Assembly (NCBI RefSeq): GCF_003439925.1
Contig: NZ_QQRR01000001.1
Span: 434,001-498,000 of the forward strand
Length of the DNA stretch: 64,000 bases
Reading direction: 5' to 3'
From: Haloprofundus halophilus
GTDB taxonomy: Archaea > Halobacteriota > Halobacteria > Halobacteriales > Haloferacaceae
In this document: piece by piece, positions 1 to 64,000 of the stretch
How the letters are laid out: each line of letters opens with the position of its first letter
Numbering within the stretch: position 1 is the first letter of the stretch
Made by a program: the position numbers and the translations under genes
Notes under the pieces: model-generated
The model's database searches: none
What the model was told of the DNA's origin: nothing
The model's input: the letters and a program-made list of their open reading frames with translations, nothing else

Positions 1-647
1 TCGAGGTCCAGCGCCGTCGCCAACACGACTTTCAGCAGGTCGCCCGACCGGATGCGTTCGGTGACCTGTTCGACCTGCGCGACCCACTCGTCTCTGGGTG
101 TCCGCCAGCGTCTGTCGACGACGCCGGGCGACCCGCCGCTGGGTCGCATCATCGGCAGTTCCGAGAGCGAATCGCGCGCGGCGTCGAGCGCCGAGTCGGC
201 CGTTTCGGGCGTCGCGTCCGGCCCGTACTCGACGACGGTGAGCCACGTCGCGTCGTCGCCGCGGGTCAACTGCACGCGCGGGAGGACGAACGTCGCCGCC
301 GCGAAGCCGGTCCACGGCGGCGTCTCCTCGTGACCGGCGTCGAACGAGAGGCCGCCGAGCATCCGCGGCCGCGTCGCCGCCGGCCCTTCGTGGTCGACGT
401 CGTCGAAGACGGCGGCCGCCTCGTCGCGGAGGTGGTCGAACCGCTCCGGTCCCGACGCGCTGAGGTGCGCCGCCGCCCCGCCGCCGACGAGTTCGAGGCC
501 GTCGGGCGACGCCCAGTGGACTCGGGGGGCGGTCTGGTCGGCGAGGAAGGCCCGAAACGAAACGTCCGGAATCTCGCAGGACCGACTCACGAGCGTCGCC
601 TCGGCGTGCGACGCCGTCGTCTGCTGGTTGCGCTGCGCCGGGTTCAT
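1..647 (-). CDS. menF: Isochorismate synthase (MenF-type), 3' part outside window
   Basis: The gene runs leftward out of the window, so only about the first 215 residues are visible, starting MNPAQRNQQT. It should convert chorismate to isochorismate, the first step of menaquinone synthesis, which is the usual respiratory quinone of haloarchaea. The visible part is the variable N-terminal half plus the beginning of the chorismate-binding domain, including the typical segment around GDLLKVVLATALDL near the window edge. The catalytic residues lie outside. The ATG at 645-647 has an A/T-rich box (TTCAAAAG) roughly 25-30 bases upstream, which fits a leaderless transcript. An anthranilate synthase component I is the alternative, but the N-terminal half looks more like MenF. 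Confidence 0.8.
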   Translation of the reverse strand, partial: MNPAQRNQQTTASHAEATLVSRSCEIPDVSFRAFLADQTAPRVHWASPDGLELVGGGAAAHLSASGPERFDHLRDEAAAVFDDVDHEGPAATRPRMLGGLSFDAGHEETPPWTGFAAATFVLPRVQLTRGDDATWLTVVEYGPDATPETADSALDAARDSLSELPMMRPSGGSPGVVDRRWRTPRDEWVAQVEQVTERIRSGDLLKVVLATALDL

Positions 648-679
648 CTAAGGGGGGTTAGGACGCGGGGCTTTTGAAC

Positions 680-880
680 CCCACCTTTTGCGCTGCGGGC
701 GCGCTTCGCGCGCCCTCGGCAAAAGCTGTCTTCGCGGTGAAACCGCGAAGGCTTAGCAGACGCGAAGCGTCTGCTCTCGGACCAAAAGCACTCGTCACTC
801 ACTTCGGCGGCTTCGCCGCCTCCGTTCGTTCCTCGGCCCACTCGCTCGGCTTCGCCTCGCTCGCGGAGAACAGCTTTCAA
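680..880. repeat. Cluster of four perfect stem-TTC/GAA-stem palindromes
   Basis: This gene-free stretch upstream of menF holds four perfect inverted repeats, each with a three-base TTC or GAA centre: 697-715 (8-bp arms, GGGCGCGC), 731-749 (8-bp arms, TTCGCGGT), 755-775 (9-bp arms, AGCAGACGC) and 806-820 (6-bp arms, GGCGGC). A looser palindromic region with CTCGGCTTCGCC follows near 840-865. The arms differ in sequence but share the centre, so this is a structural class rather than one repeated sequence. Open frames across it are probably artefacts of the GC-rich palindromes. Another member lies at 37413-37431. Confidence 0.7.
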
Positions 881-906
881 TCGGAAAAACAGCACATAGC
901 GCCTCT

Positions 907-1581
907 TTAGTTCCCCCTCTCGTAGTATTCGTTCATAAGAGTGCGTCGATTCAACCACTTTTGGAATTCTTCTCGGTTTGATTGGCAGATGAAGATGAAA
1001 TTCACCTTGCAGTCCGCTTGCTCAAGAACTTGGTAATCAATCTCATCGCTGATGATTTGATTTTCAATGTCTCTAAGCTGTATAATTCCCTCAAGCGGGT
1101 ACGGAATGTCATTTCGAATAGCAAATAGTGTATCACTCAATGAACTCCAGTTATCGAGAGACGTGATGCCTTCAAATGAAAAATCGCCTTCTCGTCCAAT
1201 AACTTCAACCAAGTTGGCTCCCTCTGGTGAGTCATCTGCGGGGAGTAACTGGCATTCACAAGAAAAACGATACAATGTTGAAATATTGTCTATATCTAGT
1301 TCTTTGATTCGTGGTATCGTGTTGTCATCAAGAAGGTCATTCACTACACGTTTTGTTTGAATATAATCCTCGCTGTGGTTCACCGTCTTCATAACACTCT
1401 CTCTAGTCTGCTTTTCTCCTTGGATATTCCCGGGTAAAAACGCACTCAGTCCAGCCCGAAGTTTGCTTCTTTCTTCCTCTTCTCTGACCACTTTCGAGGT
1501 ATCATCAATTCGATCGAAGAACAACTGTTGAATGTGTGAGGGCGAATAATAGAGAATGTGTTGATACGATATACTGTCCAT
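907..1581 (-). CDS. Orphan AT-rich hypothetical protein, 224 aa
   Basis: I do not recognise this protein. It starts MDSISYQHILYY and has no clear signal peptide or membrane segment. The middle is charged and helix-prone (VREEEERSK, QTKRVVNDLLDD), and the C-terminal half resembles a mixed alpha/beta domain (CKVNFIFICQSNREEF). Its GC content is far below that of its neighbours and it uses many A/T-ending codons (ATA, TTA, AGA), unlike the rest of the window. This points to recent acquisition. The ATG at 1579-1581 has an AT-rich promoter-like stretch (TATAGTATTTTC read on the plus strand, about 1606-1620) upstream. It sits between the palindrome cluster and the mini-element at 1743-2266, in an accessory island. 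Confidence 0.7.
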   Translation of the reverse strand: MDSISYQHILYYSPSHIQQLFFDRIDDTSKVVREEEERSKLRAGLSAFLPGNIQGEKQTRESVMKTVNHSEDYIQTKRVVNDLLDDNTIPRIKELDIDNISTLYRFSCECQLLPADDSPEGANLVEVIGREGDFSFEGITSLDNWSSLSDTLFAIRNDIPYPLEGIIQLRDIENQIISDEIDYQVLEQADCKVNFIFICQSNREEFQKWLNRRTLMNEYYERGN

Positions 1582-1742
1582 TTACAATGGGTGTTGTAGT
1601 ATCGGATTATAGTATTTTCTAGCGTCCATCGTTTGGGCTAACAAGTCCAAAACATAGGGCATTCGTGGAACATCAGCTCCCTATCTAGTGCAAATTCGTC
1701 AGGTAGCTACTGCCGTGGAATTCGACGAAACTACGTTATCAG
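1582..1742. other. AT-rich spacer between orphan gene and mini-element
   Basis: This spacer contains the likely promoter of the leftward orphan gene (A/T-rich tract about 1600-1620) and ends with the left copy of the 8-bp target duplication GTTATCAG (1735-1742). I see no convincing open reading frame. The composition is AT-rich like the adjacent orphan gene, so both probably belong to one imported segment. Confidence 0.5.
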
Positions 1743-1780
1743 GGCCCTGTTGAAACCCTCATCCGATGACAGATGTGGCG

Positions 1781-1808
1781 TGCTGAATACAGAGGGATGT
1801 ATTCAGCA
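1781..1808. repeat. Hairpin inside mini-element
   Basis: Perfect inverted repeat TGCTGAATAC / GTATTCAGCA with an 8-base loop AGAGGGAT. The right arm recurs at 2214-2223 near the other end of the element, so the subterminal regions also mirror each other. It could be a transposase accessory site or a transcript hairpin. Confidence 0.6.
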
Positions 1809-1943
1809 AGCCATTGATGTTTGTTTCACTCAGCCAGTAATGAAACAGCCCTCAGGTAGTGTGCATTTACCGCTTCAATCTCGCACCGCTGTCTGCTCCG
1901 GAGGATATAGGTCGCATCACAGACATACAGTAGACAGTTCAAT

Positions 1944-2123
1944 ATGCACGACGCTATAGCCGAGACACTTCCGGGGTGGGCCACCTATCTTGCGGTGGTT
2001 TTCACCGTCGTCCTTGGTTTTCTTGTGGGCGATTTCTTTGGACTCGGTATTCTAAGTCGGGTTGTAGTAACTCTAGCTATGTATGTGATATTTAGTAAGA
2101 CACTCAGCCTCATTTTGAACTAA
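1944..2123 (+). CDS. 59-aa membrane microprotein carried by the mini-element
   Basis: This small frame starts ATG at 1944 and ends TAA at 2121-2123. The product begins MHDAIAETLPGWATYLAVV and is nearly all hydrophobic, with two predicted membrane segments (about residues 13-33, VVFTVVLGFLVGDFFGLGIL, and 39-57, VVVTLAMYVIFSKTLSLIL). It lies wholly inside the IS6-ended element, so it may be a passenger or a captured gene. No family is recognised. Hydrophobicity and a complete frame are the only support; there is no strong promoter match. A chance frame in AT-rich DNA is possible. Confidence 0.45.
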   Translation: MHDAIAETLPGWATYLAVVFTVVLGFLVGDFFGLGILSRVVVTLAMYVIFSKTLSLILN

Positions 2124-2270
2124 AGAAGTATATACAGTTGCTTTTATTGAATATGAGAACTACCTGTATTTAACACCAAGACTAGCAGGGGTCGAGTGAC
2201 CGACTCGCGCCCTGTATTCAGCACGAATCCTGAAATCTATCACCGCTTGAGGGTTTCAACAGAGCCGTTA

Positions 2271-2864
2271 TCAGCTATACCGCTCTTCGTTCCACGGATT
2301 AGCAGTATTCGAGTAACCACGTTTCTCCCAGTAACCACGCTCGGCTTCGGTGAGGAACTCAACGCCCTCGACCCATTTGGCCCCTTTGTAGGCGTACTTG
2401 TGCGGGGTGACGACGCGGAGGGGGCCGCCGTGGTCCGCCGGGAGCGGTTCGCCGTCGTACTCGTAGACGAACAGCACCTCGTCGCGCATGCACTCTTCGA
2501 GCGAGAGGTTCGTCGTGTAGCCGTCGAGCGCGTGGAACATCACGTGGACCGCGTCGTCGTCGACGCCGGCCATCTTCGCGAGCGTCGGGAACGTCACGCC
2601 CGTGAACTCGCAGTCGAACTTGCTCCACCCGGTGACGCAGTGGAAATCCTGGATATGGGTTTCTGCGGGCAGGTCTTTGAACTCCTCGTAGGAGAACTGC
2701 AACTGCTCGCCGACCGCGCCCCAGACGTCGAACTGCCACGACGCCGGGTCCCACGAGGGCGTCCCGCTCTTCGAGAGCACCGGGAACCGCTCGGTCTTGC
2801 GCTGGCCGGGCGGGAGTCTATCCCCGCCGAACTCCTCGTAGAGACCGGTGACGTTCTTGCTCAT
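2271..2864 (-). CDS. Sulfite-oxidase-like molybdopterin-dependent oxidoreductase
   Basis: The 197-residue product (from MSKNVTGLYE) matches the molybdopterin-binding core of the sulfite oxidase/YedY (MsrP) family. The probable molybdenum-ligating cysteine is C76 in QDFHCVTGW, followed by typical segments DGYTTNLSLEE, DHGGPLRVVTPHKY and WVEGVEFL. It lacks the heme and dimerisation domains of full sulfite oxidases and has no Tat signal, so it probably acts in the cytoplasm. An in-frame ATG eight codons upstream (2888) is possible, but the shorter start begins at the conserved region. Its stop codon (2271-2273) lies inside the right target duplication of the mini-element, which therefore inserted exactly at the gene's end without changing the protein. 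Confidence 0.85.
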   Translation of the reverse strand: MSKNVTGLYEEFGGDRLPPGQRKTERFPVLSKSGTPSWDPASWQFDVWGAVGEQLQFSYEEFKDLPAETHIQDFHCVTGWSKFDCEFTGVTFPTLAKMAGVDDDAVHVMFHALDGYTTNLSLEECMRDEVLFVYEYDGEPLPADHGGPLRVVTPHKYAYKGAKWVEGVEFLTEAERGYWEKRGYSNTANPWNEERYS

Positions 2865-3030
2865 ACCGCATCGTTCGTCGCCACTCACCTATCGTTGTCG
2901 ACTCTCTCCGTGAATTTGTACAGGGGCGCTGGTGGATGCGCGAAAACGAAACCGACGTTTGCGGCTCCACGACCGTCATCGTGATAGCTCGTACCGTAGG
3001 GCGCCTGCGAACGTTTCACTCGGCGTCAAC

Positions 3031-3040
3031 TTTAAATACG
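3031..3040 (+). promoter_or_regulatory. TATA box of the ribbon-helix-helix gene
   Basis: TTTAAATACG centred about 30 bases before the ATG at 3066. This spacing predicts a start of transcription within a few bases of the start codon, so a leaderless or near-leaderless mRNA. Confidence 0.6.
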
Positions 3041-3065
3041 GCGTATCCAAACCCACGTTCGATAA

Positions 3066-3278
3066 ATGCCCAAAGTAAAGATGAACATCCCCGAGCACAT
3101 CGAGATGCAGATCGCCCAACTCGTCGAACAGGGCGAGTTCGTCAACCGCGAGGAGGCGGTCGAAGAACTGCTCTCGACCGGTATGAAGGCTTACAAGACC
3201 AGCGGACCGATGGACAACGACGAACCGGGCTTCGAAGACGACGGGATGATGGGCCACGAAGACGAGTACGTCTTCTGA
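3066..3278 (+). CDS. Small CopG-like ribbon-helix-helix protein
   Basis: 70 residues. The N-terminal part (MPKVKMNIPEHIEMQIAQLV, then EFVNREEAVEELLSTG) has the beta-strand, helix, helix pattern of ribbon-helix-helix DNA-binding proteins. The C-terminal 25 residues are acidic and probably disordered (PMDNDEPGFEDDG). It may be a transcription regulator acting as a dimer. A TATA box at 3031-3040 fits a leaderless start. The same-strand UPF0058 gene follows after 67 bases with its own A/T-rich box, so the two may be separate units. Target genes are unknown. Confidence 0.75.
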   Translation: MPKVKMNIPEHIEMQIAQLVEQGEFVNREEAVEELLSTGMKAYKTSGPMDNDEPGFEDDGMMGHEDEYVF

Positions 3279-3345
3279 GCCACTCGTGTCGGTGTGGCAG
3301 AACGCCGCAATAACCCTTAAAACGAAAACAGACCTACCGATTTCT

Positions 3346-3624
3346 ATGCACAAGGACGACCTGCTCGAACTACACGAACAGATGGTGATTATCATGGAGT
3401 ACTTCCGCTCCCAGGAGGGCGTCGACTCGTCGCTGTTCGACCCCTACGACGAACTGAGCGTCGAGCCCTCGCACGTCCACAAGTCCAAGAGCGAGCACAA
3501 ACACGCCGTCTTCGTCCTCGGCAACGCGCTGGCGAGCGCGATGAGCGACGACGAGTTCTCCAACGCGGGCCGCGTCGGCAAGCGGATGGAAGAACTGGCC
3601 AACGACGCCGAATCGAAGATATAA
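3346..3624 (+). CDS. UPF0058 family protein
   Basis: 92 residues starting MHKDDLLELHEQMVIIMEYF. This matches the archaeal UPF0058 family, small mostly helical proteins of unknown function widespread in euryarchaea. An in-frame upstream start at 3286 would add 20 residues, but the MHKDDLLELH start is the conserved family start and has the A/T-rich box CCTTAAAACG (about 3314-3323) at the right distance for a leaderless transcript. The protein is soluble, with a histidine-rich middle (HVHKSKSEHKHAVF) that might bind metal. No partner gene is evident. Confidence 0.8.
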   Translation: MHKDDLLELHEQMVIIMEYFRSQEGVDSSLFDPYDELSVEPSHVHKSKSEHKHAVFVLGNALASAMSDDEFSNAGRVGKRMEELANDAESKI

Positions 3625-3691
3625 CCCGTTTTCGACGCGCCCGTCGTTCCGCCACGCTAACGACTATCGTCCTCCCCCGTGAGCGTCCGCC

Positions 3692-4852
3692 ATGGACCGG
3701 ACGCTCATCGCCGGGAAAGTCGAGCAGGCCCGCGCCGCCGTCGCCTCCGACGACACCGACTGCTGGATCACCTTCTGCCGCGAAACCGACGAGGTCGACG
3801 AACCGTGTCTCCCCTACATCCTGGGTTTCGACGTCGTCTGGCCCACCGCCGTCGTCGTCGGTCCCGAGGCGTCGGCCGTCGTTCTCGGCCGCCACGACGC
3901 ACCCAACGCCGAGCGGCTCGGCGTCCACGACGTCTACCCCTACGACGAATCGTTCGTCCCCGCGCTCCGGGAGGCGCTCGACTCCGTCGCCGCCGACGCC
4001 GAGACGGTCGCCGTCAACTTCGACCGCGACGACAACGTCGCCGACGGCCTCACGCACGGTCTCTACCTCCAACTCCGGGACGCCATCGGCGACGAGTACG
4101 AGTTCGCGAGCGCGGGCGACGTCGTCCGCGAGGTCCGCGGGCTGAAGTCCGCGACCGAGCGGGAACGCATCTACGCCGCCGCCGAGACGACCGAGGAGCT
4201 GCTCGCCGCGATGGTCGAGGCGTGGGACCCCTCGTGGACCGAAGCCGAAATCGTCGACTGGCTCCACGCGCGGATGACCGAGCGTGACCTCGGCAGCGCG
4301 TGGAGCTGGGAGTACTGCCCGACGGTCCACGCCGGCGGGGCGAGCGAAGTCGGCCACACGCTACCCGGCGACCGCAGCGTCCCGAGAAACGAGCTCCTGC
4401 ACGTCGACTTCGGCGTCCGTCAGGACGGCTACTCGGCGGATATCCAGCGGCTGTACGTCCGCGGCGACGTGCCCGACGGCCTCCGGTCGGCGTTCGAGGA
4501 CGTTCGCGCGGCCATCGACGCCGGCCACGAGGTGCTCGAAGCGGGAGTGGAAGGGCACGAAGTCGACACCGCGGCGCGGGAGGCGCTGACCGACGCCGGG
4601 TGGCCCGCTTTCGAGCACGCCTTCGGCCACCAGGTCGGCCGCGCCGCCCACGACGGCGGGACGTTGCTCGGTCCGCTCTGGGACCGCTACGGCGACGCTC
4701 CGAACGGCGAGGTTCGCGTCGGCGAGATATACACGATGGAGCTCGGCGTCGACACCGAGTGGGGCTACGTCGGCCAAGAGGAGATGGTCGAGATAACCGA
4801 GACGGGGACCGAGTGGGTGGTCGACCCGCAGACGGAACTGCGGTCGTTGTGA
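3692..4852 (+). CDS. M24 family Xaa-Pro aminopeptidase (creatinase-fold)
   Basis: 386 residues with the two-domain layout of PepQ/PepP-type peptidases: an N-terminal creatinase-like domain (1-155) and a C-terminal pita-bread metallopeptidase domain. All five metal ligands can be read: D239 (LHVDFGV), D250 (YSADIQR), H313 (FGHQVGR), E350 (TMELGV) and E363 or E364 (GQEEMV). It should remove residues N-terminal to proline from short peptides in the cytoplasm. It is a single gene; the rhomboid gene follows 66 bases later on the same strand and may be co-transcribed. The exact substrate is not predictable. Confidence 0.9.
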   Translation: MDRTLIAGKVEQARAAVASDDTDCWITFCRETDEVDEPCLPYILGFDVVWPTAVVVGPEASAVVLGRHDAPNAERLGVHDVYPYDESFVPALREALDSVAADAETVAVNFDRDDNVADGLTHGLYLQLRDAIGDEYEFASAGDVVREVRGLKSATERERIYAAAETTEELLAAMVEAWDPSWTEAEIVDWLHARMTERDLGSAWSWEYCPTVHAGGASEVGHTLPGDRSVPRNELLHVDFGVRQDGYSADIQRLYVRGDVPDGLRSAFEDVRAAIDAGHEVLEAGVEGHEVDTAAREALTDAGWPAFEHAFGHQVGRAAHDGGTLLGPLWDRYGDAPNGEVRVGEIYTMELGVDTEWGYVGQEEMVEITETGTEWVVDPQTELRSL

Positions 4853-4918
4853 CCGAGAGGGAGCGCACACGGCGCACCGAGCATCGGGTTTGATACTCCG
4901 GCCCGCCTTGGAGTCGGT

Positions 4919-6676
4919 ATGTTCGCGGTTCCGTCGTGGCTCCCTCTCTCTCGACTCGCGCTCGTCGCCGTCGCCGTCGCCTGTCTGTACGTCGCGTGGC
5001 GGTTGGACGACCGCCGGGAACGACGAGTCGCCGCGCTTCGGTCGCGGCTGCTCTACGGGGTGCCGTGGGGGACGCTCGTCTCGGCGCTGTTCGTGCTCGC
5101 CGTCTACCTCGTCGTCCAGGGTGGGTACCAGTACTGGTATCGGCCCGTCGTCGTCCCCTTCCGAGCGTGGTCGTATCTCTACCCGACCGGCATGCTCACG
5201 GCCGCGTTCTCGCACTCGGGGGCGGGCCACCTCCTCGGCAATCTGTTCGGGACGCTGACGCTCGCGCCGCTGGTCGAGTACGCGTGGGGTCACTATCCGA
5301 CGGCGCGCGAGGGTGAGAGCCTCGGGTCGTCGAAGTGGCGCGCCGACCCGCGGGTCCGCGCGTTTCTCCTCTTCCCCGCCGCCGTCGTCGCCGTCGGTCT
5401 CTTCACCGCCCTGTTCTCGGTGGGCCCCATCGTCGGCTTCTCGGGCGTCGTCTTCGCGTTCGCCGGGTTCGCGCTCGTCTACTACCCGCTCACCACCGTC
5501 CTGGCGCTGTCGGCCAGTCGCGTCGTCGACCTCCTGTACGACTCGCTGGTCGACCCGACGACCGTCGCGTCCTCGCGCGAGACCATCGTCTCCCCGTGGT
5601 GGGCGCAGATAGCGATTCAGGGGCACGCCATCGGGCTTCTCGCCGGCGTGTTTCTCGCGCTGTGGCTGGTCGACCGCCGCGGCGACGAGTTCCCTTCGGC
5701 GTTGCGACTCTGGACGGGCGTGCTCCTCTTTTCGGTCTCGCAGTCGCTCTGGGCGGTGTACTGGTACCGCGGCGGCGACAGCTACGTGCTCTTTCGCGCA
5801 GTCGGTCTCGCCCTCGTCCTCCTCTTGGCGACGCTCGTCGCCGCCGCCGTCGGTGCGAGCGGCCGTCCGCTCCTCGGCCGGGTCGGCGCGTCGGTTCGCG
5901 AGCGGGCCGGCGACGTCGTCGGTGACGGCTCGGGGCGTCGAACGCGAGAGAGCGGGGACGAGAGGGGCGGCGAAAGCGGCGGACGAAACGGACTCCGGTC
6001 GGTGACGGGCCGGCAGGCGGCCGTCGCCCTGCTGCTGGTCGGCGCGGCGGCGATAACCGGGCCGGCTATCGCGGTCAACATGGTGACGACGGCGGGCGAC
6101 GACTCGCCCGGGGAGTCGGTGCAGGTCCGCGGCTACGAGGTGACCTACGCCGAGAACGTGACCAACGGGATGGTGTCGGTGCTCGACCTCGAAGGGTTCG
6201 GCGAGTCGACGAGCGTCACTACCTCCGGCGTCGTCGTGCGCAACCCCGACCGAAACATCTGGACGAGAGAGGTGTCGAAAGCGCAACTCGCGTTCAGAGG
6301 GCGGTCGGCGGTCCGCGTCGGCGGCGTCGGGTGGCGCGAGACGGTCGTCGCGAACCGAACCGGGTGGTCGCTCGCCGGCAGCAACGCGAGCTATCGAGTG
6401 ACGCTCGCCGTCGACGGCGACGAGACGACGGCGTACACGTCGCCGCCGGCGACCGCCGAACCGGTCGTCGCCGGACAGAACGTCTCTATCGCGGCCGAGA
6501 ACGAGAGCTTCCGCCTCGTCGTCGGCACCGAGAACGACACCGTCTCCGCGCCCGTCCCCCGGACGAACGAGTCGGTGACGCTCAGAGAGATTCGGTTCAC
6601 GAACCGAGACGGAAAACTGTACGCCGAGACGAACGGGACCCGGGTGCGAGTCGCGTCGAGAGAGCGGTACCGGTGA
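4919..6676 (+). CDS. Rhomboid family intramembrane serine protease with exposed C-terminal domain
   Basis: 585 residues. The rhomboid core has the loop/helix pattern AFSHSGAGHLLGNLFG (conserved H and N), the nucleophile motif GFSG with S175, and the partner histidine H236 in IQGHAIGLLAG, so the Ser-His dyad is intact. Additional hydrophobic segments follow to about residue 325, then a basic/charged stretch, one more membrane helix (about 363-383), and a C-terminal domain of about 200 residues rich in T, V and N that is probably outside the cell. Such C-terminal domains are common in haloarchaeal rhomboids. The substrate is unknown; known haloarchaeal rhomboids affect glycosylation and S-layer proteins. 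Confidence 0.88.
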   Translation: MFAVPSWLPLSRLALVAVAVACLYVAWRLDDRRERRVAALRSRLLYGVPWGTLVSALFVLAVYLVVQGGYQYWYRPVVVPFRAWSYLYPTGMLTAAFSHSGAGHLLGNLFGTLTLAPLVEYAWGHYPTAREGESLGSSKWRADPRVRAFLLFPAAVVAVGLFTALFSVGPIVGFSGVVFAFAGFALVYYPLTTVLALSASRVVDLLYDSLVDPTTVASSRETIVSPWWAQIAIQGHAIGLLAGVFLALWLVDRRGDEFPSALRLWTGVLLFSVSQSLWAVYWYRGGDSYVLFRAVGLALVLLLATLVAAAVGASGRPLLGRVGASVRERAGDVVGDGSGRRTRESGDERGGESGGRNGLRSVTGRQAAVALLLVGAAAITGPAIAVNMVTTAGDDSPGESVQVRGYEVTYAENVTNGMVSVLDLEGFGESTSVTTSGVVVRNPDRNIWTREVSKAQLAFRGRSAVRVGGVGWRETVVANRTGWSLAGSNASYRVTLAVDGDETTAYTSPPATAEPVVAGQNVSIAAENESFRLVVGTENDTVSAPVPRTNESVTLREIRFTNRDGKLYAETNGTRVRVASRERYR

Positions 6677-6682
6677 GCGAGT

Positions 6683-7315
6683 TCACGACCACCGAATCCG
6701 GAACACCTCGGTGTCGAGGTCCTTCGTCGCCTCGTCGTGGAAGTCGAACTGTCGCTCCAGCGTCAGCGTCGCGCCGAAGGCGTGGGTGACCTCGCCGCCT
6801 TCGTCGGCGGCGAACGACTCGACGAACTCCCGGCTCCCCCGGTTGTGAATCGAGTACGAGACGTCGGCGAGTGCCGCCGCGGTGGAGAGAAACGCTCGGT
6901 CGGCCCCGCGGTTGCCGTTCTGCGCTCCGAACGGCGGGTTCATCAGCACCGTCGTCTTCGAGGCGCTGTCGGAGACGCACAGCGGGGCGCGCGTCGCGTC
7001 GGCGCGAACCCAGTGAATCGGCGTCGTGGTTCCGACCCGGCGTTCGTTGTCGCGGGCGGTGGCGAGCGCTTCGGCGTCGAGTTCGACGCCGACGACGCGG
7101 TCGGGGCCGCGAAGCGCCGCCCCGAGCGCCAACATCCCCGTGCCGGTGCCGAGGTCCACGACCGTCCGGCCGTCGACGTCGCCCTGCAAGTCCGCCAGGT
7201 GAACGACGTGGGCGGCGATATCCGGCGGCGTCGGATACTGTTCGAGACGGACCTGCGGGTTATCGAACCCGGCGACGACGGCCAGTTGCGTCTCCAGCGC
7301 GCGCCTGTCTCCCAT
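6683..7315 (-). CDS. METTL5-type RNA (adenine-N6) methyltransferase
   Basis: 210 residues starting MGDRRALETQLAVV. The protein closely follows the pattern of METTL5/COG2263 methylases: LEQYPTPPDIAAHVV, SAM motif I VVDLGTGTGMLALGA, catalytic motif IV NPPFG, and the downstream YSIHNRGSREF segment. Human METTL5 makes m6A in 18S rRNA, so this protein probably modifies small-subunit rRNA. Its ATG overlaps the stop of the upstream gene (TGATG), so the two are translationally coupled. It converges with the rhomboid gene, with only 6 bases between stops. Confidence 0.9.
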   Translation of the reverse strand: MGDRRALETQLAVVAGFDNPQVRLEQYPTPPDIAAHVVHLADLQGDVDGRTVVDLGTGTGMLALGAALRGPDRVVGVELDAEALATARDNERRVGTTTPIHWVRADATRAPLCVSDSASKTTVLMNPPFGAQNGNRGADRAFLSTAAALADVSYSIHNRGSREFVESFAADEGGEVTHAFGATLTLERQFDFHDEATKDLDTEVFRIRWS

Positions 7316-7713
7316 CAGGCGAGAGTAGCGTCCCCCGAGAGCGTAAGCGTGACGCCCTCCTGTTCGGCGCGTTCGCGGAGCGCCGCGAGTGCGGGTTCGA
7401 CCTTCTCGGTCGCAGCCACTTCGTCGACGACGACGTCGAGCCGACCCGCGCCGAGGAACGCCGCCGCGCGGACGTGGTCGCGGAGACGGTCGGCTTCCCG
7501 CTGAGTCGCCAGCGAGCAGTCCTCGTCGAAACGCGCCTCGACGACGAGCGTCGCCGGCTGGTAGCCTTCCTCGCCGAGCTCCGCTTTCAGGTCGCGGAGG
7601 TACGACGGCGCAGTCGAATCGAGCACCGTCGCGTCGAGACGAACCGGGGTGACGTCCGCCGGGCGACACCCGTCGAGCGCCTGTCGAACGTCGTGAGAGT
7701 GAGTAGTACTCAT
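7315..7713 (-). CDS. Conserved-looking hypothetical protein coupled to METTL5-like gene
   Basis: 132 residues starting MSTTHSHDVRQALDG. I do not recognise a family. It is acidic and soluble, with alternating strands and helices (RLDATVLDS, PATLVVEARFDED, RLDVVVDEVAA, VTLTLSGDATLA), suggesting a small alpha/beta or OB-like domain. The start at 7713 is preferred over 7770 because it lies about 28 bases after an A/T-rich box (GTATAACC, read leftward near 7741). Its stop overlaps the methylase start by one base, so a functional link with RNA modification is plausible but not shown. It bears no resemblance to Trm112, the eukaryotic METTL5 partner. Confidence 0.7.
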   Translation of the reverse strand: MSTTHSHDVRQALDGCRPADVTPVRLDATVLDSTAPSYLRDLKAELGEEGYQPATLVVEARFDEDCSLATQREADRLRDHVRAAAFLGAGRLDVVVDEVAATEKVEPALAALRERAEQEGVTLTLSGDATLA

Positions 7714-8026
7714 GCTACCACCGCATACCTTTTGGTTATACAAAAACCTTTGTGAATGCACAGTGCGCATAACTATCCGGCGTCGAGCGCCGTCGGGAGA
7801 GGATCGAGATGGAGATTCGCACGGACCTCACGAACACTAATACCCGATGCTGACATAACGACTCATGGGGGTCACACGCTCCAACCCCCACTCCCCTCGA
7901 ATCCGGTGTCTACCGACCGCGAAACGCGTCTCACGTCGTGGACACCGGAACTCCCTGTCGTATGATTCCGAGCGGGAACTTCAACCTAGTAGACAACACT
8001 ACGAGCGACCTCCAAATTTGTATTAC

Positions 8027-8038
8027 ATTATATATAAT
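8027..8038 (+). promoter_or_regulatory. AT-only palindrome, possible distal TATA/operator
   Basis: ATTATATATAAT is a perfect 12-bp palindrome made only of A and T, very unusual in this GC-rich DNA. It could be a second TATA box for the TFB gene or a binding site. Its symmetry gives no direction. Confidence 0.4.
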
Positions 8039-8100
8039 TTACCAAACATGGCAGAAGGCGACGCCTTGTTACGAATTGTCAGTCAAAGTTCTGTTACAAA

Positions 8101-8110
8101 GGTTTAAACC
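8101..8110 (+). promoter_or_regulatory. TATA box of the TFB gene
   Basis: GGTTTAAACC, itself a perfect palindrome, lies 23-32 bases before the ATG at 8133. That distance predicts a leaderless mRNA and decides the TFB start. Confidence 0.6.
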
Positions 8111-8132
8111 TTCCGTTGCCCACAAGCTTTTT

Positions 8133-9086
8133 ATGGAACGTCCGAGTCGGCAGCGTCAGCGAGAGCAGCAAGCGGAACAGACGTCGGACGAGACCCTGCA
8201 GTGTCCGGAATGTAGTTCTACTGATGTTATCACGGACGCAGACCAGGGTGAACTCGTTTGCGACGACTGCGGCCTCGTCATCGACGAGCGCTCTATCGAC
8301 CGCGGACCGGAGTGGCGGGCGTTCAACCACTCCGAGCGTCAGTCGAAGTCCCGCGTCGGCGCGCCGATCACCGAGACGATGCACGACCGCGGGCTGACGA
8401 CGACCATCGACTGGAAGGACAAAGACGCCTACGGGCGCTCGCTCTCCTCGGAGAAGCGCAGTCAGATGCACCGACTGCGCAAGTGGCAGGAACGCATCCG
8501 AACCAAGGACGCCGGCGAGCGTAATCTCCAATTTGCGCTCAGCGAGATCGACCGGATGGCCTCCGCGCTGGGCGTCCCGCGGTCGGTTCGCGAAGTCGCG
8601 TCGGTCATCTACCGCCGCGCGCTCAACGAGGACCTCATCCGCGGGCGCTCAATCGAGGGTGTGGCCACGAGCGCGCTCTACGCGGCCTGCCGACAGGAGG
8701 GGATTCCGCGAAGCCTCGACGAAGTCGCCGAAGTATCCCGCGTACCGCAGAAGGAGATCGGTCGGACCTATCGCTACATCTCGCAGGAACTCGGTCTGGA
8801 GCTGAAACCCGTCGACCCCAAGCAGTTCGTTCCCCGCTTCGCCTCCGCGCTCGAACTCTCCGAGGAGGTGCAGGCGAAGGCGACCGAAATCATCGACGTC
8901 TCCGCCGAGCAGGGCCTGCTCTCGGGGAAGTCGCCGACCGGGTTCGCCGCCGCCGCCATCTACGCGGCGTCGCTTCTGTGCAACGAGAAGAAGACCCAGC
9001 GCGAGGTCGCCGACGTCGCGCAGGTGACCGAGGTCACCATCCGCAACCGGTACCAGGAACAGATCGAAGCGATGGGCTTCCGTTGA
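8133..9086 (+). CDS. tfb: Transcription initiation factor IIB (TFB)
   Basis: 317 residues. The N-terminal zinc ribbon has C24, C27, C43 and C46 (CPECSS ... CDDCGL), followed by the B-reader region ([11 protein letters not shown]) and two cyclin-like repeats (about 120-205 and 215-305), the second with the DNA-recognition helix near [12 protein letters not shown] binds the TBP-TATA complex and recruits RNA polymerase. Haloarchaea carry several TFB paralogues; this is a full-length canonical one. A longer frame back to 7938 exists, but the palindromic TATA box at 8101-8110 places the start at 8133. Confidence 0.95.
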
Positions 9087-9136
9087 GCTGTCGGCTGACC
9101 TGAAAGTATTTATCTCGCGTTCTCGACGGCGGTGAC

Positions 9137-9311
9137 GTGAACCGCCGTGCAATCCTCCACGCACTCGGGAGCGGTGTGGCCGTTGGCCTCGCCGGAGTGC
9201 GCCGTGCGCGACGACGCAGCGCCGAGCGAAGGTGAAGTCGCAGCCGACGCCCGGACCGTATTCCGACTGGACGTCCCGCGTATCCGGACGGCCCGCGCTA
9301 TCCGCGAGTGA
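9137..9311 (+). pseudogene. Broken small Tat-type lipoprotein gene (frameshift)
   Basis: A GTG-start frame at 9137 gives MNRRAILHALGSGVAVGLAG and then reads to a stop at 9233. In the +1 frame, a cysteine codon (9198-9200) follows directly and the frame continues (CAVRDDAAPSEG...) to TGA at 9309-9311. Joining the frames recreates a twin-arginine signal with a perfect lipobox LAGC. A TATA-like GTATTTATCT (about 9106-9115) sits 25-30 bases upstream of the GTG. So this looks like a short lipoprotein gene with a one-base indel, or a sequencing error. The 3' end abuts the stop of the Agl23 gene. Confidence 0.45.
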
Positions 9312-10949
9312 CTACTGCTTCACGAAGACGAACACTTCCCGGTTCCACAGTCCGAGTTCGTAGCGCGTCGACTCGTACCCCTCCAGTCGCCGAGCGACCT
9401 GACTCCGCCTCTCCCCGTCCGCGACGACGACCGCCGGTTCGCCGGCGACCATCGTCAACCCGTTCGGGTCGGCGACGCTCGTCTGTCGCGCGTCGAGGCG
9501 CTCGAAGTACCACGGGAGCGGGAGCCGGTTCCCCCACGCGTCCGACACCGGCGGCCGGCGGTCGCTGTCGGCGTTCAGCGTGTAGAACGCCTCACCGACG
9601 TAGACGACGTCGGGGCCGTCCGTGCGCTCCATCGCCGCCGAGGCGTTTTCGAGCATCGGTTCGAGCGGTTGTGAGGGCTGTGCGTACTGCGCGAGGTCGT
9701 CGTCGGGGCCCGGTTGGCCGTAGACGTTCGCGGCGACGACGCCGCCGACGTGCGCCAGAAGGACGAGCGAGACGAGTGCGACGACGCCGACGCGGGCCGC
9801 TCGGTCGCGTTCGAGTCCGATACGCCCCATCCGTGCGAGCGCCGCCACGCCGAGCGCCGCCGGAAGCGTCAGCGCGGTCACCGTGTGGACGGCGAGCCAC
9901 GGCGCGAACTGCTCGGCGAGCATCGGCACGAGAAGCAGCGAGACGCCGGCCCAGAAGCCGAAGAAGTGCAGCAGCGGTCGCCGCCCGCCGGTCAGATAGC
10001 GGTCGTAGAAGAACGCCCCGACGGCGAGACCGAGCACCGGGAGCGACGCGGTGACGAGCAGTTCGGCGTAGTCGAGGACGTACGGGAGCAGTTCGTGGCC
10101 GTCCGTCCGCCGGTAGTCGACGCGGACGGCCCAGAACTTCCGGAACGACCCGAGAAACGCCGACTCGACCGTCGCCGGGAGCGTCGTCAGGTTCCAGAGG
10201 CCGACGCCGTCGGCGTCGCCGGCGCGGGGCGCGTAGAAGACGAACACCACGCCGAGCAGGAGGAACGTCGAGCGCGCCAGCGGCGTCGCCCGCGAGACGA
10301 GTCCGCGCCGGATGCGTCCGGCGGCCGCGACCGGGTTCGAATCGCCGCGGACGCGGAGGTGGTCGAACGTCAGCACCGCCGCCAGCGCCCAGCAGAGGAG
10401 CGTGACGACCGCGAAGCCCGACGTGGAGAGCAGGAGACCGACTGCGGCGACGCCGGCGTACAGCGACCCGCGACTGTCGGCGTCGACGGCGCGGAGGAAG
10501 CAGCCGACTGCGAGCAGCGAGAACGCGGTCAGTAGCAACTCGCCGCGGGCGAACCGCGAGTAGTAGAGCAGCACCGGTTCGACGGCGAGGACGAGCGCGA
10601 ACGCGACCGTCTCGTCGTCGCGGAGTCGGCTTCGGTAGAGGAGCGCGACGAGCGGGAGCAGCCCGCCCGCGAGCGCGACGACGAGGCGAGCGGTGAAGTC
10701 GTTCGCGCCGAAGAGCGCGAACACGTGGCGGTTGACGAGCGGGAGAAACGTCCCGCCGGCGACGGGGCGGTACTCGAACGCGCCGGTGTCGAGGTAGCGG
10801 AGCGTCCAGTAGCCGACGCGCGCTTCGTCCCAGTGAAACGCCCTCGCGCCGAGTCCGGCGAGACGGGCGACGAGACCGACGACCGCGAGCGCGGCGACCG
10901 CGAGCGTCGCGCGGTCGAACCGGGAGCGGGCGTCGCCGCGAGGTGTCAT
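9312..10949 (-). CDS. agl23: Agl23-like membrane protein (GT-C fold, N-glycosylation/flippase associated)
   Basis: 545 residues with about 11 membrane helices. The first external loop contains HWDEARVGYW (D41/E42), the acidic motif of GT-C type glycosyltransferases, and the C-terminal soluble domain (about 440-545) is alpha/beta. The layout agrees with the family called flippase activity-associated protein Agl23. Such proteins are linked to lipid-linked sugar transfer on the outer face of the membrane. No other glycosylation gene is adjacent here. Downstream is the broken lipoprotein gene; upstream is the tandem-repeat region at 11002-11096. Confidence 0.75.
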   Translation of the reverse strand: MTPRGDARSRFDRATLAVAALAVVGLVARLAGLGARAFHWDEARVGYWTLRYLDTGAFEYRPVAGGTFLPLVNRHVFALFGANDFTARLVVALAGGLLPLVALLYRSRLRDDETVAFALVLAVEPVLLYYSRFARGELLLTAFSLLAVGCFLRAVDADSRGSLYAGVAAVGLLLSTSGFAVVTLLCWALAAVLTFDHLRVRGDSNPVAAAGRIRRGLVSRATPLARSTFLLLGVVFVFYAPRAGDADGVGLWNLTTLPATVESAFLGSFRKFWAVRVDYRRTDGHELLPYVLDYAELLVTASLPVLGLAVGAFFYDRYLTGGRRPLLHFFGFWAGVSLLLVPMLAEQFAPWLAVHTVTALTLPAALGVAALARMGRIGLERDRAARVGVVALVSLVLLAHVGGVVAANVYGQPGPDDDLAQYAQPSQPLEPMLENASAAMERTDGPDVVYVGEAFYTLNADSDRRPPVSDAWGNRLPLPWYFERLDARQTSVADPNGLTMVAGEPAVVVADGERRSQVARRLEGYESTRYELGLWNREVFVFVKQ

Positions 10950-11001
10950 GTCCCTTCCTGCCGCACCCTGGGGTAGAAGCCTTTCGGGTTTCGCCGCTCG
11001 C

Positions 11002-11096
11002 GGCGTCGGTACGTGTTCGTAGCGTCAGTACGGGTTCGCAGCGTCGGTACGGGTTCGTAGCGTCCGTACGGGTTCGTAGCGTCGATACGTGTTCGC
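11002..11096. repeat. Five tandem copies of a 19-bp unit
   Basis: Copies begin at 11002, 11021, 11040, 11059 and 11078, with consensus AGCGTCGGTACGGGTTCGT and one to four changes per copy. The array lies between two divergent genes (9312-10949 leftward, 11146 rightward), so it is in their shared upstream region. The unit length is not a multiple of three and no protein spans it. Confidence 0.85.
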
Positions 11097-11145
11097 AGCG
11101 AGGCGGTTCGCAACCGTCAACAGGCGCAACGACGTACCGCGTCGT

Positions 11146-11418
11146 ATGTCGATACTCGACTCGCTGCCGAGTCGCCCGCTGTCGGACGCCGAACTCGCCT
11201 CGCTGAACCGCGCCGACGCCGTGGAGTTGGCCATCGCCGTCGACGACGGCGGGCCGACCGAGGCGCTGCTGTTGGCGACCGAGTCGTGGGTGAAGGCGCT
11301 CGTGTTCGGCGGCGAGGACGGTGGATGGCGAACCGCGGACACCGTGTCGCTCGACGAGGTGGAGCGGTACGAAGCGCTCAAGCGGTGCGAGGAGAGCGCT
11401 CGGTCGCTCCGCGCCTGA
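11146..11418 (+). CDS. Small hypothetical haloarchaeal protein, 90 aa
   Basis: Starts MSILDSLPSRPLSDAELASL. I do not recognise a named family. The protein is soluble and acidic, with an initial helix (DAELASLNRADAVELAIAV), a central strand region (EALLLATESWVKALVFG) and a C-terminal helix (DEVERYEALKRCEESA). A longer frame from 11089 would run back into the tandem repeats and is rejected. It could be a regulator or structural protein. The gene stands alone between the repeat array and uspA. Confidence 0.7.
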   Translation: MSILDSLPSRPLSDAELASLNRADAVELAIAVDDGGPTEALLLATESWVKALVFGGEDGGWRTADTVSLDEVERYEALKRCEESARSLRA

Positions 11419-11537
11419 CCGCCACCCGAACTCGAAAAACGACGCCGACCCCGACGCGGTCGGGTCACCGCGTCGGGAGAGACTCTCGGGGCGTTTTCGG
11501 GCGAGGGTTCTAATCACTGGTCTGCGTACACTCTCGT

Positions 11538-11975
11538 ATGTACGACCGAATCCTCTTGCCGACGGACGGAAGCGAGGCGGCGGAGGCGGCCGCTCCCGAC
11601 GCGTTCGAACTCGCCGAGACGTACGGTGCGGAAATCCACGTGCTCTACGTCGTCGACACGCGGACGCTCGCCACCGTCGACTTGGGTGCCGAGAGGGTTC
11701 TCACGATGCTCGAAGAGGAGGGCAATGCCGCCGTCGAGCGTCTCCGCTCCCGGGCCGAAGACGCCGGCCTCGACGTCGTCACCGCCGTCGAGTCGGGCTC
11801 GCCGGCGAGTATCATCGTCGATTACAGCGAGGACCACGACGTCGACCTCGTCGTCATGGCGACGCACGGCCGACGCGGACTCGACCGATATCTGCTCGGC
11901 AGCGTCGCCGAGCGGGTCGTCCGGGGTTCCGACGCGCCGGTGCTCACCGTGAGGTACGTCACGGACGCCGAATAA
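11538..11975 (+). CDS. Universal stress protein (UspA domain)
   Basis: 145 residues forming a single UspA domain. It starts MYDRILLPTDGS and carries the ATP-binding loop ATHGRRGLDRYLLGSVAERVV followed by APVLTVR, the nucleotide-binding motif of the ATP-type subgroup. It probably forms a dimer in the cytoplasm and acts in stress tolerance. Many paralogues exist in haloarchaea. It stands alone, with a long gene-poor stretch downstream. Confidence 0.92.
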   Translation: MYDRILLPTDGSEAAEAAAPDAFELAETYGAEIHVLYVVDTRTLATVDLGAERVLTMLEEEGNAAVERLRSRAEDAGLDVVTAVESGSPASIIVDYSEDHDVDLVVMATHGRRGLDRYLLGSVAERVVRGSDAPVLTVRYVTDAE

Positions 11976-13145
11976 CGTCGTCGTACACCGAGTAAGTCGT
12001 CGATACCGCCGATGGGCGGGAAGAGTGCGTCCGCTCGACGTCGTTCGAAGGAACTCGGTCCGGTGAGGACCGGTCCCGAAATCAGAGGCATGGTCGCCGC
12101 GCAGGCGACGGCGTTTGCGGCCGTCGCGGCCGGTGGAACGTCCGGACACGGGAGCGTCCGGCTACGCCGACAACCGGTACAGAGCACGCGCGTTCCACGT
12201 ATAACTGTTTCCCAGACTGACCCCGTCTGGTCGCCGTATCGACGCGACAGCAGTCCGAACGACGCGGTTCGGAGACCTCTCCGTTACCTGCCGTCTCCTC
12301 GAACAGTCTGTCTGGCCGAACGGACACGAAGGGCCTACGGAACTACAATCTCGGCGTAATCGAGCGTGAAACGGATTACGATGGCCGTGATACTGCCCGA
12401 GCGTCGGGAAATACCGGCTTGTTCGCCATTTGGCTGCACGTTACTTTGGGTGTGTAGTCCCTCGGTGAGAGTGCATCCAGACAGAGACGACGCCGACCGC
12501 CGCACCGTCCCCCTGGTGCGACTTCGGCACCGTCAGTGAGCTTGCATGGTTCGCGTCCGGATGCGATTCCCGGTTCAGTGCACTCCCCCTGAATCGGACC
12601 TTTTCGGAGCCCGGTCGTGACCGCGATTACCGCGCGGTCTGTATGGAGACCGACCCGACCGTAGGTAACTATAGGGAGAAGACAGTATCCGTTTCGGTGA
12701 AAATATAGAAAGTTTTATCAATGTCCTGTTTGATACCCCAGTCGTTGCTACAGAAGCCCCCGGACAGCAATCGTGCTTAGCGGGCGTCTGTTGGCACACC
12801 TGACACACCACCTTCTCCGAAACCGATCACCGAGCCGACAGCGACGCGACGGAGTCGGACGGTCGACGACTGCGGCTTCGACCCGGTAGCCACAAGCAGG
12901 TCGATTATGAATCGGGCAGAGTAACCAGAGAGCGATTGTCGGACGTGCGGACGGGTACGCCACAGGTTCGTCGGCACGCGAGGCCCCGACAATCACACGG
13001 TCACTTTCCGTCCGACCGCTACACCGCGACCGGCGGGTATCTCGCCGCTGCGTCTTCGAGCGTGTCTCGGCGCCCTATTCCGTCGTTTTCGAGGCGACAG
13101 TATCTACCATAAAGAGTTTTCTCCGGGCTTTTCGTACCGGCGAGT
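11976..13145. other. 1.17-kb stretch without a convincing gene
   Basis: No frame here has haloarchaeal protein character: candidate frames are arginine- or proline-rich and lack recognisable domains. The composition is more mixed than coding DNA, with an A/T-rich patch at 12700-12722 (GAAAATATAGAAAG) that looks promoter-like but is followed only by a 19-codon frame from 12721. No tRNA, rRNA, SRP RNA or RNase P RNA pattern was recognised. It may be decayed gene remnants or a non-coding RNA locus. The far right end holds the promoter of the ferredoxin gene. Confidence 0.5.
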
Positions 13146-13478
13146 ATGCCCGAATACACCGTCGAGTTCGTCGGCACCGGCGAGACCATCGAAATCTCCG
13201 ACAAGCAGACGATTCTCAAAGCCTGTATCGACGAGGGAATCGCCCAGGAGTACTCCTGCCGCGTCGGGATGTGCCTGGCGTGCTCGGCCGAAATCGTCGA
13301 AGGAGAGGTCACACAGCCCGCCGCGCGCGGACTCACCGAAGAGGAAGCCGAAACGTACGCGCTCACCTGTATGGCTCGCCCCCAGAGCGACCTGAAGCTC
13401 GACCGCGGGAAGTACCCGCCGAGCATCGAGAGCGACGCACAGGCGACGGGCGACGCCGCCGCGGCCGACGACGACTGA
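13146..13478 (+). CDS. [2Fe-2S] plant-type ferredoxin
   Basis: 110 residues with a beta-grasp ferredoxin fold. The cluster ligands are visible as CRVGMCLAC (CX4CX2C) and a fourth cysteine in YALTCMARP. The tail after residue 90 is acidic and probably disordered (DAQATGDAAAADDD), as in other halophilic ferredoxins. It should carry single electrons between cytoplasmic oxidoreductases. It lacks the large acidic insertion of the main haloarchaeal ferredoxin. The downstream gene is convergent. Confidence 0.92.
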   Translation: MPEYTVEFVGTGETIEISDKQTILKACIDEGIAQEYSCRVGMCLACSAEIVEGEVTQPAARGLTEEEAETYALTCMARPQSDLKLDRGKYPPSIESDAQATGDAAAADDD

Positions 13479-13523
13479 CCGACTCCACTCTCTCGTTCTC
13501 TCCGGTCGCCAGTGCCGACGGCG

Positions 13524-14681
13524 TCAGTCGGCGGCCGCCGCGCAGTTGTTGGGGCCCAGCTCCAACTCGAACGCCTCCTCGTCGTCGACGGCGTCGCGGC
13601 CGAGGTTCGCCTCGATTATCTCCGCGAAGTTGTTCGGTCGCGGCGGCATCCCCGACAGCGCGTAGTCGACGAACGCCGGTTCGTCCATCGAGAGCGCTTC
13701 CAACCGCGACCTCAACTCACCGAGCGCCGCGGTGTACGCGCCGTCCCCGGCGGGCTCGGCGCCGTCGCTGTAGTGACCGGGAGCGACCACGGTCTCGTCG
13801 GGCAGCGTGAGGACTCGCTCGTGGAGCGTCCGATGCAACTGCCGCGCCATCTCCTCGGCTCCCTCGTCGCCGCGTTCCAAATCCGGACGGGCGACGCCCT
13901 CGGTGAACAGCAGGTCCCCGCCCAGGAGGAGGTCCCCGACTCGGTAGGCGGTCATCTCGGTGGTGTGTCCCGGGACGTGCATCGCTTCGAGCGTCGCGTC
14001 GCCGACGCGGAGTTCGTCGCCGTCGTCGATCAGTTCGGCGTCGAACGCGAGTCCGCGGTCGGCCGCGCCCTCGGGAACGACGACGGTCGCGTCGCTCCGC
14101 TCGGCTACGTCGCGCACACCGCTGACGTGGTCGGCGTGGACGTGGGTGTCTATCGCGTACCGGAGCGCCGCGCCGCGGTCGCGGGCGTCATCGACGTACC
14201 GGTCGGCGAACAGTCGGAGCGGGTCGACGACGGCGGCTTCGTCGCCCGAGACGACGAGATGCGCGAGACAGCCGCTCGCGGGGCGCTGGTACTGAAACAC
14301 CCGCGCGCCGTCCGCGTCGGCGTCCAGTTCTTCGCTGTGGTACACCCGCGCCCACCCGCGCATCCCGTCTTCGAGGTTCACCGCGTCGACGCCGTGCTCG
14401 CGGAGCGCCGCGGCGACCGTCGTGCTCGACTCGCCGCGCCCGCAGACGACGACGACGCGCTCGCCGTCGTCGAACTCGTCGGCGAGGTCGCCGACCTCCT
14501 CTCTCGCCTGCGCCTGCACGAACCGCATGTACGACAGGTGCGTCGTCTCCACGTCGCCGCCGCCGAGCGGCCACCGGTCGGCCTCGTCGCGGTTTCGAAC
14601 GTCTAACACTCGGACTCGCCCGCCGGCGCGGAGCGTCTCGGCCAGCGTCGCCGGAGAGAGTGTGGTCTCGTCGCTGCTCAC
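13524..14681 (-). CDS. Rhodanese-MBL fold fusion (persulfide-dioxygenase-like)
   Basis: 385 residues from a GTG start at 14681. The N-terminal rhodanese domain (about 8-115) has the active-site loop VVVVCGRGES with C80. The C-terminal metallo-beta-lactamase domain has the metal-binding motif THVHADH (H180, H182, D184, H185) with later histidines in MHVPGHTTE and APGHYSDG. Such proteins oxidise or transfer sulfane sulfur (ETHE1/CstB relatives). Here the rhodanese domain comes first, the reverse of CstB. The GTG start is chosen because the rhodanese domain begins soon after it and the upstream in-frame sequence is arginine-rich. Confidence 0.85.
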   Translation of the reverse strand: MSSDETTLSPATLAETLRAGGRVRVLDVRNRDEADRWPLGGGDVETTHLSYMRFVQAQAREEVGDLADEFDDGERVVVVCGRGESSTTVAAALREHGVDAVNLEDGMRGWARVYHSEELDADADGARVFQYQRPASGCLAHLVVSGDEAAVVDPLRLFADRYVDDARDRGAALRYAIDTHVHADHVSGVRDVAERSDATVVVPEGAADRGLAFDAELIDDGDELRVGDATLEAMHVPGHTTEMTAYRVGDLLLGGDLLFTEGVARPDLERGDEGAEEMARQLHRTLHERVLTLPDETVVAPGHYSDGAEPAGDGAYTAALGELRSRLEALSMDEPAFVDYALSGMPPRPNNFAEIIEANLGRDAVDDEEAFELELGPNNCAAAAD

Positions 14682-14788
14682 GGGTCGGCGTACGCTCTCC
14701 GACGGCAAAAGCCCGCGGCGGCGAGAGCGAACTCCCCCGACGCGCGGTGAGGCGAACGTTGAACCCGCGAGCACCCGTCACGACAGGT

Positions 14789-15448
14789 ATGGACGCCACA
14801 GAGTTCCGCGAGACGGTCGAAGCGTCGAAGCGAACCGAACTCGACAGGCTGGGTTCGAGCCAACTGCTCGTCGCACTGACCGACGCCGAACTGGACGCCG
14901 AGTCGGTGCTCCGCGTCGCCGCCGGAAGCGAGGCGGCCGCCTACGGGACGTTCTCCTCGTGGGCCGAGGTTGAGGACCACGACGCGGCCCGCGAGGCGTT
15001 CGAGACGGTGGCCGAGCAGGAGGCCGAACACTACGAGCGCGTCGTCGCCGCGATGGACCACGCCAGCGACGCCGCGGAGAGCGTCGAGGCGGCGGCCGAG
15101 GCCGACAGCGGCCCGATGCACGCCTACCTCCGCGGACGCGACGACACCGTCTCGCGCGTCGCCGGCGGGATGGTCGGCCGGTCGCTCGTCTCGCTGCGGA
15201 CGCACACCCAGATTATCAGTTTCTTCGTCAACGAAGCCGACGAGAAACGCGCCGACCTCTTCCGGGACCTGAAGAACGAGACGAAGGACACCCTCGAACG
15301 CGGGTTGGAGCTCTTAGACGGCGGCTGTGAGACGGACGACGACTGGGAGCGCGCGCGGGCGACGGCGGAGTACGTCGTCCAGTTGGCGTACGACGACTAC
15401 GCCGACGCGCTCGGCGAGTTGGGTCTGAACCCGAAGTCGGTGTGCTGA
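14789..15448 (+). CDS. Rubrerythrin/ferritin-like diiron family protein
   Basis: 219 residues, all helical. The first half contains a ferritin-like pattern: a glutamate in AAGSEAAAYGTF and the ExxH pair in EQEAEHYERVV. The second half has SLRTHTQIISFFVNEADEKRADLF, giving further acidic ligands. No rubredoxin-like cysteine pair is present, so this is a rubrerythrin-like protein without the rubredoxin domain. Likely roles are peroxide or iron handling, or membrane-associated diiron chemistry. It is divergent from the rhodanese-MBL gene and convergent with the sugar dehydrogenase. Confidence 0.75.
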   Translation: MDATEFRETVEASKRTELDRLGSSQLLVALTDAELDAESVLRVAAGSEAAAYGTFSSWAEVEDHDAAREAFETVAEQEAEHYERVVAAMDHASDAAESVEAAAEADSGPMHAYLRGRDDTVSRVAGGMVGRSLVSLRTHTQIISFFVNEADEKRADLFRDLKNETKDTLERGLELLDGGCETDDDWERARATAEYVVQLAYDDYADALGELGLNPKSVC

Positions 15449-15466
15449 CGGGTCGAGAGACGGGTC

Positions 15467-16831
15467 TCACCCGCTCGCGGGGACGATTCGGTACAGCGCA
15501 CCGCCGTCGAACGTTCCCCCGAGCACGAACAGTTCGCCCGCCGGGTTGCGGCCGAACGAGAAGACGCGTCCGAGGTTCTCGCTTCCCTCACCGACCACGT
15601 CGACGACGCGCGTCGGCCACATCCCTTGGCCCTCGGGTCGCGTCGCGACGAACAACTCGTTCTGCGCGTCCAGGTCGGCGAAGACGTACCGACCCTCTAG
15701 CGCGGGAAGCGCCGTCCCGCGGTAGACGTAGCCGCCGATGACGGAGTTGCCGGTGAGCGGCCCCTCGGCGTGCGAGTACTCGACGATGGGGTCCACGAGG
15801 CGTTCGCCGCCGCGGACCGACTCGGCCGTCCGGTCCGGACAGGACTCCGCCGCGAAACAGCGCGTCCCCTCCTTGACGTTCCACCCGTAGTTGCCGCCCG
15901 CCGTGACGAGGTTCACCTCCTCGTAGTCGCTCTCGCCGACGTCGCCGACGAAGAGGTTCTCGGCGTCGAACGACAGCCGCCACGGGTTGCGAAAGCCCCA
16001 CGCGTAGTGTTCGTCGAGGCCAGGACGGCCGACGAGCGGGTTGTCGTCGGGAGTCGCGTACGGTTTGCCGTCCTCGCGGCCGTCGACGTCGATGCGCAGG
16101 ATGCTCCCGAGGAGGTTGCGACGCACGTCCTGGGCGTTGCCGCCGGGGACGGCGTCGTACCAGTCGTCGACGTGACCCGGCCCCACGTCGCCGCCGTTGC
16201 CGCCGTCCCCGACGGCGACGTACAGAAAGCCGTCCGGTCCGAACGCGAGGTCTCCAGCGTTGTGGTTCGGTTGCGGTTCCGGGAGTTCGAGAATCGCGCG
16301 TTCGGAGTCGCGGTCGGCCCGTCGGCCATCGTCGCTCACGGCGAACTCCGCGAGCACGAACGTGTGGCTGTAGTTCCGCGGCGTGTTCGCCCGCCGCGGC
16401 GCGCTGTAACGGACGAACAGCCGTCGGTTCTCGGCGAAGTTCGGGTGAAGGGCGATGCCGAGCAGCCCCTTCTCCAGGTCGACCTCGACGGCGTCCCGCA
16501 GGTCGAGAAGCGGTCGGTCCCGCACCCTCCCGGCTTCGACGACCGAGACGACGCCGCGCTGCTCGGCGACGTACCGCTGGTCGGAACCGGGGACGAACGC
16601 GACGTCCAGCGGTATCTCGAACCCGTCGGCGACCGTCTCGATGCCGACCGAATCGGGAATCGCCGTCCCCTGCGCAGACTCGACCTCCGACGGGTCGGCC
16701 GCCGCTCCGAGCGACCGCTCTGTCGACGCCCCTGCGGCGACGCCGGTATCCGCCGCCGTGGCGACGATACCCACTACTGCGCCCGAGAACGCCGTCCTGA
16801 GCAACTCCCGCCGACTCGATGAGGGTTTCAC
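15467..16831 (-). CDS. PQQ-dependent sugar dehydrogenase, Tat-exported
   Basis: 454 residues. The GTG start at 16831 gives VKPSSSRRELLRTAFSGAVV, a twin-arginine signal peptide. The mature part is a six-bladed beta-propeller of the soluble glucose dehydrogenase/Hhip-like family, with FEIPLDVAFVPG, KGLLGIALHPNF, HNAGDLAFGPDGFLYVAVGD, YAWGFRNPWR and GGNYGWNVKEG. It probably oxidises aldose sugars outside the membrane. The start was placed at the Tat signal; the longer frame upstream runs into the 21-bp tandem repeats. Confidence 0.88.
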   Translation of the reverse strand: MKPSSSRRELLRTAFSGAVVGIVATAADTGVAAGASTERSLGAAADPSEVESAQGTAIPDSVGIETVADGFEIPLDVAFVPGSDQRYVAEQRGVVSVVEAGRVRDRPLLDLRDAVEVDLEKGLLGIALHPNFAENRRLFVRYSAPRRANTPRNYSHTFVLAEFAVSDDGRRADRDSERAILELPEPQPNHNAGDLAFGPDGFLYVAVGDGGNGGDVGPGHVDDWYDAVPGGNAQDVRRNLLGSILRIDVDGREDGKPYATPDDNPLVGRPGLDEHYAWGFRNPWRLSFDAENLFVGDVGESDYEEVNLVTAGGNYGWNVKEGTRCFAAESCPDRTAESVRGGERLVDPIVEYSHAEGPLTGNSVIGGYVYRGTALPALEGRYVFADLDAQNELFVATRPEGQGMWPTRVVDVVGEGSENLGRVFSFGRNPAGELFVLGGTFDGGALYRIVPASG

Positions 16832-16949
16832 ACCGGTGTAAAGCGAACGGAGTGAGAAGTAATTACATGCGAATTCTGATAATTTCGGCGACTGTCCCTC
16901 GGGTGCGTACTCCGGCGTACGGGGACGGTCTCGGCGGGTGACTCGTCGC

Positions 16950-17012
16950 GTCCAGTCCGTGAACAGCGTCGTCCAGTCCGTGAACAGCGTCGTCCAGTCC
17001 GTGAACGGCGTC
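16950..17012. repeat. Three tandem copies of a 21-bp unit
   Basis: Copies begin at 16950, 16971 and 16992; the unit contains CCAGTCCGTGAACAGCG and the third copy differs by one base. The array lies between the start of the sugar dehydrogenase gene and the end of the mutase gene. The unit is a multiple of three, but no supported gene crosses it. Confidence 0.85.
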
Positions 17013-17087
17013 GTCGAGGCTACGAGTAGGGTCACCGAGCCACGACACCGTCGCCCAGTTCGCGGACCGCGCCGTCGACACCCGCGC

Positions 17088-18770
17088 TCAGACGGCGCTG
17101 TTGGGGTGGTACTCCTCGAACTCGTCGCGGAGCACGTTGCAGATTTCGCCGACCGTCGCGTACACTTTCACCGCGTCGACGATGAGCGGCACCAGGTTCG
17201 CATCGCCGCGGGCGGCGTCTCGAATCGCTTCCAGCGCGTCTTCGACGGCCTCCGCGTCGCGGTCGTCTCTCAGTTCCCGCAGCGACTCGACCTGCCGGCG
17301 CTCGTCTTCCTCCGACACCTCCTCGATGTCGACGTGGGCCTCCTCGTCGACCTGGTACTCGTTGACGCCGACGATGACGCGCTCGCCCTGTTCGATCTCG
17401 CGCTGGCGCTCGTAGGCGACCTCCTGAATCTGACGCTGGACCCACTGCTCTTTCACCGCGTCCAGCATCCCGCCGCGTTCGTCCACCTCGTCGATGATGT
17501 CGAAGGCGTCCGACTCGACTTCGTCGGTGAGGGCTTCGACGTAGTAGCTCCCGGCGAGAGGGTCGATAGTGTCGGCCGCGCCCGACTCGTGGGCGAGAAT
17601 CTGCTGGGTTCGCAGGGCGGTGCGGACGCTCTCTTCGGTCGGCAGCGACAGCGCCTCGTCCTTCCCGTTGGTGTGGAGGCTCTGCGTCCCGCCGAGGACG
17701 GCCGCCAGCGCCTGATACGAGACGCGGACGATGTTGTTCTCGACCTGCTGGGCGGTGAGCGTCGACCCGCCGGTCTGCGTGTGGAACTTCAGTTGCTTCG
17801 ACTTGGGGTTCTCCGCGCCGAAGCGCTCTTCCATTATCTTGGCCCACATGCGGCGGGCGGCGCGGAACTTTGCGACCTCCTCCAGCACGTTGTTGTGCGC
17901 GTTGAAGAAGAACGACAGTTGCGGCGCGAACTCGTCGACGTCGAGGCCGGCGTCGATGGCCGCTTGGACGTACTCGATGCCGTTACCGAGCGTGAACGCC
18001 ACCTCCTGGGCCGCCGTCGACCCGGCCTCGCGGATGTGGTAGCCCGAGATGGAGATAGTGTTGAACTTCGGCGTCTCGGACGCGCAGAACTCGAATACGT
18101 CGGTGATGAGCCGCATCGACTGCTCCGGCGGGTAGATGTAGAGGTTGCGCGCGACGTACTCCTTCATGATGTCGTTCTGGATAGTGCCGCGCAACTGGTC
18201 GCGGTCGACGCCCTGCTGGTCGCCGACGGCGACGTACATCGCCAAGAGCACCGCCGCGGGCGCGTTGATGGTCATGCTGGTCGACACCTCGTCGAGCGGG
18301 ATGCCCTCGAACAGCGTCTCCATGTCGCGCAGCGAGTCGATGGCGACGCCCGACTTGCCGACTTCGCCCGCGGCCATGTCGGCGTCGGAGTCGTAGCCCA
18401 TCTGCGTCGGCAGGTCGAAGGCCACGGAGAGACCGGTCTGGCCGTTGTCGATGAGATACTGGTATCGGTCGTTCGTCTCCGCGGCGGTGCCGAAACCGGC
18501 GTACTGTCGCATCGTCCACAGTCGCCCGCGGTGCATCGTCGGGTAGACGCCGCGGGTGTACGGCTCCTCGCCGGGGAAGCCGATGTCGTCGACGTAGTCG
18601 GTGTCGGCGACGTCGTCGGGCGTGTAGAGGCGGTCGACCTCGTTGCCCTCGGTGTCGGTCGTGAACGTCTCCTCGCGCTCCCCGAACCGCTCCAGCGTCG
18701 GCCCGAGCGTCTCCTCCTCCCACTCCGCCTTCGCGGAACGAATGCGCTCCAAATCGTCGGGGTCGAACAT
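17088..18770 (-). CDS. mutA: Methylmalonyl-CoA mutase, large (catalytic) subunit
   Basis: 560 residues forming the TIM-barrel catalytic part of methylmalonyl-CoA mutase: [68 protein letters not shown] and [17 protein letters not shown]. The cobalamin-binding domain (DxHxxG) is absent, so it must pair with a separate small subunit encoded elsewhere. It interconverts methylmalonyl-CoA and succinyl-CoA in propionate metabolism. The start [14 protein letters not shown] is the family start; upstream frame sequence is unrelated. Confidence 0.93.
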
Positions 18771-18905
18771 AGTCGAAGATGAAGATAGGCGGTACCTTAA
18801 GCGTTCGAGAGACGCCGTCGGTTGCCGCCGCGCCGTCGAGACTCCAGTCGATGCCCGCTTAGCACGTCGATAATAAAGCCCTCGCCGCCGTCTCGTTCGA
18901 CCGAG

Positions 18906-19451
18906 ATGGATTCGGAGCACACCCGGAGGCGGGTTCTGGAACTCGCCGGCGTCGGCACCGGCCTCGCGCTCGCAGGCTGTGTCGGCGGCGGCACCGACGC
19001 GCCGGCGTCGGAGGGCGGCGACGCGTCGTCGACGCCCGAGTCGACCGACTCGCCGACGGAGGCCGAAACCGAGACCGAGACGCAAACCGAGACTCCCGAC
19101 CCCACTATGAGTACCGTCTTTCACTTCACCGACGACGTATCGCACCAGGAACACGCGCTCGGAAACGTCAGCAACCTGCTCGCCGACGACACCGTCGACC
19201 TCGACGACGTCGTCCTCCTCGTCAACGGGTCGGGGTTCAAACTCGTCTACGAAGAGCAGACCGAACACGCCGAGAAACTGCAGGAACTTCAGGAACAGGG
19301 CGTGTCGATTCGCGCCTGCGAGAACACGATGGATCGGTTCAGCGCGACACAGGACGACCTCGTCGACGGCGTCGAGACGGTCCCCTCCGGCGTCGGCGAA
19401 CTGACGAAGCTACAGGCGGGCGAGGGCTACGCGTACATCAAGACGCCGTAG
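18906..19451 (+). CDS. Tat lipoprotein with DsrE-like domain
   Basis: 181 residues. The N-terminus [19 protein letters not shown] is a twin-arginine lipoprotein signal with the lipobox ending at the cysteine near residue 25. A T/E-rich linker follows, then a DsrE/F-like domain (about 70-181) with [35 protein letters not shown] and [14 protein letters not shown], including the single conserved cysteine. DsrE proteins usually bind sulfur in the cytoplasm; this one is anchored outside. It is divergent from the mutase gene. The function outside the cell is not known. Confidence 0.82.
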
Positions 19452-19471
19452 AAACCGGGGCGTTCGACTCT

Positions 19472-19539
19472 CCGTCGCCCCGTCGTCCGTTCAGTCGCCC
19501 CGTCGTCCGTTCAGTCGCCCCGTCGTCCGCTCAGTCGCC
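19472..19539. repeat. Tandem array of a 20-bp unit containing the stop codon of the next gene
   Basis: Full copies start at 19472, 19492 and 19512, followed by a partial copy at 19532 that runs into the coding end of the DUF4397 gene. The consensus is CAGTCGCCCCGTCGTCCGTT. The shared core TCAGTCGCC is the complement of the gene's last codons and stop (GGC GAC TGA at 19531-19539). The array therefore appears to have grown from the gene's 3' end. Confidence 0.8.
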
Positions 19540-20325
19540 GTCTTCGGCGAGTGTAACCTCGAACGGCGCGTTCGTCGGCGCGTCGCCCGGCGCGAGATAT
19601 CCCGTTCCGAACGCGGTGTAGACGCCCCGGTCGTCGAGCGTCACTTCGGTCGTGGTCACCGTGTCGCCGCCGTCGGCCCGCTGGACAGCCAGTCGATGGG
19701 TTCCGGCGGGGAGCGTCGCGGTCGCCGTTCGAGCGTAGCCGACGCCGTCGAACAGGGTCTCCTCGCCGTCGTCGCGGACGACCCGCAGCGCGTTGCTGTC
19801 GGGCGCGGCGTTGACGAACTGCAGGCGGGCGCTCCCCCGTTCCGGAAGCGAGAGGTCCTCGTCGAAGAGGCGGAATTCGACCGGTCTGTCGGTGTTCTCT
19901 CCGAGTTCGCCGAGGACGACACCGGTGTAGCTCCCGACCTCGAAGTCGATGGCGTCCTCGAAGAAGACCCGGTCGGGGTTGCCGGTCGCCACGAGGCTGA
20001 TGTCGGTCCGCTCGGCGCCGAGATACAGGTACTGGCTGATCTGTCGGAACGTCTCGTCTTTCAGCGCCGCGTCGCCGAAGACGACGATGTCGATGTTCGG
20101 CGCGTTCGGGACGGCGTGGACGACGCGGAGGTTCGCCCCGCCGTCGGTCGACGTCGGGCTCCGCGTCGGGGCGTCGGTGCCGGGCGGCGTCTCGGTTCCC
20201 GGTGTCGGTTCGGCGGTGGACGGCGGCATCTCGTCTTCGAAGAGCGTCCCGCCGCAACCGGCGAGCGCCGAGAGGAGGGCGACGCCGCTGGCGTGCAGGA
20301 ACCGTCGGCGACGTGAGTCGGGCAT
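19531..20325 (-). CDS. DUF4397 lipoprotein, Tat-type
   Basis: 264 residues. The signal SRRRRFLHASGVALLSALAGC is a twin-arginine lipoprotein signal with lipobox LAGC. A P/T-rich linker (about 32-62) leads into the DUF4397 domain: LRVVHAVPNAPNIDIVVFGD, YLYLGAERTDISLVATG, SARLQFVNAAPDSNALRVV and LPAGTHRLAVQ. It should be anchored on the outer face of the membrane as a beta-rich surface protein. The ligand is unknown. The stop codon is the seed of the tandem array just downstream. Confidence 0.85.
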   Translation of the reverse strand: MPDSRRRRFLHASGVALLSALAGCGGTLFEDEMPPSTAEPTPGTETPPGTDAPTRSPTSTDGGANLRVVHAVPNAPNIDIVVFGDAALKDETFRQISQYLYLGAERTDISLVATGNPDRVFFEDAIDFEVGSYTGVVLGELGENTDRPVEFRLFDEDLSLPERGSARLQFVNAAPDSNALRVVRDDGEETLFDGVGYARTATATLPAGTHRLAVQRADGGDTVTTTEVTLDDRGVYTAFGTGYLAPGDAPTNAPFEVTLAEDGD

Positions 20326-20408
20326 CGTCCGCTCAGTAGTTCTCCGAATATCTCAACGTTTCCCCCGTTATCAAGTAGTGAAATTGAACTGTACGCTGAG
20401 AGTACGAG

Positions 20409-21203
20409 TTACCGTCGGCTGCCCGGCTGCGGGTCGACGTGCGGTTCCGGCAGCAGCGACTCGAACGGTTGGGCGTCGAGCCACTCCAAGAGGTGGACGA
20501 GCTGGTCCGTCGCCGCCTCGAAAATTTTCTCTCCTTTCTCGGGCGTCGCGTCCGTCTGGTCGCCCAGTACCCCGTTCTCGGTGTTGTCGGCGGCGTCGTA
20601 GAACGTGCGCGCCCCGAACTTCCGCGGGTCGGCGTCCGCGAGGCTGACGACGCCGCCGTCGCGGGCCGATTCGAGTTCCCCTTCGCGGACCAGTTCGCGG
20701 GCGATGTGCATGATCATCGCCGTCTCCTTCGGCCCGCCGTGAGGGCCGTTGTGCTCGAAGATGTCGTTCACGAGGTCCGGAATCGATTCGTCCCACATCC
20801 ACTCGATGGCGTACGCCTCGCCGTCGTCGCGGAGGCGACGCCCCACCTCCCGGAGGTGGACGGCGTTGCCGCCGTGGGCGTTGACGTAGACGACCCGGTC
20901 GATGCCGTGGTACGTCAGGTTGCGCGTGAGGCTCTCGACGTAGTCGCGGAAGGCGGGCGGGTCGACCCACATCGTGCCGTGGAACTGCCGGTGGTGGGGG
21001 CTGACGCCGACGTTTATCGTGGGCGTGCAGAGGTGGCCCGTGCGTTCGGTCGCGGCCCGCGCCAGCGACTCGGCGATTAGGTGGTCGGTCGCAAGGGGGA
21101 GGTGCGGCCCGTGCTGTTCGGTCGAACCGAGCGGAACGACCGCGAGCGACTGTTCGGCGACGTACTCTCCGAGTTCCGGCCACGTCTGGTCGGCGACGTA
21201 CAT
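20409..21203 (-). CDS. Creatininase family protein (possible ArfB-type deformylase)
   Basis: 264 residues. The metal-binding signature is clear: LGSTEQHGPHLPLATDH, INVGVSPHHRQFHGTM, VNAHGGNAVHL and GGPKETAMIMH. Family members hydrolyse amide bonds: creatininase, and in archaea ArfB, the FAPy deformylase of riboflavin/F420 synthesis. The sequence does not let me choose between them. It is preceded on the left by the DUF4397 gene (minus strand) but the 83-base spacing suggests separate transcription. Confidence 0.82.
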   Translation of the reverse strand: MYVADQTWPELGEYVAEQSLAVVPLGSTEQHGPHLPLATDHLIAESLARAATERTGHLCTPTINVGVSPHHRQFHGTMWVDPPAFRDYVESLTRNLTYHGIDRVVYVNAHGGNAVHLREVGRRLRDDGEAYAIEWMWDESIPDLVNDIFEHNGPHGGPKETAMIMHIARELVREGELESARDGGVVSLADADPRKFGARTFYDAADNTENGVLGDQTDATPEKGEKIFEAATDQLVHLLEWLDAQPFESLLPEPHVDPQPGSRR

Positions 21204-21260
21204 GGTCGGATGTGGGGCGGCGGGTGCAAGAAGTTAGGTGTCGGTACGGAACCGGTCGGG

Positions 21261-22040
21261 TCAGTCGGTCCCGTCGGTTTGCTCGGCGACGACCACCAAC
21301 GCCACTGCGTGGACGGGAGCGACCAGCGTCGCACTGAGTACCGGCCCGACGGGAGAGACGCTGCCCAGCGCGAACGTTGCGAGACCGACGACGAGGACGA
21401 GACCGAACACCGTCCAGCGGTGACCACGGGTGAGGCGGGCGCTTCGACCGAACGCCGTCGAGATGTCCTCGCCGGCGACGACGAGAACCGGAACGAGGAA
21501 CACGCGGACGAACACCGCGAGCGTCCCGACGAACAACAGCAACCCTATCGGGCCACTGACGGTGCCGACGAGGCCGAGCAGCCGAAATGCGACGTGGAGT
21601 AGCGCGAGCAGTCCGAGATACGAAAACAGTTGAGCGCTCCTCGCGCGGCCACCCAGTACGCGCGACAGCGTCAACCATCCGGCGACACCGACGGCGAGAA
21701 ACGCCGTCAGTTCGAGACCGAGCGTCGTGAAAAGCGGTGCTACCTTGAGGTCGACCAACGCTCCGAGCGGCGTCGTCGTCGCTCGACTCCCGGTCGGATA
21801 GACGAGATAACTGATGTCGATGCCGCCCCCGCCCATCCGGTCGACGACGTTGACGGGGACCGGGTCACGGCGACGGAGGTAATCGACTATCGTGACGACG
21901 ACGCCGGCGAAGAAGAACGGAACGACCAGTCCGGGGTCGCGCCGGATGCGGTGCAGGGCGGTCCACAGCGCCGACCACACCGAAAGCTCCGGTTCCTTTT
22001 CACCGAACTTCGACCCCAGTAGCGCCCTCCGGTCGCTCAT
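21261..22040 (-). CDS. Multi-pass membrane protein, unrecognised
   Basis: 259 residues with about six hydrophobic segments: LVVPFFFAGVVVTIVDYL, LELTAFLAVGVAGWLTL, LFSYLGLLALLHVAFRLLGL, GPIGLLLFVGTLAVFVRVFL, TVFGLVLVVGLATFALG and LSATLVAPVHAVALVVVAEQ. No family is recognised; the repeat-like layout resembles DUF4013-type or glycerophosphoryl-type membrane domains, but this is weak. Its start overlaps the stop of the beta-propeller gene by four bases (ATGA), so the two are coupled and the membrane protein may anchor or serve the propeller protein. Confidence 0.75.
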   Translation of the reverse strand: MSDRRALLGSKFGEKEPELSVWSALWTALHRIRRDPGLVVPFFFAGVVVTIVDYLRRRDPVPVNVVDRMGGGGIDISYLVYPTGSRATTTPLGALVDLKVAPLFTTLGLELTAFLAVGVAGWLTLSRVLGGRARSAQLFSYLGLLALLHVAFRLLGLVGTVSGPIGLLLFVGTLAVFVRVFLVPVLVVAGEDISTAFGRSARLTRGHRWTVFGLVLVVGLATFALGSVSPVGPVLSATLVAPVHAVALVVVAEQTDGTD

Positions 22041-23317
22041 CTCGCTTCCCCCGGCCCCAGCGCGTGGACCGTTTTGAACGAGGTACAGAACAGCATCTCG
22101 CCGCTGACGATGGGCGTCGACAGCGGACTGTCGATCTCGAATCGCCAGTGCAAGTCGCCCGTCGAAGCGTCGAACGCGGCGATGGTGTCGAATTCGGAGA
22201 TATACACAGTGTCGTCCCCGACGACGGGTGTCGTCTCGCGCCAGCGACCGCTTGCAGACCACCGCTGTTCGCCGGTTTCGAGGTCGACAGCGTAGAGACG
22301 ATTGTCTGCCTGCTGGTCGAACACTTCGCCGACGACGTACACCATCTTCCCGCTCGAATCGTCATCTGCGGACACATCGGCCACCGCCACCGCGCCCTCG
22401 GTCTGGTTGCCGCCGTGGTCGAATCGCCACAGTTCGTCGCCGTTTGCGGGGTCGAGTGCGGTGACGCCCTCGCGGCCTGGAACGAGAATCGCCTCCGACG
22501 TGGCGGTGACGGGGAGCACGAACTGGTCCGTTACTTCCGTCTCCCACAGCATCTCGCCGGTTTGGGCGTCGAACGCGCCCACAGCGTAGGGCCAGTACGA
22601 GGCGTAGACGGTTCCGCCGAGGTACGCCGGACGTCCGGGCTCTCCGAGCGCGCCCTCGCGGCCGAGTTCGCGCTCCCAGAGCATCCGCCCGCTGCTGGCG
22701 TCGACGGCGTAGAGGTGGTCGGTTCCCGAATTTGCCCAGTACAGCGTCGAACCGACGGCGATAGGCGGCGGCATCGTCGGTGGTCCGAAGATGGACGAAC
22801 TGGGACTCTCTCCGTCCTGCCGCCACCGCCGCACGCCGAACTGTCGGCCGAGAATCGTGTAGCCGCCGTCGGCGTTCAAGCCGACCAGTCCCTCGACCCC
22901 GGCGAGGGCGAGCGTGTCGCTGGTGTACGCGTCCACAGGAACGATAGCAGGATTCGATTGTGAACTGCCGTCGTAGGTGAACAGCGCCTCACCGTCGAAC
23001 GCGTCGAGCACAGCGACCGAGTTGCTGACGAGGTACAGTCGGTCGTCGGCGAGAATCGGCGGCGAGAACGTACTGGAGAGGTCTTCGGGGTCGTGGCTCC
23101 ACACCGAATCGACGGTCTCACCGGGGCCGCGAGCGTCGGGAACGTACCCGGTTCCGGCGGCGTCGTACCGCGGCATCGGCCAGTCGGTGAGCGAACCGCT
23201 TCCCGTGGCGGCCGCGGCGTCGTCGGCACTACCGGTGTTCCTCACACCGATAGCGCCGATTCCGGCCACACCGAGCGCGCTGAGGTAGCCTCGTCGGGAG
23301 GGCGAGTCGGAGACCAT
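22037..23317 (-). CDS. PQQ-like (PQQ/BamB-type) beta-propeller protein, Tat-exported
   Basis: 426 residues. The N-terminus [20 protein letters not shown] is a twin-arginine signal without an obvious lipobox. The rest is a WD-like PQQ-repeat propeller with repeated DxxTGExxW units: [52 protein letters not shown] and [13 protein letters not shown]. No dehydrogenase-specific residues are evident, so it probably acts as a structural or binding protein outside the cell, as BamB does in bacteria. It overlaps the following membrane-protein gene by 4 bases. Confidence 0.85.
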
Positions 23318-23446
23318 ACATCGAGCGAACGAGTCGACCCGCAAAACTGTTGCTGTCGAGACACCATCGCCGCGACTCGCCGCGCAGTCCTCGCGTTCTC
23401 GCCGGCGTTCGCCACGTTTTTGCCCGCCCGCCACGACGCTCCGGGT

Positions 23447-23854
23447 ATGTTTGGTGGCGGCGGTATGAACCCGCGGAAGATGAAGCAGATGATGAAGCAG
23501 ATGGGCATCGACGTCTCCGAGATAGACGCCGAGGAGGTCATCATCCGAACAGCCGACGAGGAACTCGTCTTCAGCGACGCGCAAGTGACGCAGATGGACG
23601 CACAGGGACAGCAAACGTACCAGATCGTCGGCGAACCCGAGTCGAGAGCGCTCGGCGCGGGTGACGCCGGCGCGGGCGGCGCCGGTGCCGAGGACACCGT
23701 GGACGTCGAAGCGAGCGACGCCGGCAGCGAGGAGATTCCCGAGTCGGACGTCGAAATCGTCGCGACGCGCGCCGGTGCGAGCAAAGACGAGGCCCGAGAG
23801 GCGCTCGAAGCCGAGAACGGCGACCTCGCCGCGGCGATCTCGCGCCTGGAGTGA
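23447..23854 (+). CDS. nac: Nascent polypeptide-associated complex protein
   Basis: 135 residues. Starts [20 protein letters not shown], the archaeal NAC start, then the NAC beta-barrel (about 20-60, [15 protein letters not shown]), an acidic linker and a C-terminal UBA domain (about 95-135, [20 protein letters not shown]). It binds nascent chains at the ribosome exit as a homodimer. The stop overlaps the start of the TrmI gene (GTGA), so the pair is translationally coupled. Confidence 0.95.
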
Positions 23855-24570
23855 TACTCCTCGTCCACGGCGACCGCGAGTACCTGCGCGGCCCCGGCGA
23901 CGAACTGCAGACGGACCTCGGCGTGCTCACCGTCCCCGAGGACGTCTCGGCGGGCGACGTCCTGGAGACGCATCTCGGCGAGGAGTTCCTCGTCCGCGAA
24001 CCGCGCGGCCCCGACCTGTTCAACCACTTCGAGCGGACGGGCGCGCCGATGATGCCGCGCGACGTCGGCCTCATCGTCGGCCACACCGGCGCGGCCGCCG
24101 GCGACCGAGTGCTCGACGCCGGAACCGGCACGGGCGTCCTCTCGGCGTATCTCGCTCGCCTCGGCGCGGAAGTGACGACATACGAGCGCGACCCCGAGTT
24201 CGCCGACGTCGCGCGCGAGAACATGGAACTCGCCGGCGTCGACGAGCGAGTCGACGTGCGGACCGGCGACCTGACCGAGGAACTCGACTCGCTGTCGGGG
24301 TTCGACCTCCTGACGCTCGACACCGGCGACGCCCCCGAGGTGGTCGCCCACGCGCCCGACCTCCTCGTCTCCGGCGGCTTTCTCGCCGTCTACTCGCCGT
24401 TCGTCGAGAACTCCCACGAGACGGTGCGGACGGCCCGCGAAGTCGGTCTCACGGGCGTCGAGACGCTCGAGACGATTCAACGAGAGATGGACTTCAGCGA
24501 CCGGGGGTCGCGCCCGTCGACGGCGGGAGTCGGTCACACCGGCTATCTGACGTTCGCCCGCAACGAGTAG
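23851..24570 (+). CDS. trmI: tRNA (adenine-N1) methyltransferase, TrmI type
   Basis: 239 residues from a GTG start. The N-terminal domain has [17 protein letters not shown], typical of TrmI, and the C-terminal Rossmann domain has motif [20 protein letters not shown] and [16 protein letters not shown]. TrmI methylates A57/A58 in the T-loop of tRNA and works as a tetramer in archaea. The start overlaps the NAC stop by four bases, and NAC-TrmI neighbours are a known archaeal arrangement of translation genes. Confidence 0.92.
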
Positions 24571-24784
24571 CGGGTTCACGGAGTTCGCGCATCGAACGCC
24601 GCGTTCGACTTCGCCGACGAGCGCCGCGTTCTACACGACCAACGAGCGCCGGTTGCGACGACGCGGGTCGTTCCTGCCCAAAATATCGGCCGTTAGCCAA
24701 AATTTCTGATATCTTTCGACCGGAACGCGTGGCGACGCCGGGTGAGAAATATGTGTGTCCGCGTGGGCACTGTCGTGTAGAAAC

Positions 24785-25684
24785 ATGGGAGACATAGACG
24801 TAGCAATCGGCGTCGACGCGGACTGTGTCGCTGGCTGGTTAGGGTCGTACGGCGGGGCAGACTCGCCGGCGGACCTCTCGCGCGGGCTCTCCGCCGGGAA
24901 CGAGGGCATTCCGCGACTGGTGCAGCTGTTCGAGGACGAGGGAATCGACACGTCGTGGTACATCCCCGGTCACACGATAGAGACGTTCCGCGAGGAGGTT
25001 CAGGCCGTCGCGGACGCGGGTCACGAGATCGGCGTCCACGGCTACTCTCACGAGAACCCGACGGACCTCTCCCGCGAGCAGGAAGACGAGATTCTCGAAC
25101 TCTCGAAGGAGCTCGTCGAGGACGTCACCGGAGAGGAGCCGGTCGGCCACCGGGCGAGCTGGTGGGAGTTCAGCGAGAACACGCCCGAACTCGTCGAAGA
25201 GCACGGCTTCCTCTACGACAGCAGCTTGATGGAGCGCGAGTTCGAGCCGGGGTGGATGCGGAAGGGCGACAGCTGGGAGAAGATACAGTACGACAGCGAA
25301 CCCGAGACGTGGACGGAGCCGTACCGGTACGGCGAGGAGACCGACGTCGTCGAGATACCGATCAGCTGGTACCGCGACGACATCCCGCCGATGCTGTTCA
25401 TCAAGCAGCCCAGCTACCACGCGGGGTACAAGGACCCGGAGATGATGTACGAACAGTACTACAAGCGGCAGTTCGACTACCTCTACGACCGGCGGGGAGC
25501 CGGGGTGTACACGTTCACCATCCACCCCGACCTCCACGGGCTACCCCACATGATCTCGCTCCTGCAGGAGTTCATCGGCTACGTTCGGAGCCACGAGGAC
25601 GCCGAGTTCAGGACGCTCGAGGAGATTGCGCGCAAGTACCGGGACGACCCGTCGATCTACGAACCCGAGGGGGCGTACGTGTAG
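24785..25684 (+). CDS. Polysaccharide deacetylase family protein (NodB-like)
   Basis: 299 residues. The NodB homology domain has the catalytic aspartates in GVDAD, and the metal histidines in IGVHGYSHENP (HxxxxH). It continues with HRASWWEFSENTPELVEEHGFLYDSS and ends with YTFTIHPDLHGLPHMISLL. The middle contains a long insertion with the PxYRYG segment, similar to PuuE/allantoinase-type relatives rather than chitin deacetylases. No signal peptide is present, so the substrate is probably cytoplasmic (a sugar or an amide). An A/T-rich box (GAGAAATATG, about 24743) sits upstream of the ATG. Confidence 0.85.
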   Translation: MGDIDVAIGVDADCVAGWLGSYGGADSPADLSRGLSAGNEGIPRLVQLFEDEGIDTSWYIPGHTIETFREEVQAVADAGHEIGVHGYSHENPTDLSREQEDEILELSKELVEDVTGEEPVGHRASWWEFSENTPELVEEHGFLYDSSLMEREFEPGWMRKGDSWEKIQYDSEPETWTEPYRYGEETDVVEIPISWYRDDIPPMLFIKQPSYHAGYKDPEMMYEQYYKRQFDYLYDRRGAGVYTFTIHPDLHGLPHMISLLQEFIGYVRSHEDAEFRTLEEIARKYRDDPSIYEPEGAYV

Positions 25685-25734
25685 CGGCCGCCGCAGAACC
25701 ACTAAGTCGACGGCCTCCCAACAGAACTCACGCC

Positions 25735-25953
25735 ATGAGCACCGACGAGATGTCCGAGATCGACGAGACGCGAACGTGGCCCGAACTCGCCCTCGGCCTC
25801 TACGAGCGGTTGACCGGGCGAGGCGCGGAGATAACGTACGAGTTCGAGGATATGGAGGTGGACGTGCCGAGCAAGACCGGCGAGGACGCCGACCACGCCC
25901 ACTGGCGACTCGACGGCACGCTCCGCATCAGCACCCGCGAACCGGACGAGTGA
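25735..25953 (+). CDS. Small acidic hypothetical protein, 72 aa
   Basis: Starts MSTDEMSEIDETRTWPELAL. The sequence contains YEFEDMEVDVPSKTGEDADHAHWRLDG, which looks like a small beta-rich domain after an initial helix (ELALGLYERLTGRGAEI). I do not recognise a named family, though the regular pattern and clean codon use suggest a real gene. It overlaps the next gene by four bases (GTGA), so the two form a coupled pair. Confidence 0.7.
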   Translation: MSTDEMSEIDETRTWPELALGLYERLTGRGAEITYEFEDMEVDVPSKTGEDADHAHWRLDGTLRISTREPDE

Positions 25954-26300
25954 CCGACGACGTGACCGACGCGCGCCGCCCGCTGGACGTCACGGCCGAA
26001 CTGACGCTGACGGTCGAGGACGAAGACGTCCGCGTCGTCGGATACGGGGAGTTAGTCGTCGTCGACGCTCCTTCCCTCGCCGGGGCGCTCGCGCTCCTCC
26101 GCGGGACGGGACGACTGCCGACCGAGCGGTTCGGCGAGAACGTCCGCGCGGCCGACGTGACCGTCGACGTGCGCGTCGACGGGGTGAGCGTCGCCCGTCT
26201 CGGACCGGGTATCCGGCCGGACGCCCTGTCGAGGAGAGTCGGCGTCGCGCCGGCCCGGCTCTCCCTCGGCGGAGCGGCGCTGGCGCTGCTCCGGCGGTAG
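25950..26300 (+). CDS. Hypothetical protein coupled to the 72-aa gene
   Basis: 116 residues from a GTG start at 25950. The sequence is beta-rich (LDVTAELTLTVEDEDVRVVGYG, ADVTVDVRVDGVSVARLG) with a hydrophobic C-terminal end (LSLGGAALALLRR) that is not long enough for a confident membrane helix. No family is recognised. It overlaps the preceding 72-aa frame and converges with the 26308-26910 gene, with only 7 bases between stops. Confidence 0.65.
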   Translation: MTDDVTDARRPLDVTAELTLTVEDEDVRVVGYGELVVVDAPSLAGALALLRGTGRLPTERFGENVRAADVTVDVRVDGVSVARLGPGIRPDALSRRVGVAPARLSLGGAALALLRR

Positions 26301-26307
26301 CCGCGGG

Positions 26308-26910
26308 CTACCGCGTCGCCCGAATCAGCGCGAACAGCTCTTCTCTGAACCGTTCGGGGTCGAACGCGTCCGCCAGCGACGGCGAGCGGCCGGCGTCGGC
26401 CTCCATCGAGTCGTCCTCAGCGACGTTCGTCGGGTACGCGCCGCCGGCGAGCAGGAACTCGCCGCGAGCGTCGGTCGGCCAGGCGGCGAGCCACCCCCGG
26501 ACGCCGACGACCGCTCCGCCGGCCCGGGCGCGGGCGTCGTACCCCGCGAGTCTGGCCTCGGTCCCGCGAACGTCGAACCGTCGCTCGGAGGCTCTGTCGA
26601 CGGCGAGGAAGCCGCGTTCGCGGAGCTTCGTCTCGAAGCCGGCCATCGACCGGTCGGCGACCAGCCGGAACAGCGTCCGCGACGCGGGTGGTTTCGGGGC
26701 GAGTCGAAGTCGGCTCGCGAAGAAGAAGCGGCGGACCGGAGTCGAATCGGGCCGTCGCGGGAGGCGCTCGGCGAGCGTCGCGTTTTCGTAGACGACCGTG
26801 TGAGCGGTCACGCGGACGAGTCCGGCGTCGAAGGGGCGTTCGACGCTCGACTCGACCTGTCGCCACCCGTCGAGGCGGTCCTCGGGGACCGCCGGGGGTG
26901 GCACGCGCAT
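26308..26910 (-). CDS. Hypothetical protein in the TFS operon, 200 aa
   Basis: Starts MRVPPPAVPEDRLDGWRQVE. No family is recognised. The protein is arginine-rich for a haloarchaeon in the middle (RRFFFASRLRLAPKPPASRTLF) with a beta-rich core (ARLAGYDARARAGGAVVGVRGWLAAW) and an acidic end. It begins only three bases after the TFS stop, so it is probably co-transcribed with TFS, though a direct functional link is not shown. No membrane segment is evident. Confidence 0.7.
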   Translation of the reverse strand: MRVPPPAVPEDRLDGWRQVESSVERPFDAGLVRVTAHTVVYENATLAERLPRRPDSTPVRRFFFASRLRLAPKPPASRTLFRLVADRSMAGFETKLRERGFLAVDRASERRFDVRGTEARLAGYDARARAGGAVVGVRGWLAAWPTDARGEFLLAGGAYPTNVAEDDSMEADAGRSPSLADAFDPERFREELFALIRATR

Positions 26911-26913
26911 CGT

Positions 26914-27231
26914 TCAGTGGTCGTCTTCGCGCCACTTGTGTTCGCACTCGGTACAGACGAAGAATCGCGTCTCGGACTCGTCGGCCGAGCGAATCTGCTG
27001 CATGTACCAGTAGGCGGTGTCGTTGCCGCACTCGGGGCAGTGTGCGGTCGTCGTCGGCAGGCCGCTCGTGCCGCCCTCGGACTCGATGACTTCGGACTCC
27101 TCTTGAGCCTGCGTCGTCACCATCGCCTGCTCTTTGGCCTGGTCGCGCAGTTTCTCGTGACCGCACTTCGTGCAGACCCAGTTGTCGCCTTGCGTCTGCA
27201 TCATCGAACCGCATTCGTCGCAGAACTCCAT
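26914..27231 (-). CDS. tfs: Transcription factor S (TFS, TFIIS/RPB9-like)
   Basis: 105 residues. N-terminal zinc ribbon: C4, C7, C20 and C23 (FCDECGSM ... CTKCG). C-terminal zinc ribbon: C65, C68, C93 and C96. The acidic hairpin tip RSADE (81-85, D84/E85) is the catalytic pair that makes RNA polymerase cleave its own transcript after backtracking. All functional elements are therefore intact. It heads a short operon with the 200-aa hypothetical gene (3-base gap). Confidence 0.93.
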   Translation of the reverse strand: MEFCDECGSMMQTQGDNWVCTKCGHEKLRDQAKEQAMVTTQAQEESEVIESEGGTSGLPTTTAHCPECGNDTAYWYMQQIRSADESETRFFVCTECEHKWREDDH

Positions 27232-27335
27232 AGGAGTGATATCAGCGTACTCGGCTACTTAAACGTCGGGATTCGGCGTCGGAACCGCCCGACGGCGCGT
27301 CCGCGTCCTCGGGACGGCGACGGCATCCGGCGCTG

Positions 27336-27593
27336 TCAGGCGTCGCCCTCCGACTGTCCCGGTTCTCCCAGCGCTTCGACGGGCAGGACGTTGTACAACT
27401 CCTCGGACAGCTCTTCGGAACTGCGGAACCTCTCGCTGCGCGTCTCCGAAACTAACTCGCCGAGGTTCGCCTCCCCATCGGCGAGCGCTACGGTCGTGTC
27501 GGCGTACTCCGCGACGGCCTCGTCGCGGGCGACCGGGTACGAGAGCCGCTCGAAGGCGGTGTCGACTCGACTCAGTTTTATCGTCTCACTCAT
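27336..27593 (-). CDS. Small DUF5789-type haloarchaeal protein
   Basis: 85 residues. Starts MSETIKLSRVDTAFERLSYP and ends PVEALGEPGQSEGDA, the recurring start and end of a haloarchaeal family related to DUF2795/DUF5789 (name from memory, not checked). It is predicted to be a compact helical domain, with a winged-helix-like start. A longer frame to 27686 exists but is unlikely because the region upstream of 27593 lacks coding character. The function is unknown. Confidence 0.7.
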   Translation of the reverse strand: MSETIKLSRVDTAFERLSYPVARDEAVAEYADTTVALADGEANLGELVSETRSERFRSSEELSEELYNVLPVEALGEPGQSEGDA

Positions 27594-27722
27594 GGGTTCT
27601 ATATCGCCTTCGAGACACATAGCTTCGGCGTCCCCGCCGCGGGACGGTGAGTTTCCGGCGCAGCGCAGTCTGCGATTCGGTGACACGATTTTCGGGTTCG
27701 CGCTCGGACGACACGCGAGCGG

Positions 27723-27938
27723 TTACGACGTCTCTAAGCGGTCTGTGTCGCCGTCCACGGGCGAATCCGCGTCGCAGACGACCGGGTCGTAGTCGCTCTC
27801 GACGGAGTAGCCGCCGCAGGTCGGACAGACGTGGTACTCGACCGAGTACGTCTCGCCGCACCCCCGACACTTGTACGGCCCGCCGTTCGCCTCGCCGCTC
27901 TCGGAGAGGCGGTCGGCGATGGCCGCGAACGGGTTCAT
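27723..27938 (-). CDS. Small zinc-ribbon protein, 71 aa
   Basis: The core CRGCGETYSVEYHVCPTCGG holds two CxxC pairs and forms a rubredoxin-like zinc ribbon (about residues 24-43). The N-terminus MNPFAAIADRLSESGEANGG and an acidic tail flank it. Such small zinc-ribbon proteins are numerous in haloarchaea and usually lack known functions. It converges with nothing; the downstream gene is on the same strand 128 bases away. Confidence 0.75.
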   Translation of the reverse strand: MNPFAAIADRLSESGEANGGPYKCRGCGETYSVEYHVCPTCGGYSVESDYDPVVCDADSPVDGDTDRLETS

Positions 27939-28026
27939 ACCTCTGCGAAAGGAAGATTATAACATTGTTATGAATGTACTAAAAACGGTAGAGTAACTCG
28001 TTAGTGACTATCTAATCGGACGACAT

Positions 28027-28800
28027 TCACTCGAAGTCGGGGTCTCGTTTGTCGAGGAACGCGTCCATCCCCTCTCGCTGGTCGTGCGTGCCGAACAGTC
28101 CGCTCCACGCCCGACGCTCGTAGACGAGGCCCGCGCCCTGCGGTTCCTCGTGAACGGCGTTGATGGTCTCTTTCGCCGTCTGCAGCGCGAACTTCGGTTT
28201 CGCGGCGAGTTCGGCAGCGCGGGTGGAGACGACGTCGTCGAGTTCGTCGTGGGCGACGACTTCGCCGACGAGGCCGTGTTCGTGGGCGTCGGTCGCGTCG
28301 ACGCGGTCGCCGAAGTAGATCATCCGCCGGGCGAGTTCGTCGCCGACGAGGCGCGGCAGTCGCTGGCTGCCGCCCCATCCGGGCGTGATGCCGAGGTCGA
28401 TCTCGGTCTGGCCGATGACGGCGCGTTCGGAGGCGACCCGGAGGTCGCAGGCCAGCGCGAGTTCGCAGCCGCCGCCGAAGGCGTAGCCGTTGATGGCGGC
28501 GATGACGGGGGCGGGAAACGTTTCGAGGCGGTCGGCGACGCGGTGACCGAGTTCGGCGTATTCCTGCGCTTCGGGCACCGAGAGCTCCTTCATGTAGGAG
28601 ATGTCCGCGCCGGCGACGAACGCCTTCTCGCCCGCGCCGGTGAGGACGACGACGCGCGCGTCGGCCGCCTCGGCCTCGTCGAGGGCGTCTTCGAGCGCTT
28701 CGAGCGTCTCGACGTTGAGCGCGTTGAGTCGGTCCGGTCGGTTGACGGTGATGGTCGCCACGTCGTCGCTGTCGATGTCGAGGAGTACGGTCTCCGCCAT
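28027..28800 (-). CDS. Enoyl-CoA hydratase/isomerase family (crotonase)
   Basis: 257 residues of a crotonase-fold enzyme. The CoA/oxyanion segment AFVAGADISYMKEL and the pair of catalytic glutamates E113 (GGGCELALACDL) and E133 (GQTEIDLGITPGWGG) are present, so hydratase activity is likely. It should add water to enoyl-CoA in fatty acid or amino acid breakdown, in the cytoplasm. It stands alone; the divergent DUF5797-like gene follows on the right. Confidence 0.93.
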   Translation of the reverse strand: MAETVLLDIDSDDVATITVNRPDRLNALNVETLEALEDALDEAEAADARVVVLTGAGEKAFVAGADISYMKELSVPEAQEYAELGHRVADRLETFPAPVIAAINGYAFGGGCELALACDLRVASERAVIGQTEIDLGITPGWGGSQRLPRLVGDELARRMIYFGDRVDATDAHEHGLVGEVVAHDELDDVVSTRAAELAAKPKFALQTAKETINAVHEEPQGAGLVYERRAWSGLFGTHDQREGMDAFLDKRDPDFE

Positions 28801-28980
28801 ACTCGTGGGTCACGCCGATTCGGGATAATCGTTCGGCCCGCGGTCGATACAGCGGCGAGTTCCGGTCGACGAACGGTCTTCGCTCGCATCGGTGACGCCG
28901 AGAGCGCGGTACGCCATCTCAGCCCGCGGTCCCGGCCACACTCCAGAACACCGATATCCTCCCTCCCCGAACACCCGGCA

Positions 28981-29478
28981 ATGACCCTCTCGGACGAGGA
29001 CAAGGAGCGGTTGGCGGACGTGGTCAAACTCCAACCGACGAAGAACAAGGAACTGCAGGACCGCTGGGACCTCGACAGCGGCAGCGAGGTCCACCGCTAC
29101 CTCGAAGGCACGCTCAAGGAGTACTACTACCGCGACGAGAACAGCCTCATCCGGGCGACGACGGAGGCCGCGGAGCTGCTCGGCATCGACCCGCCGGTCG
29201 AGGACGAACGCGACGAGGGCGCGCCGAGCGTGCTTCGCGTCCCCGAACTCGAGTCGCGGGTGTTCGAGGTCGTCGCCGGACCCGACGAGCGCTCCGAGAG
29301 CGTCGTCAGCGTGCTGAACAAGCTCCGCGAGCGGTTCGACGTCGACCCCGAGGCCGCCGACGTCCGCCGGGCGCTGCAGAGCCTCAAGCGGAAGGGCGTC
29401 GTCGAGGTCACCTACCGGACGGTGCCGACGTTCAAACTCGCCGTCGACCGCGACGAGGTCGACGTCGAAGTCGTCTGA
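28981..29478 (+). CDS. DUF5797-type haloarchaeal protein, 165 aa
   Basis: Starts MTLSDEDKERLADVVKLQPT. The N-terminal part (LQPTKNKELQDRWDLDSGSEV) has the layout of a winged-helix domain, and the C-terminal half (VFEVVAGPDERSESVVSVLN, VRRALQSLKRKGVVEVTYRT) resembles a second one ending in a beta-hairpin. So a DNA-binding or transcriptional role is plausible. The family name is from memory. It is divergent from the crotonase gene. Confidence 0.68.
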   Translation: MTLSDEDKERLADVVKLQPTKNKELQDRWDLDSGSEVHRYLEGTLKEYYYRDENSLIRATTEAAELLGIDPPVEDERDEGAPSVLRVPELESRVFEVVAGPDERSESVVSVLNKLRERFDVDPEAADVRRALQSLKRKGVVEVTYRTVPTFKLAVDRDEVDVEVV

Positions 29479-29521
29479 GTCGGAGACGCGGCCGCCCGCG
29501 CGTCCTGTACCACGCCCACGA

Positions 29522-29555
29522 CCGCTGGCGACGTCCGGCCGCTGGCGACGTCCGG
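29522..29555. repeat. Two tandem copies of a 17-bp unit
   Basis: CCGCTGGCGACGTCCGG occurs at 29522-29538 and again at 29539-29555 with no change, 44 bases after the stop of the DUF5797-type gene. It is a minimal member of the tandem-array class seen elsewhere in the window. Confidence 0.7.
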
Positions 29556-29613
29556 CCATACACACACCCCCTGCCGAAACGTTCATCCGAGCGCTCCCCC
29601 CTAACGCACCCCG

Positions 29614-31515
29614 ATGAGAGACGACGAGGGCGACGACGCCGACGAGTCGACTGCCGCGACGTCGGAAGGAAGCGGCCGAACGCCCGAACGCGACCGAGAC
29701 GGCGGCCCCGGCGCTCGCCCGGGGACGGTACACGTCGACGCGTTCGGCGCGGTCGGCGACGGCGACGCCGACGACGGTCCCGCGTTGCAGGCGGCACTCG
29801 ACGCCGCCGCCGACCGCGGCGGCGGAACCGTAACGCTGCCGCCCGGTACGTACCGCCACGAGCGCTCGCTGCTCTACGGTTCGAACCTCGTCGTCGACGG
29901 TCACGGCGCGACGCTCCTGTTCGACCCGCCGGACCCCGACGCGACGGCGCTCGTCCCGCGAAGCTACGGCGGCGGCGAACGGGTGAGACAGGTCGTCGTC
30001 GACGGACTGACCCTCGGTTCGGTCGACCCCGCGAAGGGGAACGGTATCGGCGTCGCCCACGCCGAAGACGTCACCGTCCGCGGCTGTCGGGGCGAGAACC
30101 TCCGCTGGCACCTCGTCGACGTGGCGGGCGGGAAAGACGTGCTCGTGCGGAACTGCTACGCGGTCGGTCTCCGGTCGGCCGCCTACCAGGCGGACAACCT
30201 CACCGAGCGCGGCGGCCTCGTCGTCGCCCCGCCCGGAGGCGGCGTCGAGAACGCCGCCGTCGACGGCTCCGCCAACGAGAACGTCGCCATCGTCAACAAC
30301 GTCGCCGAGGACTGCGCGCGCGGCGTGCACCTCCACCGCAGCGGCGGCCACGACCTCTCGGTCGACGGGAACAAGATCCGACGCTGCACCGACGTCGGCA
30401 TCCTCGGCGACGACGGCACCGACTGGCACGACGTACGCATCACCGGCAACATCGTCGAGGGAACGGAGACGTCGACCGGCATCCGCCTCGACGGCCGCTA
30501 CCGAAACATCTCCGTGGAGAACAACACCGTCAGGAACCACGGCGGCGACGGCATCACGGTTCACCCCGGGGGCCACGGAGCGGCGGGCGACGTCTCCGAC
30601 GGGCCCGACGAGTTCGAGGAGGCCGTCGCCGAGGGCGTCAGTGTCTCCGACAACACCATCGAGTGCGTCGGCGGTGCAGGTATCGCGCTCCGCCGGGCCT
30701 CGGGGGAAGTCGCCGACAACTACGTCTACGACGTGGGAATCGGCGGGAGTCGGCGTGACGGCTCGACCGAGGGCCGCGAAGACGGGAGCCTTCGAGGCCG
30801 TCCGATCCACGAACCGTCGGGCGTCGTCGTCGAGCGCGGCGACGGCGTCACCGTCACCGACAACGTCTGTCGCGCCGTCGCGGGCGTCGGGTTCGTCGTT
30901 CGCGGCGGCCGCAACGTCGCGGTCACGGCGAACGAACTGTTCGACTTCGAGGTCGGCGTGCTCGCCGTCTCCGACCCGACGCCGACCGCCCGAGTGCGGG
31001 TCGCGGCCAACACGCTCGAAGGCCGGGAGGGTTCGCAGTGCGGCATCCGTCTCCGCGGCGGCTTCGACCACCGCCTCGACGGGAACGACTGTCGACGGGT
31101 CGACCGCGGGGTCGAACTCCTCGGCGTCCGCCGCGTCTTCTTCCGCGACACCGACGTCGTCGGCGGAGGCGACGACGGGGACGACGGGGAGGTCGGCTAT
31201 CTCCTCGACGGCTGCGAGGAGCTCCGCTTCCGCGACAACGACGCCGACGGCTTCGCGCGGTCGACGGTTCTCACGGGGTCGACCGATATCGAGGGGCAGC
31301 TCCCACACGCCGACGTTCGCGTCGGCTCCGACTGTGCCGACGTGACGTTGACGTTCCCGGGCCGCGCGCCGCCGACCGAGGGACGCTTCGACGTCGGATG
31401 CCGCGTCCGCAACGTCGAACCGTCGCCCGGAGGCGCGATGGGTTGGGTCTGCGTCGACGGCGGCGACCCCGGTACGTGGCACCCCTTCGGCCGAATCGAC
31501 CACGACTCGGTCTGA
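29614..31515 (+). CDS. Right-handed parallel beta-helix protein
   Basis: 633 residues. After a disordered acidic N-terminus (about 1-35), a pectate-lyase-3-type cap appears: VHVDAFGAVGDGDADDGPALQAAL. The remainder has many beta-helix rungs with NxI/NxV units (VSVSDNTIECV, VTGNIVEGT, ISVENNTVRNH, VTVTDNVC). No Sec or Tat signal is visible, which is odd for a sugar-binding or lyase-like fold that normally works outside. A carbohydrate lyase or hydrolase activity is possible; catalytic residues cannot be assigned. The coding end is followed by a tandem array. Confidence 0.78.
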   Translation: MRDDEGDDADESTAATSEGSGRTPERDRDGGPGARPGTVHVDAFGAVGDGDADDGPALQAALDAAADRGGGTVTLPPGTYRHERSLLYGSNLVVDGHGATLLFDPPDPDATALVPRSYGGGERVRQVVVDGLTLGSVDPAKGNGIGVAHAEDVTVRGCRGENLRWHLVDVAGGKDVLVRNCYAVGLRSAAYQADNLTERGGLVVAPPGGGVENAAVDGSANENVAIVNNVAEDCARGVHLHRSGGHDLSVDGNKIRRCTDVGILGDDGTDWHDVRITGNIVEGTETSTGIRLDGRYRNISVENNTVRNHGGDGITVHPGGHGAAGDVSDGPDEFEEAVAEGVSVSDNTIECVGGAGIALRRASGEVADNYVYDVGIGGSRRDGSTEGREDGSLRGRPIHEPSGVVVERGDGVTVTDNVCRAVAGVGFVVRGGRNVAVTANELFDFEVGVLAVSDPTPTARVRVAANTLEGREGSQCGIRLRGGFDHRLDGNDCRRVDRGVELLGVRRVFFRDTDVVGGGDDGDDGEVGYLLDGCEELRFRDNDADGFARSTVLTGSTDIEGQLPHADVRVGSDCADVTLTFPGRAPPTEGRFDVGCRVRNVEPSPGGAMGWVCVDGGDPGTWHPFGRIDHDSV

Positions 31516-31522
31516 CGGGTCT

Positions 31523-31594
31523 CAGGAGTCGGGCGCGGACGGTTATCAGGAGTCGGGTGCGGACGGTTATCGGGAGTCGGGCGCGGACCGCTCG
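31523..31594. repeat. Tandem array of a 24-bp unit overlapping a gene's 3' end
   Basis: Two near-identical copies (31523-31546, 31547-31570; core CAGGAGTCGGGCGCGGAC) are followed by a third, diverged copy (31571-31594) that is the coding 3' end of the leftward DUF5787-type gene. The gene's stop TAA (31567-31569) lies in the second copy, and the same GTTAT block recurs in the first. As at 19472, the array duplicates last codons plus stop. Confidence 0.75.
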
Positions 31595-32589
31595 CGGACG
31601 CGCGCACGCCGCCGTTCGAGCAACCGCTCGATTCCCTTGCCCGGACCGCCCTCTATCGGCCACCCTCTCGTCCGCCACTGCGGGGGTTCGGGCTGGAAGG
31701 AACCGCACGACCCCGCGCACTCGGCGGCGGTCTGGTGGCGACCTTTCGCCGCGCACCACGGGAGGAGCGCGTCGCCCGCGCGTCGAAGTTCGAAGTGCCG
31801 ACAGTCCTGGCGCATCGTCGAGTGGTACGACCGCCAGCCGCGGCCGTAGGCGCGCTCTGCGAGTCGCAGACGCGTCTCCGCTCGGTCGCCGCAGTCGCCG
31901 CTGTCGACTCCGTCTCCGTCCGCTCTCGGCGACAGCGAACTCGGGTACCACGCCACCTCGCCCGCGTCGGCTCGGACCCCGGCCGAGAAGTCGAGCGCGA
32001 GGATGCCGACATCGACGGGGATGCTCTCGAGCAGCGCGGGTTCGACGGCCGCGTCGGTCGCCGCTGTCGCCAGCCACACCTCGTCGGCCAGCGCCGTCTC
32101 CACGTCGTGTTCCAACTGCCCCGAGAGCGCGCGCGCGGCGCTGGCGTCCAGGTCGGGTTTGTTCTCGATGGCGACGATGCGACGAACCCAGTCGGGGTAC
32201 GGCGCGATGCGGCGAATCTCGATTCTCCGCCCTTTACGTCGCTTCTCGACGACGCCGCGGGCGGCGGCGCGGTGGATCGCCGCGAGGACGTAGCGCCACG
32301 GGTAGCCCGGATGGGGGAGCGCGTCGCGGTACCACGTCCACTCGGCAGGTGCGTGGCGAACGACGTGCAGGAGGTCGGAGTCGAGTTCGTCGTCACCGAA
32401 CGCCGCGCGCGCGGCGAGCGCCTCGGGGTCGGCTTCGACGACGACGGTGTCCCAGCGGCGTCGCTTCGTGCCGAGCTGCCGCGCGACGACGAGCGCCGAC
32501 TCGCGGTCGCTCTCCGGGGGCCACGCGCGTTCGGCCCACCGGCAGGTCAGAAGCTCGAAAACGAACTCCGAGTCGGCCGGATAGCTCAC
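31567..32589 (-). CDS. DUF5787-type protein with nuclease-like and cysteine-cluster motifs
   Basis: 340 residues. I recall this as a haloarchaeal DUF5787 family member. The centre contains RRIVAIENKPDLDAS, resembling the D/E-x-K strand of PD-(D/E)xK nucleases. The C-terminal third has five cysteines: QDCRHFEL, LPWCAAKG, AAECAGSCGSF and an earlier one. This could form a zinc or iron-sulfur site, as in Cas4/AddB-like nucleases. The N-terminal part resembles a winged-helix segment. The function is unproven. Its 3' end is duplicated in the tandem array. Confidence 0.68.
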   Translation of the reverse strand: MSYPADSEFVFELLTCRWAERAWPPESDRESALVVARQLGTKRRRWDTVVVEADPEALAARAAFGDDELDSDLLHVVRHAPAEWTWYRDALPHPGYPWRYVLAAIHRAAARGVVEKRRKGRRIEIRRIAPYPDWVRRIVAIENKPDLDASAARALSGQLEHDVETALADEVWLATAATDAAVEPALLESIPVDVGILALDFSAGVRADAGEVAWYPSSLSPRADGDGVDSGDCGDRAETRLRLAERAYGRGWRSYHSTMRQDCRHFELRRAGDALLPWCAAKGRHQTAAECAGSCGSFQPEPPQWRTRGWPIEGGPGKGIERLLERRRARVRERSAPDSR

Positions 32590-32669
32590 GGCCGCACTGC
32601 GAGCGCAGTCGCTATTCGTGTTACGGAACGCGGCGCGAGCGCGCGCCGACCCGCCTCACCCGCCGCGGG

Positions 32670-33134
32670 TCACGCGAGGTACTTTCGCTCCGGTTCGTCG
32701 TCGCCGTTCTCCGAGACGAGTTCGTTGAGGTAGTTGTGCGCCTCTTCGAGAATCTCGCGCGGGCCGTCCTGCGTGATCGTGTTGATGGCCTGTTCGTAGT
32801 CGCGCCACTGCAGGTCGCGGTGCTCGCTCGACAGCTCCGCGCTGGCCTCGAACGAGCGCGCGATGAACAGGTGGACCGTCTTGTGGATGGTCTTGCCACC
32901 GGCTTCGAACACGTAGTCGTACTCTCTGCGGAACCCGTCGACGAGGCGGAAGTCGTCGATGCCCGCCTCCTCTCCGATCTCTCTAATCGCCGTCTGCTGC
33001 AGTTCCTCATCGCCTTCGACCCCGCCTTTCGGGAACTCCCAGTCCCCGGGTCGGCTCTTCAGGAGCAGATACTCCCGTCGGCCGCGGGTGTCGCGGAAGA
33101 GGATGGCTCCAGCACTGACCGCTTCGACCGTCAT
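32670..33134 (-). CDS. NUDIX hydrolase (Ap4A hydrolase-like)
   Basis: 154 residues from MTVEAVSAGAIL. The Nudix box is intact: G37, E43, R51 E52, E55 E56 and G58 in GVEGDEELQQTAIREIGEEAG. The WEFPKGG segment just before it is typical of diadenosine tetraphosphate hydrolases. It should clean up dinucleoside polyphosphates or related nucleotides. The start at 33134 (rather than 33152) fits an A/T-rich box (CTTAAC, about 33158-33166) 25-30 bases upstream. Confidence 0.88.
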   Translation of the reverse strand: MTVEAVSAGAILFRDTRGRREYLLLKSRPGDWEFPKGGVEGDEELQQTAIREIGEEAGIDDFRLVDGFRREYDYVFEAGGKTIHKTVHLFIARSFEASAELSSEHRDLQWRDYEQAINTITQDGPREILEEAHNYLNELVSENGDDEPERKYLA

Positions 33135-33405
33135 TGTATCCACGTAGACCATCCCGTGTTAAGAGAATATCGGAGGCGTCGGCACAGTCTCGCACAGTCG
33201 ACGCTCGACGGCGCGATTTCTGCGGAAACGTACCCGACTTTATCAGTGACCCGCCGTCGTCGACCGGTTCGCGCGCGTCGACGGTGCGGAGCGGCGGCTC
33301 CGTCGACCGAGAGGCGAGTCCCCGTGCGGAACAGTCACGCACGCCGCACGCTGTAGATGCGTTTTTACCGCTCCGCGTGCGAAACTGAGAGTAACCCCCC
33401 AGCTC

Positions 33406-33738
33406 ATGACTTTTGTAACCAAACTCACTTTCGAAAGTGGTGACCGCGCCGTGCTCGACGACGTGGTGACGGGACTCAAACGGCTGCTCGAACGGAAAGG
33501 AGCGGAGTGCAAAGGTCCGCACTCCTCGTCGCCGGACCGACTGAGCGTCCCGCAGTACCGAACTCTCACGCGCGGCCGGGAGTTCTCGCCGTGGTCGTAC
33601 ACGGTGTACACGCGCCGACTCGAAATCCACGGCGCGGACCAGATCGCCCGCAGCGTCGCCGAGCGGCAGTTCCCCGACAGCGTCCACGTCGAAATCGAGA
33701 TCGAGCAGAAGAAACCGCTCGGCCACCGCCAGAACTGA
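33406..33738 (+). CDS. uS10-like ribosomal protein paralogue
   Basis: 110 residues. The fold of ribosomal protein S10 is recognisable: MTFVTKLTFESGDRAVLDDVV, GAECKGPHSSSPDRLSVPQY and SPWSYTVYTRRLEIHGADQI, with LSVPQYRTL replacing the usual S10 loop residues. Haloarchaea encode a canonical S10 in the tuf operon, so this stand-alone gene is likely the extra family (uS10/mL48-like). It may work outside the ribosome or at particular growth conditions. An A/T-rich spacer upstream (about 33376-33403) holds the promoter. Confidence 0.78.
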   Translation: MTFVTKLTFESGDRAVLDDVVTGLKRLLERKGAECKGPHSSSPDRLSVPQYRTLTRGREFSPWSYTVYTRRLEIHGADQIARSVAERQFPDSVHVEIEIEQKKPLGHRQN

Positions 33739-33786
33739 CCTGCACCGGCGGAACTGGTATCTTCTCGTCGACGGTCGCCGTCCGTC

Positions 33787-34125
33787 TCAGAACGACGCCT
33801 CGGACCTGTCGAGCACCGCGAGCAGCTCCGCGGTGCCCCGATGCGACGCGGCGTCGAAGGAGTCGACGCGGATGCGCACTTTCCGGTCGAGGAGTTCCCC
33901 GTCCGGGTCGAGTTCGACGTCGTCCGCGGTCGTCGCGAGTCGCAACACCGTGTCGCCGATGCGGACGACCGGGGTGTCGCCGTCGACGCCGGTGACGTAC
34001 GCTACCAGTCGGTCGCCGACGTCGTACGAGGGGGTGCTCGTCCGGAACGTCCACCCTGCGAGGAGCTTTCGGAACGCCCCACCGCCGTCGGTCCGCGCGT
34101 CGCGCTGCGACGAGCGGTCGCTCAT
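33787..34125 (-). CDS. OB/TRAM-like small protein coupled to NhaC
   Basis: 112 residues. The central segment YDVGDRLVAYVTGVDGDTPVVRIGDTVLRL resembles a TRAM/S1-like OB fold. The N-terminus is basic and unstructured. I do not recognise a named family (perhaps a haloarchaeal DUF7513-type protein, from memory). Its start overlaps the NhaC stop by 4 bases (ATGA), so it is translated with the antiporter and could regulate it. Confidence 0.7.
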   Translation of the reverse strand: MSDRSSQRDARTDGGGAFRKLLAGWTFRTSTPSYDVGDRLVAYVTGVDGDTPVVRIGDTVLRLATTADDVELDPDGELLDRKVRIRVDSFDAASHRGTAELLAVLDRSEASF

Positions 34126-35666
34126 ACGCGACTCACCTCCTCGGAGACGCGGTCGGGGACGTACTCGCGGCCGTAGCCGGTGACCGCCGCGAAGACGAAC
34201 ACGCCGACGAGGAACCAGCCGTGGAACACGTACGGCCAGACCGAGGCGGGGTTGACGAGCATCGCCTGCGTGAACCACTCGTACTCCTCGGGCAGGCCGA
34301 GCATCACCGAGTAGCCCGCGAGCACGCCGCCGCCCCACGGGAAGATGTAACCGAGCGCCGAGGTGTTGGCGTCGAGGATGTTGGCCCGACGGTAGCCGTT
34401 GATGTTGAACCGACGGCCGAGCGTCGAGACGTACGGCGCGATGGCGATTTCGGCGGCCGTGTTGATGGTTATCATCGCGTTGACCAGCGCCGTGCCGAGC
34501 ACCATCGTCAGTTCCGAGCGCCGGACCGAGGTGGCGACGCGGTTCAACAGCACGTCCTGGATGGCCTCGAAGCCGCCGCCGCGCTGGAGCACCTTCGCGC
34601 CCGCGACGATGAGCAACACGAGGACGATGAGCGGGAAGAAGCCCGCCGCGCCGCTGTAGATGCTCCCGCCGACCGACGGGTCGGCGTCGGCCCCCGCGGG
34701 AATCGTCTCGACGACGGCCCCGACGACGGGTGCGTCGGCGAAGGCGGCGGCGATGCCGGAGGAGGCGGGTGCGTTGAACACGAGCATCTCGCTGGCCGGC
34801 GCGAGGCCGAGCGCGAGGTTGAGGACGATTGCGACGATGAGCCCCCAGGAGATGGCCTCGACGATGTGTCGGCCCGAGACGGCCGTCACGATGACGACGG
34901 CGATGGAGAGCAGATGGACGAGGCCGAGCGCCGTCGCGTCCTCGATGACGGTGGCACCGACCGACATGGGTTCGCCGGCCATCGCGCTGCCGGCGACGAG
35001 GTAGGCCGCGAAGGCGAGCACGGCGGCGATGACGGCGTACTTGAACCGCGAGGCGACGACGCCGCCGATGTCCGCGTTCTGGGTGACGGCGCTGACGATG
35101 GTGGTGTCGCTGACGGGCGCGAGATTGTCGCCGAACACCGCCCCCGAGAGGATGGCCCCGAACAGCAGTACGGGGTTCGCGCCGAGGAGCACGCCCGCCG
35201 GGAAGACGAGACCGGTGAAGGCGATAGCGGTGCCGTAACCCGTGCCGATACCCGTCGCCAGCACCGCGGCGAGCAGGAACGTCAGCGCCGGGAACAGCGC
35301 CGCGCCGACGCTGAGCGCGTCGGCCGCCCAGACGAGACCGGAGACGAACTCGCCGACCTGTATCGTCTCGGCGAACATCCCGGCCCACAGCCACGCGACG
35401 ATGGCGGTGACGGCGACGCGCTGGGTCATCCCCTCGAACAGCGCGTTGGCGTAGTGCTTCCAGTCTCCCTTCACGAACAACATTCCGAGGATGAGGCCGA
35501 GGAGCATCCCGGCGACCAACCCCGTCGTGTCGCCGATGCCGAAGAGACCGCTCTGTACGATAGCCCATACGATGAAGAACGCGATCGGGACGGTGCTCGC
35601 GAGGGGACCGCCGCGGAAACGTAGCGGCGGGCCCTCGGAGTCGTCGCCGAGTTCCGCACGACTCAT
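34122..35666 (-). CDS. nhaC: Na+/H+ antiporter NhaC family protein
   Basis: 514 residues with about 11-12 membrane helices. NhaC-type signatures include VFGDNLAPVSDTTIVSAVTQNADIG (DNLxPxSDT) and YIFPWGGGVLAG, with RFKYAVIAAVLAFAAYLV between. It probably exchanges cytoplasmic Na+ for H+, important in a salt-in halophile; some relatives carry organic acids or amino acids instead. It precedes and overlaps the OB-like gene, and is divergent from the M20 amidohydrolase gene, which might hint at a peptide- or amino-acid-related substrate. Confidence 0.88.
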   Translation of the reverse strand: MSRAELGDDSEGPPLRFRGGPLASTVPIAFFIVWAIVQSGLFGIGDTTGLVAGMLLGLILGMLFVKGDWKHYANALFEGMTQRVAVTAIVAWLWAGMFAETIQVGEFVSGLVWAADALSVGAALFPALTFLLAAVLATGIGTGYGTAIAFTGLVFPAGVLLGANPVLLFGAILSGAVFGDNLAPVSDTTIVSAVTQNADIGGVVASRFKYAVIAAVLAFAAYLVAGSAMAGEPMSVGATVIEDATALGLVHLLSIAVVIVTAVSGRHIVEAISWGLIVAIVLNLALGLAPASEMLVFNAPASSGIAAAFADAPVVGAVVETIPAGADADPSVGGSIYSGAAGFFPLIVLVLLIVAGAKVLQRGGGFEAIQDVLLNRVATSVRRSELTMVLGTALVNAMITINTAAEIAIAPYVSTLGRRFNINGYRRANILDANTSALGYIFPWGGGVLAGYSVMLGLPEEYEWFTQAMLVNPASVWPYVFHGWFLVGVFVFAAVTGYGREYVPDRVSEEVSRV

Positions 35667-35807
35667 ATCAGTTCTGTCGACTCGGGCCGGACAAATAAGC
35701 GATACGTCTCGGCGAACTGTGAACCAGCGAACCAGTCCGTCCGGCGACGGTCCGTTCCGATTGCCCTTTTCTCCGGCTTTATGTGAACGCCTCCCAATCT
35801 CCGCGAC

Positions 35808-37082
35808 ATGAGCCAAAGCGAGTTCGACTACGTCGGCTTCCGCCGCGACCTGCACCGCCACCCCGAACCGGCGTGGCGAGAGTTCTACACCACCGCCCGC
35901 ATCGTCGACGAACTGGAGAAACGCGACCTCGACGGGTTGTTCGTCGGCCGAGAGGCGCTCGCCGACGACCGCCCCGGCGTCCCCGACGACGCGGAACTCG
36001 ACGAGTGGTTCGAGCGGGCCCGCGAGGCCGGCGCGCGCGAGGACGTCCTCGAGAAACTGGAGGGCGGCTACACCGGCGCCGTCGCCGTCGTCGAGAAGGG
36101 CGAGGGGCCGACCGTCGCGCTCCGCGTCGACATCGACGCGCTGCCCATCACCGAGGCCGACGAGGACGACCACGCGCCGGTCTCGGGTGACTTCCGCTCG
36201 GAGAACGAGGGGTTCATGCACGCGTGCGGCCACGACGCCCACGCGACCATCGGTCTCGGCGTCCTCGACGCGATCATCGACAGCGACTTCTCGGGGACGT
36301 TCAAGGTGTTCTTCCAGCCGAGCGAGGAGATCGTCTCCGGCGGCGGCCCGATGGCCGACAGCGGCCACCTCGACGACGTGGACTACCTGCTGGCCGTCCA
36401 CATCGGTCTCGACCACCCCTCGGGCGAGATCGTCGCGGGCGTCGACGGTTTTCTGGCCGTCCACCACTTCCGCGCGGAGTTCACCGGCCACCCCGCCCAC
36501 GCCGGGGCGCGCCCCGAGGAGGGCGACAACGCGGTGCAGGCGATGGCCGCCGCGATTCAGAACCTCTACGCGATTCCCCGACACGCCGACGGCGCGACTC
36601 GAATCAACGCCGGCCTCGTCGGCGGCGGTACGGCGACGAACATCATCCCCGAGGAGTCGTTCATCGACGGCGAGGTCCGCGGCGAGACGACCGAACTGAT
36701 GGAGTACATGCAGGAGAAGGCGTACCGCGTGATGGAGGCGGCCGCGGAGATGCACGGCTGTGAGGTGTCGCTGACGACGGAGGGCGAGGCCCCCAGCGCT
36801 CGTAGCGACGACGCACTCGTGAACGTCGTCTCCGCGGTCGCAGGCGACAACGACGGCGTCACCTCGCTCGTCGAACGCGACGCGCTCGGCGGCAGCGAGG
36901 ACGCGACGTTCCTCATGCAGAAAGTACAGGACAACGGCGGGAAGGCCGCCTACGTCGGCGTCGGCACCGACCACCCCGGCGGCCACCACACCCGGACGTT
37001 CGACGTGAACGAAGACGACCTCGACTTGGGTATCGAGGTGCTCGCCGACTCGATTCTCGAAGTCGCGGCGACGCGGCCGTAG
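35808..37082 (+). CDS. M20 family amidohydrolase (AbgA/B-like)
   Basis: 424 residues. The M20 peptidase signature is clear: TVALRVDIDALPITE, HACGHDAHATIGLG, FFQPSEEIVSGG and the dimerisation domain near FRAEFTGHPAHAGARPEEG. A long N-terminal insertion after EFYTTARIVDEL is typical of aminobenzoyl-glutamate-type hydrolases. It should cleave N-acyl amino acids or similar amides in the cytoplasm, with two metal ions. It is divergent from NhaC. Confidence 0.9.
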   Translation: MSQSEFDYVGFRRDLHRHPEPAWREFYTTARIVDELEKRDLDGLFVGREALADDRPGVPDDAELDEWFERAREAGAREDVLEKLEGGYTGAVAVVEKGEGPTVALRVDIDALPITEADEDDHAPVSGDFRSENEGFMHACGHDAHATIGLGVLDAIIDSDFSGTFKVFFQPSEEIVSGGGPMADSGHLDDVDYLLAVHIGLDHPSGEIVAGVDGFLAVHHFRAEFTGHPAHAGARPEEGDNAVQAMAAAIQNLYAIPRHADGATRINAGLVGGGTATNIIPEESFIDGEVRGETTELMEYMQEKAYRVMEAAAEMHGCEVSLTTEGEAPSARSDDALVNVVSAVAGDNDGVTSLVERDALGGSEDATFLMQKVQDNGGKAAYVGVGTDHPGGHHTRTFDVNEDDLDLGIEVLADSILEVAATRP

Positions 37083-37110
37083 GGCGACGCGTTCACCTCC
37101 TCTTCCCGCC

Positions 37111-37254
37111 CTATCGCCTGACGACCAACGTCACGATTCCGAGGACGAGGAGCGCGATTCCGTACCACAGCGAATCGCCGGGGAGGTACGCGAGAATCAG
37201 CGTGACGATGCCTGAAGAGAGAAGCGACCAGCCGATGGTAGTTCGGTACGTCAT
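37111..37254 (-). CDS. 47-aa two-pass membrane protein
   Basis: Starts MTYRTTIGWSLLSSGIVTLI and ends LVLGIVTLVVRR. Two hydrophobic segments (about 7-23 and 31-45) are separated by PGDSLWYG, a hairpin-like loop, and the protein ends with two arginines, so both ends are probably on the cytoplasmic side. It is short, but the composition and clean stop make it a real-looking gene. It converges with the M20 gene. Confidence 0.6.
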   Translation of the reverse strand: MTYRTTIGWSLLSSGIVTLILAYLPGDSLWYGIALLVLGIVTLVVRR

Positions 37255-37412
37255 ACAGTGGTGACGACGCGCAGACTGATAGTGGTGGGGGCGGTCCGTC
37301 GCGGACGAGGCCGAATGCGGTTCCGGTGCGGTCTGCGGTACTCACTCGTGCTCTGCGCCGCGAGCGAGTGAAACGAGCGAGCGGCCTTTTTGGTGCAGAT
37401 TTTTGCAAGCGG

Positions 37413-37431
37413 GGGTGCGCGAAGCGCACCC
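37413..37431. repeat. Stem-GAA-stem palindrome
   Basis: GGGTGCGC, centre GAA, GCGCACCC: 8-bp arms with a 3-base centre, the same structural class as the cluster at 680-880. T-rich and A-rich runs (CTTTTT at 37385, AAAAAGG at 37440) flank it on both sides, so it could act as a terminator for the leftward geranylgeranyl reductase family gene. Confidence 0.65.
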
Positions 37432-37452
37432 TCCGCAGCAAAAAGGTGCGTT

Positions 37453-38823
37453 CTAGTACTTCGCTTCCGCGCCGGTCGTCTCGTAGATTCGGTCCATCAG
37501 GTCGTCGCGGTGGATCTGCCACCCCGAGAGCGCGCTCGGGCGCGTCGGGTAGCGGTCGTAGTGGTTCATCAGTTGCTCGGCGAGTCGCTTCGTCTGGTAG
37601 AACGTCTTTATCTCCCGCCAGTAGCCGGCGCTCTTGAACGCGGTCTGCGCCATCAGGAGCGGGCTCATCGACGTTTTGCCGGAGTACAGCGCCTCGGCGA
37701 GTTTCTCGCCCGGCAGCGCCGCGAGCAGCCCCATCAGATCGTCGACGTCGACGGCCGTCGAGAGGACGTTGTACACGTCGAGGCCGGCGTAGCGGCCGCC
37801 GAAGTGGTCCATCACGCGCTCGTTGTAGTGCCAGAGCGCGTCCTCGGATACGTCGCCGTCCGCGATGGCGCGGACGGCCTGCTCGGCGGCGTACTTTCCG
37901 GCGTAGGCCGCCCCGGCGATGCCACCGCCGGTCGTCGGGTTGACGTGACCCGCGGCGTCGCCCGCGGCGATGAACCCCGGCGCGGTGGCGGAGTCGTACG
38001 GTCGGCGGGTCGGCAGCGCCGCGCCGAGTTTGTCGGTGACCGTCGCGCCCTCGAACTCGGGGCGCGCGCGGAGGTCCTGTTTGAGGTCCTCGACGAGTTT
38101 CATCGGCTGCTCGTTCATCTGGAAACCGAGACCCGCGTTGATGGTCGTCGACGTGCGCGGGAAGTACCAGAGGTAGCCCGCCGCGCGCTTCGTCGGTTTG
38201 AACACGAGCGCGTCGTCCCACTCGACGGGTTCGTCGACCTCGACGATCTCGCGGTACGCCGAACAGAACTGCGAGTAGCGGACGTTCGTGTCGAACGTCG
38301 CCCCCGAGAGGTCGGCTTTGTCCTGCAGAAGCGACAGCGAACCCGCGCCGTCGATGGTGACGTCGGCCTCGAACTCGACGACGTCGCCCTTGTGCTTGCC
38401 GCGGACGCCCGTGACGGTGCCGTCGTCGGCCTGCGTCACGTCCTGGACGACGGTGTCGTAGTGGAACTCGACGCCGGCGTTTTCGGCACCTTCGATGAGG
38501 AGGCGACCGTACTCCCAGCGGTCGATGACCGCGAGTTCGCCGGGGACCGGGATTTCGAGCACGGTGTCGTGGCTCGGTATCTCGAAGCGGCCGTGGTCGA
38601 CGTCCGTGTTGGTGAACGCGGGCTGAATCTGCGCTTTCGGAATCGACTCGGGGAACGCGTCCGCGCCCTTCAGCGCGTCGCCGCAGGCGATGTGTCCCGC
38701 TTCTTCCTCGTCCTTCCGCTCGACGATAGCGACGTCGAGTCCCGCGTTCGCCACCGTCGCGGCGGCGTAGCAACCGGCGGTCCCCGCGCCGACGACGACG
38801 ACATCGTACTCGTGCGTAGTCAT
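37453..38823 (-). CDS. Geranylgeranyl reductase family flavoprotein
   Basis: 456 residues of an FAD-dependent oxidoreductase. The dinucleotide-binding loop VVVGAGTAGCYAAATVAN starts the protein; GFIAAGDAAGHVNPTTGGGI binds FAD near the end. AGYLWYFPRT matches the lipid-binding PxxYxWxFP-like motif of geranylgeranyl reductases, enzymes that saturate the isoprenoid chains of archaeal lipids. Haloarchaea have several paralogues, so the substrate may be another prenyl compound. The start MTTHEYDVVVVG is the family start. Confidence 0.85.
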   Translation of the reverse strand: MTTHEYDVVVVGAGTAGCYAAATVANAGLDVAIVERKDEEEAGHIACGDALKGADAFPESIPKAQIQPAFTNTDVDHGRFEIPSHDTVLEIPVPGELAVIDRWEYGRLLIEGAENAGVEFHYDTVVQDVTQADDGTVTGVRGKHKGDVVEFEADVTIDGAGSLSLLQDKADLSGATFDTNVRYSQFCSAYREIVEVDEPVEWDDALVFKPTKRAAGYLWYFPRTSTTINAGLGFQMNEQPMKLVEDLKQDLRARPEFEGATVTDKLGAALPTRRPYDSATAPGFIAAGDAAGHVNPTTGGGIAGAAYAGKYAAEQAVRAIADGDVSEDALWHYNERVMDHFGGRYAGLDVYNVLSTAVDVDDLMGLLAALPGEKLAEALYSGKTSMSPLLMAQTAFKSAGYWREIKTFYQTKRLAEQLMNHYDRYPTRPSALSGWQIHRDDLMDRIYETTGAEAKY

Positions 38824-39020
38824 TAGTCGTGAGTCTCGTAGGCGGAAGCAAAACTCTTTATTCCCAAATCTGTCCTTCGACCCCCGACATAATTGCCCCC
38901 GCGCGAGTTCCGCCGGCACGGGATATCCTCACGTACAGTCGGTTCACCGTACCGACGAAACGACTTACTCGTCGGCCCCGAATACGCGGTTATCCTCCCC
39001 GGAAACGTACTCTACTCGTT

Positions 39021-40463
39021 ATGTCTTCGCACGGACGACCCCCGACAGACGACCGACGGCCGACGCTCGGTCCCGAGGCTCTCGACGCGTTCGCCGACGC
39101 CTTCGGCGGGGAGATACTGCTCCCGTCCGACGCGGGGTACGACGACGCGCGCCGCATCTGGAACGGGATGATAGACAAGCGTCCGGCGGTCATCGCTCGC
39201 TGCTCGGGGACCGCCGACGTCGTCGCCGCGGTGCGGTTCGCCCGCGAGCGCGACCTCCCGCTCGCGGTCCGCGGCGGCGGCCACAACGTCGCGGGCACCG
39301 CCGTCTGCGACGACGGCCTCGTCGTCGACCTCTCGGGGATGGACGGCGTGTTCGTCGACCCCGACGCGCGGCGGGTCCGCGCGCAGGGCGGCGCGACGCT
39401 CGGCGACGTCGACCGCGAGACCCTGCTGTTCGGTCTCGCCACCGCACTCGGCGTCGTCTCCGAGACGGGTATCGCCGGACTCACCCTGAACGGCGGGGTC
39501 GGACATCTCCGCCGGAAGTACGGCCTCTCGCTCGACAACCTCGTCTCGGTCGAACTCGTCACCGCCGACGGCTCGGTGGTGACCGCCAGCGAGTCGGCGA
39601 ACCCGGACCTCTTCTGGGCGATTCGCGGCGGCGGCGGCAACTTCGGCGTCGTCACCGCCTTCGAGTACGAACTCCACGAGGTCGGACCGGAGGTGTTCGG
39701 ACTGTTCGTCTGGCACCGCGGCGACGACGCGCGAGCGGTGCTCGACGCCTTCCGCGACTACGCCGCCGACGCCTCCCGAGACGGCAGCGTCGTCCCGTTC
39801 TACGCGACGGTTCCCGAACTCGACGAGTTCCCGGAGGAGGCGCGGGGCGAGTCGGCGGTCGTGTTCCTCGGCTGCTACGACGGTCCGGCCGAAGACGCGG
39901 AAGCCGAGTTCGAGACGCTGCGAACCGTCGTCGACCCGCTGGTCGACTTCAGCGGCGTGATGGCGTACACGGCGCTTCAGTCGATGCTCGACGAGGACTA
40001 CCCCGACGGACTCCGCTACTACTGGAAGGCCAGTTACGTGACGGAACTCACCGACGACGTCGTCGACCTCGTGATTCGATACGGACGCGAGAGTCCGTCG
40101 ACGCTGTCGACGGTCGACGTCTGGCACCTCGGCGGCGCGATTTCCGACGTCGCCCCCGAGGAGACGGCGTTCTGGCACCGGGACGCGCCGTTCATGGTCA
40201 CGTTCGAGGCGAACTGGGAGGACCCCGAGACCGACGACGCGAACGTCGCGTGGGCTCGAAACGGCCTCGCCGAACTCCGAGAGATGGACGTCGCCGCCGG
40301 CGCGTACGGTAACTTCCCCGGCTTCGGCGAGGACCCCGCGCGGACGCTGTTCGGCGAGAACTACGAGCGGTTAGTCGAGGTAAAGCGCGAGTACGACCCG
40401 GAGAACGTGTTCAGGCTGAACCAGAACGTCGCGCCGAAACCGGCGACCGGGGATGTCCGATGA
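39021..40463 (+). CDS. FAD-linked oxidase, berberine-bridge-enzyme-like
   Basis: 480 residues. The PCMH-type FAD domain contains RGGGHNVAG (H88, the likely flavin-linking histidine), GLTLNGGVGHLRRKYGLSLDN and WAIRGGGGNFGVVTAFEYELH. The C-terminus has the BBE motif YGNFPGFGEDPARTLFGENYERLVEVK. Such enzymes oxidise sugars, alcohols or aromatic compounds with oxygen or another acceptor. The second linking cysteine seen in bicovalent members is not evident. Its stop overlaps the next gene's start by four bases (ATGA). Confidence 0.88.
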   Translation: MSSHGRPPTDDRRPTLGPEALDAFADAFGGEILLPSDAGYDDARRIWNGMIDKRPAVIARCSGTADVVAAVRFARERDLPLAVRGGGHNVAGTAVCDDGLVVDLSGMDGVFVDPDARRVRAQGGATLGDVDRETLLFGLATALGVVSETGIAGLTLNGGVGHLRRKYGLSLDNLVSVELVTADGSVVTASESANPDLFWAIRGGGGNFGVVTAFEYELHEVGPEVFGLFVWHRGDDARAVLDAFRDYAADASRDGSVVPFYATVPELDEFPEEARGESAVVFLGCYDGPAEDAEAEFETLRTVVDPLVDFSGVMAYTALQSMLDEDYPDGLRYYWKASYVTELTDDVVDLVIRYGRESPSTLSTVDVWHLGGAISDVAPEETAFWHRDAPFMVTFEANWEDPETDDANVAWARNGLAELREMDVAAGAYGNFPGFGEDPARTLFGENYERLVEVKREYDPENVFRLNQNVAPKPATGDVR

Positions 40464-41269
40464 CCAGCGTCGCGTCGACAGACCGCGCAACGTCGAGCGA
40501 CGGGACCGAAATCGCGTACGAACGAACCGGCGACGGGCCACCGCTCGTCTTGGTTCACGGGACCGCCGGCGACCACACCGACTGGCAGCGAGTGCGCCCG
40601 GCACTCGACGAACGGTTCGCCGTCTACGCGCTCGACCGACGCGGCCGAGGTGAGAGCGTCGACACCGCGAAGTACGCGCTCGAACGGGAGCTCGAAGACG
40701 TCGCTGCGGTCGTCGATTCGGTCGACGAACCGGTCGTCCTGCTCGGTCACTCCGCCGGGGCGCTCTACGCGCTGGAAGCCACGCTGCGAACCGACAACGT
40801 CGAACGGCTGGTGCTGTACGAACCGCCGATTGCCGAGGTCGGAGAGCGTCTCGTCCCCGCAGAGACCGTTGCCCGCATCGAAGCTCACCTCGACGACGGT
40901 GACCGCGAAGAGGCGTTCACGGTGTTTCTTCGGGAGGCCGCCGGCGAGTCGCGGGAGGATATCGAGGCCCTGAAAGCCGCTCCGGCGTGGGGCGTCGGCC
41001 TCGAAACGGCGCACACTATTCCGCGGGAGATTCGCGCCATCGACGACTACCGATTCGACTCCGACCGGTTCGCGGCGTTCACGGTCCCGACGCTGCTTCT
41101 GTCCGGTGGCGAAAGCCCGCCGTTCATGGAGCGAGCGACCGCGCTCGTCGACAAGGCCCTGCCGAACACCCGAGTCGTCACGCTTCCGGGGGCAGGCCAC
41201 GAGGCGATGAACACCGCGCCCGAATCGTTCGTCGAGACGGTGGTCGAGTCGCTGCGCTCTCCGGGGTGA
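40460..41269 (+). CDS. Alpha/beta hydrolase
   Basis: 269 residues of a standard alpha/beta hydrolase: oxyanion region LVHGTAGDHTDW, nucleophile GHSAG with S98, catalytic histidine in LPGAGHEAMN, and an acidic residue in the LLLSGGESPPF region. It lies in an operon with the BBE-like oxidase (4-base overlap), so it may hydrolyse the oxidase's product, for example a lactone or ester. It has no signal peptide. Confidence 0.88.
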   Translation: MTSVASTDRATSSDGTEIAYERTGDGPPLVLVHGTAGDHTDWQRVRPALDERFAVYALDRRGRGESVDTAKYALERELEDVAAVVDSVDEPVVLLGHSAGALYALEATLRTDNVERLVLYEPPIAEVGERLVPAETVARIEAHLDDGDREEAFTVFLREAAGESREDIEALKAAPAWGVGLETAHTIPREIRAIDDYRFDSDRFAAFTVPTLLLSGGESPPFMERATALVDKALPNTRVVTLPGAGHEAMNTAPESFVETVVESLRSPG

Positions 41270-41310
41270 GCACGTGGAGCAAAGGGGAGACGAAAGAAAC
41301 GCTGCGACGG

Positions 41311-42375
41311 CTACCGGTCTTCGCCCGACTCGTAGTGTTCGCCCGCCGCTTCCGGGAGTCGCGTCTTCCCGAACAGCGCGAGCACGACGATGACCGCCAC
41401 GTACGGAATCGTCCGCACGAGCGACTGCGGGACGGCGATGATGGCCGCCGCCTGCAGGCGCAGTTGCAGCGCGTCCAGTCCGGCGAAGAGGAACGTCGAC
41501 AGCAGCGCGCCGACGGGGTTGTAGTTGCCGAACAGGTAGGCGACGATGGCGATGAACCCCTTCCCGTTCACCATCGTCTGCCCGTTGCCGACGAACTGGC
41601 CGAGGCTGAGCGACAGCGCCGCACCGCCGATGCCCGCGAGCAACCCGGAGATGAGCACTGCCGCGTAGCGGACGCGGTTCACGTCGACGCCCGCGGTGTC
41701 GAGCGCCTGCGGGTTCTCCCCGCTGGCGACGACCCAGCGGCCGAACGACGTGCGGTTCAGCGTGTACCACGACGCCGCGGTGGCGACGAACATCAGGTAG
41801 ACTATCGGCGACGTGTCGAACAGCGCGCCGAAGAAGGGGATACCCGCGAGGCCGGGCACCGTGACGGTGCCGAAGGTCTGCACGCTCGTGGTGTTCGGGC
41901 CGCCGTAGATGACCTGCGAGGCGAACGGCGCGAGTCCGAGCGCGATGAGCCACACCGCGAGGCCCGCGATGATCTGGTCGGCGCGGAACTCGATGCAGAC
42001 GACGGCGAACAGCGCCGCCAACAGCACGCTGGCGACGACGCCGACGAACAGGCCGAGCCAGATGTCGCCCGTCACGTCCGTCGCGTAGACGCCGACGAAC
42101 GCCGAGATGATGAGCAGCCCTTCGAGGCCGATGTTGATGACGCCGCTCTTCTCGGCGAAGATGCCGCCCAGCGCCGCGAAGGCGATGGGAACCGAGAGCC
42201 GAAGCGTCGCCGAGAGCGCGCTCTTGGTGAACATGACGCCGAGGATGCGCCCCGGCGTCGACGCCGGGGCGACGAGCCCCCACAGCACGAAGACGGCGGC
42301 GGCGACGAGCGCGACGATGCCCGCGATGCGCCGCGTCGAGAGGTCGGAGGTGCGGCTGAGCGTCGCGTTACTCAT
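41311..42375 (-). CDS. ABC transporter permease (BMP-type nucleoside importer), second
   Basis: 354 residues with about 8-10 membrane helices. It belongs to the branched-chain/nucleoside permease family (BPD_transp_2): KSGVINIGLEGLLIISAF, QIIAGLAVWLIALGL, ASGENPQALDTAGVDVNRVRY and NGKGFIAIVAYLFGNYNPVGALL. It pairs with the preceding permease. The ATG at 42375 is chosen because GGAGGTGA (42381-42388, read leftward) sits 5 bases before it, a rare clear Shine-Dalgarno site in this window; the gene overlaps the first permease by 8 bases. Confidence 0.88.
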   Translation of the reverse strand: MSNATLSRTSDLSTRRIAGIVALVAAAVFVLWGLVAPASTPGRILGVMFTKSALSATLRLSVPIAFAALGGIFAEKSGVINIGLEGLLIISAFVGVYATDVTGDIWLGLFVGVVASVLLAALFAVVCIEFRADQIIAGLAVWLIALGLAPFASQVIYGGPNTTSVQTFGTVTVPGLAGIPFFGALFDTSPIVYLMFVATAASWYTLNRTSFGRWVVASGENPQALDTAGVDVNRVRYAAVLISGLLAGIGGAALSLSLGQFVGNGQTMVNGKGFIAIVAYLFGNYNPVGALLSTFLFAGLDALQLRLQAAAIIAVPQSLVRTIPYVAVIVVLALFGKTRLPEAAGEHYESGEDR

Positions 42376-43684
42376 TTCGCTCACCTCCGGTCGCCGCGGC
42401 CGAGTCGTCGGTCACGACCCCTCCATCGGTCGCGACGGGGCGTTCGTCGGAGCTGTCGACGACGAACTTCTGTCCGATGAGTCGGAAGAACTCCGGCATC
42501 GCCACGAAGAGGATGATGAGCCCCCGGAGCACGCCGACGAGTTGCGGCGGCACGTCCGTACTCACGTCGACGATGATGGAGCCGCTCTTCAGGATGCCGA
42601 ACAGCAGCGCGGCGAAGCCGACGCCGAGGGGGTTGTTGCCCGCCAGAATCGAGACGGTGATGCCGTCGAAGCCGTACGCCGGGACGCCGGTCTGGTAGTT
42701 GCCGAGAATCATGAGCACGTACATCGCGCCGCCGACGCCGCCGATAGCGCCCGACAGCGTCATGCTGGAGACGATGGTCCGCGCGGCGTCGACGCCGCCG
42801 TACTCGGCGGCTTCGGGTTGGATGCCGCTCGTGCGGATGTCGTAGCCGAACGACGTGTGTTCGAGCAGGTAGTACGACGCGCCGACGAGCGCGAGCGCGA
42901 TTCCGAGCGCGATAATCGAGAAGTCGTCGCGCGGTTCGTACAGAATCGGCGGGATGGTGGCGAACTCCGGGAGACCGACCGTCTCGTTGGCCGGGCTCTC
43001 GGGGTCCTTGAACGGGTTCGCGACGAGGAACAGCGCGACGCTCGTCGCCACGAAGTTCAGCATGATGGTCGTGATGACTTCGTTGGCGTCGGCGTACGCC
43101 TTCAACGCCCCCGGAATCGCGGCGAACAGGCCGCCGGCGAGCGCGCCGACGACGAGGCCGAACGGGACGAGCACGAGCGTGCCGACGAGACCCGAGACCA
43201 GCGAGGAGGCCCAGAGGACGGTGAGCGCCGTCGCCAGCGCGCCGACGACCAACTGACCCTGCATCCCGATGTTGAAGATGCCCGCGCGGAACGCGAGCGC
43301 GACGCCGAGGCCGGTGAAGATGAGAATCGTCGTCTCGCGGAGCGTGACCGCCATCTGTCCGTTCAGCGGCGTCCACCCCTCGCGGAACGGCGGCGCGAGT
43401 TGCCCCTGCAGGGGTTGGAACAGCGGGTTGATGGGGTTGCCGAGCGCGCCGAGGAAGAGGCTGTCGTAGACGGCGAAGGGGTCGTAACAGAAGCCGACGC
43501 CGAAGAACGTCGTCGCCGCGGTCGTACACGTCGTCATCCGACCGGCGGCGAGGACGATGAGGACGCCGACGAACATCGAGAGCACGAGCGCGGCGGTGCT
43601 GATGAGCACCCGCTCGAACGCCGAGGCGCGGACGAGTCGCTCGAGCGCGCTCCGACCGCGCGCGCGCCAGTCGCCGGCGCTCAT
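42368..43684 (-). CDS. ABC transporter permease (BMP-type nucleoside importer), first
   Basis: 438 residues with about 10 membrane helices, BPD_transp_2 family. Characteristic parts are AFRAGIFNIGMQGQLVVGAL, ADANEVITTIMLNFVATSVALFL, RTSGIQPEAAEYGGVDAARTIV and GFDGITVSILAGNNPLGVGFAALLFGIL. A periplasmic-facing insertion (about 62-110) separates the first helices. The start overlaps the ATPase stop (4 bases). A C-terminal acidic tail of about 35 residues is probably disordered. Confidence 0.88.
   Translation of the reverse strand: MSAGDWRARGRSALERLVRASAFERVLISTAALVLSMFVGVLIVLAAGRMTTCTTAATTFFGVGFCYDPFAVYDSLFLGALGNPINPLFQPLQGQLAPPFREGWTPLNGQMAVTLRETTILIFTGLGVALAFRAGIFNIGMQGQLVVGALATALTVLWASSLVSGLVGTLVLVPFGLVVGALAGGLFAAIPGALKAYADANEVITTIMLNFVATSVALFLVANPFKDPESPANETVGLPEFATIPPILYEPRDDFSIIALGIALALVGASYYLLEHTSFGYDIRTSGIQPEAAEYGGVDAARTIVSSMTLSGAIGGVGGAMYVLMILGNYQTGVPAYGFDGITVSILAGNNPLGVGFAALLFGILKSGSIIVDVSTDVPPQLVGVLRGLIILFVAMPEFFRLIGQKFVVDSSDERPVATDGGVVTDDSAAATGGERNE
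42381..42388 (-). promoter_or_regulatory. Strong Shine-Dalgarno site inside the upstream permease gene
   Basis: GGAGGTGA on the minus strand lies five bases before the ATG at 42375 and inside the last codons of the first permease. This supports translational coupling and decides the start of the second permease over the upstream GTG at 42384. Confidence 0.6.
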
Positions 43685-45381
43685 CGGCTCTCACCCCCGG
43701 CGGTGGCGCCCGCGTTGTCGTCGTCGGTGGTCCGGTCGCCCGGCCCCGCGTCGTCGGTGGCCCCGCTGCCCGGTCTCTCGCCGCCGTCGGCGGCACGGAG
43801 GCTCGTCGCCGACGACTCCTCGGGCAACTGCTCGCCCGCCATCAGCAGGCCGATCTCCTCCTCGGTGACCGTCTCGGGGTCGACGACGTCCATTATCTCG
43901 CCGTCGTGCATCACCGCGAGGCGGTCCGAGAGCCCCTGAACCTCTTCGAGTTTCGAGGAGACCAACAGTACGGCCTTGCCGGCCGACCGCAGGTCGAGCA
44001 GTCGGTCGTGGATGAACTCCGTCGACCCGATGTCGACGCCGCGGGTCGGGTGGGTGGCGACGACGAGCGACGGGTCGCGCTCGAACTCGCGGCCGACGAT
44101 GAACTTCTGCTGGTTGCCGCCCGAGAAGGCGGCGGCCTTCGCGTCGCGGTTCGGCGGGCGAACGTCGTACTCGTCGATGATGTCCTGGGCGTGGGTCCGC
44201 GCTCGGTTCCACTCGATGCGCCCGTTCTCGGCGAACGGCCGGCTGTGCTGGCTGCCGAGCAGCCCGTTCTCGGTGAGGTCGAACTCCATCACGAGGCCGC
44301 GTTCGTGGCGGTCCTCGGGGATGTACGCCATCCCCTCGTCGATGCGGCGCTGGCGCGACCACGCCGTGATGTCGTCGCGCCCGAAAGTGACCGTGCCGGC
44401 GGTCGGCTTTCGGAGGCCGGTGATGGCCTCGACGAGCTCGGACTGCCCGTTGCCGTCGACGCCGGCGATGCCGAACACCTCCCCCTCGTGGACGGTGATG
44501 GAGACGTCCGAGACGGCTTCGACGCCGCGTTCGTCCTCCGCGGAGAGGCGGTCGACCGAGAGGACCGTCTCGCCGCGTTCGACGCGCGGTTTCTCGACGG
44601 TCTCCAACACTTCGCGGCCGACCATCAGCTCCGCGAGCCGTTCGCGGGTCACGTCGGCGGCCGCGACGGTCCCGACGTTCCTCCCGTCGCGGAGGACGGT
44701 GATGTCGTCGGCGGCGTGCATCGCCTCGCCCAACTTGTGGGTGATGAAGATGATGGTCTTGCCCTGTGCGGTGAGCTCCTCGAAGACGGCGAAGAGGTCC
44801 TCGACTTCCTGCGGCGTCAGCACCGCGGTGGGTTCGTCGAGGATGAGGACGTCAGCGCCCCGGTAGAGCGCCTTCAGAATCTCGACGCGCTGCTGGACGC
44901 CGACGCTCACGTCGGCGATAGTCGCGTCGGGGTCGACGTCGAAGCCGTAGCGGTCGCAGAGCTCGACCACCTCGCGGCGGGCGCGGGTGCCGTCGACGGC
45001 CAGCCCGCCCCACTTCCGGGGCTCGTTGCCGAGGGTGATGTTCTCGGTGACGCTCATGGGGTCGACCAGCATGAAGTGCTGGTGGATCATCCCGACGCCG
45101 GCGTCGATGGCGTCGCCCGGCGAGTCGAAGCGTCTGGGTGGCTGTACGTATCGGTGGGTCGTCTCGTCGTCGGCTTCGAGTCCGTCGCCGTCGACGTAAA
45201 CGTCGCCCTCGGTCGGTTCGTACAGTCCGTAGAGGACGTTCATCAGCGTCGTCTTCCCCGCGCCGTTCTCGCCGAGGAGCGCGTGTACCGACCCCCGTTC
45301 GACGAGTAAGTCGACGTCGTCGTTGGCGACGACGCCGGGAAAACGTTTGGTGATTCCGTCGAGATGGACGGCCGGTTCCAT
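43681..45381 (-). CDS. ABC transporter ATP-binding protein (BMP-type importer), two domains
   Basis: 566 residues with two tandem nucleotide-binding domains, as in the RbsA/YufO family. The first has an intact Walker A (GENGAGKTT), signature VSVGVQQRVEI and Walker B ADVLILDEP. The second has a degenerate Walker A (GVDGNGQSE) but a signature AFSGGNQQKFI, the usual pattern. A C-terminal acidic linker of about 45 residues is extra. It drives uptake by the two permeases encoded downstream. Confidence 0.93.
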   Translation of the reverse strand: MEPAVHLDGITKRFPGVVANDDVDLLVERGSVHALLGENGAGKTTLMNVLYGLYEPTEGDVYVDGDGLEADDETTHRYVQPPRRFDSPGDAIDAGVGMIHQHFMLVDPMSVTENITLGNEPRKWGGLAVDGTRARREVVELCDRYGFDVDPDATIADVSVGVQQRVEILKALYRGADVLILDEPTAVLTPQEVEDLFAVFEELTAQGKTIIFITHKLGEAMHAADDITVLRDGRNVGTVAAADVTRERLAELMVGREVLETVEKPRVERGETVLSVDRLSAEDERGVEAVSDVSITVHEGEVFGIAGVDGNGQSELVEAITGLRKPTAGTVTFGRDDITAWSRQRRIDEGMAYIPEDRHERGLVMEFDLTENGLLGSQHSRPFAENGRIEWNRARTHAQDIIDEYDVRPPNRDAKAAAFSGGNQQKFIVGREFERDPSLVVATHPTRGVDIGSTEFIHDRLLDLRSAGKAVLLVSSKLEEVQGLSDRLAVMHDGEIMDVVDPETVTEEEIGLLMAGEQLPEESSATSLRAADGGERPGSGATDDAGPGDRTTDDDNAGATAGGESR

Positions 45382-45469
45382 TGGTAGTGGCTTGTTGAGT
45401 GTGTGCTTAAGAGCGTGGTTTCGCGGATTGTTCGACTATCGAACCGTTTTCGGTCCCCGACGGACCGAG

Positions 45470-46612
45470 TTACAGGTTCAGTTCCGACGGATCGGCCGGC
45501 ACCGAGATGTCGCCGTCGATGATGGCCTGTCGCGTCTCGCCGACGGTGGACTTCACGTCCTGGGGAATCTCGCCGCCGATGCTGTCGCCGTAGACGGCCG
45601 CGACGCCCTCCTGTTCGAGGCCGAGCGTCGTGACGCTGCCCCCCTCGAACTCGGCGTTGACGACGCTCTCGATGGAGGTGTAGACGGCCGTGTCGACGCG
45701 CTTGACCATGCTCGCGAGGATGACGTCCGCGTAGCCGGATTTCGTGAGCGACTGGTCCTGGTCGACGCCGATGGCGAACTTGCCGGCGTCCTGCGCCGCC
45801 TGGAAGACGCCCGTCCCGGCGTTGCCGGCGGCGTGGTAGACGATGTCGACGCCGTCGTTGTACATCGCCGTCGCCGCCTCGTTACCCGCCTGCGTGTCGT
45901 TGAAGTTCCCGACGTAGCTGACCTGCACGTCGATGTCCTGGCTCACCTCGGCGACGCCCGCGCGGTAGCCCGCCTCGAACTTGCCGATGAGGTCGCCCTC
46001 GACGCCGCCGACGAAGCCGACCGACGACTGGTCGGGGGTCGTCTCGCCGCCGCCGGCGCTGAACTCCTGTTGGGTGAGCAGCCCGGCCATCTGACCGACG
46101 AGGAACGACCCCTCCTCTTCGCCGAACACGTAGCTCTCCACGTTCGGCTCCTCGACGACGCTGTCGACGATCATGAAGTTCTGGTCGGGGTAGTCGGGGG
46201 CGTTCTCCGCGAGCGCTTCGGCCTGCAGGAAGCCGATACAGCAGATGAGGTCGTGTTCGCCGCTCTGGGCGAACTGCTGCTGGTACGTCTGGAACTCCGT
46301 CACCTCGCTCGGCTGGACGTTGTCGTGGGTGACGCTGTACTCGTCGGCCGCCTGCTGGACGCCGGTCTGCGCCTGGTCGTTGAACGAACCGTCGCCGAGG
46401 CCGCCCGTCGCGTACACCATACCGACGCTCACGTCGGCGCTGCCGGAAGCGCCCGCGCCGCCGTCGCTCGACTCGTTGCCCGAGCCGCTGTCGTTGCCGC
46501 CGCTGCTCTCGTTGTTGCCGTCGTCTTCGGTCGGACCGCCGGTACAGCCGGCAAGTCCCGCGATTCCCGCCGCGCCCGTCGCCTTCAGGAGTGTCCGCCT
46601 ATCCACATTCAT
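45470..46612 (-). CDS. BMP family substrate-binding lipoprotein
   Basis: 380 residues. The N-terminus DRRTLLKATGAAGIAGLAGC is a twin-arginine lipoprotein signal. A G/S/N/E-rich linker (about 25-58) precedes a BMP/PnrA-type binding domain: VGMVYATGGLGDGSFNDQA, DLICCIGFLQAEALAEN, SVGFVGGVEGDLIGKFEAGYRAG and AAGNAGTGVFQAAQD. BMP proteins such as PnrA bind purine nucleosides, so a nucleoside or related ligand is likely. It begins the importer operon with the ATPase and permeases downstream. Confidence 0.9.
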   Translation of the reverse strand: MNVDRRTLLKATGAAGIAGLAGCTGGPTEDDGNNESSGGNDSGSGNESSDGGAGASGSADVSVGMVYATGGLGDGSFNDQAQTGVQQAADEYSVTHDNVQPSEVTEFQTYQQQFAQSGEHDLICCIGFLQAEALAENAPDYPDQNFMIVDSVVEEPNVESYVFGEEEGSFLVGQMAGLLTQQEFSAGGGETTPDQSSVGFVGGVEGDLIGKFEAGYRAGVAEVSQDIDVQVSYVGNFNDTQAGNEAATAMYNDGVDIVYHAAGNAGTGVFQAAQDAGKFAIGVDQDQSLTKSGYADVILASMVKRVDTAVYTSIESVVNAEFEGGSVTTLGLEQEGVAAVYGDSIGGEIPQDVKSTVGETRQAIIDGDISVPADPSELNL

Positions 46613-46705
46613 GACTACGTCTGGACGAAGGTGGCGGCGAAATAGGCATAAAGGCGTCGTTTGCGCCGGACGGCGCTCAGAGACGCCCCGAACGCCCGAC
46701 GGTGG

Positions 46706-48070
46706 TCAGTTCTTCGCCGTCTCGACGGCGCGTTCGACGACGGCACCGGCGTCAGCGACGAGCGAGTCGACGTCGTCGCTCTCGGCGTAGAGCCGAACGT
46801 ACGGTTCGGTGCCGCTCGGACGGACGAGCAGCCACGAACTGTCGGGGAACTCCAGTCTGACGCCGTACTCGGTGTCGACGCTCGCCTCCGGGAAGGCGTC
46901 GGGAAGCGTCCGTTCGAGCGTGGCCATCGTCTCGCGCTTGGCCTCGTCGGGACAGTCGACGCTCACCTTCCGGTAGGGGCGTTCGGTCACGGGGTCGCGC
47001 AGCGCGTCGAGACCCGCGTCGGCGACGAGTCGGCCGACGACCGCCGCGGAGACGACGCCGTCTATCCACCCGCCGAACTGCGTGTGGATGTGTTTCCACG
47101 GCTCGGCGGCGAAGACGACGTCGCCGCCGGCGTTCTCGGCGGCGGCGATGCCCTCGTGCAGCGCGCCGAGGCGGACGCGTTCGACGCGGCCGCCGGCCTC
47201 GCGGACGCGTTCGTCGATGCGCGCGGAGGCGTTCGGCGTCGTCACGACGACGGGGTCGTCGGCGTTGACGCTGCGGACGTAGTGTTCGGCCAGAATCGCG
47301 ACGACGGTGTCCTCGTGAACCACCTCGCCGTCGGGGGCGACGACGACGATTCGGTCGGCGTCGCCGTCGTGACCGATGCCGAAGGCGAAGGGGTCGCCGT
47401 CGTCGCCGGCGTCGGCGACGAACGTCCGGAGGTCCCGGAGCGACTCGGGCGTCGGCTTGCTCTCGCGGCCGGGGAAGTGCCCGTCGACGTTCCCGTTGAG
47501 CGTGACGACCTCCGCGCCGAGCGAGCGAAGCACCTGCGGGGTGGCGAGACCGGCCATCCCGTTCCCGCAGTCGACGGCGACGCGGAGCCCCGCGAGCGGC
47601 GCACCGCGGCCGCGGGCGTAGTCGACGACGGCGCTGCGGTACGCCGAGAGCACCGCCTCGTTCTCGCTGTCGCCCCACTGGTCCCACGCGGTGGGCGGTT
47701 CGTCGCCGGCGACGCGCTCTTCGACCGCCCGCTCGGCCGTCCGGTCGTACTCGACGCCGTCGTCGAACACCTTGATGCCGTTGTCCGTCGGCGGGTTGTG
47801 CGACGCGGTGAGCATCACGCCGCGCCGACCCCGCGAGGCGAACGCGAGCGCGGGCGTCGGCAGCATCCCGGCGCGGCGAACGCCGGCACCGGCGGACAAC
47901 AGTCCCGCCTCGACGGCGGCGGCGAGCGCCGGCCCGGTCACTCGTCCGTCGCGCGCGACGACGAACTCCGCGCCGTCCCGACCGACCGCGCGGCCGACGG
48001 CGAGGGCGAGTTCGGGCGTCACGCGCTCGGTCGCGCTTCCCCGGATTCCGGCAGTTCCGAACAGTTCCAT
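46706..48070 (-). CDS. glmM: Phosphohexomutase (phosphoglucosamine/phosphomannomutase, GlmM-like)
   Basis: 454 residues. Active-site serine S90 lies in MLTASHNPPTDNG; the magnesium loop is GIGHDGDADR (D235, D237, D239); the sugar-phosphate motif is WLLVRPSGTEPYVR. Family members interconvert sugar-6-phosphate and sugar-1-phosphate for nucleotide-sugar synthesis. Archaeal paralogues make glucosamine-1-P or mannose-1-P; the substrate here is not decided. It begins with MELFGTAGIRG, the typical start. Confidence 0.9.
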   Translation of the reverse strand: MELFGTAGIRGSATERVTPELALAVGRAVGRDGAEFVVARDGRVTGPALAAAVEAGLLSAGAGVRRAGMLPTPALAFASRGRRGVMLTASHNPPTDNGIKVFDDGVEYDRTAERAVEERVAGDEPPTAWDQWGDSENEAVLSAYRSAVVDYARGRGAPLAGLRVAVDCGNGMAGLATPQVLRSLGAEVVTLNGNVDGHFPGRESKPTPESLRDLRTFVADAGDDGDPFAFGIGHDGDADRIVVVAPDGEVVHEDTVVAILAEHYVRSVNADDPVVVTTPNASARIDERVREAGGRVERVRLGALHEGIAAAENAGGDVVFAAEPWKHIHTQFGGWIDGVVSAAVVGRLVADAGLDALRDPVTERPYRKVSVDCPDEAKRETMATLERTLPDAFPEASVDTEYGVRLEFPDSSWLLVRPSGTEPYVRLYAESDDVDSLVADAGAVVERAVETAKN

Positions 48071-48162
48071 ACGCGGAGGTATCGGGCGGTGTACTTAGAT
48101 GGTCCCGATTCGGCCGCGCCCGCGGCCCGACGTATTTTGCCGGTCGCCCGCGAACGTCGCCC

Positions 48163-48459
48163 ATGAGCGAGACACCGTCCGACTCCGACAGAACCCGCGC
48201 GCACGTCTTCGTCACCGGCCGCGTCCAGGGCGTCTTCTACCGAGCGAACACCCGCGATACGGCGAACGAGCGGGGCGTCGACGGCTGGGTTCGCAACCTC
48301 GACGACGGCCGCGTCGAAGCCGTTTTCGAGGGCGTTCCCGACGCCGTCGACTCGATGGTCGAGTGGTGCGAGAGCGGCAGTTCGGACGCCGAGGTCGACG
48401 ACGTGAAAGCGGAGTACGAGGAGCCGGAAGGGCTCGACGGCTTCGAGGTCCGACGCTGA
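48163..48459 (+). CDS. acyP: Acylphosphatase
   Basis: 98 residues. The acyl-phosphate site is intact: R27 in GRVQGVFYRANT and N45 in GWVRNLDDGRVEAVFEG. It hydrolyses acyl phosphates in the cytoplasm. A short N-terminal extension (MSETPSDSDRTR) is added to the usual 90-residue core. It is divergent from the phosphohexomutase gene. Confidence 0.95.
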   Translation: MSETPSDSDRTRAHVFVTGRVQGVFYRANTRDTANERGVDGWVRNLDDGRVEAVFEGVPDAVDSMVEWCESGSSDAEVDDVKAEYEEPEGLDGFEVRR

Positions 48460-48543
48460 GCGGCGGCGGAGAGGCAGAGAAGCGGGGAGCGTGGGGAGCG
48501 TCTGTCACGCGAAGGCTATCTCCTCGCCGCACCATCCACTCTC

Positions 48544-49038
48544 GTGAACGACATCACCACCGCAGTCGACATCGACGCACCGCCCGAGACGGTCTGGCGC
48601 GTCCTCACCGACTTCGAGAGCTACCCCGACTGGAACCCCTACACCGTCGTCTCCGGCCGCGCCGAGGAGGGGACACGGCTCCGCGTCTCGCCCGGCCCGG
48701 AGGCCGGGCGTGTGCCGACGTTCCGACCGCGCGTGCTCCGCGCCGACCCGAACCGCGAACTCCGGTGGATCGGCCACCTGTACGTCCGCGGCCTCTTCGA
48801 CGGCGAACACCGGTTCGTGGTCGAGTCTCGCGACGACGACCGTTCGCGACTCGTCCAGTCGGAGTCGTTCTCGGGGGTGTTCGCGGGACCGATTCTCCGA
48901 CGCATCGGAGCCGACACGGAGGCGAACTTCCGCGGCGTGAACGAGGCGCTGAAAGCGCGGGCTGAGGCGCTGTGGGCCGACCGAGTGGGCAGCGCGGATT
49001 CGAATATCACCGCCGGTACCGGAGAGTCGGCGACCTGA
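48544..49038 (+). CDS. SRPBCC (START-like) domain protein
   Basis: 164 residues from a GTG start. Begins VNDITTAVDIDAPPETVWRVLTDFESYPDWNPY, the standard start of a START-like ligand-binding fold. The core continues with VVESRDDDRSRLVQSESFSGVFAG and ends with a long helix (DTEANFRGVNEALKARAEALW). It probably binds a hydrophobic ligand. It follows the acylphosphatase gene after 84 bases, and there is no clear functional link. Confidence 0.85.
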   Translation: MNDITTAVDIDAPPETVWRVLTDFESYPDWNPYTVVSGRAEEGTRLRVSPGPEAGRVPTFRPRVLRADPNRELRWIGHLYVRGLFDGEHRFVVESRDDDRSRLVQSESFSGVFAGPILRRIGADTEANFRGVNEALKARAEALWADRVGSADSNITAGTGESAT

Positions 49039-49164
49039 CCCTTCCCGAGAGAAACGTTCATACCGTGACCGCGTGAGAACCGGTCCGATGCACCTCGGTA
49101 ACTCGTCGCCACGTCGCGCACAGACCGTCCGTCGCCTGCCCCCTCTTCCCGCCGGAGGCCGCCC

Positions 49165-49374
49165 GTGAGGGTCGCGGCGATTCCGTGGACGATTCTGACC
49201 GTCGTCGGACTCGTCGCCACCCTCTCGACGGGTTTTCTCATCGTCCGCGGCCCGTTCTTCGGCGGACCGACGCTCGACCCGCTCTCGCTTCTCGTCGCCA
49301 CCGGCGGCTTCATCGCCGCCATCATCGCCCTCGCGTTCGGCGGGTCGAAACTGGCGCGCGTCGTCCTGTTCTGA
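49165..49374 (+). CDS. Two-helix membrane protein, 69 aa
   Basis: GTG start at 49165 gives VRVAAIPWTILTVVGLVATL. Two hydrophobic segments are visible (about 5-27 and 41-66, LSLLVATGGFIAAIIALAFG) with the loop RGPFFGGPTLD between them. No family is recognised. It has good codon use and a complete stop, but no clear promoter or neighbour relation. Confidence 0.6.
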   Translation: MRVAAIPWTILTVVGLVATLSTGFLIVRGPFFGGPTLDPLSLLVATGGFIAAIIALAFGGSKLARVVLF

Positions 49375-49503
49375 CTCCCCGCCGGAGTCGCTGTCGGCGA
49401 CGACCGTGCGCCGAAACGGCGTATTCGGTGTCGAGGATGCCTCTCTCGGACGAGCATTCGAAAACAGGGGTTCGGCCGACTCGGGCCCGAGCCGTGCTGG
49501 CGG

Positions 49504-50298
49504 CTACGAATCGGAGTCCGCTCTACCGACGAGCGCCTCGATACCGCTCCCGGCCGCGCGGGTCAGCACCGCCGCCATCGCGGTTCCCGCGCTCCAGATG
49601 GCCGTCTCCTCCGGCGGTTCGGTCCCCTCGCCCTCGTACAGCACCGAGAGCAGGAAGATGTCGTCGTCGGCGAGCACTACCCGGCCGGTGAAGTCGCCGG
49701 GCGCGTCCGCGGGGGGCGCGGCGACGTCGACGGCGTCGTCGCGGGCGAACACCTCGCGGACGGCGGCGCTGGCGCTGACGACGTCGACGTCCACTCCCGC
49801 GTCCGCTCGCTCCCGAAGCGCGACCACCACGTCGTCGTCGAGCAAGTCGACGGAGTCGGCCCCGAAGAGGATTCGTCGCTCCGCGCGGCGGACCAGGTCG
49901 ACGGTCCGGTCGTCGATGGGTCTGCGGCCGCGGACGGTCCAGACGTCGTCGCGGGTCTCCTCGCCGTGTTCCTCGCTTCGGAGCTCCGCGAGGGCGTCGA
50001 AGGCGCGGTCCCGCTCGCGTTCGAGGCGAACGGTCAGCAGTTCCTTCGCCGCCTCCAAACTGACCGGGCGGTACCGCTTCGGCGTCGACTGCTGCAGTTC
50101 GACCAGACCCCGCGCTTCGAGGTCCTCGGCCGCGCCGTACACCTGCGAGCGCGGGACGCCCGCGAGGTCGTGGACGTCCTTGGCCGTGCCGGTGCCGAGT
50201 CGGTGGAGCGCGACGAAGACCCGCGCCTCGTAGTTCGAGAGACCGAGGCGTTCGAGCGCCTCCTCGACGTCGCGTTCGTCGGGCCTGTCGTCGGTCAT
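49504..50298 (-). CDS. TrmB family transcription regulator
   Basis: 264 residues. The N-terminal winged helix (about 10-75, LGLSNYEARVFVALHRLGTGTAKDVHDLAGVPRSQVYGAAEDL, split here as a TrmB-type HTH) is followed by a coiled helix and a C-terminal effector-type domain ending in a beta-rich region (VLADDDIFLLSVLYEG). It is probably a sugar- or metabolite-responsive regulator. GGAGG (50303-50307, read leftward) precedes the ATG at 50298, and the start overlaps the RND stop by 4 bases, so regulator and exporter are coupled. Confidence 0.85.
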   Translation of the reverse strand: MTDDRPDERDVEEALERLGLSNYEARVFVALHRLGTGTAKDVHDLAGVPRSQVYGAAEDLEARGLVELQQSTPKRYRPVSLEAAKELLTVRLERERDRAFDALAELRSEEHGEETRDDVWTVRGRRPIDDRTVDLVRRAERRILFGADSVDLLDDDVVVALRERADAGVDVDVVSASAAVREVFARDDAVDVAAPPADAPGDFTGRVVLADDDIFLLSVLYEGEGTEPPEETAIWSAGTAMAAVLTRAAGSGIEALVGRADSDS

Positions 50299-53066
50299 CG
50301 TTCCTCCCTCGTCTCCCGCCCTTTCGACTGTTTCGTTTCCGGGCGGGCCGGTCGGTCGCTTCGTTCGTCCGCTTCGGTTGCGAACCTGCCGCTGCTTCGC
50401 TTCACTTGCGACGTAGGTTTGCTCGTTACACTCACAAACCCACCGTCGCGGCACTTCACTTGCGACGAGGTGTCACTCACTACGTTCGTGACACTACCGC
50501 CACTTCGCTTCGCTCGTGACGTAGGTTTGCTCGTTACACTCACAAACCCACCATCCGTCGCGACGCCGTCGCCGCGGTCCGGAGCGCCCGCCCCGTGACC
50601 GATGGGGACGGCGGGGTCGTTGCCCTGGTGCCGGTCCCACAGCACGAGCACCGACGGGAGCACGAGCAGCGAGACGAAGAACGAGTACGCGATGCTGAGC
50701 GCGGTCAACACGCCGAACTGTCCGAGGACGTCCAGCACCGAGAGCACGAGCACGCCGATGCCGAACGTCGTCGTCAGCATGCTCCCCGCGAGCGCACCGC
50801 CCGTCCCGCGAACGGTTCGGTCGAGCGCCGTAAACAGCGAGTGCGTCCGCCGCTCGTCGACGAACCGGTGGACGACGTGGACCGAGTAGTCGATACCGAG
50901 ACCGATAGTGATGGCGAGAATCGTCGCCGTGAACGCGTTGAACGAGATTCCCAGGAGGCGCATCGTCCCCGCGATGAGCGCGACGGCGACGCCGATGGGA
51001 ATGGTGTTGACGACTCCCAGCGAGGGGTACCCCTCGACGAGCCAGTAGACGAAGACGAGAAACACCACCGTCACGACGAGGGCGAAGGCGAGGCTCGAAA
51101 TCGCCGACTGGAGGATGAGGTCCGACACCGCCTTGAACACGACCGTGTTGCCGGTGGCGATAGCACCGTCGCCGCGGAACTTCTCGGCGACGCTCCGGGC
51201 GTCCTCGGTCACCGCGGTCTGGCTGGCGCTGGCCTTCGTCGAGTAGGTGACGCGGGTGCTCCGGCGGTCGTCCGAGAGATACTCCTGCGCCTGCGCGCTC
51301 GCCGGCGTGTCCATCAGCGCGTCGTACACGTCGCCGAGGTTTCGGTCGGGAATGCCGTTTCCGTCGGCGTCGTTGCGGTCGACCACCGCCGCGAACTCGG
51401 GGTCGCTGGCGGCTTGCGACTGGATGACCGTCACGATGCTCTCGGAGTCGGCGCGGCCGCCCGACTGGACGAACGAGTCAGGCGGGTCGTCGCCGGCGCG
51501 GTGAAGCTCTTCGAGCGCCGTGTCCCGCTCCATGTTCGTCTCCCAGTAGACGGTCGCGCTGCCGCCCTGCGTCGTCTCGAACTTCTCTTCGAGGAAGTTC
51601 AGCGTCGCGACGACCGAGTAGTCCGACGGCGCAAACGGCTCCGGGAGCGCGTCGAGGTAGTCGGGCGTCTCCTCCGGCGGGAGGAAGTCCTCCTGGGAGA
51701 AACTCGTGTCGACGCCCGTCGCGTACGCGCCCGCGACTGCGCTCAAGAGCACGACGGCGAGCAGGAACAACGCGGGAGCCTTCCCGGCGACGACGACGCC
51801 GCCGCGGAGCGCCTCGCCGAAGCGCGACCCCTCCGCGCCCAGCGGCGACTCGCTGAACGTCGGAACCGGCCAGTCCTCGCGGCGGCGGTCTATCCACACC
51901 TTCGCCGCCGGGAGGAAGATGCCGAAGATGAGGAACGTGAACACGATACCGACGGCGGCGACGACGCCGAAGTCCCGAATCGGCGGGAGGTCGGACACGA
52001 GATTCGAGAGGAAACCGATGACCGTCGTCCCGGTGACGATGAAGAACGCGACGAGCAGTTGGTCGGTCGTCAGTCGCATCGCGCCGTCGATGTCGTGGCC
52101 GTCGGCTCTGTCCTCGCGGTAGCGGTTGATGGCGTGGATACCGAAGTCGATGCCGACCGCGAGCAGTAGCGGCGGCACCGCGATCATCATCTGACTGAAC
52201 GGGATGCCGGCGAGGCCGAGGAACCCGAACGTCCAGACGACGGCCATGAGAAGCGACAACCCGCCCAAGAGCAGGTCCACGAGGTCGCGGTAGGCGACGA
52301 CGAGGAAGAACACGATGAAGATGACCGCCGCGGGCGTCACGATGAGAAGCGAGTCGGTGATGACCGAACTGAACTCGTCTGCGGTGACGCCGCTGCCGAA
52401 GACGGTGATGTCGTCGCTCGTCGCGGCGACGACGCGCTGCGCCTGCTGTTGAATCGGCGTGAGCGGACTCGTCCCGCCCTGGCCGGCGGCCGACGACTCG
52501 TAGCCGGGAACGTCGTGTTGGACGACGCCGATGGTCGCCGACGCCGACGCCGACCGGCGGTTGAAGTCGTTACTCAGCGTTCCGGTGAGCCCGGGGTTGT
52601 TCGCGTTCTCCCTGACCGCAGTCCGAATCTCGCCGGGCGAGGCCCGCTCGACGGCGGTTATCTGCGCGTCGAGCGTCTCCGCCTCGGGGTCGAGCGTCTG
52701 TGCAACGACGCTCGCGGCGCTGCTCGTCGACGAGACGCGGAGGTCGGTCCGGTCTTCGAGTGCGTCCTGCGTCCGCAGCATCTCCAGGAGCGCCGGTTTC
52801 GCCAGCACGTTCTGGCTGCGCTGGATCAACTGCGTCGACCCGGGTTCGCTCTCGAACGACGCGCCGAACTCGCGGTTGATGTCCTCGAGCGCCTGGTTCG
52901 CGGGGATGTCCTCGGCGAACTGCTCGGTGCCCGACTCCGTCGAGACGTTGCCGAGCCCGGCGGTGAAGACGAGCGTCAAGACGAGAAACAGGACGACGAC
53001 GCGTCCCGACCGCTCGACGATGCGCTCGTCTACCCAGTCGATGGCGCGCTGGTGGTCCAGCGCCAT
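50295..53066 (-). CDS. RND superfamily exporter (MMPL/HpnN-like)
   Basis: 923 residues. Two repeated halves each have one N-terminal helix, a large external domain and five further helices: first half SSVITDSLLIVTPAAVIFIVFFLVVAY and onward, second half SAISSLAFALVVTVVFLVF and ATILAITIGLGIDYSVHV. The motif GIDFGIHAINRYRED in helix 4 of half one and GIDYSVHVVHRFVDE in half two are typical of archaeal RND transporters. It probably exports lipids or lipophilic compounds. The last 70 residues are an unusual tail encoded partly by direct DNA repeats. Confidence 0.88.
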   Translation of the reverse strand: MALDHQRAIDWVDERIVERSGRVVVLFLVLTLVFTAGLGNVSTESGTEQFAEDIPANQALEDINREFGASFESEPGSTQLIQRSQNVLAKPALLEMLRTQDALEDRTDLRVSSTSSAASVVAQTLDPEAETLDAQITAVERASPGEIRTAVRENANNPGLTGTLSNDFNRRSASASATIGVVQHDVPGYESSAAGQGGTSPLTPIQQQAQRVVAATSDDITVFGSGVTADEFSSVITDSLLIVTPAAVIFIVFFLVVAYRDLVDLLLGGLSLLMAVVWTFGFLGLAGIPFSQMMIAVPPLLLAVGIDFGIHAINRYREDRADGHDIDGAMRLTTDQLLVAFFIVTGTTVIGFLSNLVSDLPPIRDFGVVAAVGIVFTFLIFGIFLPAAKVWIDRRREDWPVPTFSESPLGAEGSRFGEALRGGVVVAGKAPALFLLAVVLLSAVAGAYATGVDTSFSQEDFLPPEETPDYLDALPEPFAPSDYSVVATLNFLEEKFETTQGGSATVYWETNMERDTALEELHRAGDDPPDSFVQSGGRADSESIVTVIQSQAASDPEFAAVVDRNDADGNGIPDRNLGDVYDALMDTPASAQAQEYLSDDRRSTRVTYSTKASASQTAVTEDARSVAEKFRGDGAIATGNTVVFKAVSDLILQSAISSLAFALVVTVVFLVFVYWLVEGYPSLGVVNTIPIGVAVALIAGTMRLLGISFNAFTATILAITIGLGIDYSVHVVHRFVDERRTHSLFTALDRTVRGTGGALAGSMLTTTFGIGVLVLSVLDVLGQFGVLTALSIAYSFFVSLLVLPSVLVLWDRHQGNDPAVPIGHGAGAPDRGDGVATDGGFVSVTSKPTSRAKRSGGSVTNVVSDTSSQVKCRDGGFVSVTSKPTSQVKRSSGRFATEADERSDRPARPETKQSKGRETREER
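50410..50552. repeat. In-frame direct repeat in the tail of the RND exporter gene
   Basis: A 35-bp sequence containing ACGTAGGTTTGCTCGTTACA is perfectly repeated at 50410-50444 and 50518-50552. The 108-base period is 36 codons, so both copies encode the same peptide GGFVSVTSKPTS. Between them lies a 7-bp-arm palindrome (GTGTCAC ... GTGACAC, about 50475-50500). The surrounding DNA is rich in TTCGCTTCG-type direct repeats, unlike the rest of the gene. Confidence 0.8.
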
Positions 53067-53068
53067 GC

Positions 53069-54601
53069 TCAGAGGCCGCCGGAGCGTCGGCGGTACAGTA
53101 CCGCGCCGACGCCGACGAGGGCGATGGCTCCGACGCCGACGAGCGTCAGCGGGACGTTTCCGCCGTCGTCGTTCGCAACCTCGACGGGCAGTTGGTACGT
53201 GTCCGAAATCCGTTCGGTGCCGGAGGCGTCCTCGTATCGGAAGTCCATCTTCACCGGGTACGTCTTCGCCAGCGCGTCGCCGCCGACGTTGACGCCGAAG
53301 ACGAGTTTGGCGCTCTCACCGGGCGCGAGTTCGTCGACGTACGCCTCGCTGTTGTCGGCGCTGATGGGCGATTCGGGGAATACCTTCGCCGACACCTCGC
53401 GGAGCGGTTCGTCGCGGTTGTTCGTCACCTCGACGACGAGTTCGCCGCTCTCGCCCGCCGCGAACGTCGTGTTGACGCCTTCGAGACCGAACTCGTCGCG
53501 CCGTTCGCCGACGTCGACCCGCACGTCGAGCGGGTCGCTCGTGCGCTGAGTGCCGTCACCGGTCCGGTACTGCGCCTCCAGCGAGAACTGCCGCGGGCCG
53601 GCGTCGGCGTTGTCGGTCACCTCGGTCGAGAAGTCGAACGCCGCGCGTTCGCCCGGTTCGAGCGTCCCGACGGCGTACTCCGTCTCGACGGGGTTCACGT
53701 TCGAGTTCCGACTCTCGAAGACGAGGACGACGTTGTCGGCGGTCGTCTCGCCGGTGTTGACGAGTTCGCCCGACAGCGACCCCTCCTCGCCGACGTGCAG
53801 CGACCCCTCGACGTTCTCCAACTCGAAGGTCTGTTCGGCGAGCGGCGTCACGCCGAAGGAGACGGGGGGCGTTTCTGCGCTCTCGCCGTTTTCGTTCTCG
53901 TAGGACGTGGTCGCGCGCATCGTGTACGCCTCCGGGTTCGCGTTGTCGGCGACGGTCACGTCGTACTGCAGCGTCCGGGTCTCGCCGGGTTCCCAGCGCT
54001 GTACGAACCGGCTCGCCGACTCGCTCTCGCCGAAGCGGACGTCGGCGTTCGTCGTCTGAACGGAGACGGAGGCGTTGCGGGCGACGCTCTCGCCGACGTT
54101 CCGCATCGTGACGTTCATCGTCCCGCTCGCGCCGGCGGGTGCGTCCGTCTCGACGTCGGTGACGACGAAGCGCGCGCGGTCGTCGACGCGGACGGTCACG
54201 TCGACGGTTTCGGTCGTCCGCTCGTCGTTGTCGTACTCGTAGGTGAGTTCGAGGTCGAGGTCGTACGTCCCCGACTCGATGTCGTTGGGGACGCCGACCC
54301 GGAAGTCGAGGTTCGTCGGTTGGCCGTCCTGCATCGTGCCGACGAGACGCGTCCCCGAACGGACCGAGATGGGCGTCCCACCCGACTTCAGCCTCGCCTC
54401 GACGTTACGGGCGTTTCGAGCCTGTTCGTCGACGTCTTCGGCGTCGTTGACGAGTTGCACCGAGAGGTTCGACTGCTGGCCGGGCGTGAGCGTCGGTTCG
54501 GGGACGTACACCTCGAACCGGGGGTCTTCGATGGCCGACACCGTCGCCGGCGTCGTGAGCAGTGCGAGGACGAGAAAGACGCTGAGTACTTTTCTGCGCA
54601 T
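53069..54601 (-). CDS. COG1361-type secreted/anchored protein
   Basis: 510 residues. Sec-type signal peptide (MRRKVLSVFLVLALLTTPATVSA), then repeated beta-sandwich (CARDB/NEW3-like) domains, for example PTLTPGQQSNLSVQLVNDA, PAGASGTMNVTMRNVGES, HVGEEGSLSGELVNTGE and FAAGESGELVVEVTNNRDE. The C-terminus has one membrane helix (VPLTLVGVGAIALVGVGAVLY) followed by RRRSGGL. It is therefore an anchored surface protein. It begins an operon: the RND gene starts 2 bases after its stop. Confidence 0.85.
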   Translation of the reverse strand: MRRKVLSVFLVLALLTTPATVSAIEDPRFEVYVPEPTLTPGQQSNLSVQLVNDAEDVDEQARNARNVEARLKSGGTPISVRSGTRLVGTMQDGQPTNLDFRVGVPNDIESGTYDLDLELTYEYDNDERTTETVDVTVRVDDRARFVVTDVETDAPAGASGTMNVTMRNVGESVARNASVSVQTTNADVRFGESESASRFVQRWEPGETRTLQYDVTVADNANPEAYTMRATTSYENENGESAETPPVSFGVTPLAEQTFELENVEGSLHVGEEGSLSGELVNTGETTADNVVLVFESRNSNVNPVETEYAVGTLEPGERAAFDFSTEVTDNADAGPRQFSLEAQYRTGDGTQRTSDPLDVRVDVGERRDEFGLEGVNTTFAAGESGELVVEVTNNRDEPLREVSAKVFPESPISADNSEAYVDELAPGESAKLVFGVNVGGDALAKTYPVKMDFRYEDASGTERISDTYQLPVEVANDDGGNVPLTLVGVGAIALVGVGAVLYRRRSGGL

Positions 54602-54719
54602 GTATTGAGTAGTGTCCGGACGGCGGCGCCGAGCGACCGATGCCGGGGGATTCGGTCGGTGTCGACGCTCGCGGTCGACTGGCTTCGCTCCACCGTATAC
54701 GCCGCTACTACATAAGTTG

Positions 54720-54735
54720 TTGTAAATTTCTACAA
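54720..54735. promoter_or_regulatory. Short inverted repeat in the COG1361 upstream region
   Basis: TTGTA, six bases AATTTC, TACAA lies about 120 bases upstream of the COG1361 start in an A/T-rich patch that also contains CTTATGTAG-like promoter sequence on the minus strand. It could be a regulator site (for example for TrmB), but the half-sites are short and may be chance. Confidence 0.3.
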
Positions 54736-54862
54736 ACTACCTATCGATTCGTTCGGACACCGACGTGCGACGCCCTCCCAAACGAATCGGCGGACGGAGG
54801 GGGAGCGGCGGGAGCGGCGAGAGAGTCGAGAGCGGTCCGAGTCGGCCGACAACGGAACGAGC

Positions 54863-55567
54863 CTACGGGGCGGTGGCGTACCGGGCGTCGAGATGGCCGA
54901 GTATGCGGTCGACGATGGACGGGTCGTACGTCCAGAAACCGTAGAACTCCCGGTTCCCGCGCTCTTCCGCGAGGAGCGCGCAGCTATCGCTTGCGACGTC
55001 GCCGCCGTCGTAGACGACGAACCACGAGTCCGCAATCTCCTCGGTATCGACGACGTGCGGCGTGACGCCGGCTATCTCGGCGGACTCGCCGCCCTCGGCG
55101 GCGTACACGTGGACGTCGAGGGTCGTACTCCCGAGCTGCGCGTACACGTCCGATTGGGCTTCGAGGGCGCGTACGCGCTGGAAGCCGGCGTGGAGTGCCC
55201 CCGATTTCGACCGCCAGGCGCGGTCCTCGATCTCCCTCGACGCCGCGACCATCTGCCCGACGTCGTACGAGGTGAACGTCGTCCCGTCGAGATGTTCGAG
55301 CAGTTTACTGAACCCGGTCCGCTCGCCGATTCCGCGCCGAAACGGCGCGGTCAGCGACTGTAAATCGACAGCCGTGAGCACGTCGCCATCCTCGCTCAGC
55401 ACCGCGAACCCGCCGGGGCCGCCCGCGGCGCTCCCCTCCTGAACGGAGACTCGTTGGGAGGCGAAGTACGCCTCCAGTTCCTCGACGACGGACGGGGACG
55501 CCGGGTCGAACACCGTCAGCGTCTTCTCCCGGCTCTCCACCCCCTCTATCACTGCTCTCAGCGACAT
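54863..55567 (-). CDS. DICT sensory domain protein
   Basis: 234 residues from MSLRAVIEGVESREKTLTVF. The DICT domain (first 200 residues) is recognisable by its start, the segment FAVLSEDGDVLTAVDLQSLTAP and SSWFVVYDGGDVASDSCALLAEER-like end (reads DSWFVVYDGGDVAS here). DICT domains are thought to sense light or redox signals with two-component partners. It is divergent from the histidine kinase gene (84-base gap), which supports a signalling role. The longer frame to 55669 is rejected. Confidence 0.85.
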   Translation of the reverse strand: MSLRAVIEGVESREKTLTVFDPASPSVVEELEAYFASQRVSVQEGSAAGGPGGFAVLSEDGDVLTAVDLQSLTAPFRRGIGERTGFSKLLEHLDGTTFTSYDVGQMVAASREIEDRAWRSKSGALHAGFQRVRALEAQSDVYAQLGSTTLDVHVYAAEGGESAEIAGVTPHVVDTEEIADSWFVVYDGGDVASDSCALLAEERGNREFYGFWTYDPSIVDRILGHLDARYATAP

Positions 55568-55620
55568 ACCCCCCGTACTCTCTCGGCGTCTAAATGAGTT
55601 GTTCGTCGGAGTGACAAGAG

Positions 55621-55626
55621 ATATAT
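55621..55626 (+). promoter_or_regulatory. TATA-like box between DICT and kinase genes
   Basis: ATATAT inside GAGATATATCCTC, 25-30 bases before the kinase ATG at 55651. It gives a leaderless start for the kinase and, being nearly symmetric, may also serve the divergent DICT gene. Confidence 0.5.
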
Positions 55627-55650
55627 CCTCTGAGAATAATGTCAGGATAG

Positions 55651-56613
55651 ATGACAGAGCCGGTCGCACAGACCGGGGCCGGCCGGCGTCGGGTCGTCGT
55701 CCTCGGCCGCGGCGAGTTCGCCGACGAACTGGTGGAGACGCTCCGCGACTCCGCCGTCACGGCCGCGCACGCCACCGAGGCGGCGGCGGCGCTCTCCGCG
55801 CTCAGCGACGGACCCGTCGACTGTTTCGTCGTCGTCGCCGACGGCTCGCTCCCGACGCCGGCGTCGGAGCTGTTCTCGCTCGCGCGCAGTCGGACGACCG
55901 CACCGGGACTGTACGTGAGCGACGAGACGGCCGCACTGCCGCCGGCGGTCGAGCAGGTTCCGGCGGACACGACGCACGCGACGACGCGAGTCCGTCGGGC
56001 GTTGCTCGACTCGGCCGTAGACGACGTCCCCGCGTCGACGACGACCGACTCCGTCGGCGCGTACGGTTCGACGGTCAGTCACGAACTGGGCAACCAGTTG
56101 ATGAAACTCGACTTCGCGGCTGATTCGGCGTCCGACGGAGACGAGGCGAGACGACTCGACCGGGTGCTCTCGCGCCTCCGACGGCTGGCCGACGAGGCCG
56201 AAGCGGTCGGCCGCGGGACCGCCGCGCCGGAGACGGTCGAACTCGACGCCGTCGCGGCCGACGCCTGGGACCGCGTCGAGGCGTCCGACGCGGACCTCGT
56301 CGTCGAGGCCGACCGCTCGCTGGAGGCGGACCCGCTGCTTCTGGTGCTGTTCTTCGAGAACGTGTTCAGAAACGCCGTCCGCCACGGCGGCCGTGACGTG
56401 ACGGTACGCGTCGAGACGACGCCGCGGGGGTTCGCCGTCGCCGACGACGGGCCCGGGTTCCCCGAGGACGCGCGGCTGTTCGAGTGGGGGCACACCACCG
56501 GAAACGGCTCCGGAACGGGACTCGGTATCGTCGCTCGCATCGCCGACGCGCACGACTGGACCGTCACCGCGTACAACGACGGCGGGGCGGTGCTCGACGT
56601 TCGAACCGAGTGA
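55651..56613 (+). CDS. Sensor histidine kinase, cytoplasmic
   Basis: 320 residues, no membrane helix. A degenerate receiver-like N-terminal domain (about 12-120) is followed by the phospho-acceptor H144 in TVSHELGNQLMKL, the N box FFENVFRNAVRHG (N241), G1 DDGPGF (265-270) and G2 GSGTGLGI (286-293). All catalytic motifs are intact. It probably works with the neighbouring HalX regulator, although that gene is convergent, not in the same operon. It may sense the signal of the divergent DICT gene. Confidence 0.88.
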   Translation: MTEPVAQTGAGRRRVVVLGRGEFADELVETLRDSAVTAAHATEAAAALSALSDGPVDCFVVVADGSLPTPASELFSLARSRTTAPGLYVSDETAALPPAVEQVPADTTHATTRVRRALLDSAVDDVPASTTTDSVGAYGSTVSHELGNQLMKLDFAADSASDGDEARRLDRVLSRLRRLADEAEAVGRGTAAPETVELDAVAADAWDRVEASDADLVVEADRSLEADPLLLVLFFENVFRNAVRHGGRDVTVRVETTPRGFAVADDGPGFPEDARLFEWGHTTGNGSGTGLGIVARIADAHDWTVTAYNDGGAVLDVRTE

Positions 56614-56671
56614 CGAGAACGCGTTCGAGGAGCGGGGAGAAACCGAGCGAACGCCGCGGACGGCGCTCCGA

Positions 56672-57229
56672 CTACGAGGCGTCGCCGGGGCCGATGGCGA
56701 CGGCGTAACTCTCGGAGCCCAGTTCCTCCAACTGGTCGGTGGTCTGTCGGCGGAGCGTCGCGAGCCGCCGCTTCAGCAGTTCGTAGTTCGAGTCCGATTC
56801 GAGCCGGCGAGCGCTGTGTTCGGTCTCCAAGAGCGCGACTTTCGAGGCGACGGCGAAGAACTCCTGCAACTGCGAGTCGTACGTCGCGCGGACCAGCAGA
56901 CTTTCGACGGCCGCGAACAGGTCGTCGCGGCGGACGGGCTTGACGAGGTACTCGTCGAACGGCATCTCCGCGACATCGGTGGTCGGGTCGACGGCGGTGA
57001 CCATCGCCACCTGCGGCGGGTTCTCGCGTTCGTGCAACGCCGAGAGCACCTCGTCGCCCGACATACCGGGCATTCGACGGTCGAGTAAGACGGCGTCGGC
57101 GTCGTCGGCGAGTTCGAGCGCCTCCGCGCCGCTGGTAGCGGTCAGCACGCGATAGCGGTCTCGCAGGCGCTCGGCGTGGCCGTGCGCGATGTCGGGGTCG
57201 TCGTCGACGACGAGTACGGTGTGGTCCAT
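56672..57229 (-). CDS. HalX response regulator
   Basis: 185 residues. The receiver domain has the acidic pocket VVDDDPDI, phospho-acceptor D50 (VLLDRRMPGMSG), switch T in VAMVTAVDP and K in EYLVKPVRR. A C-terminal HalX helical domain (about 120-180, SKVALLETEHSARRLESDSN) follows. HalX outputs are typical of haloarchaea and act in gene control by unknown means. It is convergent with the kinase gene (58-base gap). Confidence 0.9.
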   Translation of the reverse strand: MDHTVLVVDDDPDIAHGHAERLRDRYRVLTATSGAEALELADDADAVLLDRRMPGMSGDEVLSALHERENPPQVAMVTAVDPTTDVAEMPFDEYLVKPVRRDDLFAAVESLLVRATYDSQLQEFFAVASKVALLETEHSARRLESDSNYELLKRRLATLRRQTTDQLEELGSESYAVAIGPGDAS

Positions 57230-57247
57230 AGTGCGCCTCTCTTTGTC

Positions 57248-57295
57248 GACTGTGTTCTTTCCAGCGTGTTAATATTTTGGTAATACATCACAGTC
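57248..57295. promoter_or_regulatory. 7-bp inverted repeat flanking the HalX promoter
   Basis: GACTGTG (57248-57254) and CACAGTC (57289-57295) face each other across an A/T-rich core (GTTAATATTTTGG, 57267-57279) that is the probable TATA region for the HalX gene starting at 57229. This layout is like a regulator site pair, but the arms are only 7 bp. Confidence 0.35.
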
Positions 57296-57357
57296 AAACG
57301 AGTTGACAATATCGTCAGACGCCGAGGCGCTTCCTCGCGCCGGGGGACGAACTCGCG

Positions 57358-57789
57358 TCAGTCGGGGGTGACACCGAGATCTTCGAGCGCCCAGCGGACG
57401 ATTTTCGCCTCGACGACGGCCCGCGTCTCGGCGTCGGCGTCGGTCAGCACGCGGTCGGTCTCTTCGAGGAATCGTCGCTCCGTCTTCGTCTGGTCGGGTT
57501 CGTCGCGCGTCGCGTTCAGCAACGCCTCGAAATCCTCGCGGAGGTCGAACGACGCGTAGGCGACGTTGCAGCGCGAGAGGGGACTCATCCCGAGGTTCGA
57601 CACGAAGTCGGTGACGGTCTCCCAGTCGGAGTCGCAGAAGTGAATCGACACCTCGCCGACGATGTCGCGCCACGCGATGGGGTCGCCGTTGCGCATCAGC
57701 GTCACCGCCCGCGGCGGCAGGTCGAGTCGGGCGACGGTCTCTCGTTCGCCGCAGAGACAGCACGGCCTCTCGGTTTTGCCCGTGTACAT
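57358..57789 (-). CDS. Small zinc-finger-like hypothetical protein, 143 aa
   Basis: Starts MYTGKTERPCCLCGERETVA; the CCLCGE segment and a later FCDSDW cysteine suggest a metal site. The middle (IAWRDIVGEVSIHFCDSDWETVTDFV) and the end (DADAETRAVVEAKIVRWALEDLG) are mostly helical. I do not recognise a family. It lies between HalX and the HxlR cluster, with no clear link to either. Confidence 0.65.
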   Translation of the reverse strand: MYTGKTERPCCLCGERETVARLDLPPRAVTLMRNGDPIAWRDIVGEVSIHFCDSDWETVTDFVSNLGMSPLSRCNVAYASFDLREDFEALLNATRDEPDQTKTERRFLEETDRVLTDADAETRAVVEAKIVRWALEDLGVTPD

Positions 57790-57889
57790 ACCTCCGGTTG
57801 GAACCGCGTGAAGTTGGACGTGTCGAGCGAACGGGGCGGCGGTGCGAGACGGGTGAGCCTCGTCGACGAACCGACCGCGTCCCGGTTCG

Positions 57890-58267
57890 TCACTGCTGCG
57901 GCGGCGACTCGACGGGCGACTCGACGGGTGACTCGGTGTCGGCGGCGAGCCACTCGCTGGCCCACGACTCGATCTCCTCGAACACCGGGCAGAGCGACCG
58001 CCCTTTCGGCGTGAGGCTGTAGTACGTCGCCACCGGCGCGTCCTCCTCCAGTCGCCGGTCGACGAACCCCATCTCCCGGAGGTCGTCGAGCACGCGCGAG
58101 AGCGTGCGCGAACTCGCGTCCGTCGAGCGCTTCAGTTCGTTGAACCGCTTCTCTCCCTCCTGGAGGTCGTGCAGCACGATGAGTCGCCACTGCGACCCGA
58201 TCTGTTCGAGCGAGTCGATGACCGGACAGACCGCCAGCGGCTTCTCGGTGTCGAGATTGGATGACAT
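57890..58267 (-). CDS. HxlR family redox-type transcription regulator (YodB/CatR-like)
   Basis: 125 residues. The winged-helix HxlR domain is clear: LEQIGSQWRLIVLHDL, KRFNELKRSTDASSRTLSRVL and SLTPKGRSL. Two cysteines, C14 (AVCPVIDSLEQIG) and C93 (SLCPVFEEIE), match the N-terminal CP motif and distal cysteine region of the thiol-sensing regulators YodB/CatR/HypR. The last 15 residues are an ESP repeat. It is divergent from the DoxX gene, with paired palindromes between them, so it probably represses both directions and is released by quinones or oxidants. Confidence 0.85.
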   Translation of the reverse strand: MSSNLDTEKPLAVCPVIDSLEQIGSQWRLIVLHDLQEGEKRFNELKRSTDASSRTLSRVLDDLREMGFVDRRLEEDAPVATYYSLTPKGRSLCPVFEEIESWASEWLAADTESPVESPVESPPQQ

Positions 58268-58271
58268 CGGT

Positions 58272-58333
58272 GTTACCTGGTCACGTCTATGTCCGCGAAC
58301 GGATATATAGGTTCGTATCGAATACCAGGTAAC
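58272..58333. promoter_or_regulatory. Paired palindromic operators around the divergent promoter
   Basis: GTTACCTGGT (58272-58281) and its exact inverted copy ACCAGGTAAC (58324-58333) lie on either side of the A/T-rich core GGATATATAGG (58301-58311). Each copy is itself nearly symmetric (TTACC-w-GGTAA). The left copy sits just before the HxlR start and near its predicted start of transcription; the right copy sits near that of the DoxX gene. This is the expected layout for an HxlR dimer controlling both transcripts. Confidence 0.7.
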
Positions 58334-58413
58334 GTGATGCAACCACGTTTCAATCAGATAGCAGAAACGGATCGTTCACCGACCGAACGCGGCCAGATAG
58401 CGGGGCGAGCGCG

Positions 58414-58836
58414 ATGACGGTGCTACAGAGCACCGTCGCGTTCGACGGCCCGGCGGGACTCGCGTTCCTGCTCGGGCGCGTCCTCTTCGGCGCGATTTTG
58501 GCGTTCAACGGCCTGAACCACTTCCTCAACGGCGACCAGTTAATCGGCTACGCGCGGGCCAAAGGCGTCCCCGCGCCGGGGATCGCCGTCCCGTTCACGG
58601 GCGGGATGCTGCTGTTCGGCGGCGTCGGCGTCGCCCTCGGCTTGCTCCCGACGCTCGCGGCGGGGGCGCTCGTCGTCTTCCTGCTCGTGACGACGCCGCT
58701 CATGCACGACTTCTGGGCCGCGCCCGCGGAGCAACGGCAGAGCGAGATGACGAGTTTTCTGAAGAACGTCGCCATGCTCGGCGGCGCGCTCGTCTTCCTC
58801 GGCCTCAGCGCCGTGCCGTGGCCGTACGCGCTCTGA
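58414..58836 (+). CDS. DoxX family membrane protein (CatD-like)
   Basis: 140 residues with four predicted helices, DoxX family: GLAFLLGRVLFGAILAFNGLNHF, TGGMLLFGGVGVALGLL, LAAGALVVFLLVTTPLMHDFW and KNVAMLGGALVFLGL. In Bacillus, the DoxX protein CatD works with the dioxygenase CatE in catechol/quinone detoxification under YodB/CatR. Here a VOC protein and a flavin reductase follow on the same strand, and an HxlR regulator is divergent. So a membrane role in redox defence is likely. Confidence 0.85.
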   Translation: MTVLQSTVAFDGPAGLAFLLGRVLFGAILAFNGLNHFLNGDQLIGYARAKGVPAPGIAVPFTGGMLLFGGVGVALGLLPTLAAGALVVFLLVTTPLMHDFWAAPAEQRQSEMTSFLKNVAMLGGALVFLGLSAVPWPYAL

Positions 58837-58915
58837 GCCGACGGCAAACCACCTCGAACGACCCCGAACCTCCAGTACCGTTAACCGACTTTCGGACCAA
58901 CGACGGACGACACCC

Positions 58916-59401
58916 ATGACAGACGCACCACCGACGACCGGACTGCACCACGTGACGAACATCTGTACCGACATAGAGGAGACCAAGGCGTTCTACGAGG
59001 ACGTCCTCGGCTGGCACACCGTGAAAATGACCCAGAACTACGACGACCCGGGGACGCCGCACTACTACTTCTCGTCGACGCCGGAGGGCGAGCCGGGGAC
59101 GAACGTCACCTACTTCGAGTACCCCGACTCCCGCGGCGTCCCCGGCCCGGGAGCGAGCCACCACTTCGCCTTCGGCGTCGAGGACAGGGAGACCTTAGAT
59201 GAGTGGCGCGAACACCTCGTCGACCACGGCGTGCGCGTCTCGAACGTCAAGAACCGGACGTACTTCGAGAGCATCTACTTCACCGACCCCGACGGCCTCG
59301 TCTTCGAACTCGCCACGATGGAACCGGGGTTCACCTACGACGAGGCGGAGCCGGGGAGCGACGAGATAGATCCGTTCGAGAAGGGCTACGGTGACGACTG
59401 A
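58916..59401 (+). CDS. VOC family dioxygenase/glyoxalase-like protein (CatE-like half)
   Basis: 161 residues. It has the metal ligands of ring-cleaving VOC proteins: H11 (GLHHVTNI), H82/H83 (ASHHFAFGV) and E131 (VFELATMEP), with the DPDGLVFEL signature. Typical CatE/MhqO-type dioxygenases are about twice this length, with two VOC modules; this is the single-module form and may dimerise. It has its own A/T-rich box (ACCGTTAACCG, about 58877-58887) but probably shares the DoxX transcript. Confidence 0.85.
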   Translation: MTDAPPTTGLHHVTNICTDIEETKAFYEDVLGWHTVKMTQNYDDPGTPHYYFSSTPEGEPGTNVTYFEYPDSRGVPGPGASHHFAFGVEDRETLDEWREHLVDHGVRVSNVKNRTYFESIYFTDPDGLVFELATMEPGFTYDEAEPGSDEIDPFEKGYGDD

Positions 59402-59986
59402 ATGGAGGGCGCGCCCGACGCGTTCGGTTCCTCCTATCGGTTGCTCGCGGGGTCCGTCGTTCCGCGCCCCATCGCGTGGGTGAGCAGTCGCAGCGAGGAT
59501 GGGGTTGACAACCTCGCGCCGTACAGCTTCTTCAACGTCGTCACGCCCGACCCGCCGGTCGTGATGTTCTCGCCGGTCGGCGTCGGCGACGACCGAAAGG
59601 ACACGACGGAGAACGTCCTCGCCACCGAGGAGTTCGTCGTCCACGTCGTCACCCGCGACCTCGCCGAGGCGATGAACGCGACGAGCGCGACGCTCGAACG
59701 CGGCGAGAGCGAGTTCGACCACGCGGGGTTAGAGAAAGTGGAAGCGACGACCGTCGACGCCGCCCGCGTCGCCGACGCGAAAGTCGCCTTCGAGTGCCGC
59801 CTCTACGACGCCCACGAGGTCGGTCGGTCGACGATGATTCTCGGCGAGGTCGTCCACGCCCACGTCGCCGACGAACTGCTCACCGACGGGAAGATGGACG
59901 TGACGAAACTCGACGCAGTAGGTCGACTCTCGGGCAGTCAGTACGCGACGACCGACGAGCGGTTCTCGCTGGAACGGCCGCCGTGA
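59402..59986 (+). CDS. Flavin reductase family protein (DIM6/NTAB)
   Basis: 194 residues. The flavin reductase-like domain is recognised by SYRLLAGSVVPRPIAWVSSRSEDG, LAPYSFFNVVTPDPPVVMFSPVG, DTTENVLATEEFVVHVV and a C-terminal VGRLSGSQYATT. It should bind FMN and supply reduced flavin or reduce quinones. The start follows the VOC stop with no gap (TGA at 59399-59401, ATG at 59402), so both are translated from one message. It completes the HxlR-DoxX-VOC-flavin reductase module. Confidence 0.87.
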   Translation: MEGAPDAFGSSYRLLAGSVVPRPIAWVSSRSEDGVDNLAPYSFFNVVTPDPPVVMFSPVGVGDDRKDTTENVLATEEFVVHVVTRDLAEAMNATSATLERGESEFDHAGLEKVEATTVDAARVADAKVAFECRLYDAHEVGRSTMILGEVVHAHVADELLTDGKMDVTKLDAVGRLSGSQYATTDERFSLERPP

Positions 59987-60060
59987 ACCGCGGACGCGCC
60001 GCGTAGCGCGTCGGTCGAACGACGAGTCGCTTTCGTCCGGCGTCCGTCGTGTCGTCACCC

Positions 60061-60150
60061 GCGTCCCGCCCGCCTCCAGCGTCCCGCCTGCCTCCAGCGT
60101 CTCGCCTGCCTCCCGCGTCCCGCCTGCCTCTAGCGTCTCGCCCGCCTCCC
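60061..60150. repeat. Five tandem copies of an 18-bp unit
   Basis: Copies begin at 60061, 60079, 60097, 60115 and 60133; consensus GCGTCCCGCCTGCCTCCA with a few changes. The region 59987-60304 (318 bases) otherwise has no supported gene; the unit is six codons long and encodes PASRLP-type peptides in one frame, but that frame has no other support. The promoter of the small gene at 60305 lies at its right end. Confidence 0.85.
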
Positions 60151-60304
60151 GCGCTCGGTCGCTGGCGCGAAAGTCCCGTCGTCGACCCGCAGGAGGCGAC
60201 TACCGGCGGGTCGGAGGAGAATATAAGGACGTAAGTGTGGTATTGAATGTTATTATTCCCTCCCTGAAAGCGTTAAGAAGGGTCGCTGGCTACCGTGGTC
60301 CAAG

Positions 60305-60445
60305 ATGTCACGGAGCACCGACGCACGAGACGGAGAGAAACGAACGATGAAAGACGTGAGCCACACCGCGCCGAACGGCGTCTCCGCGGACAACGTCTGG
60401 CGACGCGGCGGTAACCGAGACGAATCCGACCGCGACGACGAGTAA
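60305..60445 (+). CDS. Small hypothetical protein, 46 aa
   Basis: Starts MSRSTDARDGEKRTMKDVSH and ends DRDDE. It is hydrophilic and acidic at the end, with an internal VSHTAPNGVSADNVWRRGG segment that resembles small conserved haloarchaeal proteins I have seen but cannot name. An A/T-rich box (GCGTTAAGAAG, about 60270-60280) lies 25-35 bases upstream, which fits a leaderless start. Short length keeps confidence moderate. Confidence 0.5.
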   Translation: MSRSTDARDGEKRTMKDVSHTAPNGVSADNVWRRGGNRDESDRDDE

Positions 60446-60469
60446 CCGCGCGAGTACGACGAACTTCTC

Positions 60470-60739
60470 TTACTCTCCGAAAACGACGAGATACACTGCA
60501 CCAGCGACGCCGCCGGCGAACATGGCGACGCCGAGGACGACGAATACACCGACGAGAACTGTCGTCCCGAGCAGTCCCGGTCCGAGAAACGAGAGGGTCG
60601 CCGCCGCGGCGAAGCAGACGAGCGCGACCGCTCCGGTGATGAGCAGCGTCGAGCGCGGGGTTAGGTCGTCACCGTATGCCACGTCCCCCACCACGACCTT
60701 TCGCGTAGTAAAAGGTCGCACGAGTGAACAACTCGACAT
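60470..60739 (-). CDS. Small two-helix membrane protein, 89 aa
   Basis: Starts MSSCSLVRPFTTRKVVVGDV. Two hydrophobic segments are visible: LLITGAVALVCFAAAATLSFLG and TVLVGVFVVLGVAMFAGGVAGAVYLVV. No family is recognised. An A/T-rich box (ATAAGATACG on the minus strand, about 60765) lies about 28 bases before the ATG. Within the first codons, CGACCTTT (60694-60701) and AAAGGTCG (60712-60719) form an inverted repeat that could be a regulator site. It is divergent from the ABC exporter operon. Confidence 0.6.
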   Translation of the reverse strand: MSSCSLVRPFTTRKVVVGDVAYGDDLTPRSTLLITGAVALVCFAAAATLSFLGPGLLGTTVLVGVFVVLGVAMFAGGVAGAVYLVVFGE

Positions 60740-60810
60740 ATCGAGGTACAGTTACCGTCGAACGTATCTTATCTTCAACTAGTCTGACGATAGAAGTCTC
60801 CAAAAATACT

Positions 60811-60820
60811 CAATAATTTT
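60811..60820 (+). promoter_or_regulatory. TATA-like box of the ABC exporter operon
   Basis: CAATAATTTT within an A/T-rich tract ends 28 bases before the GTG at 60848. The distance fits a leaderless start and decides GTG 60848 over the upstream TTG at 60830. Confidence 0.5.
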
Positions 60821-60847
60821 ATCACGTCGTTGTTCTTCGACTCGCCC

Positions 60848-61762
60848 GTGATAACAGTCGAGGACCTCAGAAAGGAGTACGGCGGCTTCGTCGCCGTCGA
60901 GGGGAGTTCGTTCGAGGTCGACGAGGGGGAGATATTCGGCGTCGTCGGTCCCAACGGGGCGGGGAAGACGACGACGCTGAAGATGCTCTCGGGGCTCGTC
61001 GAACCGACGAGCGGGGCGGCGACGGTCGCCGGCTACGACGCCGCCGACCCGGCGATGCGGGCGTCGCTCGGTTTTCTCCCCGAGGAGTCGCCGCTCTACG
61101 AGGACATGACGCCGCGGTCGTACCTCCGCTTCTTCGCGGACCTCTACGACGTACCCCGCGAGGTGGCGGTTCGGCGGAGCGAGGAGACGCTCGACCGCCT
61201 CGAACTGGAGCACCGCGACCGCCGCCTCGGCGATATGTCGAAGGGGATGAAACGGAAGGTCGCCATCGCGCGGTCGCTCGTCAACGACCCACAGGTCCTC
61301 ATCTACGACGAACCCGCCAGCGGCCTCGACCCGCTGACGACGAACTACGTGCTGGAGTTCACGAAGGAACTCGCCGCGGCGGGCAAGACGGTGCTGTTCA
61401 GCGCGCACAACCTCTACCACGTCGAGAGCGTCTGCGACCGCATCATAATCATGAATCGCGGCGAGATCGTCGCCCGCGGCACCGTCGCCGAGATTCGAGA
61501 GCGACACGGCGAAACGGCGTACCACGTGTTCACGACCGTCGCAGTCGACGGCGCGGACCGGGTCGAGGAGGCGCCCGACGGAGCGGCGCGCTATCGCCGC
61601 GTCGTCGACGATATGGTCGCCGTCGAAGCCGTCCGGAGCGAGGCCGAATCGAGGGGCGGCGAAGTGGTCGACATCCGAACCGAGGAACCGAGCCTCGAAG
61701 CCCTCTTTCTCGACATCGCCGGCGGCGGAACCGTTTCGCCGCCCGCCCGAGGTGAGTCGTGA
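60848..61762 (+). CDS. ABC transporter ATP-binding protein (NatA-like)
   Basis: 304 residues from a GTG start. Walker A is VGPNGAGKTTT (about 33-43), signature LGDMSKGMKRKVAIA, Walker B VLIYDEPASGLDP and a switch histidine in LFSAHNLYH. The C-terminal extension (about 215-304) with MNRGEIVARGTVAEIRERHGET is typical of exporters of the NatA/DrrA type. It overlaps the following permease gene by 4 bases (GTGA) and drives export across the membrane. Confidence 0.92.
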   Translation: MITVEDLRKEYGGFVAVEGSSFEVDEGEIFGVVGPNGAGKTTTLKMLSGLVEPTSGAATVAGYDAADPAMRASLGFLPEESPLYEDMTPRSYLRFFADLYDVPREVAVRRSEETLDRLELEHRDRRLGDMSKGMKRKVAIARSLVNDPQVLIYDEPASGLDPLTTNYVLEFTKELAAAGKTVLFSAHNLYHVESVCDRIIIMNRGEIVARGTVAEIRERHGETAYHVFTTVAVDGADRVEEAPDGAARYRRVVDDMVAVEAVRSEAESRGGEVVDIRTEEPSLEALFLDIAGGGTVSPPARGES

Positions 61763-63666
61763 GCGGTTCGTCGAGAACGCTCGCCGCTCGGTCCGCCGAC
61801 TGGACCCGGAAGACGGTCGCTCGACTCGTCGACTGGACCCGGAAGACGCTCCGCGTCGCCCGCTGGGAGGCCGCCAGGACGGCGGGCGTCTTCGACCGGA
61901 AGACCGCCGGTGCAGCGTTCGCCGCCGCGCTCCTCGTCGGAGCGTTCGGCGCCGCCGCGCTCTCGACGGGCGGGGCGGGCGTCGCCCTCGACGAGAACAT
62001 CTACCGCGTCGGCATCGCGGCCGACAGTCCCTACTACGACGCGGTGGCGGAGAGCCCCCCGCTCGCAGCGCGTCCGCCCGACGAAGCGGCGCTGAGAGAC
62101 GGCGAGATAGACGCGCTGGTCCGTGGCAACGGAGTCGAACCCGCCGACTCCGAGCGCGGCCGCGCGGCCGCCGCCGCCTATCGGTCGGCGGTGCAGTCGT
62201 ACAACGACCGCCGGATGCTCGCCGAGGAGAACCAGTCGGCGGCGTTCCCCGTCGTGGTCGAGATACGGTACGCCGACCGCGGGGAGGCGTCGGGCGGGTC
62301 GGCCGCGACGGACGTCGGCGGCGACACCGAGTCGTCGGGCGGTGACGAGTCGTCGGGCGGCGACGAGTCGTCGAACGCCGAGAGCGAGTCGGGTGCTTCG
62401 GGCGGGACGGGCGAGTCGGCCGGAGCCGACGAGTCGGACAACGCCGAGGGTGACGGGGGTCTCGCAGTCCCCGACGTCGGCGGCAGCGGTGCCCTCTTCG
62501 GCGGCCAGAGCTCCGGGTCGCCGGCTGACATCGCGCCGCCCTTTCCCTTCGGGTCGCTCGTGCTCGCGTTCGCGTTCCTCGTTCCGGTGAACTTCGTCGT
62601 CCAGTCGTACGGCAGCACGATGCTGAACGAGCGCATCAACCGCCGCGGCGAACTGCTTCTCGTCGCGCCGCTGTCGCCGACGAGCATCGTCGCCGGGAAG
62701 ACGCTGCCCTACGCACTGGCGATTCTCGGCGTGACGACGCTCATCGCCGCCCTCGTCGGCGGCGGACTGCTCTCGGTCGCCGCGGTGTTCCCGCTCGCGC
62801 TCGCGTACCTGGCGGCGACGTTCGTCGGCGCGATGTTCGCGCGCTCGTTCAAGGAACTCACGTTCGTCACCGTCGCGCTGTCGGTGTTTCTGACGACGTA
62901 CGCGTTCGTCCCGGCTATCTTCACCGACGTGACGCCCATCGCGCTCATCTCGCCGCTGACGCTCGTCGTCCGCGACCTGCAGGGCGCGGCGGTGTCGGCC
63001 GGCGAGTACGCCTTCGCCACCGGCTCGTTCTACTTCGGGTCGGGCGTGCTGTTCCTGCTCGGCGTCGGCGTCTACCGCGAGGAGGACCTGTTCACCCAGC
63101 GGTCGGTCCCGCTGAAGTTCCTCGACGCGCTCGACAGCCGCCTCTCGGGGAAGCGCTCCGTCGCGGTGCTGAGCGCGCTGTTCATCCCGTTCGTCTTCGT
63201 CGCCGAACTGCTCGCGGTCGCGGTGCTGTTCGCGCTCCCGGTTCAGCTCTCGATGCCGCTTCTCCTGGCGTCGATCGCCGCCGTCGAGGAGTTCGCCAAG
63301 AGCGTCCACGTCTACGCCGGCTTCGAGAAGAACCGCTTCGAGCGGTCGGTGCCGACGGCGGTCGTGTTGGGTTCGCTGTCGGCCGTCGGCTTCTTCGCCG
63401 GCGAGAAAGTGACTGCCGTCGTCCAACTCGTCGGCCTGCCGGAGTTGGCGCTCGGACGGGCGGCGTTCGCCACCTCCGGTCTCCCCGGTATCGGCCCGGC
63501 GGGCGCGGTCGGCCTCCTCCTCGCACCGCTGCTCTTGCACGTCGTCACCGCGAGCCTCACGGCTATCGGCGCGAGCAGGAACCGGCTGCTCTACGTGGCG
63601 TCGCTGGTGGTCGCCGTCGCCGTTCACACCTTCTACAACCTCGCGGTGGTGGTCTCCCTTGCGTGA
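61759..63666 (+). CDS. ABC-2 permease fused to a PrsW-like intramembrane protease domain
   Basis: 635 residues from a GTG start. The N-terminal half has a first helix, a large external loop with an acidic G/S/D/E-rich insert (about 185-240), then five helices as in ABC-2/NatB permeases (NFVVQSYGSTMLNERINRRGELLLVAPLSPTSIVAGK). The C-terminal part (about 470-635) matches PrsW-type glutamic intramembrane proteases: EEFAK (E510, E511), FFAGEK (E549), H594 in LHVVTASLTAIG and H623 in VHTFYNLAVV. All PrsW motifs are present. A fused transporter-protease is unusual. It overlaps the next gene by 8 bases. Confidence 0.82.
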   Translation: MSGSSRTLAARSADWTRKTVARLVDWTRKTLRVARWEAARTAGVFDRKTAGAAFAAALLVGAFGAAALSTGGAGVALDENIYRVGIAADSPYYDAVAESPPLAARPPDEAALRDGEIDALVRGNGVEPADSERGRAAAAAYRSAVQSYNDRRMLAEENQSAAFPVVVEIRYADRGEASGGSAATDVGGDTESSGGDESSGGDESSNAESESGASGGTGESAGADESDNAEGDGGLAVPDVGGSGALFGGQSSGSPADIAPPFPFGSLVLAFAFLVPVNFVVQSYGSTMLNERINRRGELLLVAPLSPTSIVAGKTLPYALAILGVTTLIAALVGGGLLSVAAVFPLALAYLAATFVGAMFARSFKELTFVTVALSVFLTTYAFVPAIFTDVTPIALISPLTLVVRDLQGAAVSAGEYAFATGSFYFGSGVLFLLGVGVYREEDLFTQRSVPLKFLDALDSRLSGKRSVAVLSALFIPFVFVAELLAVAVLFALPVQLSMPLLLASIAAVEEFAKSVHVYAGFEKNRFERSVPTAVVLGSLSAVGFFAGEKVTAVVQLVGLPELALGRAAFATSGLPGIGPAGAVGLLLAPLLLHVVTASLTAIGASRNRLLYVASLVVAVAVHTFYNLAVVVSLA

Positions 63667-64000
63667 CCGACGACTCACCATCGCGCGCCGCGAACTCTCG
63701 GTGCTGCGTTCGGAGAAGACTATCGTGCTGGCGCTCCTCATCCAGCTGTTCATCGCGGCGTTCTCGTCGTTTCTCGTCGTCGGACTCGTCTCGCTGTACG
63801 ACCCCGGCAGCTCGGAGGGGTACGACGTCGACGTCGGCGTCTCGGGGGAGGCTCGCTACGAGCTCGTCTACGCGGCTCACAGCGTCTCGGGGGCGCAGCC
63901 GGTTCTCTTCGACTCGGAGACGGCCGCCCGACAGGCGTTCGACCGTCGACAGGTCGACGCGATTCTCCACACCGACCGCCGCGGCGGGCGCGTACACGTC
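63659..64000 (+). CDS. Second ABC-2 type permease, 3' end outside window
   Basis: Only the first 114 residues are visible, from a TTG start at 63659 (LRDRRLTIARRELSVLRSEK). One membrane helix (about 21-42, TIVLALLIQLFIAAFSSFLVV) and the beginning of an external domain (YDVDVGVSGEARYELVYAAH) are seen, as in NatB-type permeases. It overlaps the fusion gene and probably completes the exporter with it. Confidence 0.78.
   Translation, partial: MRDRRLTIARRELSVLRSEKTIVLALLIQLFIAAFSSFLVVGLVSLYDPGSSEGYDVDVGVSGEARYELVYAAHSVSGAQPVLFDSETAARQAFDRRQVDAILHTDRRGGRVHV

Follow-up and report, generated by a model that had tools for sequence, protein, structure and literature searches.

The stretch of DNA analysed here (the window) comprises 64,000 nucleotides from Haloprofundus halophilus. 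It carries two convergent lipoprotein genes, a DsrE-like gene on the plus strand (18906-19451; Pfam E 1.7e-8) and a DUF4397 gene on the minus strand (19531-20325; Pfam E 1.7e-24), separated by a gap of 79 bp. A tandem array sits in this gap and duplicates the end of the DUF4397 gene, which it enters by 9 bases; 22 bp separate it from the stop of the DsrE-like gene. Inspection of the sequence and TRF both place the array at 19474-19539 on the minus strand, with three copies of 20 bp followed by 6 bases (66 bp). The start given in the earlier note, 19472, was thus two bases too early. TRF reported a period of 20, 3.3 copies, 97% matches and a score of 125; of 50 copies of the window generated by a first-order Markov model, the best scored 70. 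This confirmed that the array is real and lies far above chance.

On the gene strand the array has the form ABABABA, where A is the 6-nt element GGCGAC and B is the 14-nt element TGA[G/A]CGGACGACGG. The complete run reads GAAGAC (GGCGAC TGAGCGGACGACGG) (GGCGAC TGAACGGACGACGG) (GGCGAC TGAACGGACGACGG) GGCGAC GGAGAG. The gene-proximal copy (19539-19520, minus strand; GGCGACTGAGCGGACGACGG) contains GGC GAC, the last two codons of the DUF4397 gene, and its real stop TGA (19533-19531, minus strand). The second and third copies (19519-19500 and 19499-19480, minus strand; both GGCGACTGAACGGACGACGG) are identical to each other, differ from the gene-proximal copy by one base (G to A), and carry their TGAs outside the gene. 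The array closes with a final A element without a stop (GGCGAC, 19479-19474, minus strand); slippage requires such a short direct repeat at the outer edge. The earlier note's description of three 20-bp copies, each holding the gene's own GGC GAC TGA ending, is therefore borne out by the sequence and by TRF.

The exact 22-base unit pattern was searched for in the whole genome. It occurred three times, always within the array, which rules out a dispersed element. A plasmid search with the locus returned four records with partial and distant matches, none covering 80%. Separately, the 13-mer ACTGAGCGGACGA (gene strand) occurs twice, at 19523-19535 in the gene-proximal copy and at 20325-20337 at the start of the DUF4397 gene, where it consists of the leader and the A of the ATG. 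Two congeners (G004 and G003) keep this leader version with a single change, and a third (G001) lacks it. Its presence at both ends of the gene is odd, but is probably due to chance.

A protein search found the DUF4397 gene in all five Haloprofundus genomes, and in each the protein ends in EDGD with a TGA stop (the last codon being GAT in G003). The array is present in only one of the five, that of the window; the four congeners (G001-G004) lack it. In the nearest relative, G004, the last codons are followed by TGAGCGG, exactly as in the gene-proximal copy. Beyond this the five species differ downstream of the stop, and an unexpanded ABA is not readable in the congeners. The space between the two genes turns over among the congeners. 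The DsrE-like neighbour lies close to the DUF4397 gene in G003, is separated from it by about 850 bp of other sequence in G004 (L045:19026-19876) and about 300 bp in G002 (L051:1165-1464), and is reduced to its start in G001 (L007). Six arrays of the window were compared with relatives and none was shared in the orthologous stretches read, some relatives being without some of the gaps. A seventh (29522-29557) was aligned to relatives, its gap itself falling outside that six-array comparison.

Very probably, the array is the product of slipped-strand copying between GGCGAC repeats, or of a comparable template jump, and was tolerated since the protein is unchanged. The ancestor would have carried two GGCGAC direct repeats 20 bp apart, one of which by chance formed the gene's final two codons. 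The stop would have been copied because it lay between these repeats. Judging from the A that the two outer copies share, the simplest order would be one duplication (ABA to ABABA), one G-to-A change and one further duplication (to ABABABA), all in the lineage of the window. Tolerance would follow from the gene-proximal copy, in which the reading frame closes where it did before. The array terminates in a partial copy equal to the short direct repeat A, as expected for a passage from ABA to ABABA. The suggestion that a slippage-type expansion took in the 3' end of the gene is thus supported, the proximal copy matching TGAGCGG of G004 and all four congeners being free of the array. For the replicative polymerases PolB and PolD of Pyrococcus, slippage in vitro is described when the template carries a hairpin and short direct repeats (PMC4134008).

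Edge repeats of this kind were then looked for in 52 exact, not wholly coding arrays from all sampled genomes (30 of them from the window's genome), 23 of which stood apart from any further periodicity and are termed isolated. Most had them. A direct repeat of at least 4 nt extended past the whole copies in 18 of the 23 isolated exact arrays, against 2.4% expected without homology, though worn partial copies may have raised this figure.

The frequency of arrays over gene boundaries was examined with TRF (score at least 60, period 10-60) in the window and 40 stretches of 20 kb from the same genome, taken from contigs C1 and C2 only (864 kb). Genes were those of our own simple codon-usage caller, with gene ends unverified against annotation. 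The 160 arrays found comprised 67 that were wholly coding and 93 that were not. Periods of 63 of the 67 coding arrays were multiples of three, showing that selection visibly filters arrays. The 93 others contained a stop in 17 cases and a start in none, while 200 random placements gave 17.5 ± 3.5 and 19.1 ± 3.7, respectively. In the four congeners (1,200 kb) a stop was contained in 13 of 42 arrays and a start in none (null 6.1 ± 2.2 and 6.4 ± 2.3); the stop count was reached in 0 of 200 placements when starts were not barred. For 20 other genomes of the family (800 kb) the counts were 7 and 1 of 31 (null 3.2 and 3.7), a sample in which the caller performed poorly in several genomes (coding fraction 0.00 in G008, 0.04 in G011 and 0.33 in G005). 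Pooled over the window's genome and the 24 others, 37 of 166 arrays contained a stop and one contained a start. When starts were barred from the null, 31.4 ± 5.0 stops were expected (P 0.15; 60 placement rounds), so that the stop frequency is near random. Starts are nearly free of arrays; at stops arrays are tolerated. A scan such as the earlier note proposed did find other stop-containing arrays, but no more of them in the 864 kb of the window's genome than random placement gives.

The near-absence at starts extended to their surroundings. Within gaps, no array lay 25 nt or less from a start, where 21.6 ± 3.4 were expected. A duplication over a start would shift the promoter or add a start, which would account for this near-absence. 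If selection removes arrays over starts and the adjoining promoter zone, those that remain would seem to favour gene ends.

Besides slippage, the earlier note had suggested a repair process beginning at gene ends, perhaps tied to transcription termination. On such an account arrays would form preferentially just after stops, through termination of transcription, through RNA polymerases meeting head-on at convergent genes or through break repair. Under free placement, 2.2 and 3.1 arrays would start 1-10 and 11-25 nt past a stop; the numbers observed were 11 and 12, an excess of which part may stem from large gaps with genes missed by the caller. When the placement of each array was instead confined to the gap that contains it (63 of the 93 arrays, in gaps of 500 bp or less; 30 excluded), 38 lay over a stop or within 25 nt of one. 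The expectation was 21.5 ± 3.1 with a reach of 30 nt into genes, and with a reach of 15 nt it was 27.7 ± 2.9 when the 25 nt before starts were barred and 30.9 ± 2.7 (P 0.005) when 40 nt were barred. The ten usable congener arrays gave 10 against 7.1 (P 0.045), and against 9.9 with 40 nt barred (P 0.67). The process could also claim the congener stop count (13 of 42) obtained before starts were barred, and the congener densities of 2.87, 2.13 and 0.57 arrays per 10 kb in convergent, codirectional and divergent gaps (400 kb), which come from only 3, 8 and 1 arrays. Against it, the pooled stop count agrees with the null in which starts are barred. Convergent gaps of the window's genome are not enriched (7.03 per 10 kb, 15 arrays, vs 7.28 for codirectional gaps, 47 arrays), and gaps between divergent starts also hold arrays (22; 5.59 per 10 kb). 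Offsets into the gene, 17 in all, vary widely between -1 and -46, and no terminator-like site was found at 19300-19700. A process starting at gene ends is thus unlikely, and the proposal was not upheld. The modest excess just past stops may reflect a weak preference for gene ends or, just as well, selection that acts less strictly on 3' flanks than on promoters.

The array might also serve a function, as a set of backup stops or as a terminator or regulatory element for the convergent pair, given that each full copy contains a stop codon and that the GC-rich repeat strand is able to fold. Yet with a period of 20 none of the copied TGAs is in frame with the gene, and backup stops are ruled out; after read-through of the true stop, the next in-frame stop comes 31 codons further. 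The GC-rich stem-loop and T run of an intrinsic terminator were found on neither strand of 19300-19700, and Rfam at gathering thresholds gave no match to a known RNA in the window. The four congeners also have the DUF4397 gene without the array. A functional role appears highly improbable. That the copies are an assembly artefact and do not exist in the cell is scarcely credible, even though the species is represented by a single assembly. The copies are not all identical (one base differs), a usual sequencing read is longer than 66 bp, and strong arrays with varied units occur in 24 of the 41 sampled stretches. Slippage between the GGCGAC repeats, with tolerance of the outcome, remains our preferred reading.

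The window contains a second gene-end array, absent from the earlier note, at 31514-31588 (minus strand; 24-bp unit, about 3 copies), which lies over the end of a gene assigned to DUF5787 by Pfam and also reaches the stop of its convergent neighbour. The equivalent position in the nearest congener, G004, has a single copy. Here the protein ends in PDSR before the stop and in G004 in PDS, which marks the limit of neutrality for arrays over gene ends. Other intergenic arrays of the window lie farther from stops (10998-11100, 16949-17015 and 60061-60153). The first of these occupies a gap between divergent genes and is a 19/38-bp array, while the counterpart gap in a congener (L051:9680-9860) holds an unrelated 16-bp array, so that one gap has gained arrays independently.

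Arrays were abundant in this lineage. Strong arrays (score at least 90, at least 2.5 copies, not wholly coding) numbered 44 in 864 kb of the window's genome and 6 in 1,200 kb sampled from the four congeners, a roughly tenfold difference in density in a comparison where 20 of the 60 congener stretches were the region syntenic to the window and the own-genome stretches were taken at even steps. With arrays of any strength, not wholly coding, the figures were 93 and 42 for the same lengths. A measure that does not depend on the gene caller (period not a multiple of three) gave 24 strong arrays vs 3 in the congeners (P ~1e-6), and 60 vs 34 at any score (P ~2e-5), a ratio of just 2.45. The family sample contained 9 strong arrays in 800 kb. 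Five of these were in one genome, G013 (L135-L136), all non-coding, within 40 kb and with up to 9.6 copies; this may be a second, independent burst. In another observation, one 20-kb stretch (G000:C1:1140001-1160000; L039) was poorer in GC than the sampled genome as a whole (0.54 compared with 0.66), had just two called genes and is perhaps a foreign island.

We tentatively consider, at rather less than even confidence, that the lineage is a present or recent tandem-duplication mutator through a change in replication or Okazaki-fragment processing, with selection sparing harmless arrays, those over stops included. Domains of MutS, MutL, NucS, RNase HII and PolY were found with open frames in all five genomes of the genus. 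FEN1 was found in 30 of 30 family genomes, a set that includes the window's genome and G004 and excludes G001-G003. Loss of a repair or replication gene is thus rejected for the six families sought, as each is there with an open frame. The profile for the Rad50 hook had no match in any of the five genus genomes; it also missed the Haloferax volcanii control and is hence uninformative. Compared with windows of unit length, array units differed slightly in purine skew (0.117 vs 0.093; P 0.018), and also in GC skew (0.255 vs 0.214; P 0.03) and GC content (0.661 vs 0.609; P 0.002). A strong composition signature of arrays was therefore not upheld.

Tandem arrays of comparable form have been described elsewhere. 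Those of archaeal Borg elements have units of 18-36 nt, are described as recent and of independent origins, and lie between genes or in frame within them (PMC9879509). The arrays seen here resemble them in unit size, in having arisen recently and independently, in partial repeats at the edges and in that some start inside gene ends. By Borg-type measures (at least 3 units, at least 50 nt, partial repeat flanks) the present array has 3 units, 66 nt and an outer partial copy; its units are neither perfect nor A-enriched, one base differing and the mean unit GC being 0.66. Borg repeats are reported as perfect, A-rich and extrachromosomal (PMC9879509), whereas the Haloprofundus arrays are GC-rich like their genome, lie on a large contig and in many cases show wear (strong arrays average 89% matches). 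The ABA to ABABA insertions of rad27 yeast give the same product, in which the unique sequence flanked by two short direct repeats is doubled along with one of them (PMC5677150). There the reported cause is a flap-endonuclease defect, while here the archaeal FEN1 is present with an open frame. Like the prokaryotic satellites and minisatellites of PMC6749651, the arrays are short, scattered and plentiful in few species. The short-repeat satellites of Halobacteria are taken there to be mostly coding, with lengths in multiples of three, whereas many here are non-coding; the detection criteria differ. Among the matches listed (titles and starts of abstracts; in one search, the best 10 of 1,437), none dealt with haloarchaeal tandem arrays that are intergenic and lie over stop codons. 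The nearest published statement in these sources is that on Borgs (PMC9879509).

The array itself is ordinary, very probably a slippage product, and of an already known kind. It provides a clean example of tandem duplications that cross stops and hardly ever starts. Crossing a stop is tolerated because outward copying of the gene end keeps the protein intact. The possible burst of arrays in this lineage is the part worth following. If the tenfold excess holds in whole genomes, Haloprofundus would offer close relatives with high and low array loads in which a genetic cause could be sought.

Follow-up and report, generated by a model that had tools for sequence, protein, structure and literature searches.

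Intramembrane proteases of the PrsW family (PF13367) include Bacillus subtilis PrsW, HVO_0408 of Haloferax volcanii and a stand-alone PrsW of the genome studied here, and carry EExxK, GFxxxE, an extra histidine and HxxYN in the same order as the protein described below. The PrsW model published in eLife in 2015 comprises EExxK, HxxxD and an additional fifth-helix histidine that is absent from the type II CAAX proteases (PMC4602095). Family members have not been described with an ABC permease half, and the protease domain found here is also shorter than theirs, with five helices compared to about eight. PrsW has likewise been seen joined to other domains, an arrangement proposed to link membrane passage with cleavage; the partners named in the excerpts of that source are toxins, another PrsW-like peptidase, PilZ, FHA and others, with no ABC permease among them (PMC3482391).

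The same order of an N-terminal permease and a C-terminal glutamate-type intramembrane protease of the same superfamily is found in the NCBIfam family NF041647 (ABC permease subunit/CPBP protease), whose model of 636 positions has about the length of the fusion reported here. The protease of NF041647 is by name of the CPBP/Rce1 type, however, whereas the present one is of the PrsW type, and the protein studied here and its relatives score far below the 435-bit cut-off of that family. An ABC permease/CPBP fusion has already been named, and judged by these scores the PrsW-type fusion lies outside it.

In bacteria an intramembrane protease and an ABC exporter are functionally linked in the pairs formed by Eep/RasP and EcsAB/PptAB, although, unlike in the fusion, they are encoded by separate genes and the protease belongs to the site-2 family (PMC7157817, PMC7478892). 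In Staphylococcus aureus the release of lipoprotein leader peptides needs Eep together with the EcsAB exporter (PMC7157817), and in B. subtilis EcsAB acts upstream of RasP (PMC7478892). This bacterial link is known mainly from the genetics of separate proteins, whereas in the archaeal protein described here both partners reside in a single chain.

No description of an ABC permease-PrsW fusion was found in the open-access literature searched. An ABC-protease fusion is not mentioned in the reviews of haloarchaeal membrane proteases PMC9263693 and PMC4343526, the former of which lists HVO_0408 as the single PrsW-like protein; the fusion adds a conserved candidate protease to this haloarchaeal list. 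In a RefSeq plasmid record a homologue is labelled only 'ABC transporter permease subunit'.

A permease-protease fusion in Haloprofundus halophilus

The window, that is the whole stretch of 64,000 nucleotides of Haloprofundus halophilus DNA that was analysed, contains the following features.

60830..61762, + strand: ABC ATPase, 310 aa, DrrA/NatA-like, first gene of the unit (PF00005 at 3.2e-29; PF13732 above cut-off)
61759..63666, + strand: fused protein, ABC-2 permease followed by PrsW-type intramembrane protease, 635 aa, single ORF
61840..63078, + strand: ABC-2 permease half, residues ~28-440 (PF12698 match, full-chain model, NosY as best sensible PDB match, loop charges)
63151..63663, + strand: predicted PrsW-type protease half, residues ~465-635, 5 predicted TM helices (PF13367 in homologues; domain model)
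63286..63300, + strand: catalytic motif EExxK (E510, E511, K514), invariant in 63 homologues
63391..63408, + strand: motif FFxxEK (F545-K550, including E549); E549 and K550 invariant, F nearly so
63538..63540, + strand: H594, extra histidine typical of PrsW, invariant (the PrsW-specific fifth-helix histidine of PMC4602095)
63625..63639, + strand: motif HxxYN/D (H623-N627); H623 invariant, Y626 and N627 in at least 90%
63659..64000, + strand: second ABC-2 permease without protease, 349 aa in all, running past the window end (PF12698 at 6.1e-17)

The fused gene starts with GTG and comprises 635 codons with zero internal stops, and the reading of a first-pass annotation, which saw an ABC-2 permease and a C-terminal PrsW-like protease in one polypeptide, is borne out by the ORF, the profiles and the motifs. 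A frameshift or an assembly fusion of two genes, named in advance as an observation that would overturn this reading, was looked for and rejected, as homologues at 48-89% identity show the same single frame and the fusion recurs across the class and the phylum. At all 111 of 111 loci one ORF spans both halves, or the remainder of the fusion where the contig ends. Among the matches listed by the class-wide protein search of 194 genomes the frames are open, except for one match with a single stop. One alignment was made without the row of one locus (L066), the coordinate range of which held a stop. In one incomplete genome (G220) the two halves lie in different frames, possibly owing to a sequencing error. 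Among named organisms, the nearest relative found was Haloprofundus marisrubri, with 82% identity in the fused protein.

The protease half

The protease half contains the PrsW motif set, namely EExxK, GFFxxEK, a histidine in the next-to-last helix and HxxYN, so that the motifs of the published PrsW model (PMC4602095) all have counterparts in the fusion, with N, or in some homologues D, at the last position. EExxK, FxxxE, the extra histidine in the next-to-last core helix and HxxxN/D are likewise invariant or nearly so in the 63 homologues from the phylum, in which no more than eight columns of the protease domain show no variation: E510, E511, K514, E549, K550, P590, H594 and H623. The catalytic positions are hence invariant over the phylum as the remainder of the domain drifts. 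The first-pass annotation had placed E510/E511, E549, H594 and H623 exactly right, and these residues are unchanged in 100 haloarchaeal and 63 phylum sequences; loss of the catalytic residues was sought and seen in no homologue examined. That all five preselected positions should fall among the 8 invariant of 175 has a chance of about 4e-8 if positions are taken as interchangeable, which is not truly so and makes the figure a guide only.

Profile searches point in the same direction. PF13367 matched 28 of the 63 homologous C-terminal domains at E < 1 (best 1.8e-10), and about seven relatives (seven sampled genomes) have fused ORFs that score above its curated cut-off of 23.5 bits. The protein of the window does not, and its protease half gave no match in the Pfam search. 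By its motifs, the protease half is of the PrsW type and not of the Rce1/CPBP type; the latter was rejected because neither motif nor profile scores fit, the motif being EExxK and not EExxxR and PF02517 matching only two of the 63 domains (best 0.033).

The protease domain was modelled with good confidence (pLDDT 89.5, pTM 0.85). A Foldseek comparison of the domain with the PDB gave no match at E <= 0.001, and profile searches of the PDB sequences returned nothing. A weak, non-significant match to APH-1 of gamma-secretase (5a63_C, TM-score 0.49 by query, E = 7.3) is expected for the PrsW/CAAX superfamily and is by itself no evidence. As neither the domain nor the whole chain has a significant PDB match, structure comparison lends weak support only.

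The same genome encodes, outside the window, a stand-alone PrsW of 341 aa (G000:C1:1407400-1407954; L147 1201-2223), in which VEETVKL, GFATIEN, GHVIYSA and IHATYN represent the same motifs in the same order as in the fusion. A profile of the fused domain finds this protein at 33.7 bits. A PF13367 match above the cut-off is present in 19 of 20 sampled relatives.

The permease half

PF12698 (ABC2_membrane_3) scores 20.2 bits against the fused protein of the window, below its cut-off of 31.6, and exceeds the cut-off in four of eight divergent fused relatives and in the second permease, which places the family among the ABC-2 permeases. The full-chain model (pLDDT 77.8, pTM 0.66) comprises an N-terminal helix, TM1, a long region made up of an alpha/beta part and a disordered stretch, and then TM2-TM6. 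Foldseek of the whole chain found no PDB match at E 0.001 or below; the best sensible match of the permease half is NosY, with a Foldseek probability of 0.97 but E = 1.0, and thus not significant by E-value. Like NosY/NosDFY and other ABC-2 permeases the fused permease is modelled with a large external region, but these systems have no protease domain.

Residues ~70-263 are very acidic, with 38 acidic to 11 basic residues per sequence; K/R-rich loops are located at 291-306, 437-465, 520-531 and 603-610. A topology with the N-terminus inside, 11 helices, the C-terminus outside and residues ~70-263 external would fit the fused protein. Residues ~180-260 (window ~62295-62540), in the putative external region, form an acidic Gly/Ser-rich low-complexity stretch that differs in length among relatives and is modelled with low confidence.

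The three-gene unit

The permease-PrsW fusion lies in the middle of a compact three-gene unit, between the ATPase gene and that of the second permease. Neither partner gene appeared in the first-pass annotation, which had pointed to the genomic partners of the fusion as worth a search. The second permease, whose full ORF is L002 7659-8708, is a conserved third gene. Stop codon of the ATPase and start codon of the fusion overlap in GTGA, both in the window and at 71 of 73 haloarchaeal loci, and at nearly all haloarchaeal loci the three genes follow in this order on one strand. Co-encoded with a cognate ATPase and a partner permease, the fusion is classed as part of a putative ABC-2 exporter. 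In the sampled phylum genomes outside the haloarchaea, fusion and second permease stay paired, and the ATPase, where found, is usually divergent. Among ORFs of at least 100 aa a census of neighbours revealed no constant substrate or regulator gene, and only the three-gene core is constant.

Distribution and history

A search for the fusion across archaea, as envisaged at the outset, was run in the class and in the phylum. A protein search located it in 147 of 194 class genomes, several Haloferax species among the carriers of the unit. A profile search of 247 genomes from across the phylum gave 120 with the fusion, many of the matches being about 600 residues long; a second phylum sampling found it in 144 of 294 genomes, largely the same ones. 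The other fusion-bearing groups presumably include methanogens, given the make-up of the phylum. When the window protein and a divergent homologue were used as tblastn queries against plasmids, no bacterial homologues were found and only one Haladaptatus plasmid was matched.

The three-gene unit is kept or lost together. The second permease was looked for in 20 fusion-free genomes and is missing from 19 of them, but is present in all five fusion-bearing controls; the remaining genome belongs to the same genus as that of the window and retains only the C-terminal half of the second permease. This congener (L155, G055), compared with L002 4970-8221 (window 60970-64221), carries a deletion scar with the flanks in place: its DNA aligns up to the equivalent of 60970, inside the ATPase, and resumes at 64221, inside the second permease. 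It has lost most of the ATPase, the whole fusion and half of the second permease by one deletion. Since the unit is absent from about a quarter of the sampled class, it is not essential.

The evolutionary distances of permease core and protease correlate in a mirror-tree comparison (r = 0.92, 62 sequences), and haloarchaea form an exact clade in the trees of both halves (support 0.999 and 0.965). As judged from these trees, the two halves are inherited together, and the simplest reading would be a single fusion before the haloarchaea arose, followed by common inheritance with losses.

Proposed mechanism and alternatives

Most ABC-2 units of this kind serve in export. We propose that the three genes would form one ABC exporter, in which the ATPase serves two different permeases that may pair as a heterodimer, one of them bearing a predicted active PrsW-type protease at its C-terminus. 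The targets of cleavage would be hydrophobic and membrane-embedded, for instance the leader peptides of lipoproteins and of secreted proteins, or short membrane proteins, and the ATP-powered ABC part could bring the substrate to the protease or expel the fragments. A single archaeal complex might thereby do both jobs of the separate bacterial pairs (Eep/RasP or Eep/RseP with EcsAB or PptAB). That the unit is such a heterodimeric exporter, cleaving hydrophobic membrane-embedded peptides and moving the fragments as a one-piece counterpart of Eep/RasP with EcsAB/PptAB, is possible, at a likelihood that we place somewhat short of even. The precedent is a functional one and not one of descent, because RasP and Eep are site-2 proteases of another family.

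The permanent joining of permease and protease suggests that cutting and transport may occur as one step. The first-pass annotation had read export coupled to proteolysis from the fusion, which is partly supported: coupling is suggested by the age of the fusion, its retained catalytic residues and the joint retention or loss of the unit, and it is a plausible prediction that a peptide or lipoprotein would be cut as it is exported or afterwards. As no further gene is constantly linked, the genes for the substrates probably lie elsewhere in the genome, and the lack of a dedicated neighbouring substrate gene is what dispersed substrates would lead one to expect.

What speaks against a coupled exporter is that PrsW is known above all for regulation, as a site-1 protease, the role that it has in Bacillus (PMC9263693; PMC4602095). 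The main rival is a signalling system based on regulated intramembrane proteolysis. Here the ABC part would be a sensor of envelope stress, of a drug or of a peptide and would gate the cleavage of a membrane-anchored regulator by the protease, transport being secondary. The description of EcsAB as a regulator of RasP (PMC7478892) and the long external region modelled for the fused permease would agree with this, but the census of neighbouring ORFs of at least 100 aa found no constantly linked regulator gene, and signalling is on balance unlikely. Archaea, moreover, to our knowledge lack the anti-sigma-factor/sigma-factor system that PrsW serves in Bacillus, and cleavage of an anti-sigma factor is for this reason excluded as the archaeal role. 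Membrane quality control, where the ABC part would draw out of the bilayer those membrane proteins or lipoproteins that are damaged or orphaned, for the protease to clip, is distinctly less probable than signalling: a general housekeeping pool of substrates would suit the wide, mostly vertical distribution and the lack of a dedicated substrate gene, yet some genomes manage without the unit, including the congener with its clean deletion, and the extraction of membrane proteins is not a known activity of such ABC-2 units.

The same distribution, phylum-wide and mostly vertical, tells against self-protection from, or maturation of, a halocin-like antimicrobial peptide, as does the failure to find a constantly linked precursor gene among ORFs of at least 100 aa. 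An association of CAAX-type proteases with bacteriocin systems is common, and a role resembling that of the CPBP proteins near bacteriocin genes would also recall the tie of Bacillus PrsW to antimicrobial-peptide resistance (PMC4602095); even so, we regard it as very unlikely. It is equally improbable that the protease fold lacks proteolytic activity and serves as a structural or regulatory appendage, comparable to APH-1 in gamma-secretase, to the chains of which the domain model bears the weak, non-significant similarity reported above (5a63_C), since none of the catalytic positions varies across the phylum, in contrast to the drifting remainder of the domain.

To return to the coupled exporter, the broader claim that it represents an archaeal machine found phylum-wide, a single enzyme uniting ATP-driven membrane transport with intramembrane proteolysis so as to make extracellular peptides or control envelope proteins, is put forward more tentatively than the mechanism itself. 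If true, these archaea would own a peptide-release or envelope-signalling pathway that has not yet been described. The single-chain fusion is conserved over an archaeal phylum to which haloarchaea amenable to genetics belong, and provides a defined protein for asking whether transport and cleavage are coupled.

Variation at other haloarchaeal loci

An ORF that by eye resembles the SRPBCC family in sequence is located divergently upstream of the ATPase at 16 of 29 haloarchaeal loci (e.g. L093 4578-5348). Halorussus salinisoli carries the full unit (L049) and, elsewhere, an extra copy of the fusion (L054 5986-7947) without ATPase or second permease, which lies near a TnpB-like, transposon-associated ORF (9940-11229) and ORFs made up of repeated units.
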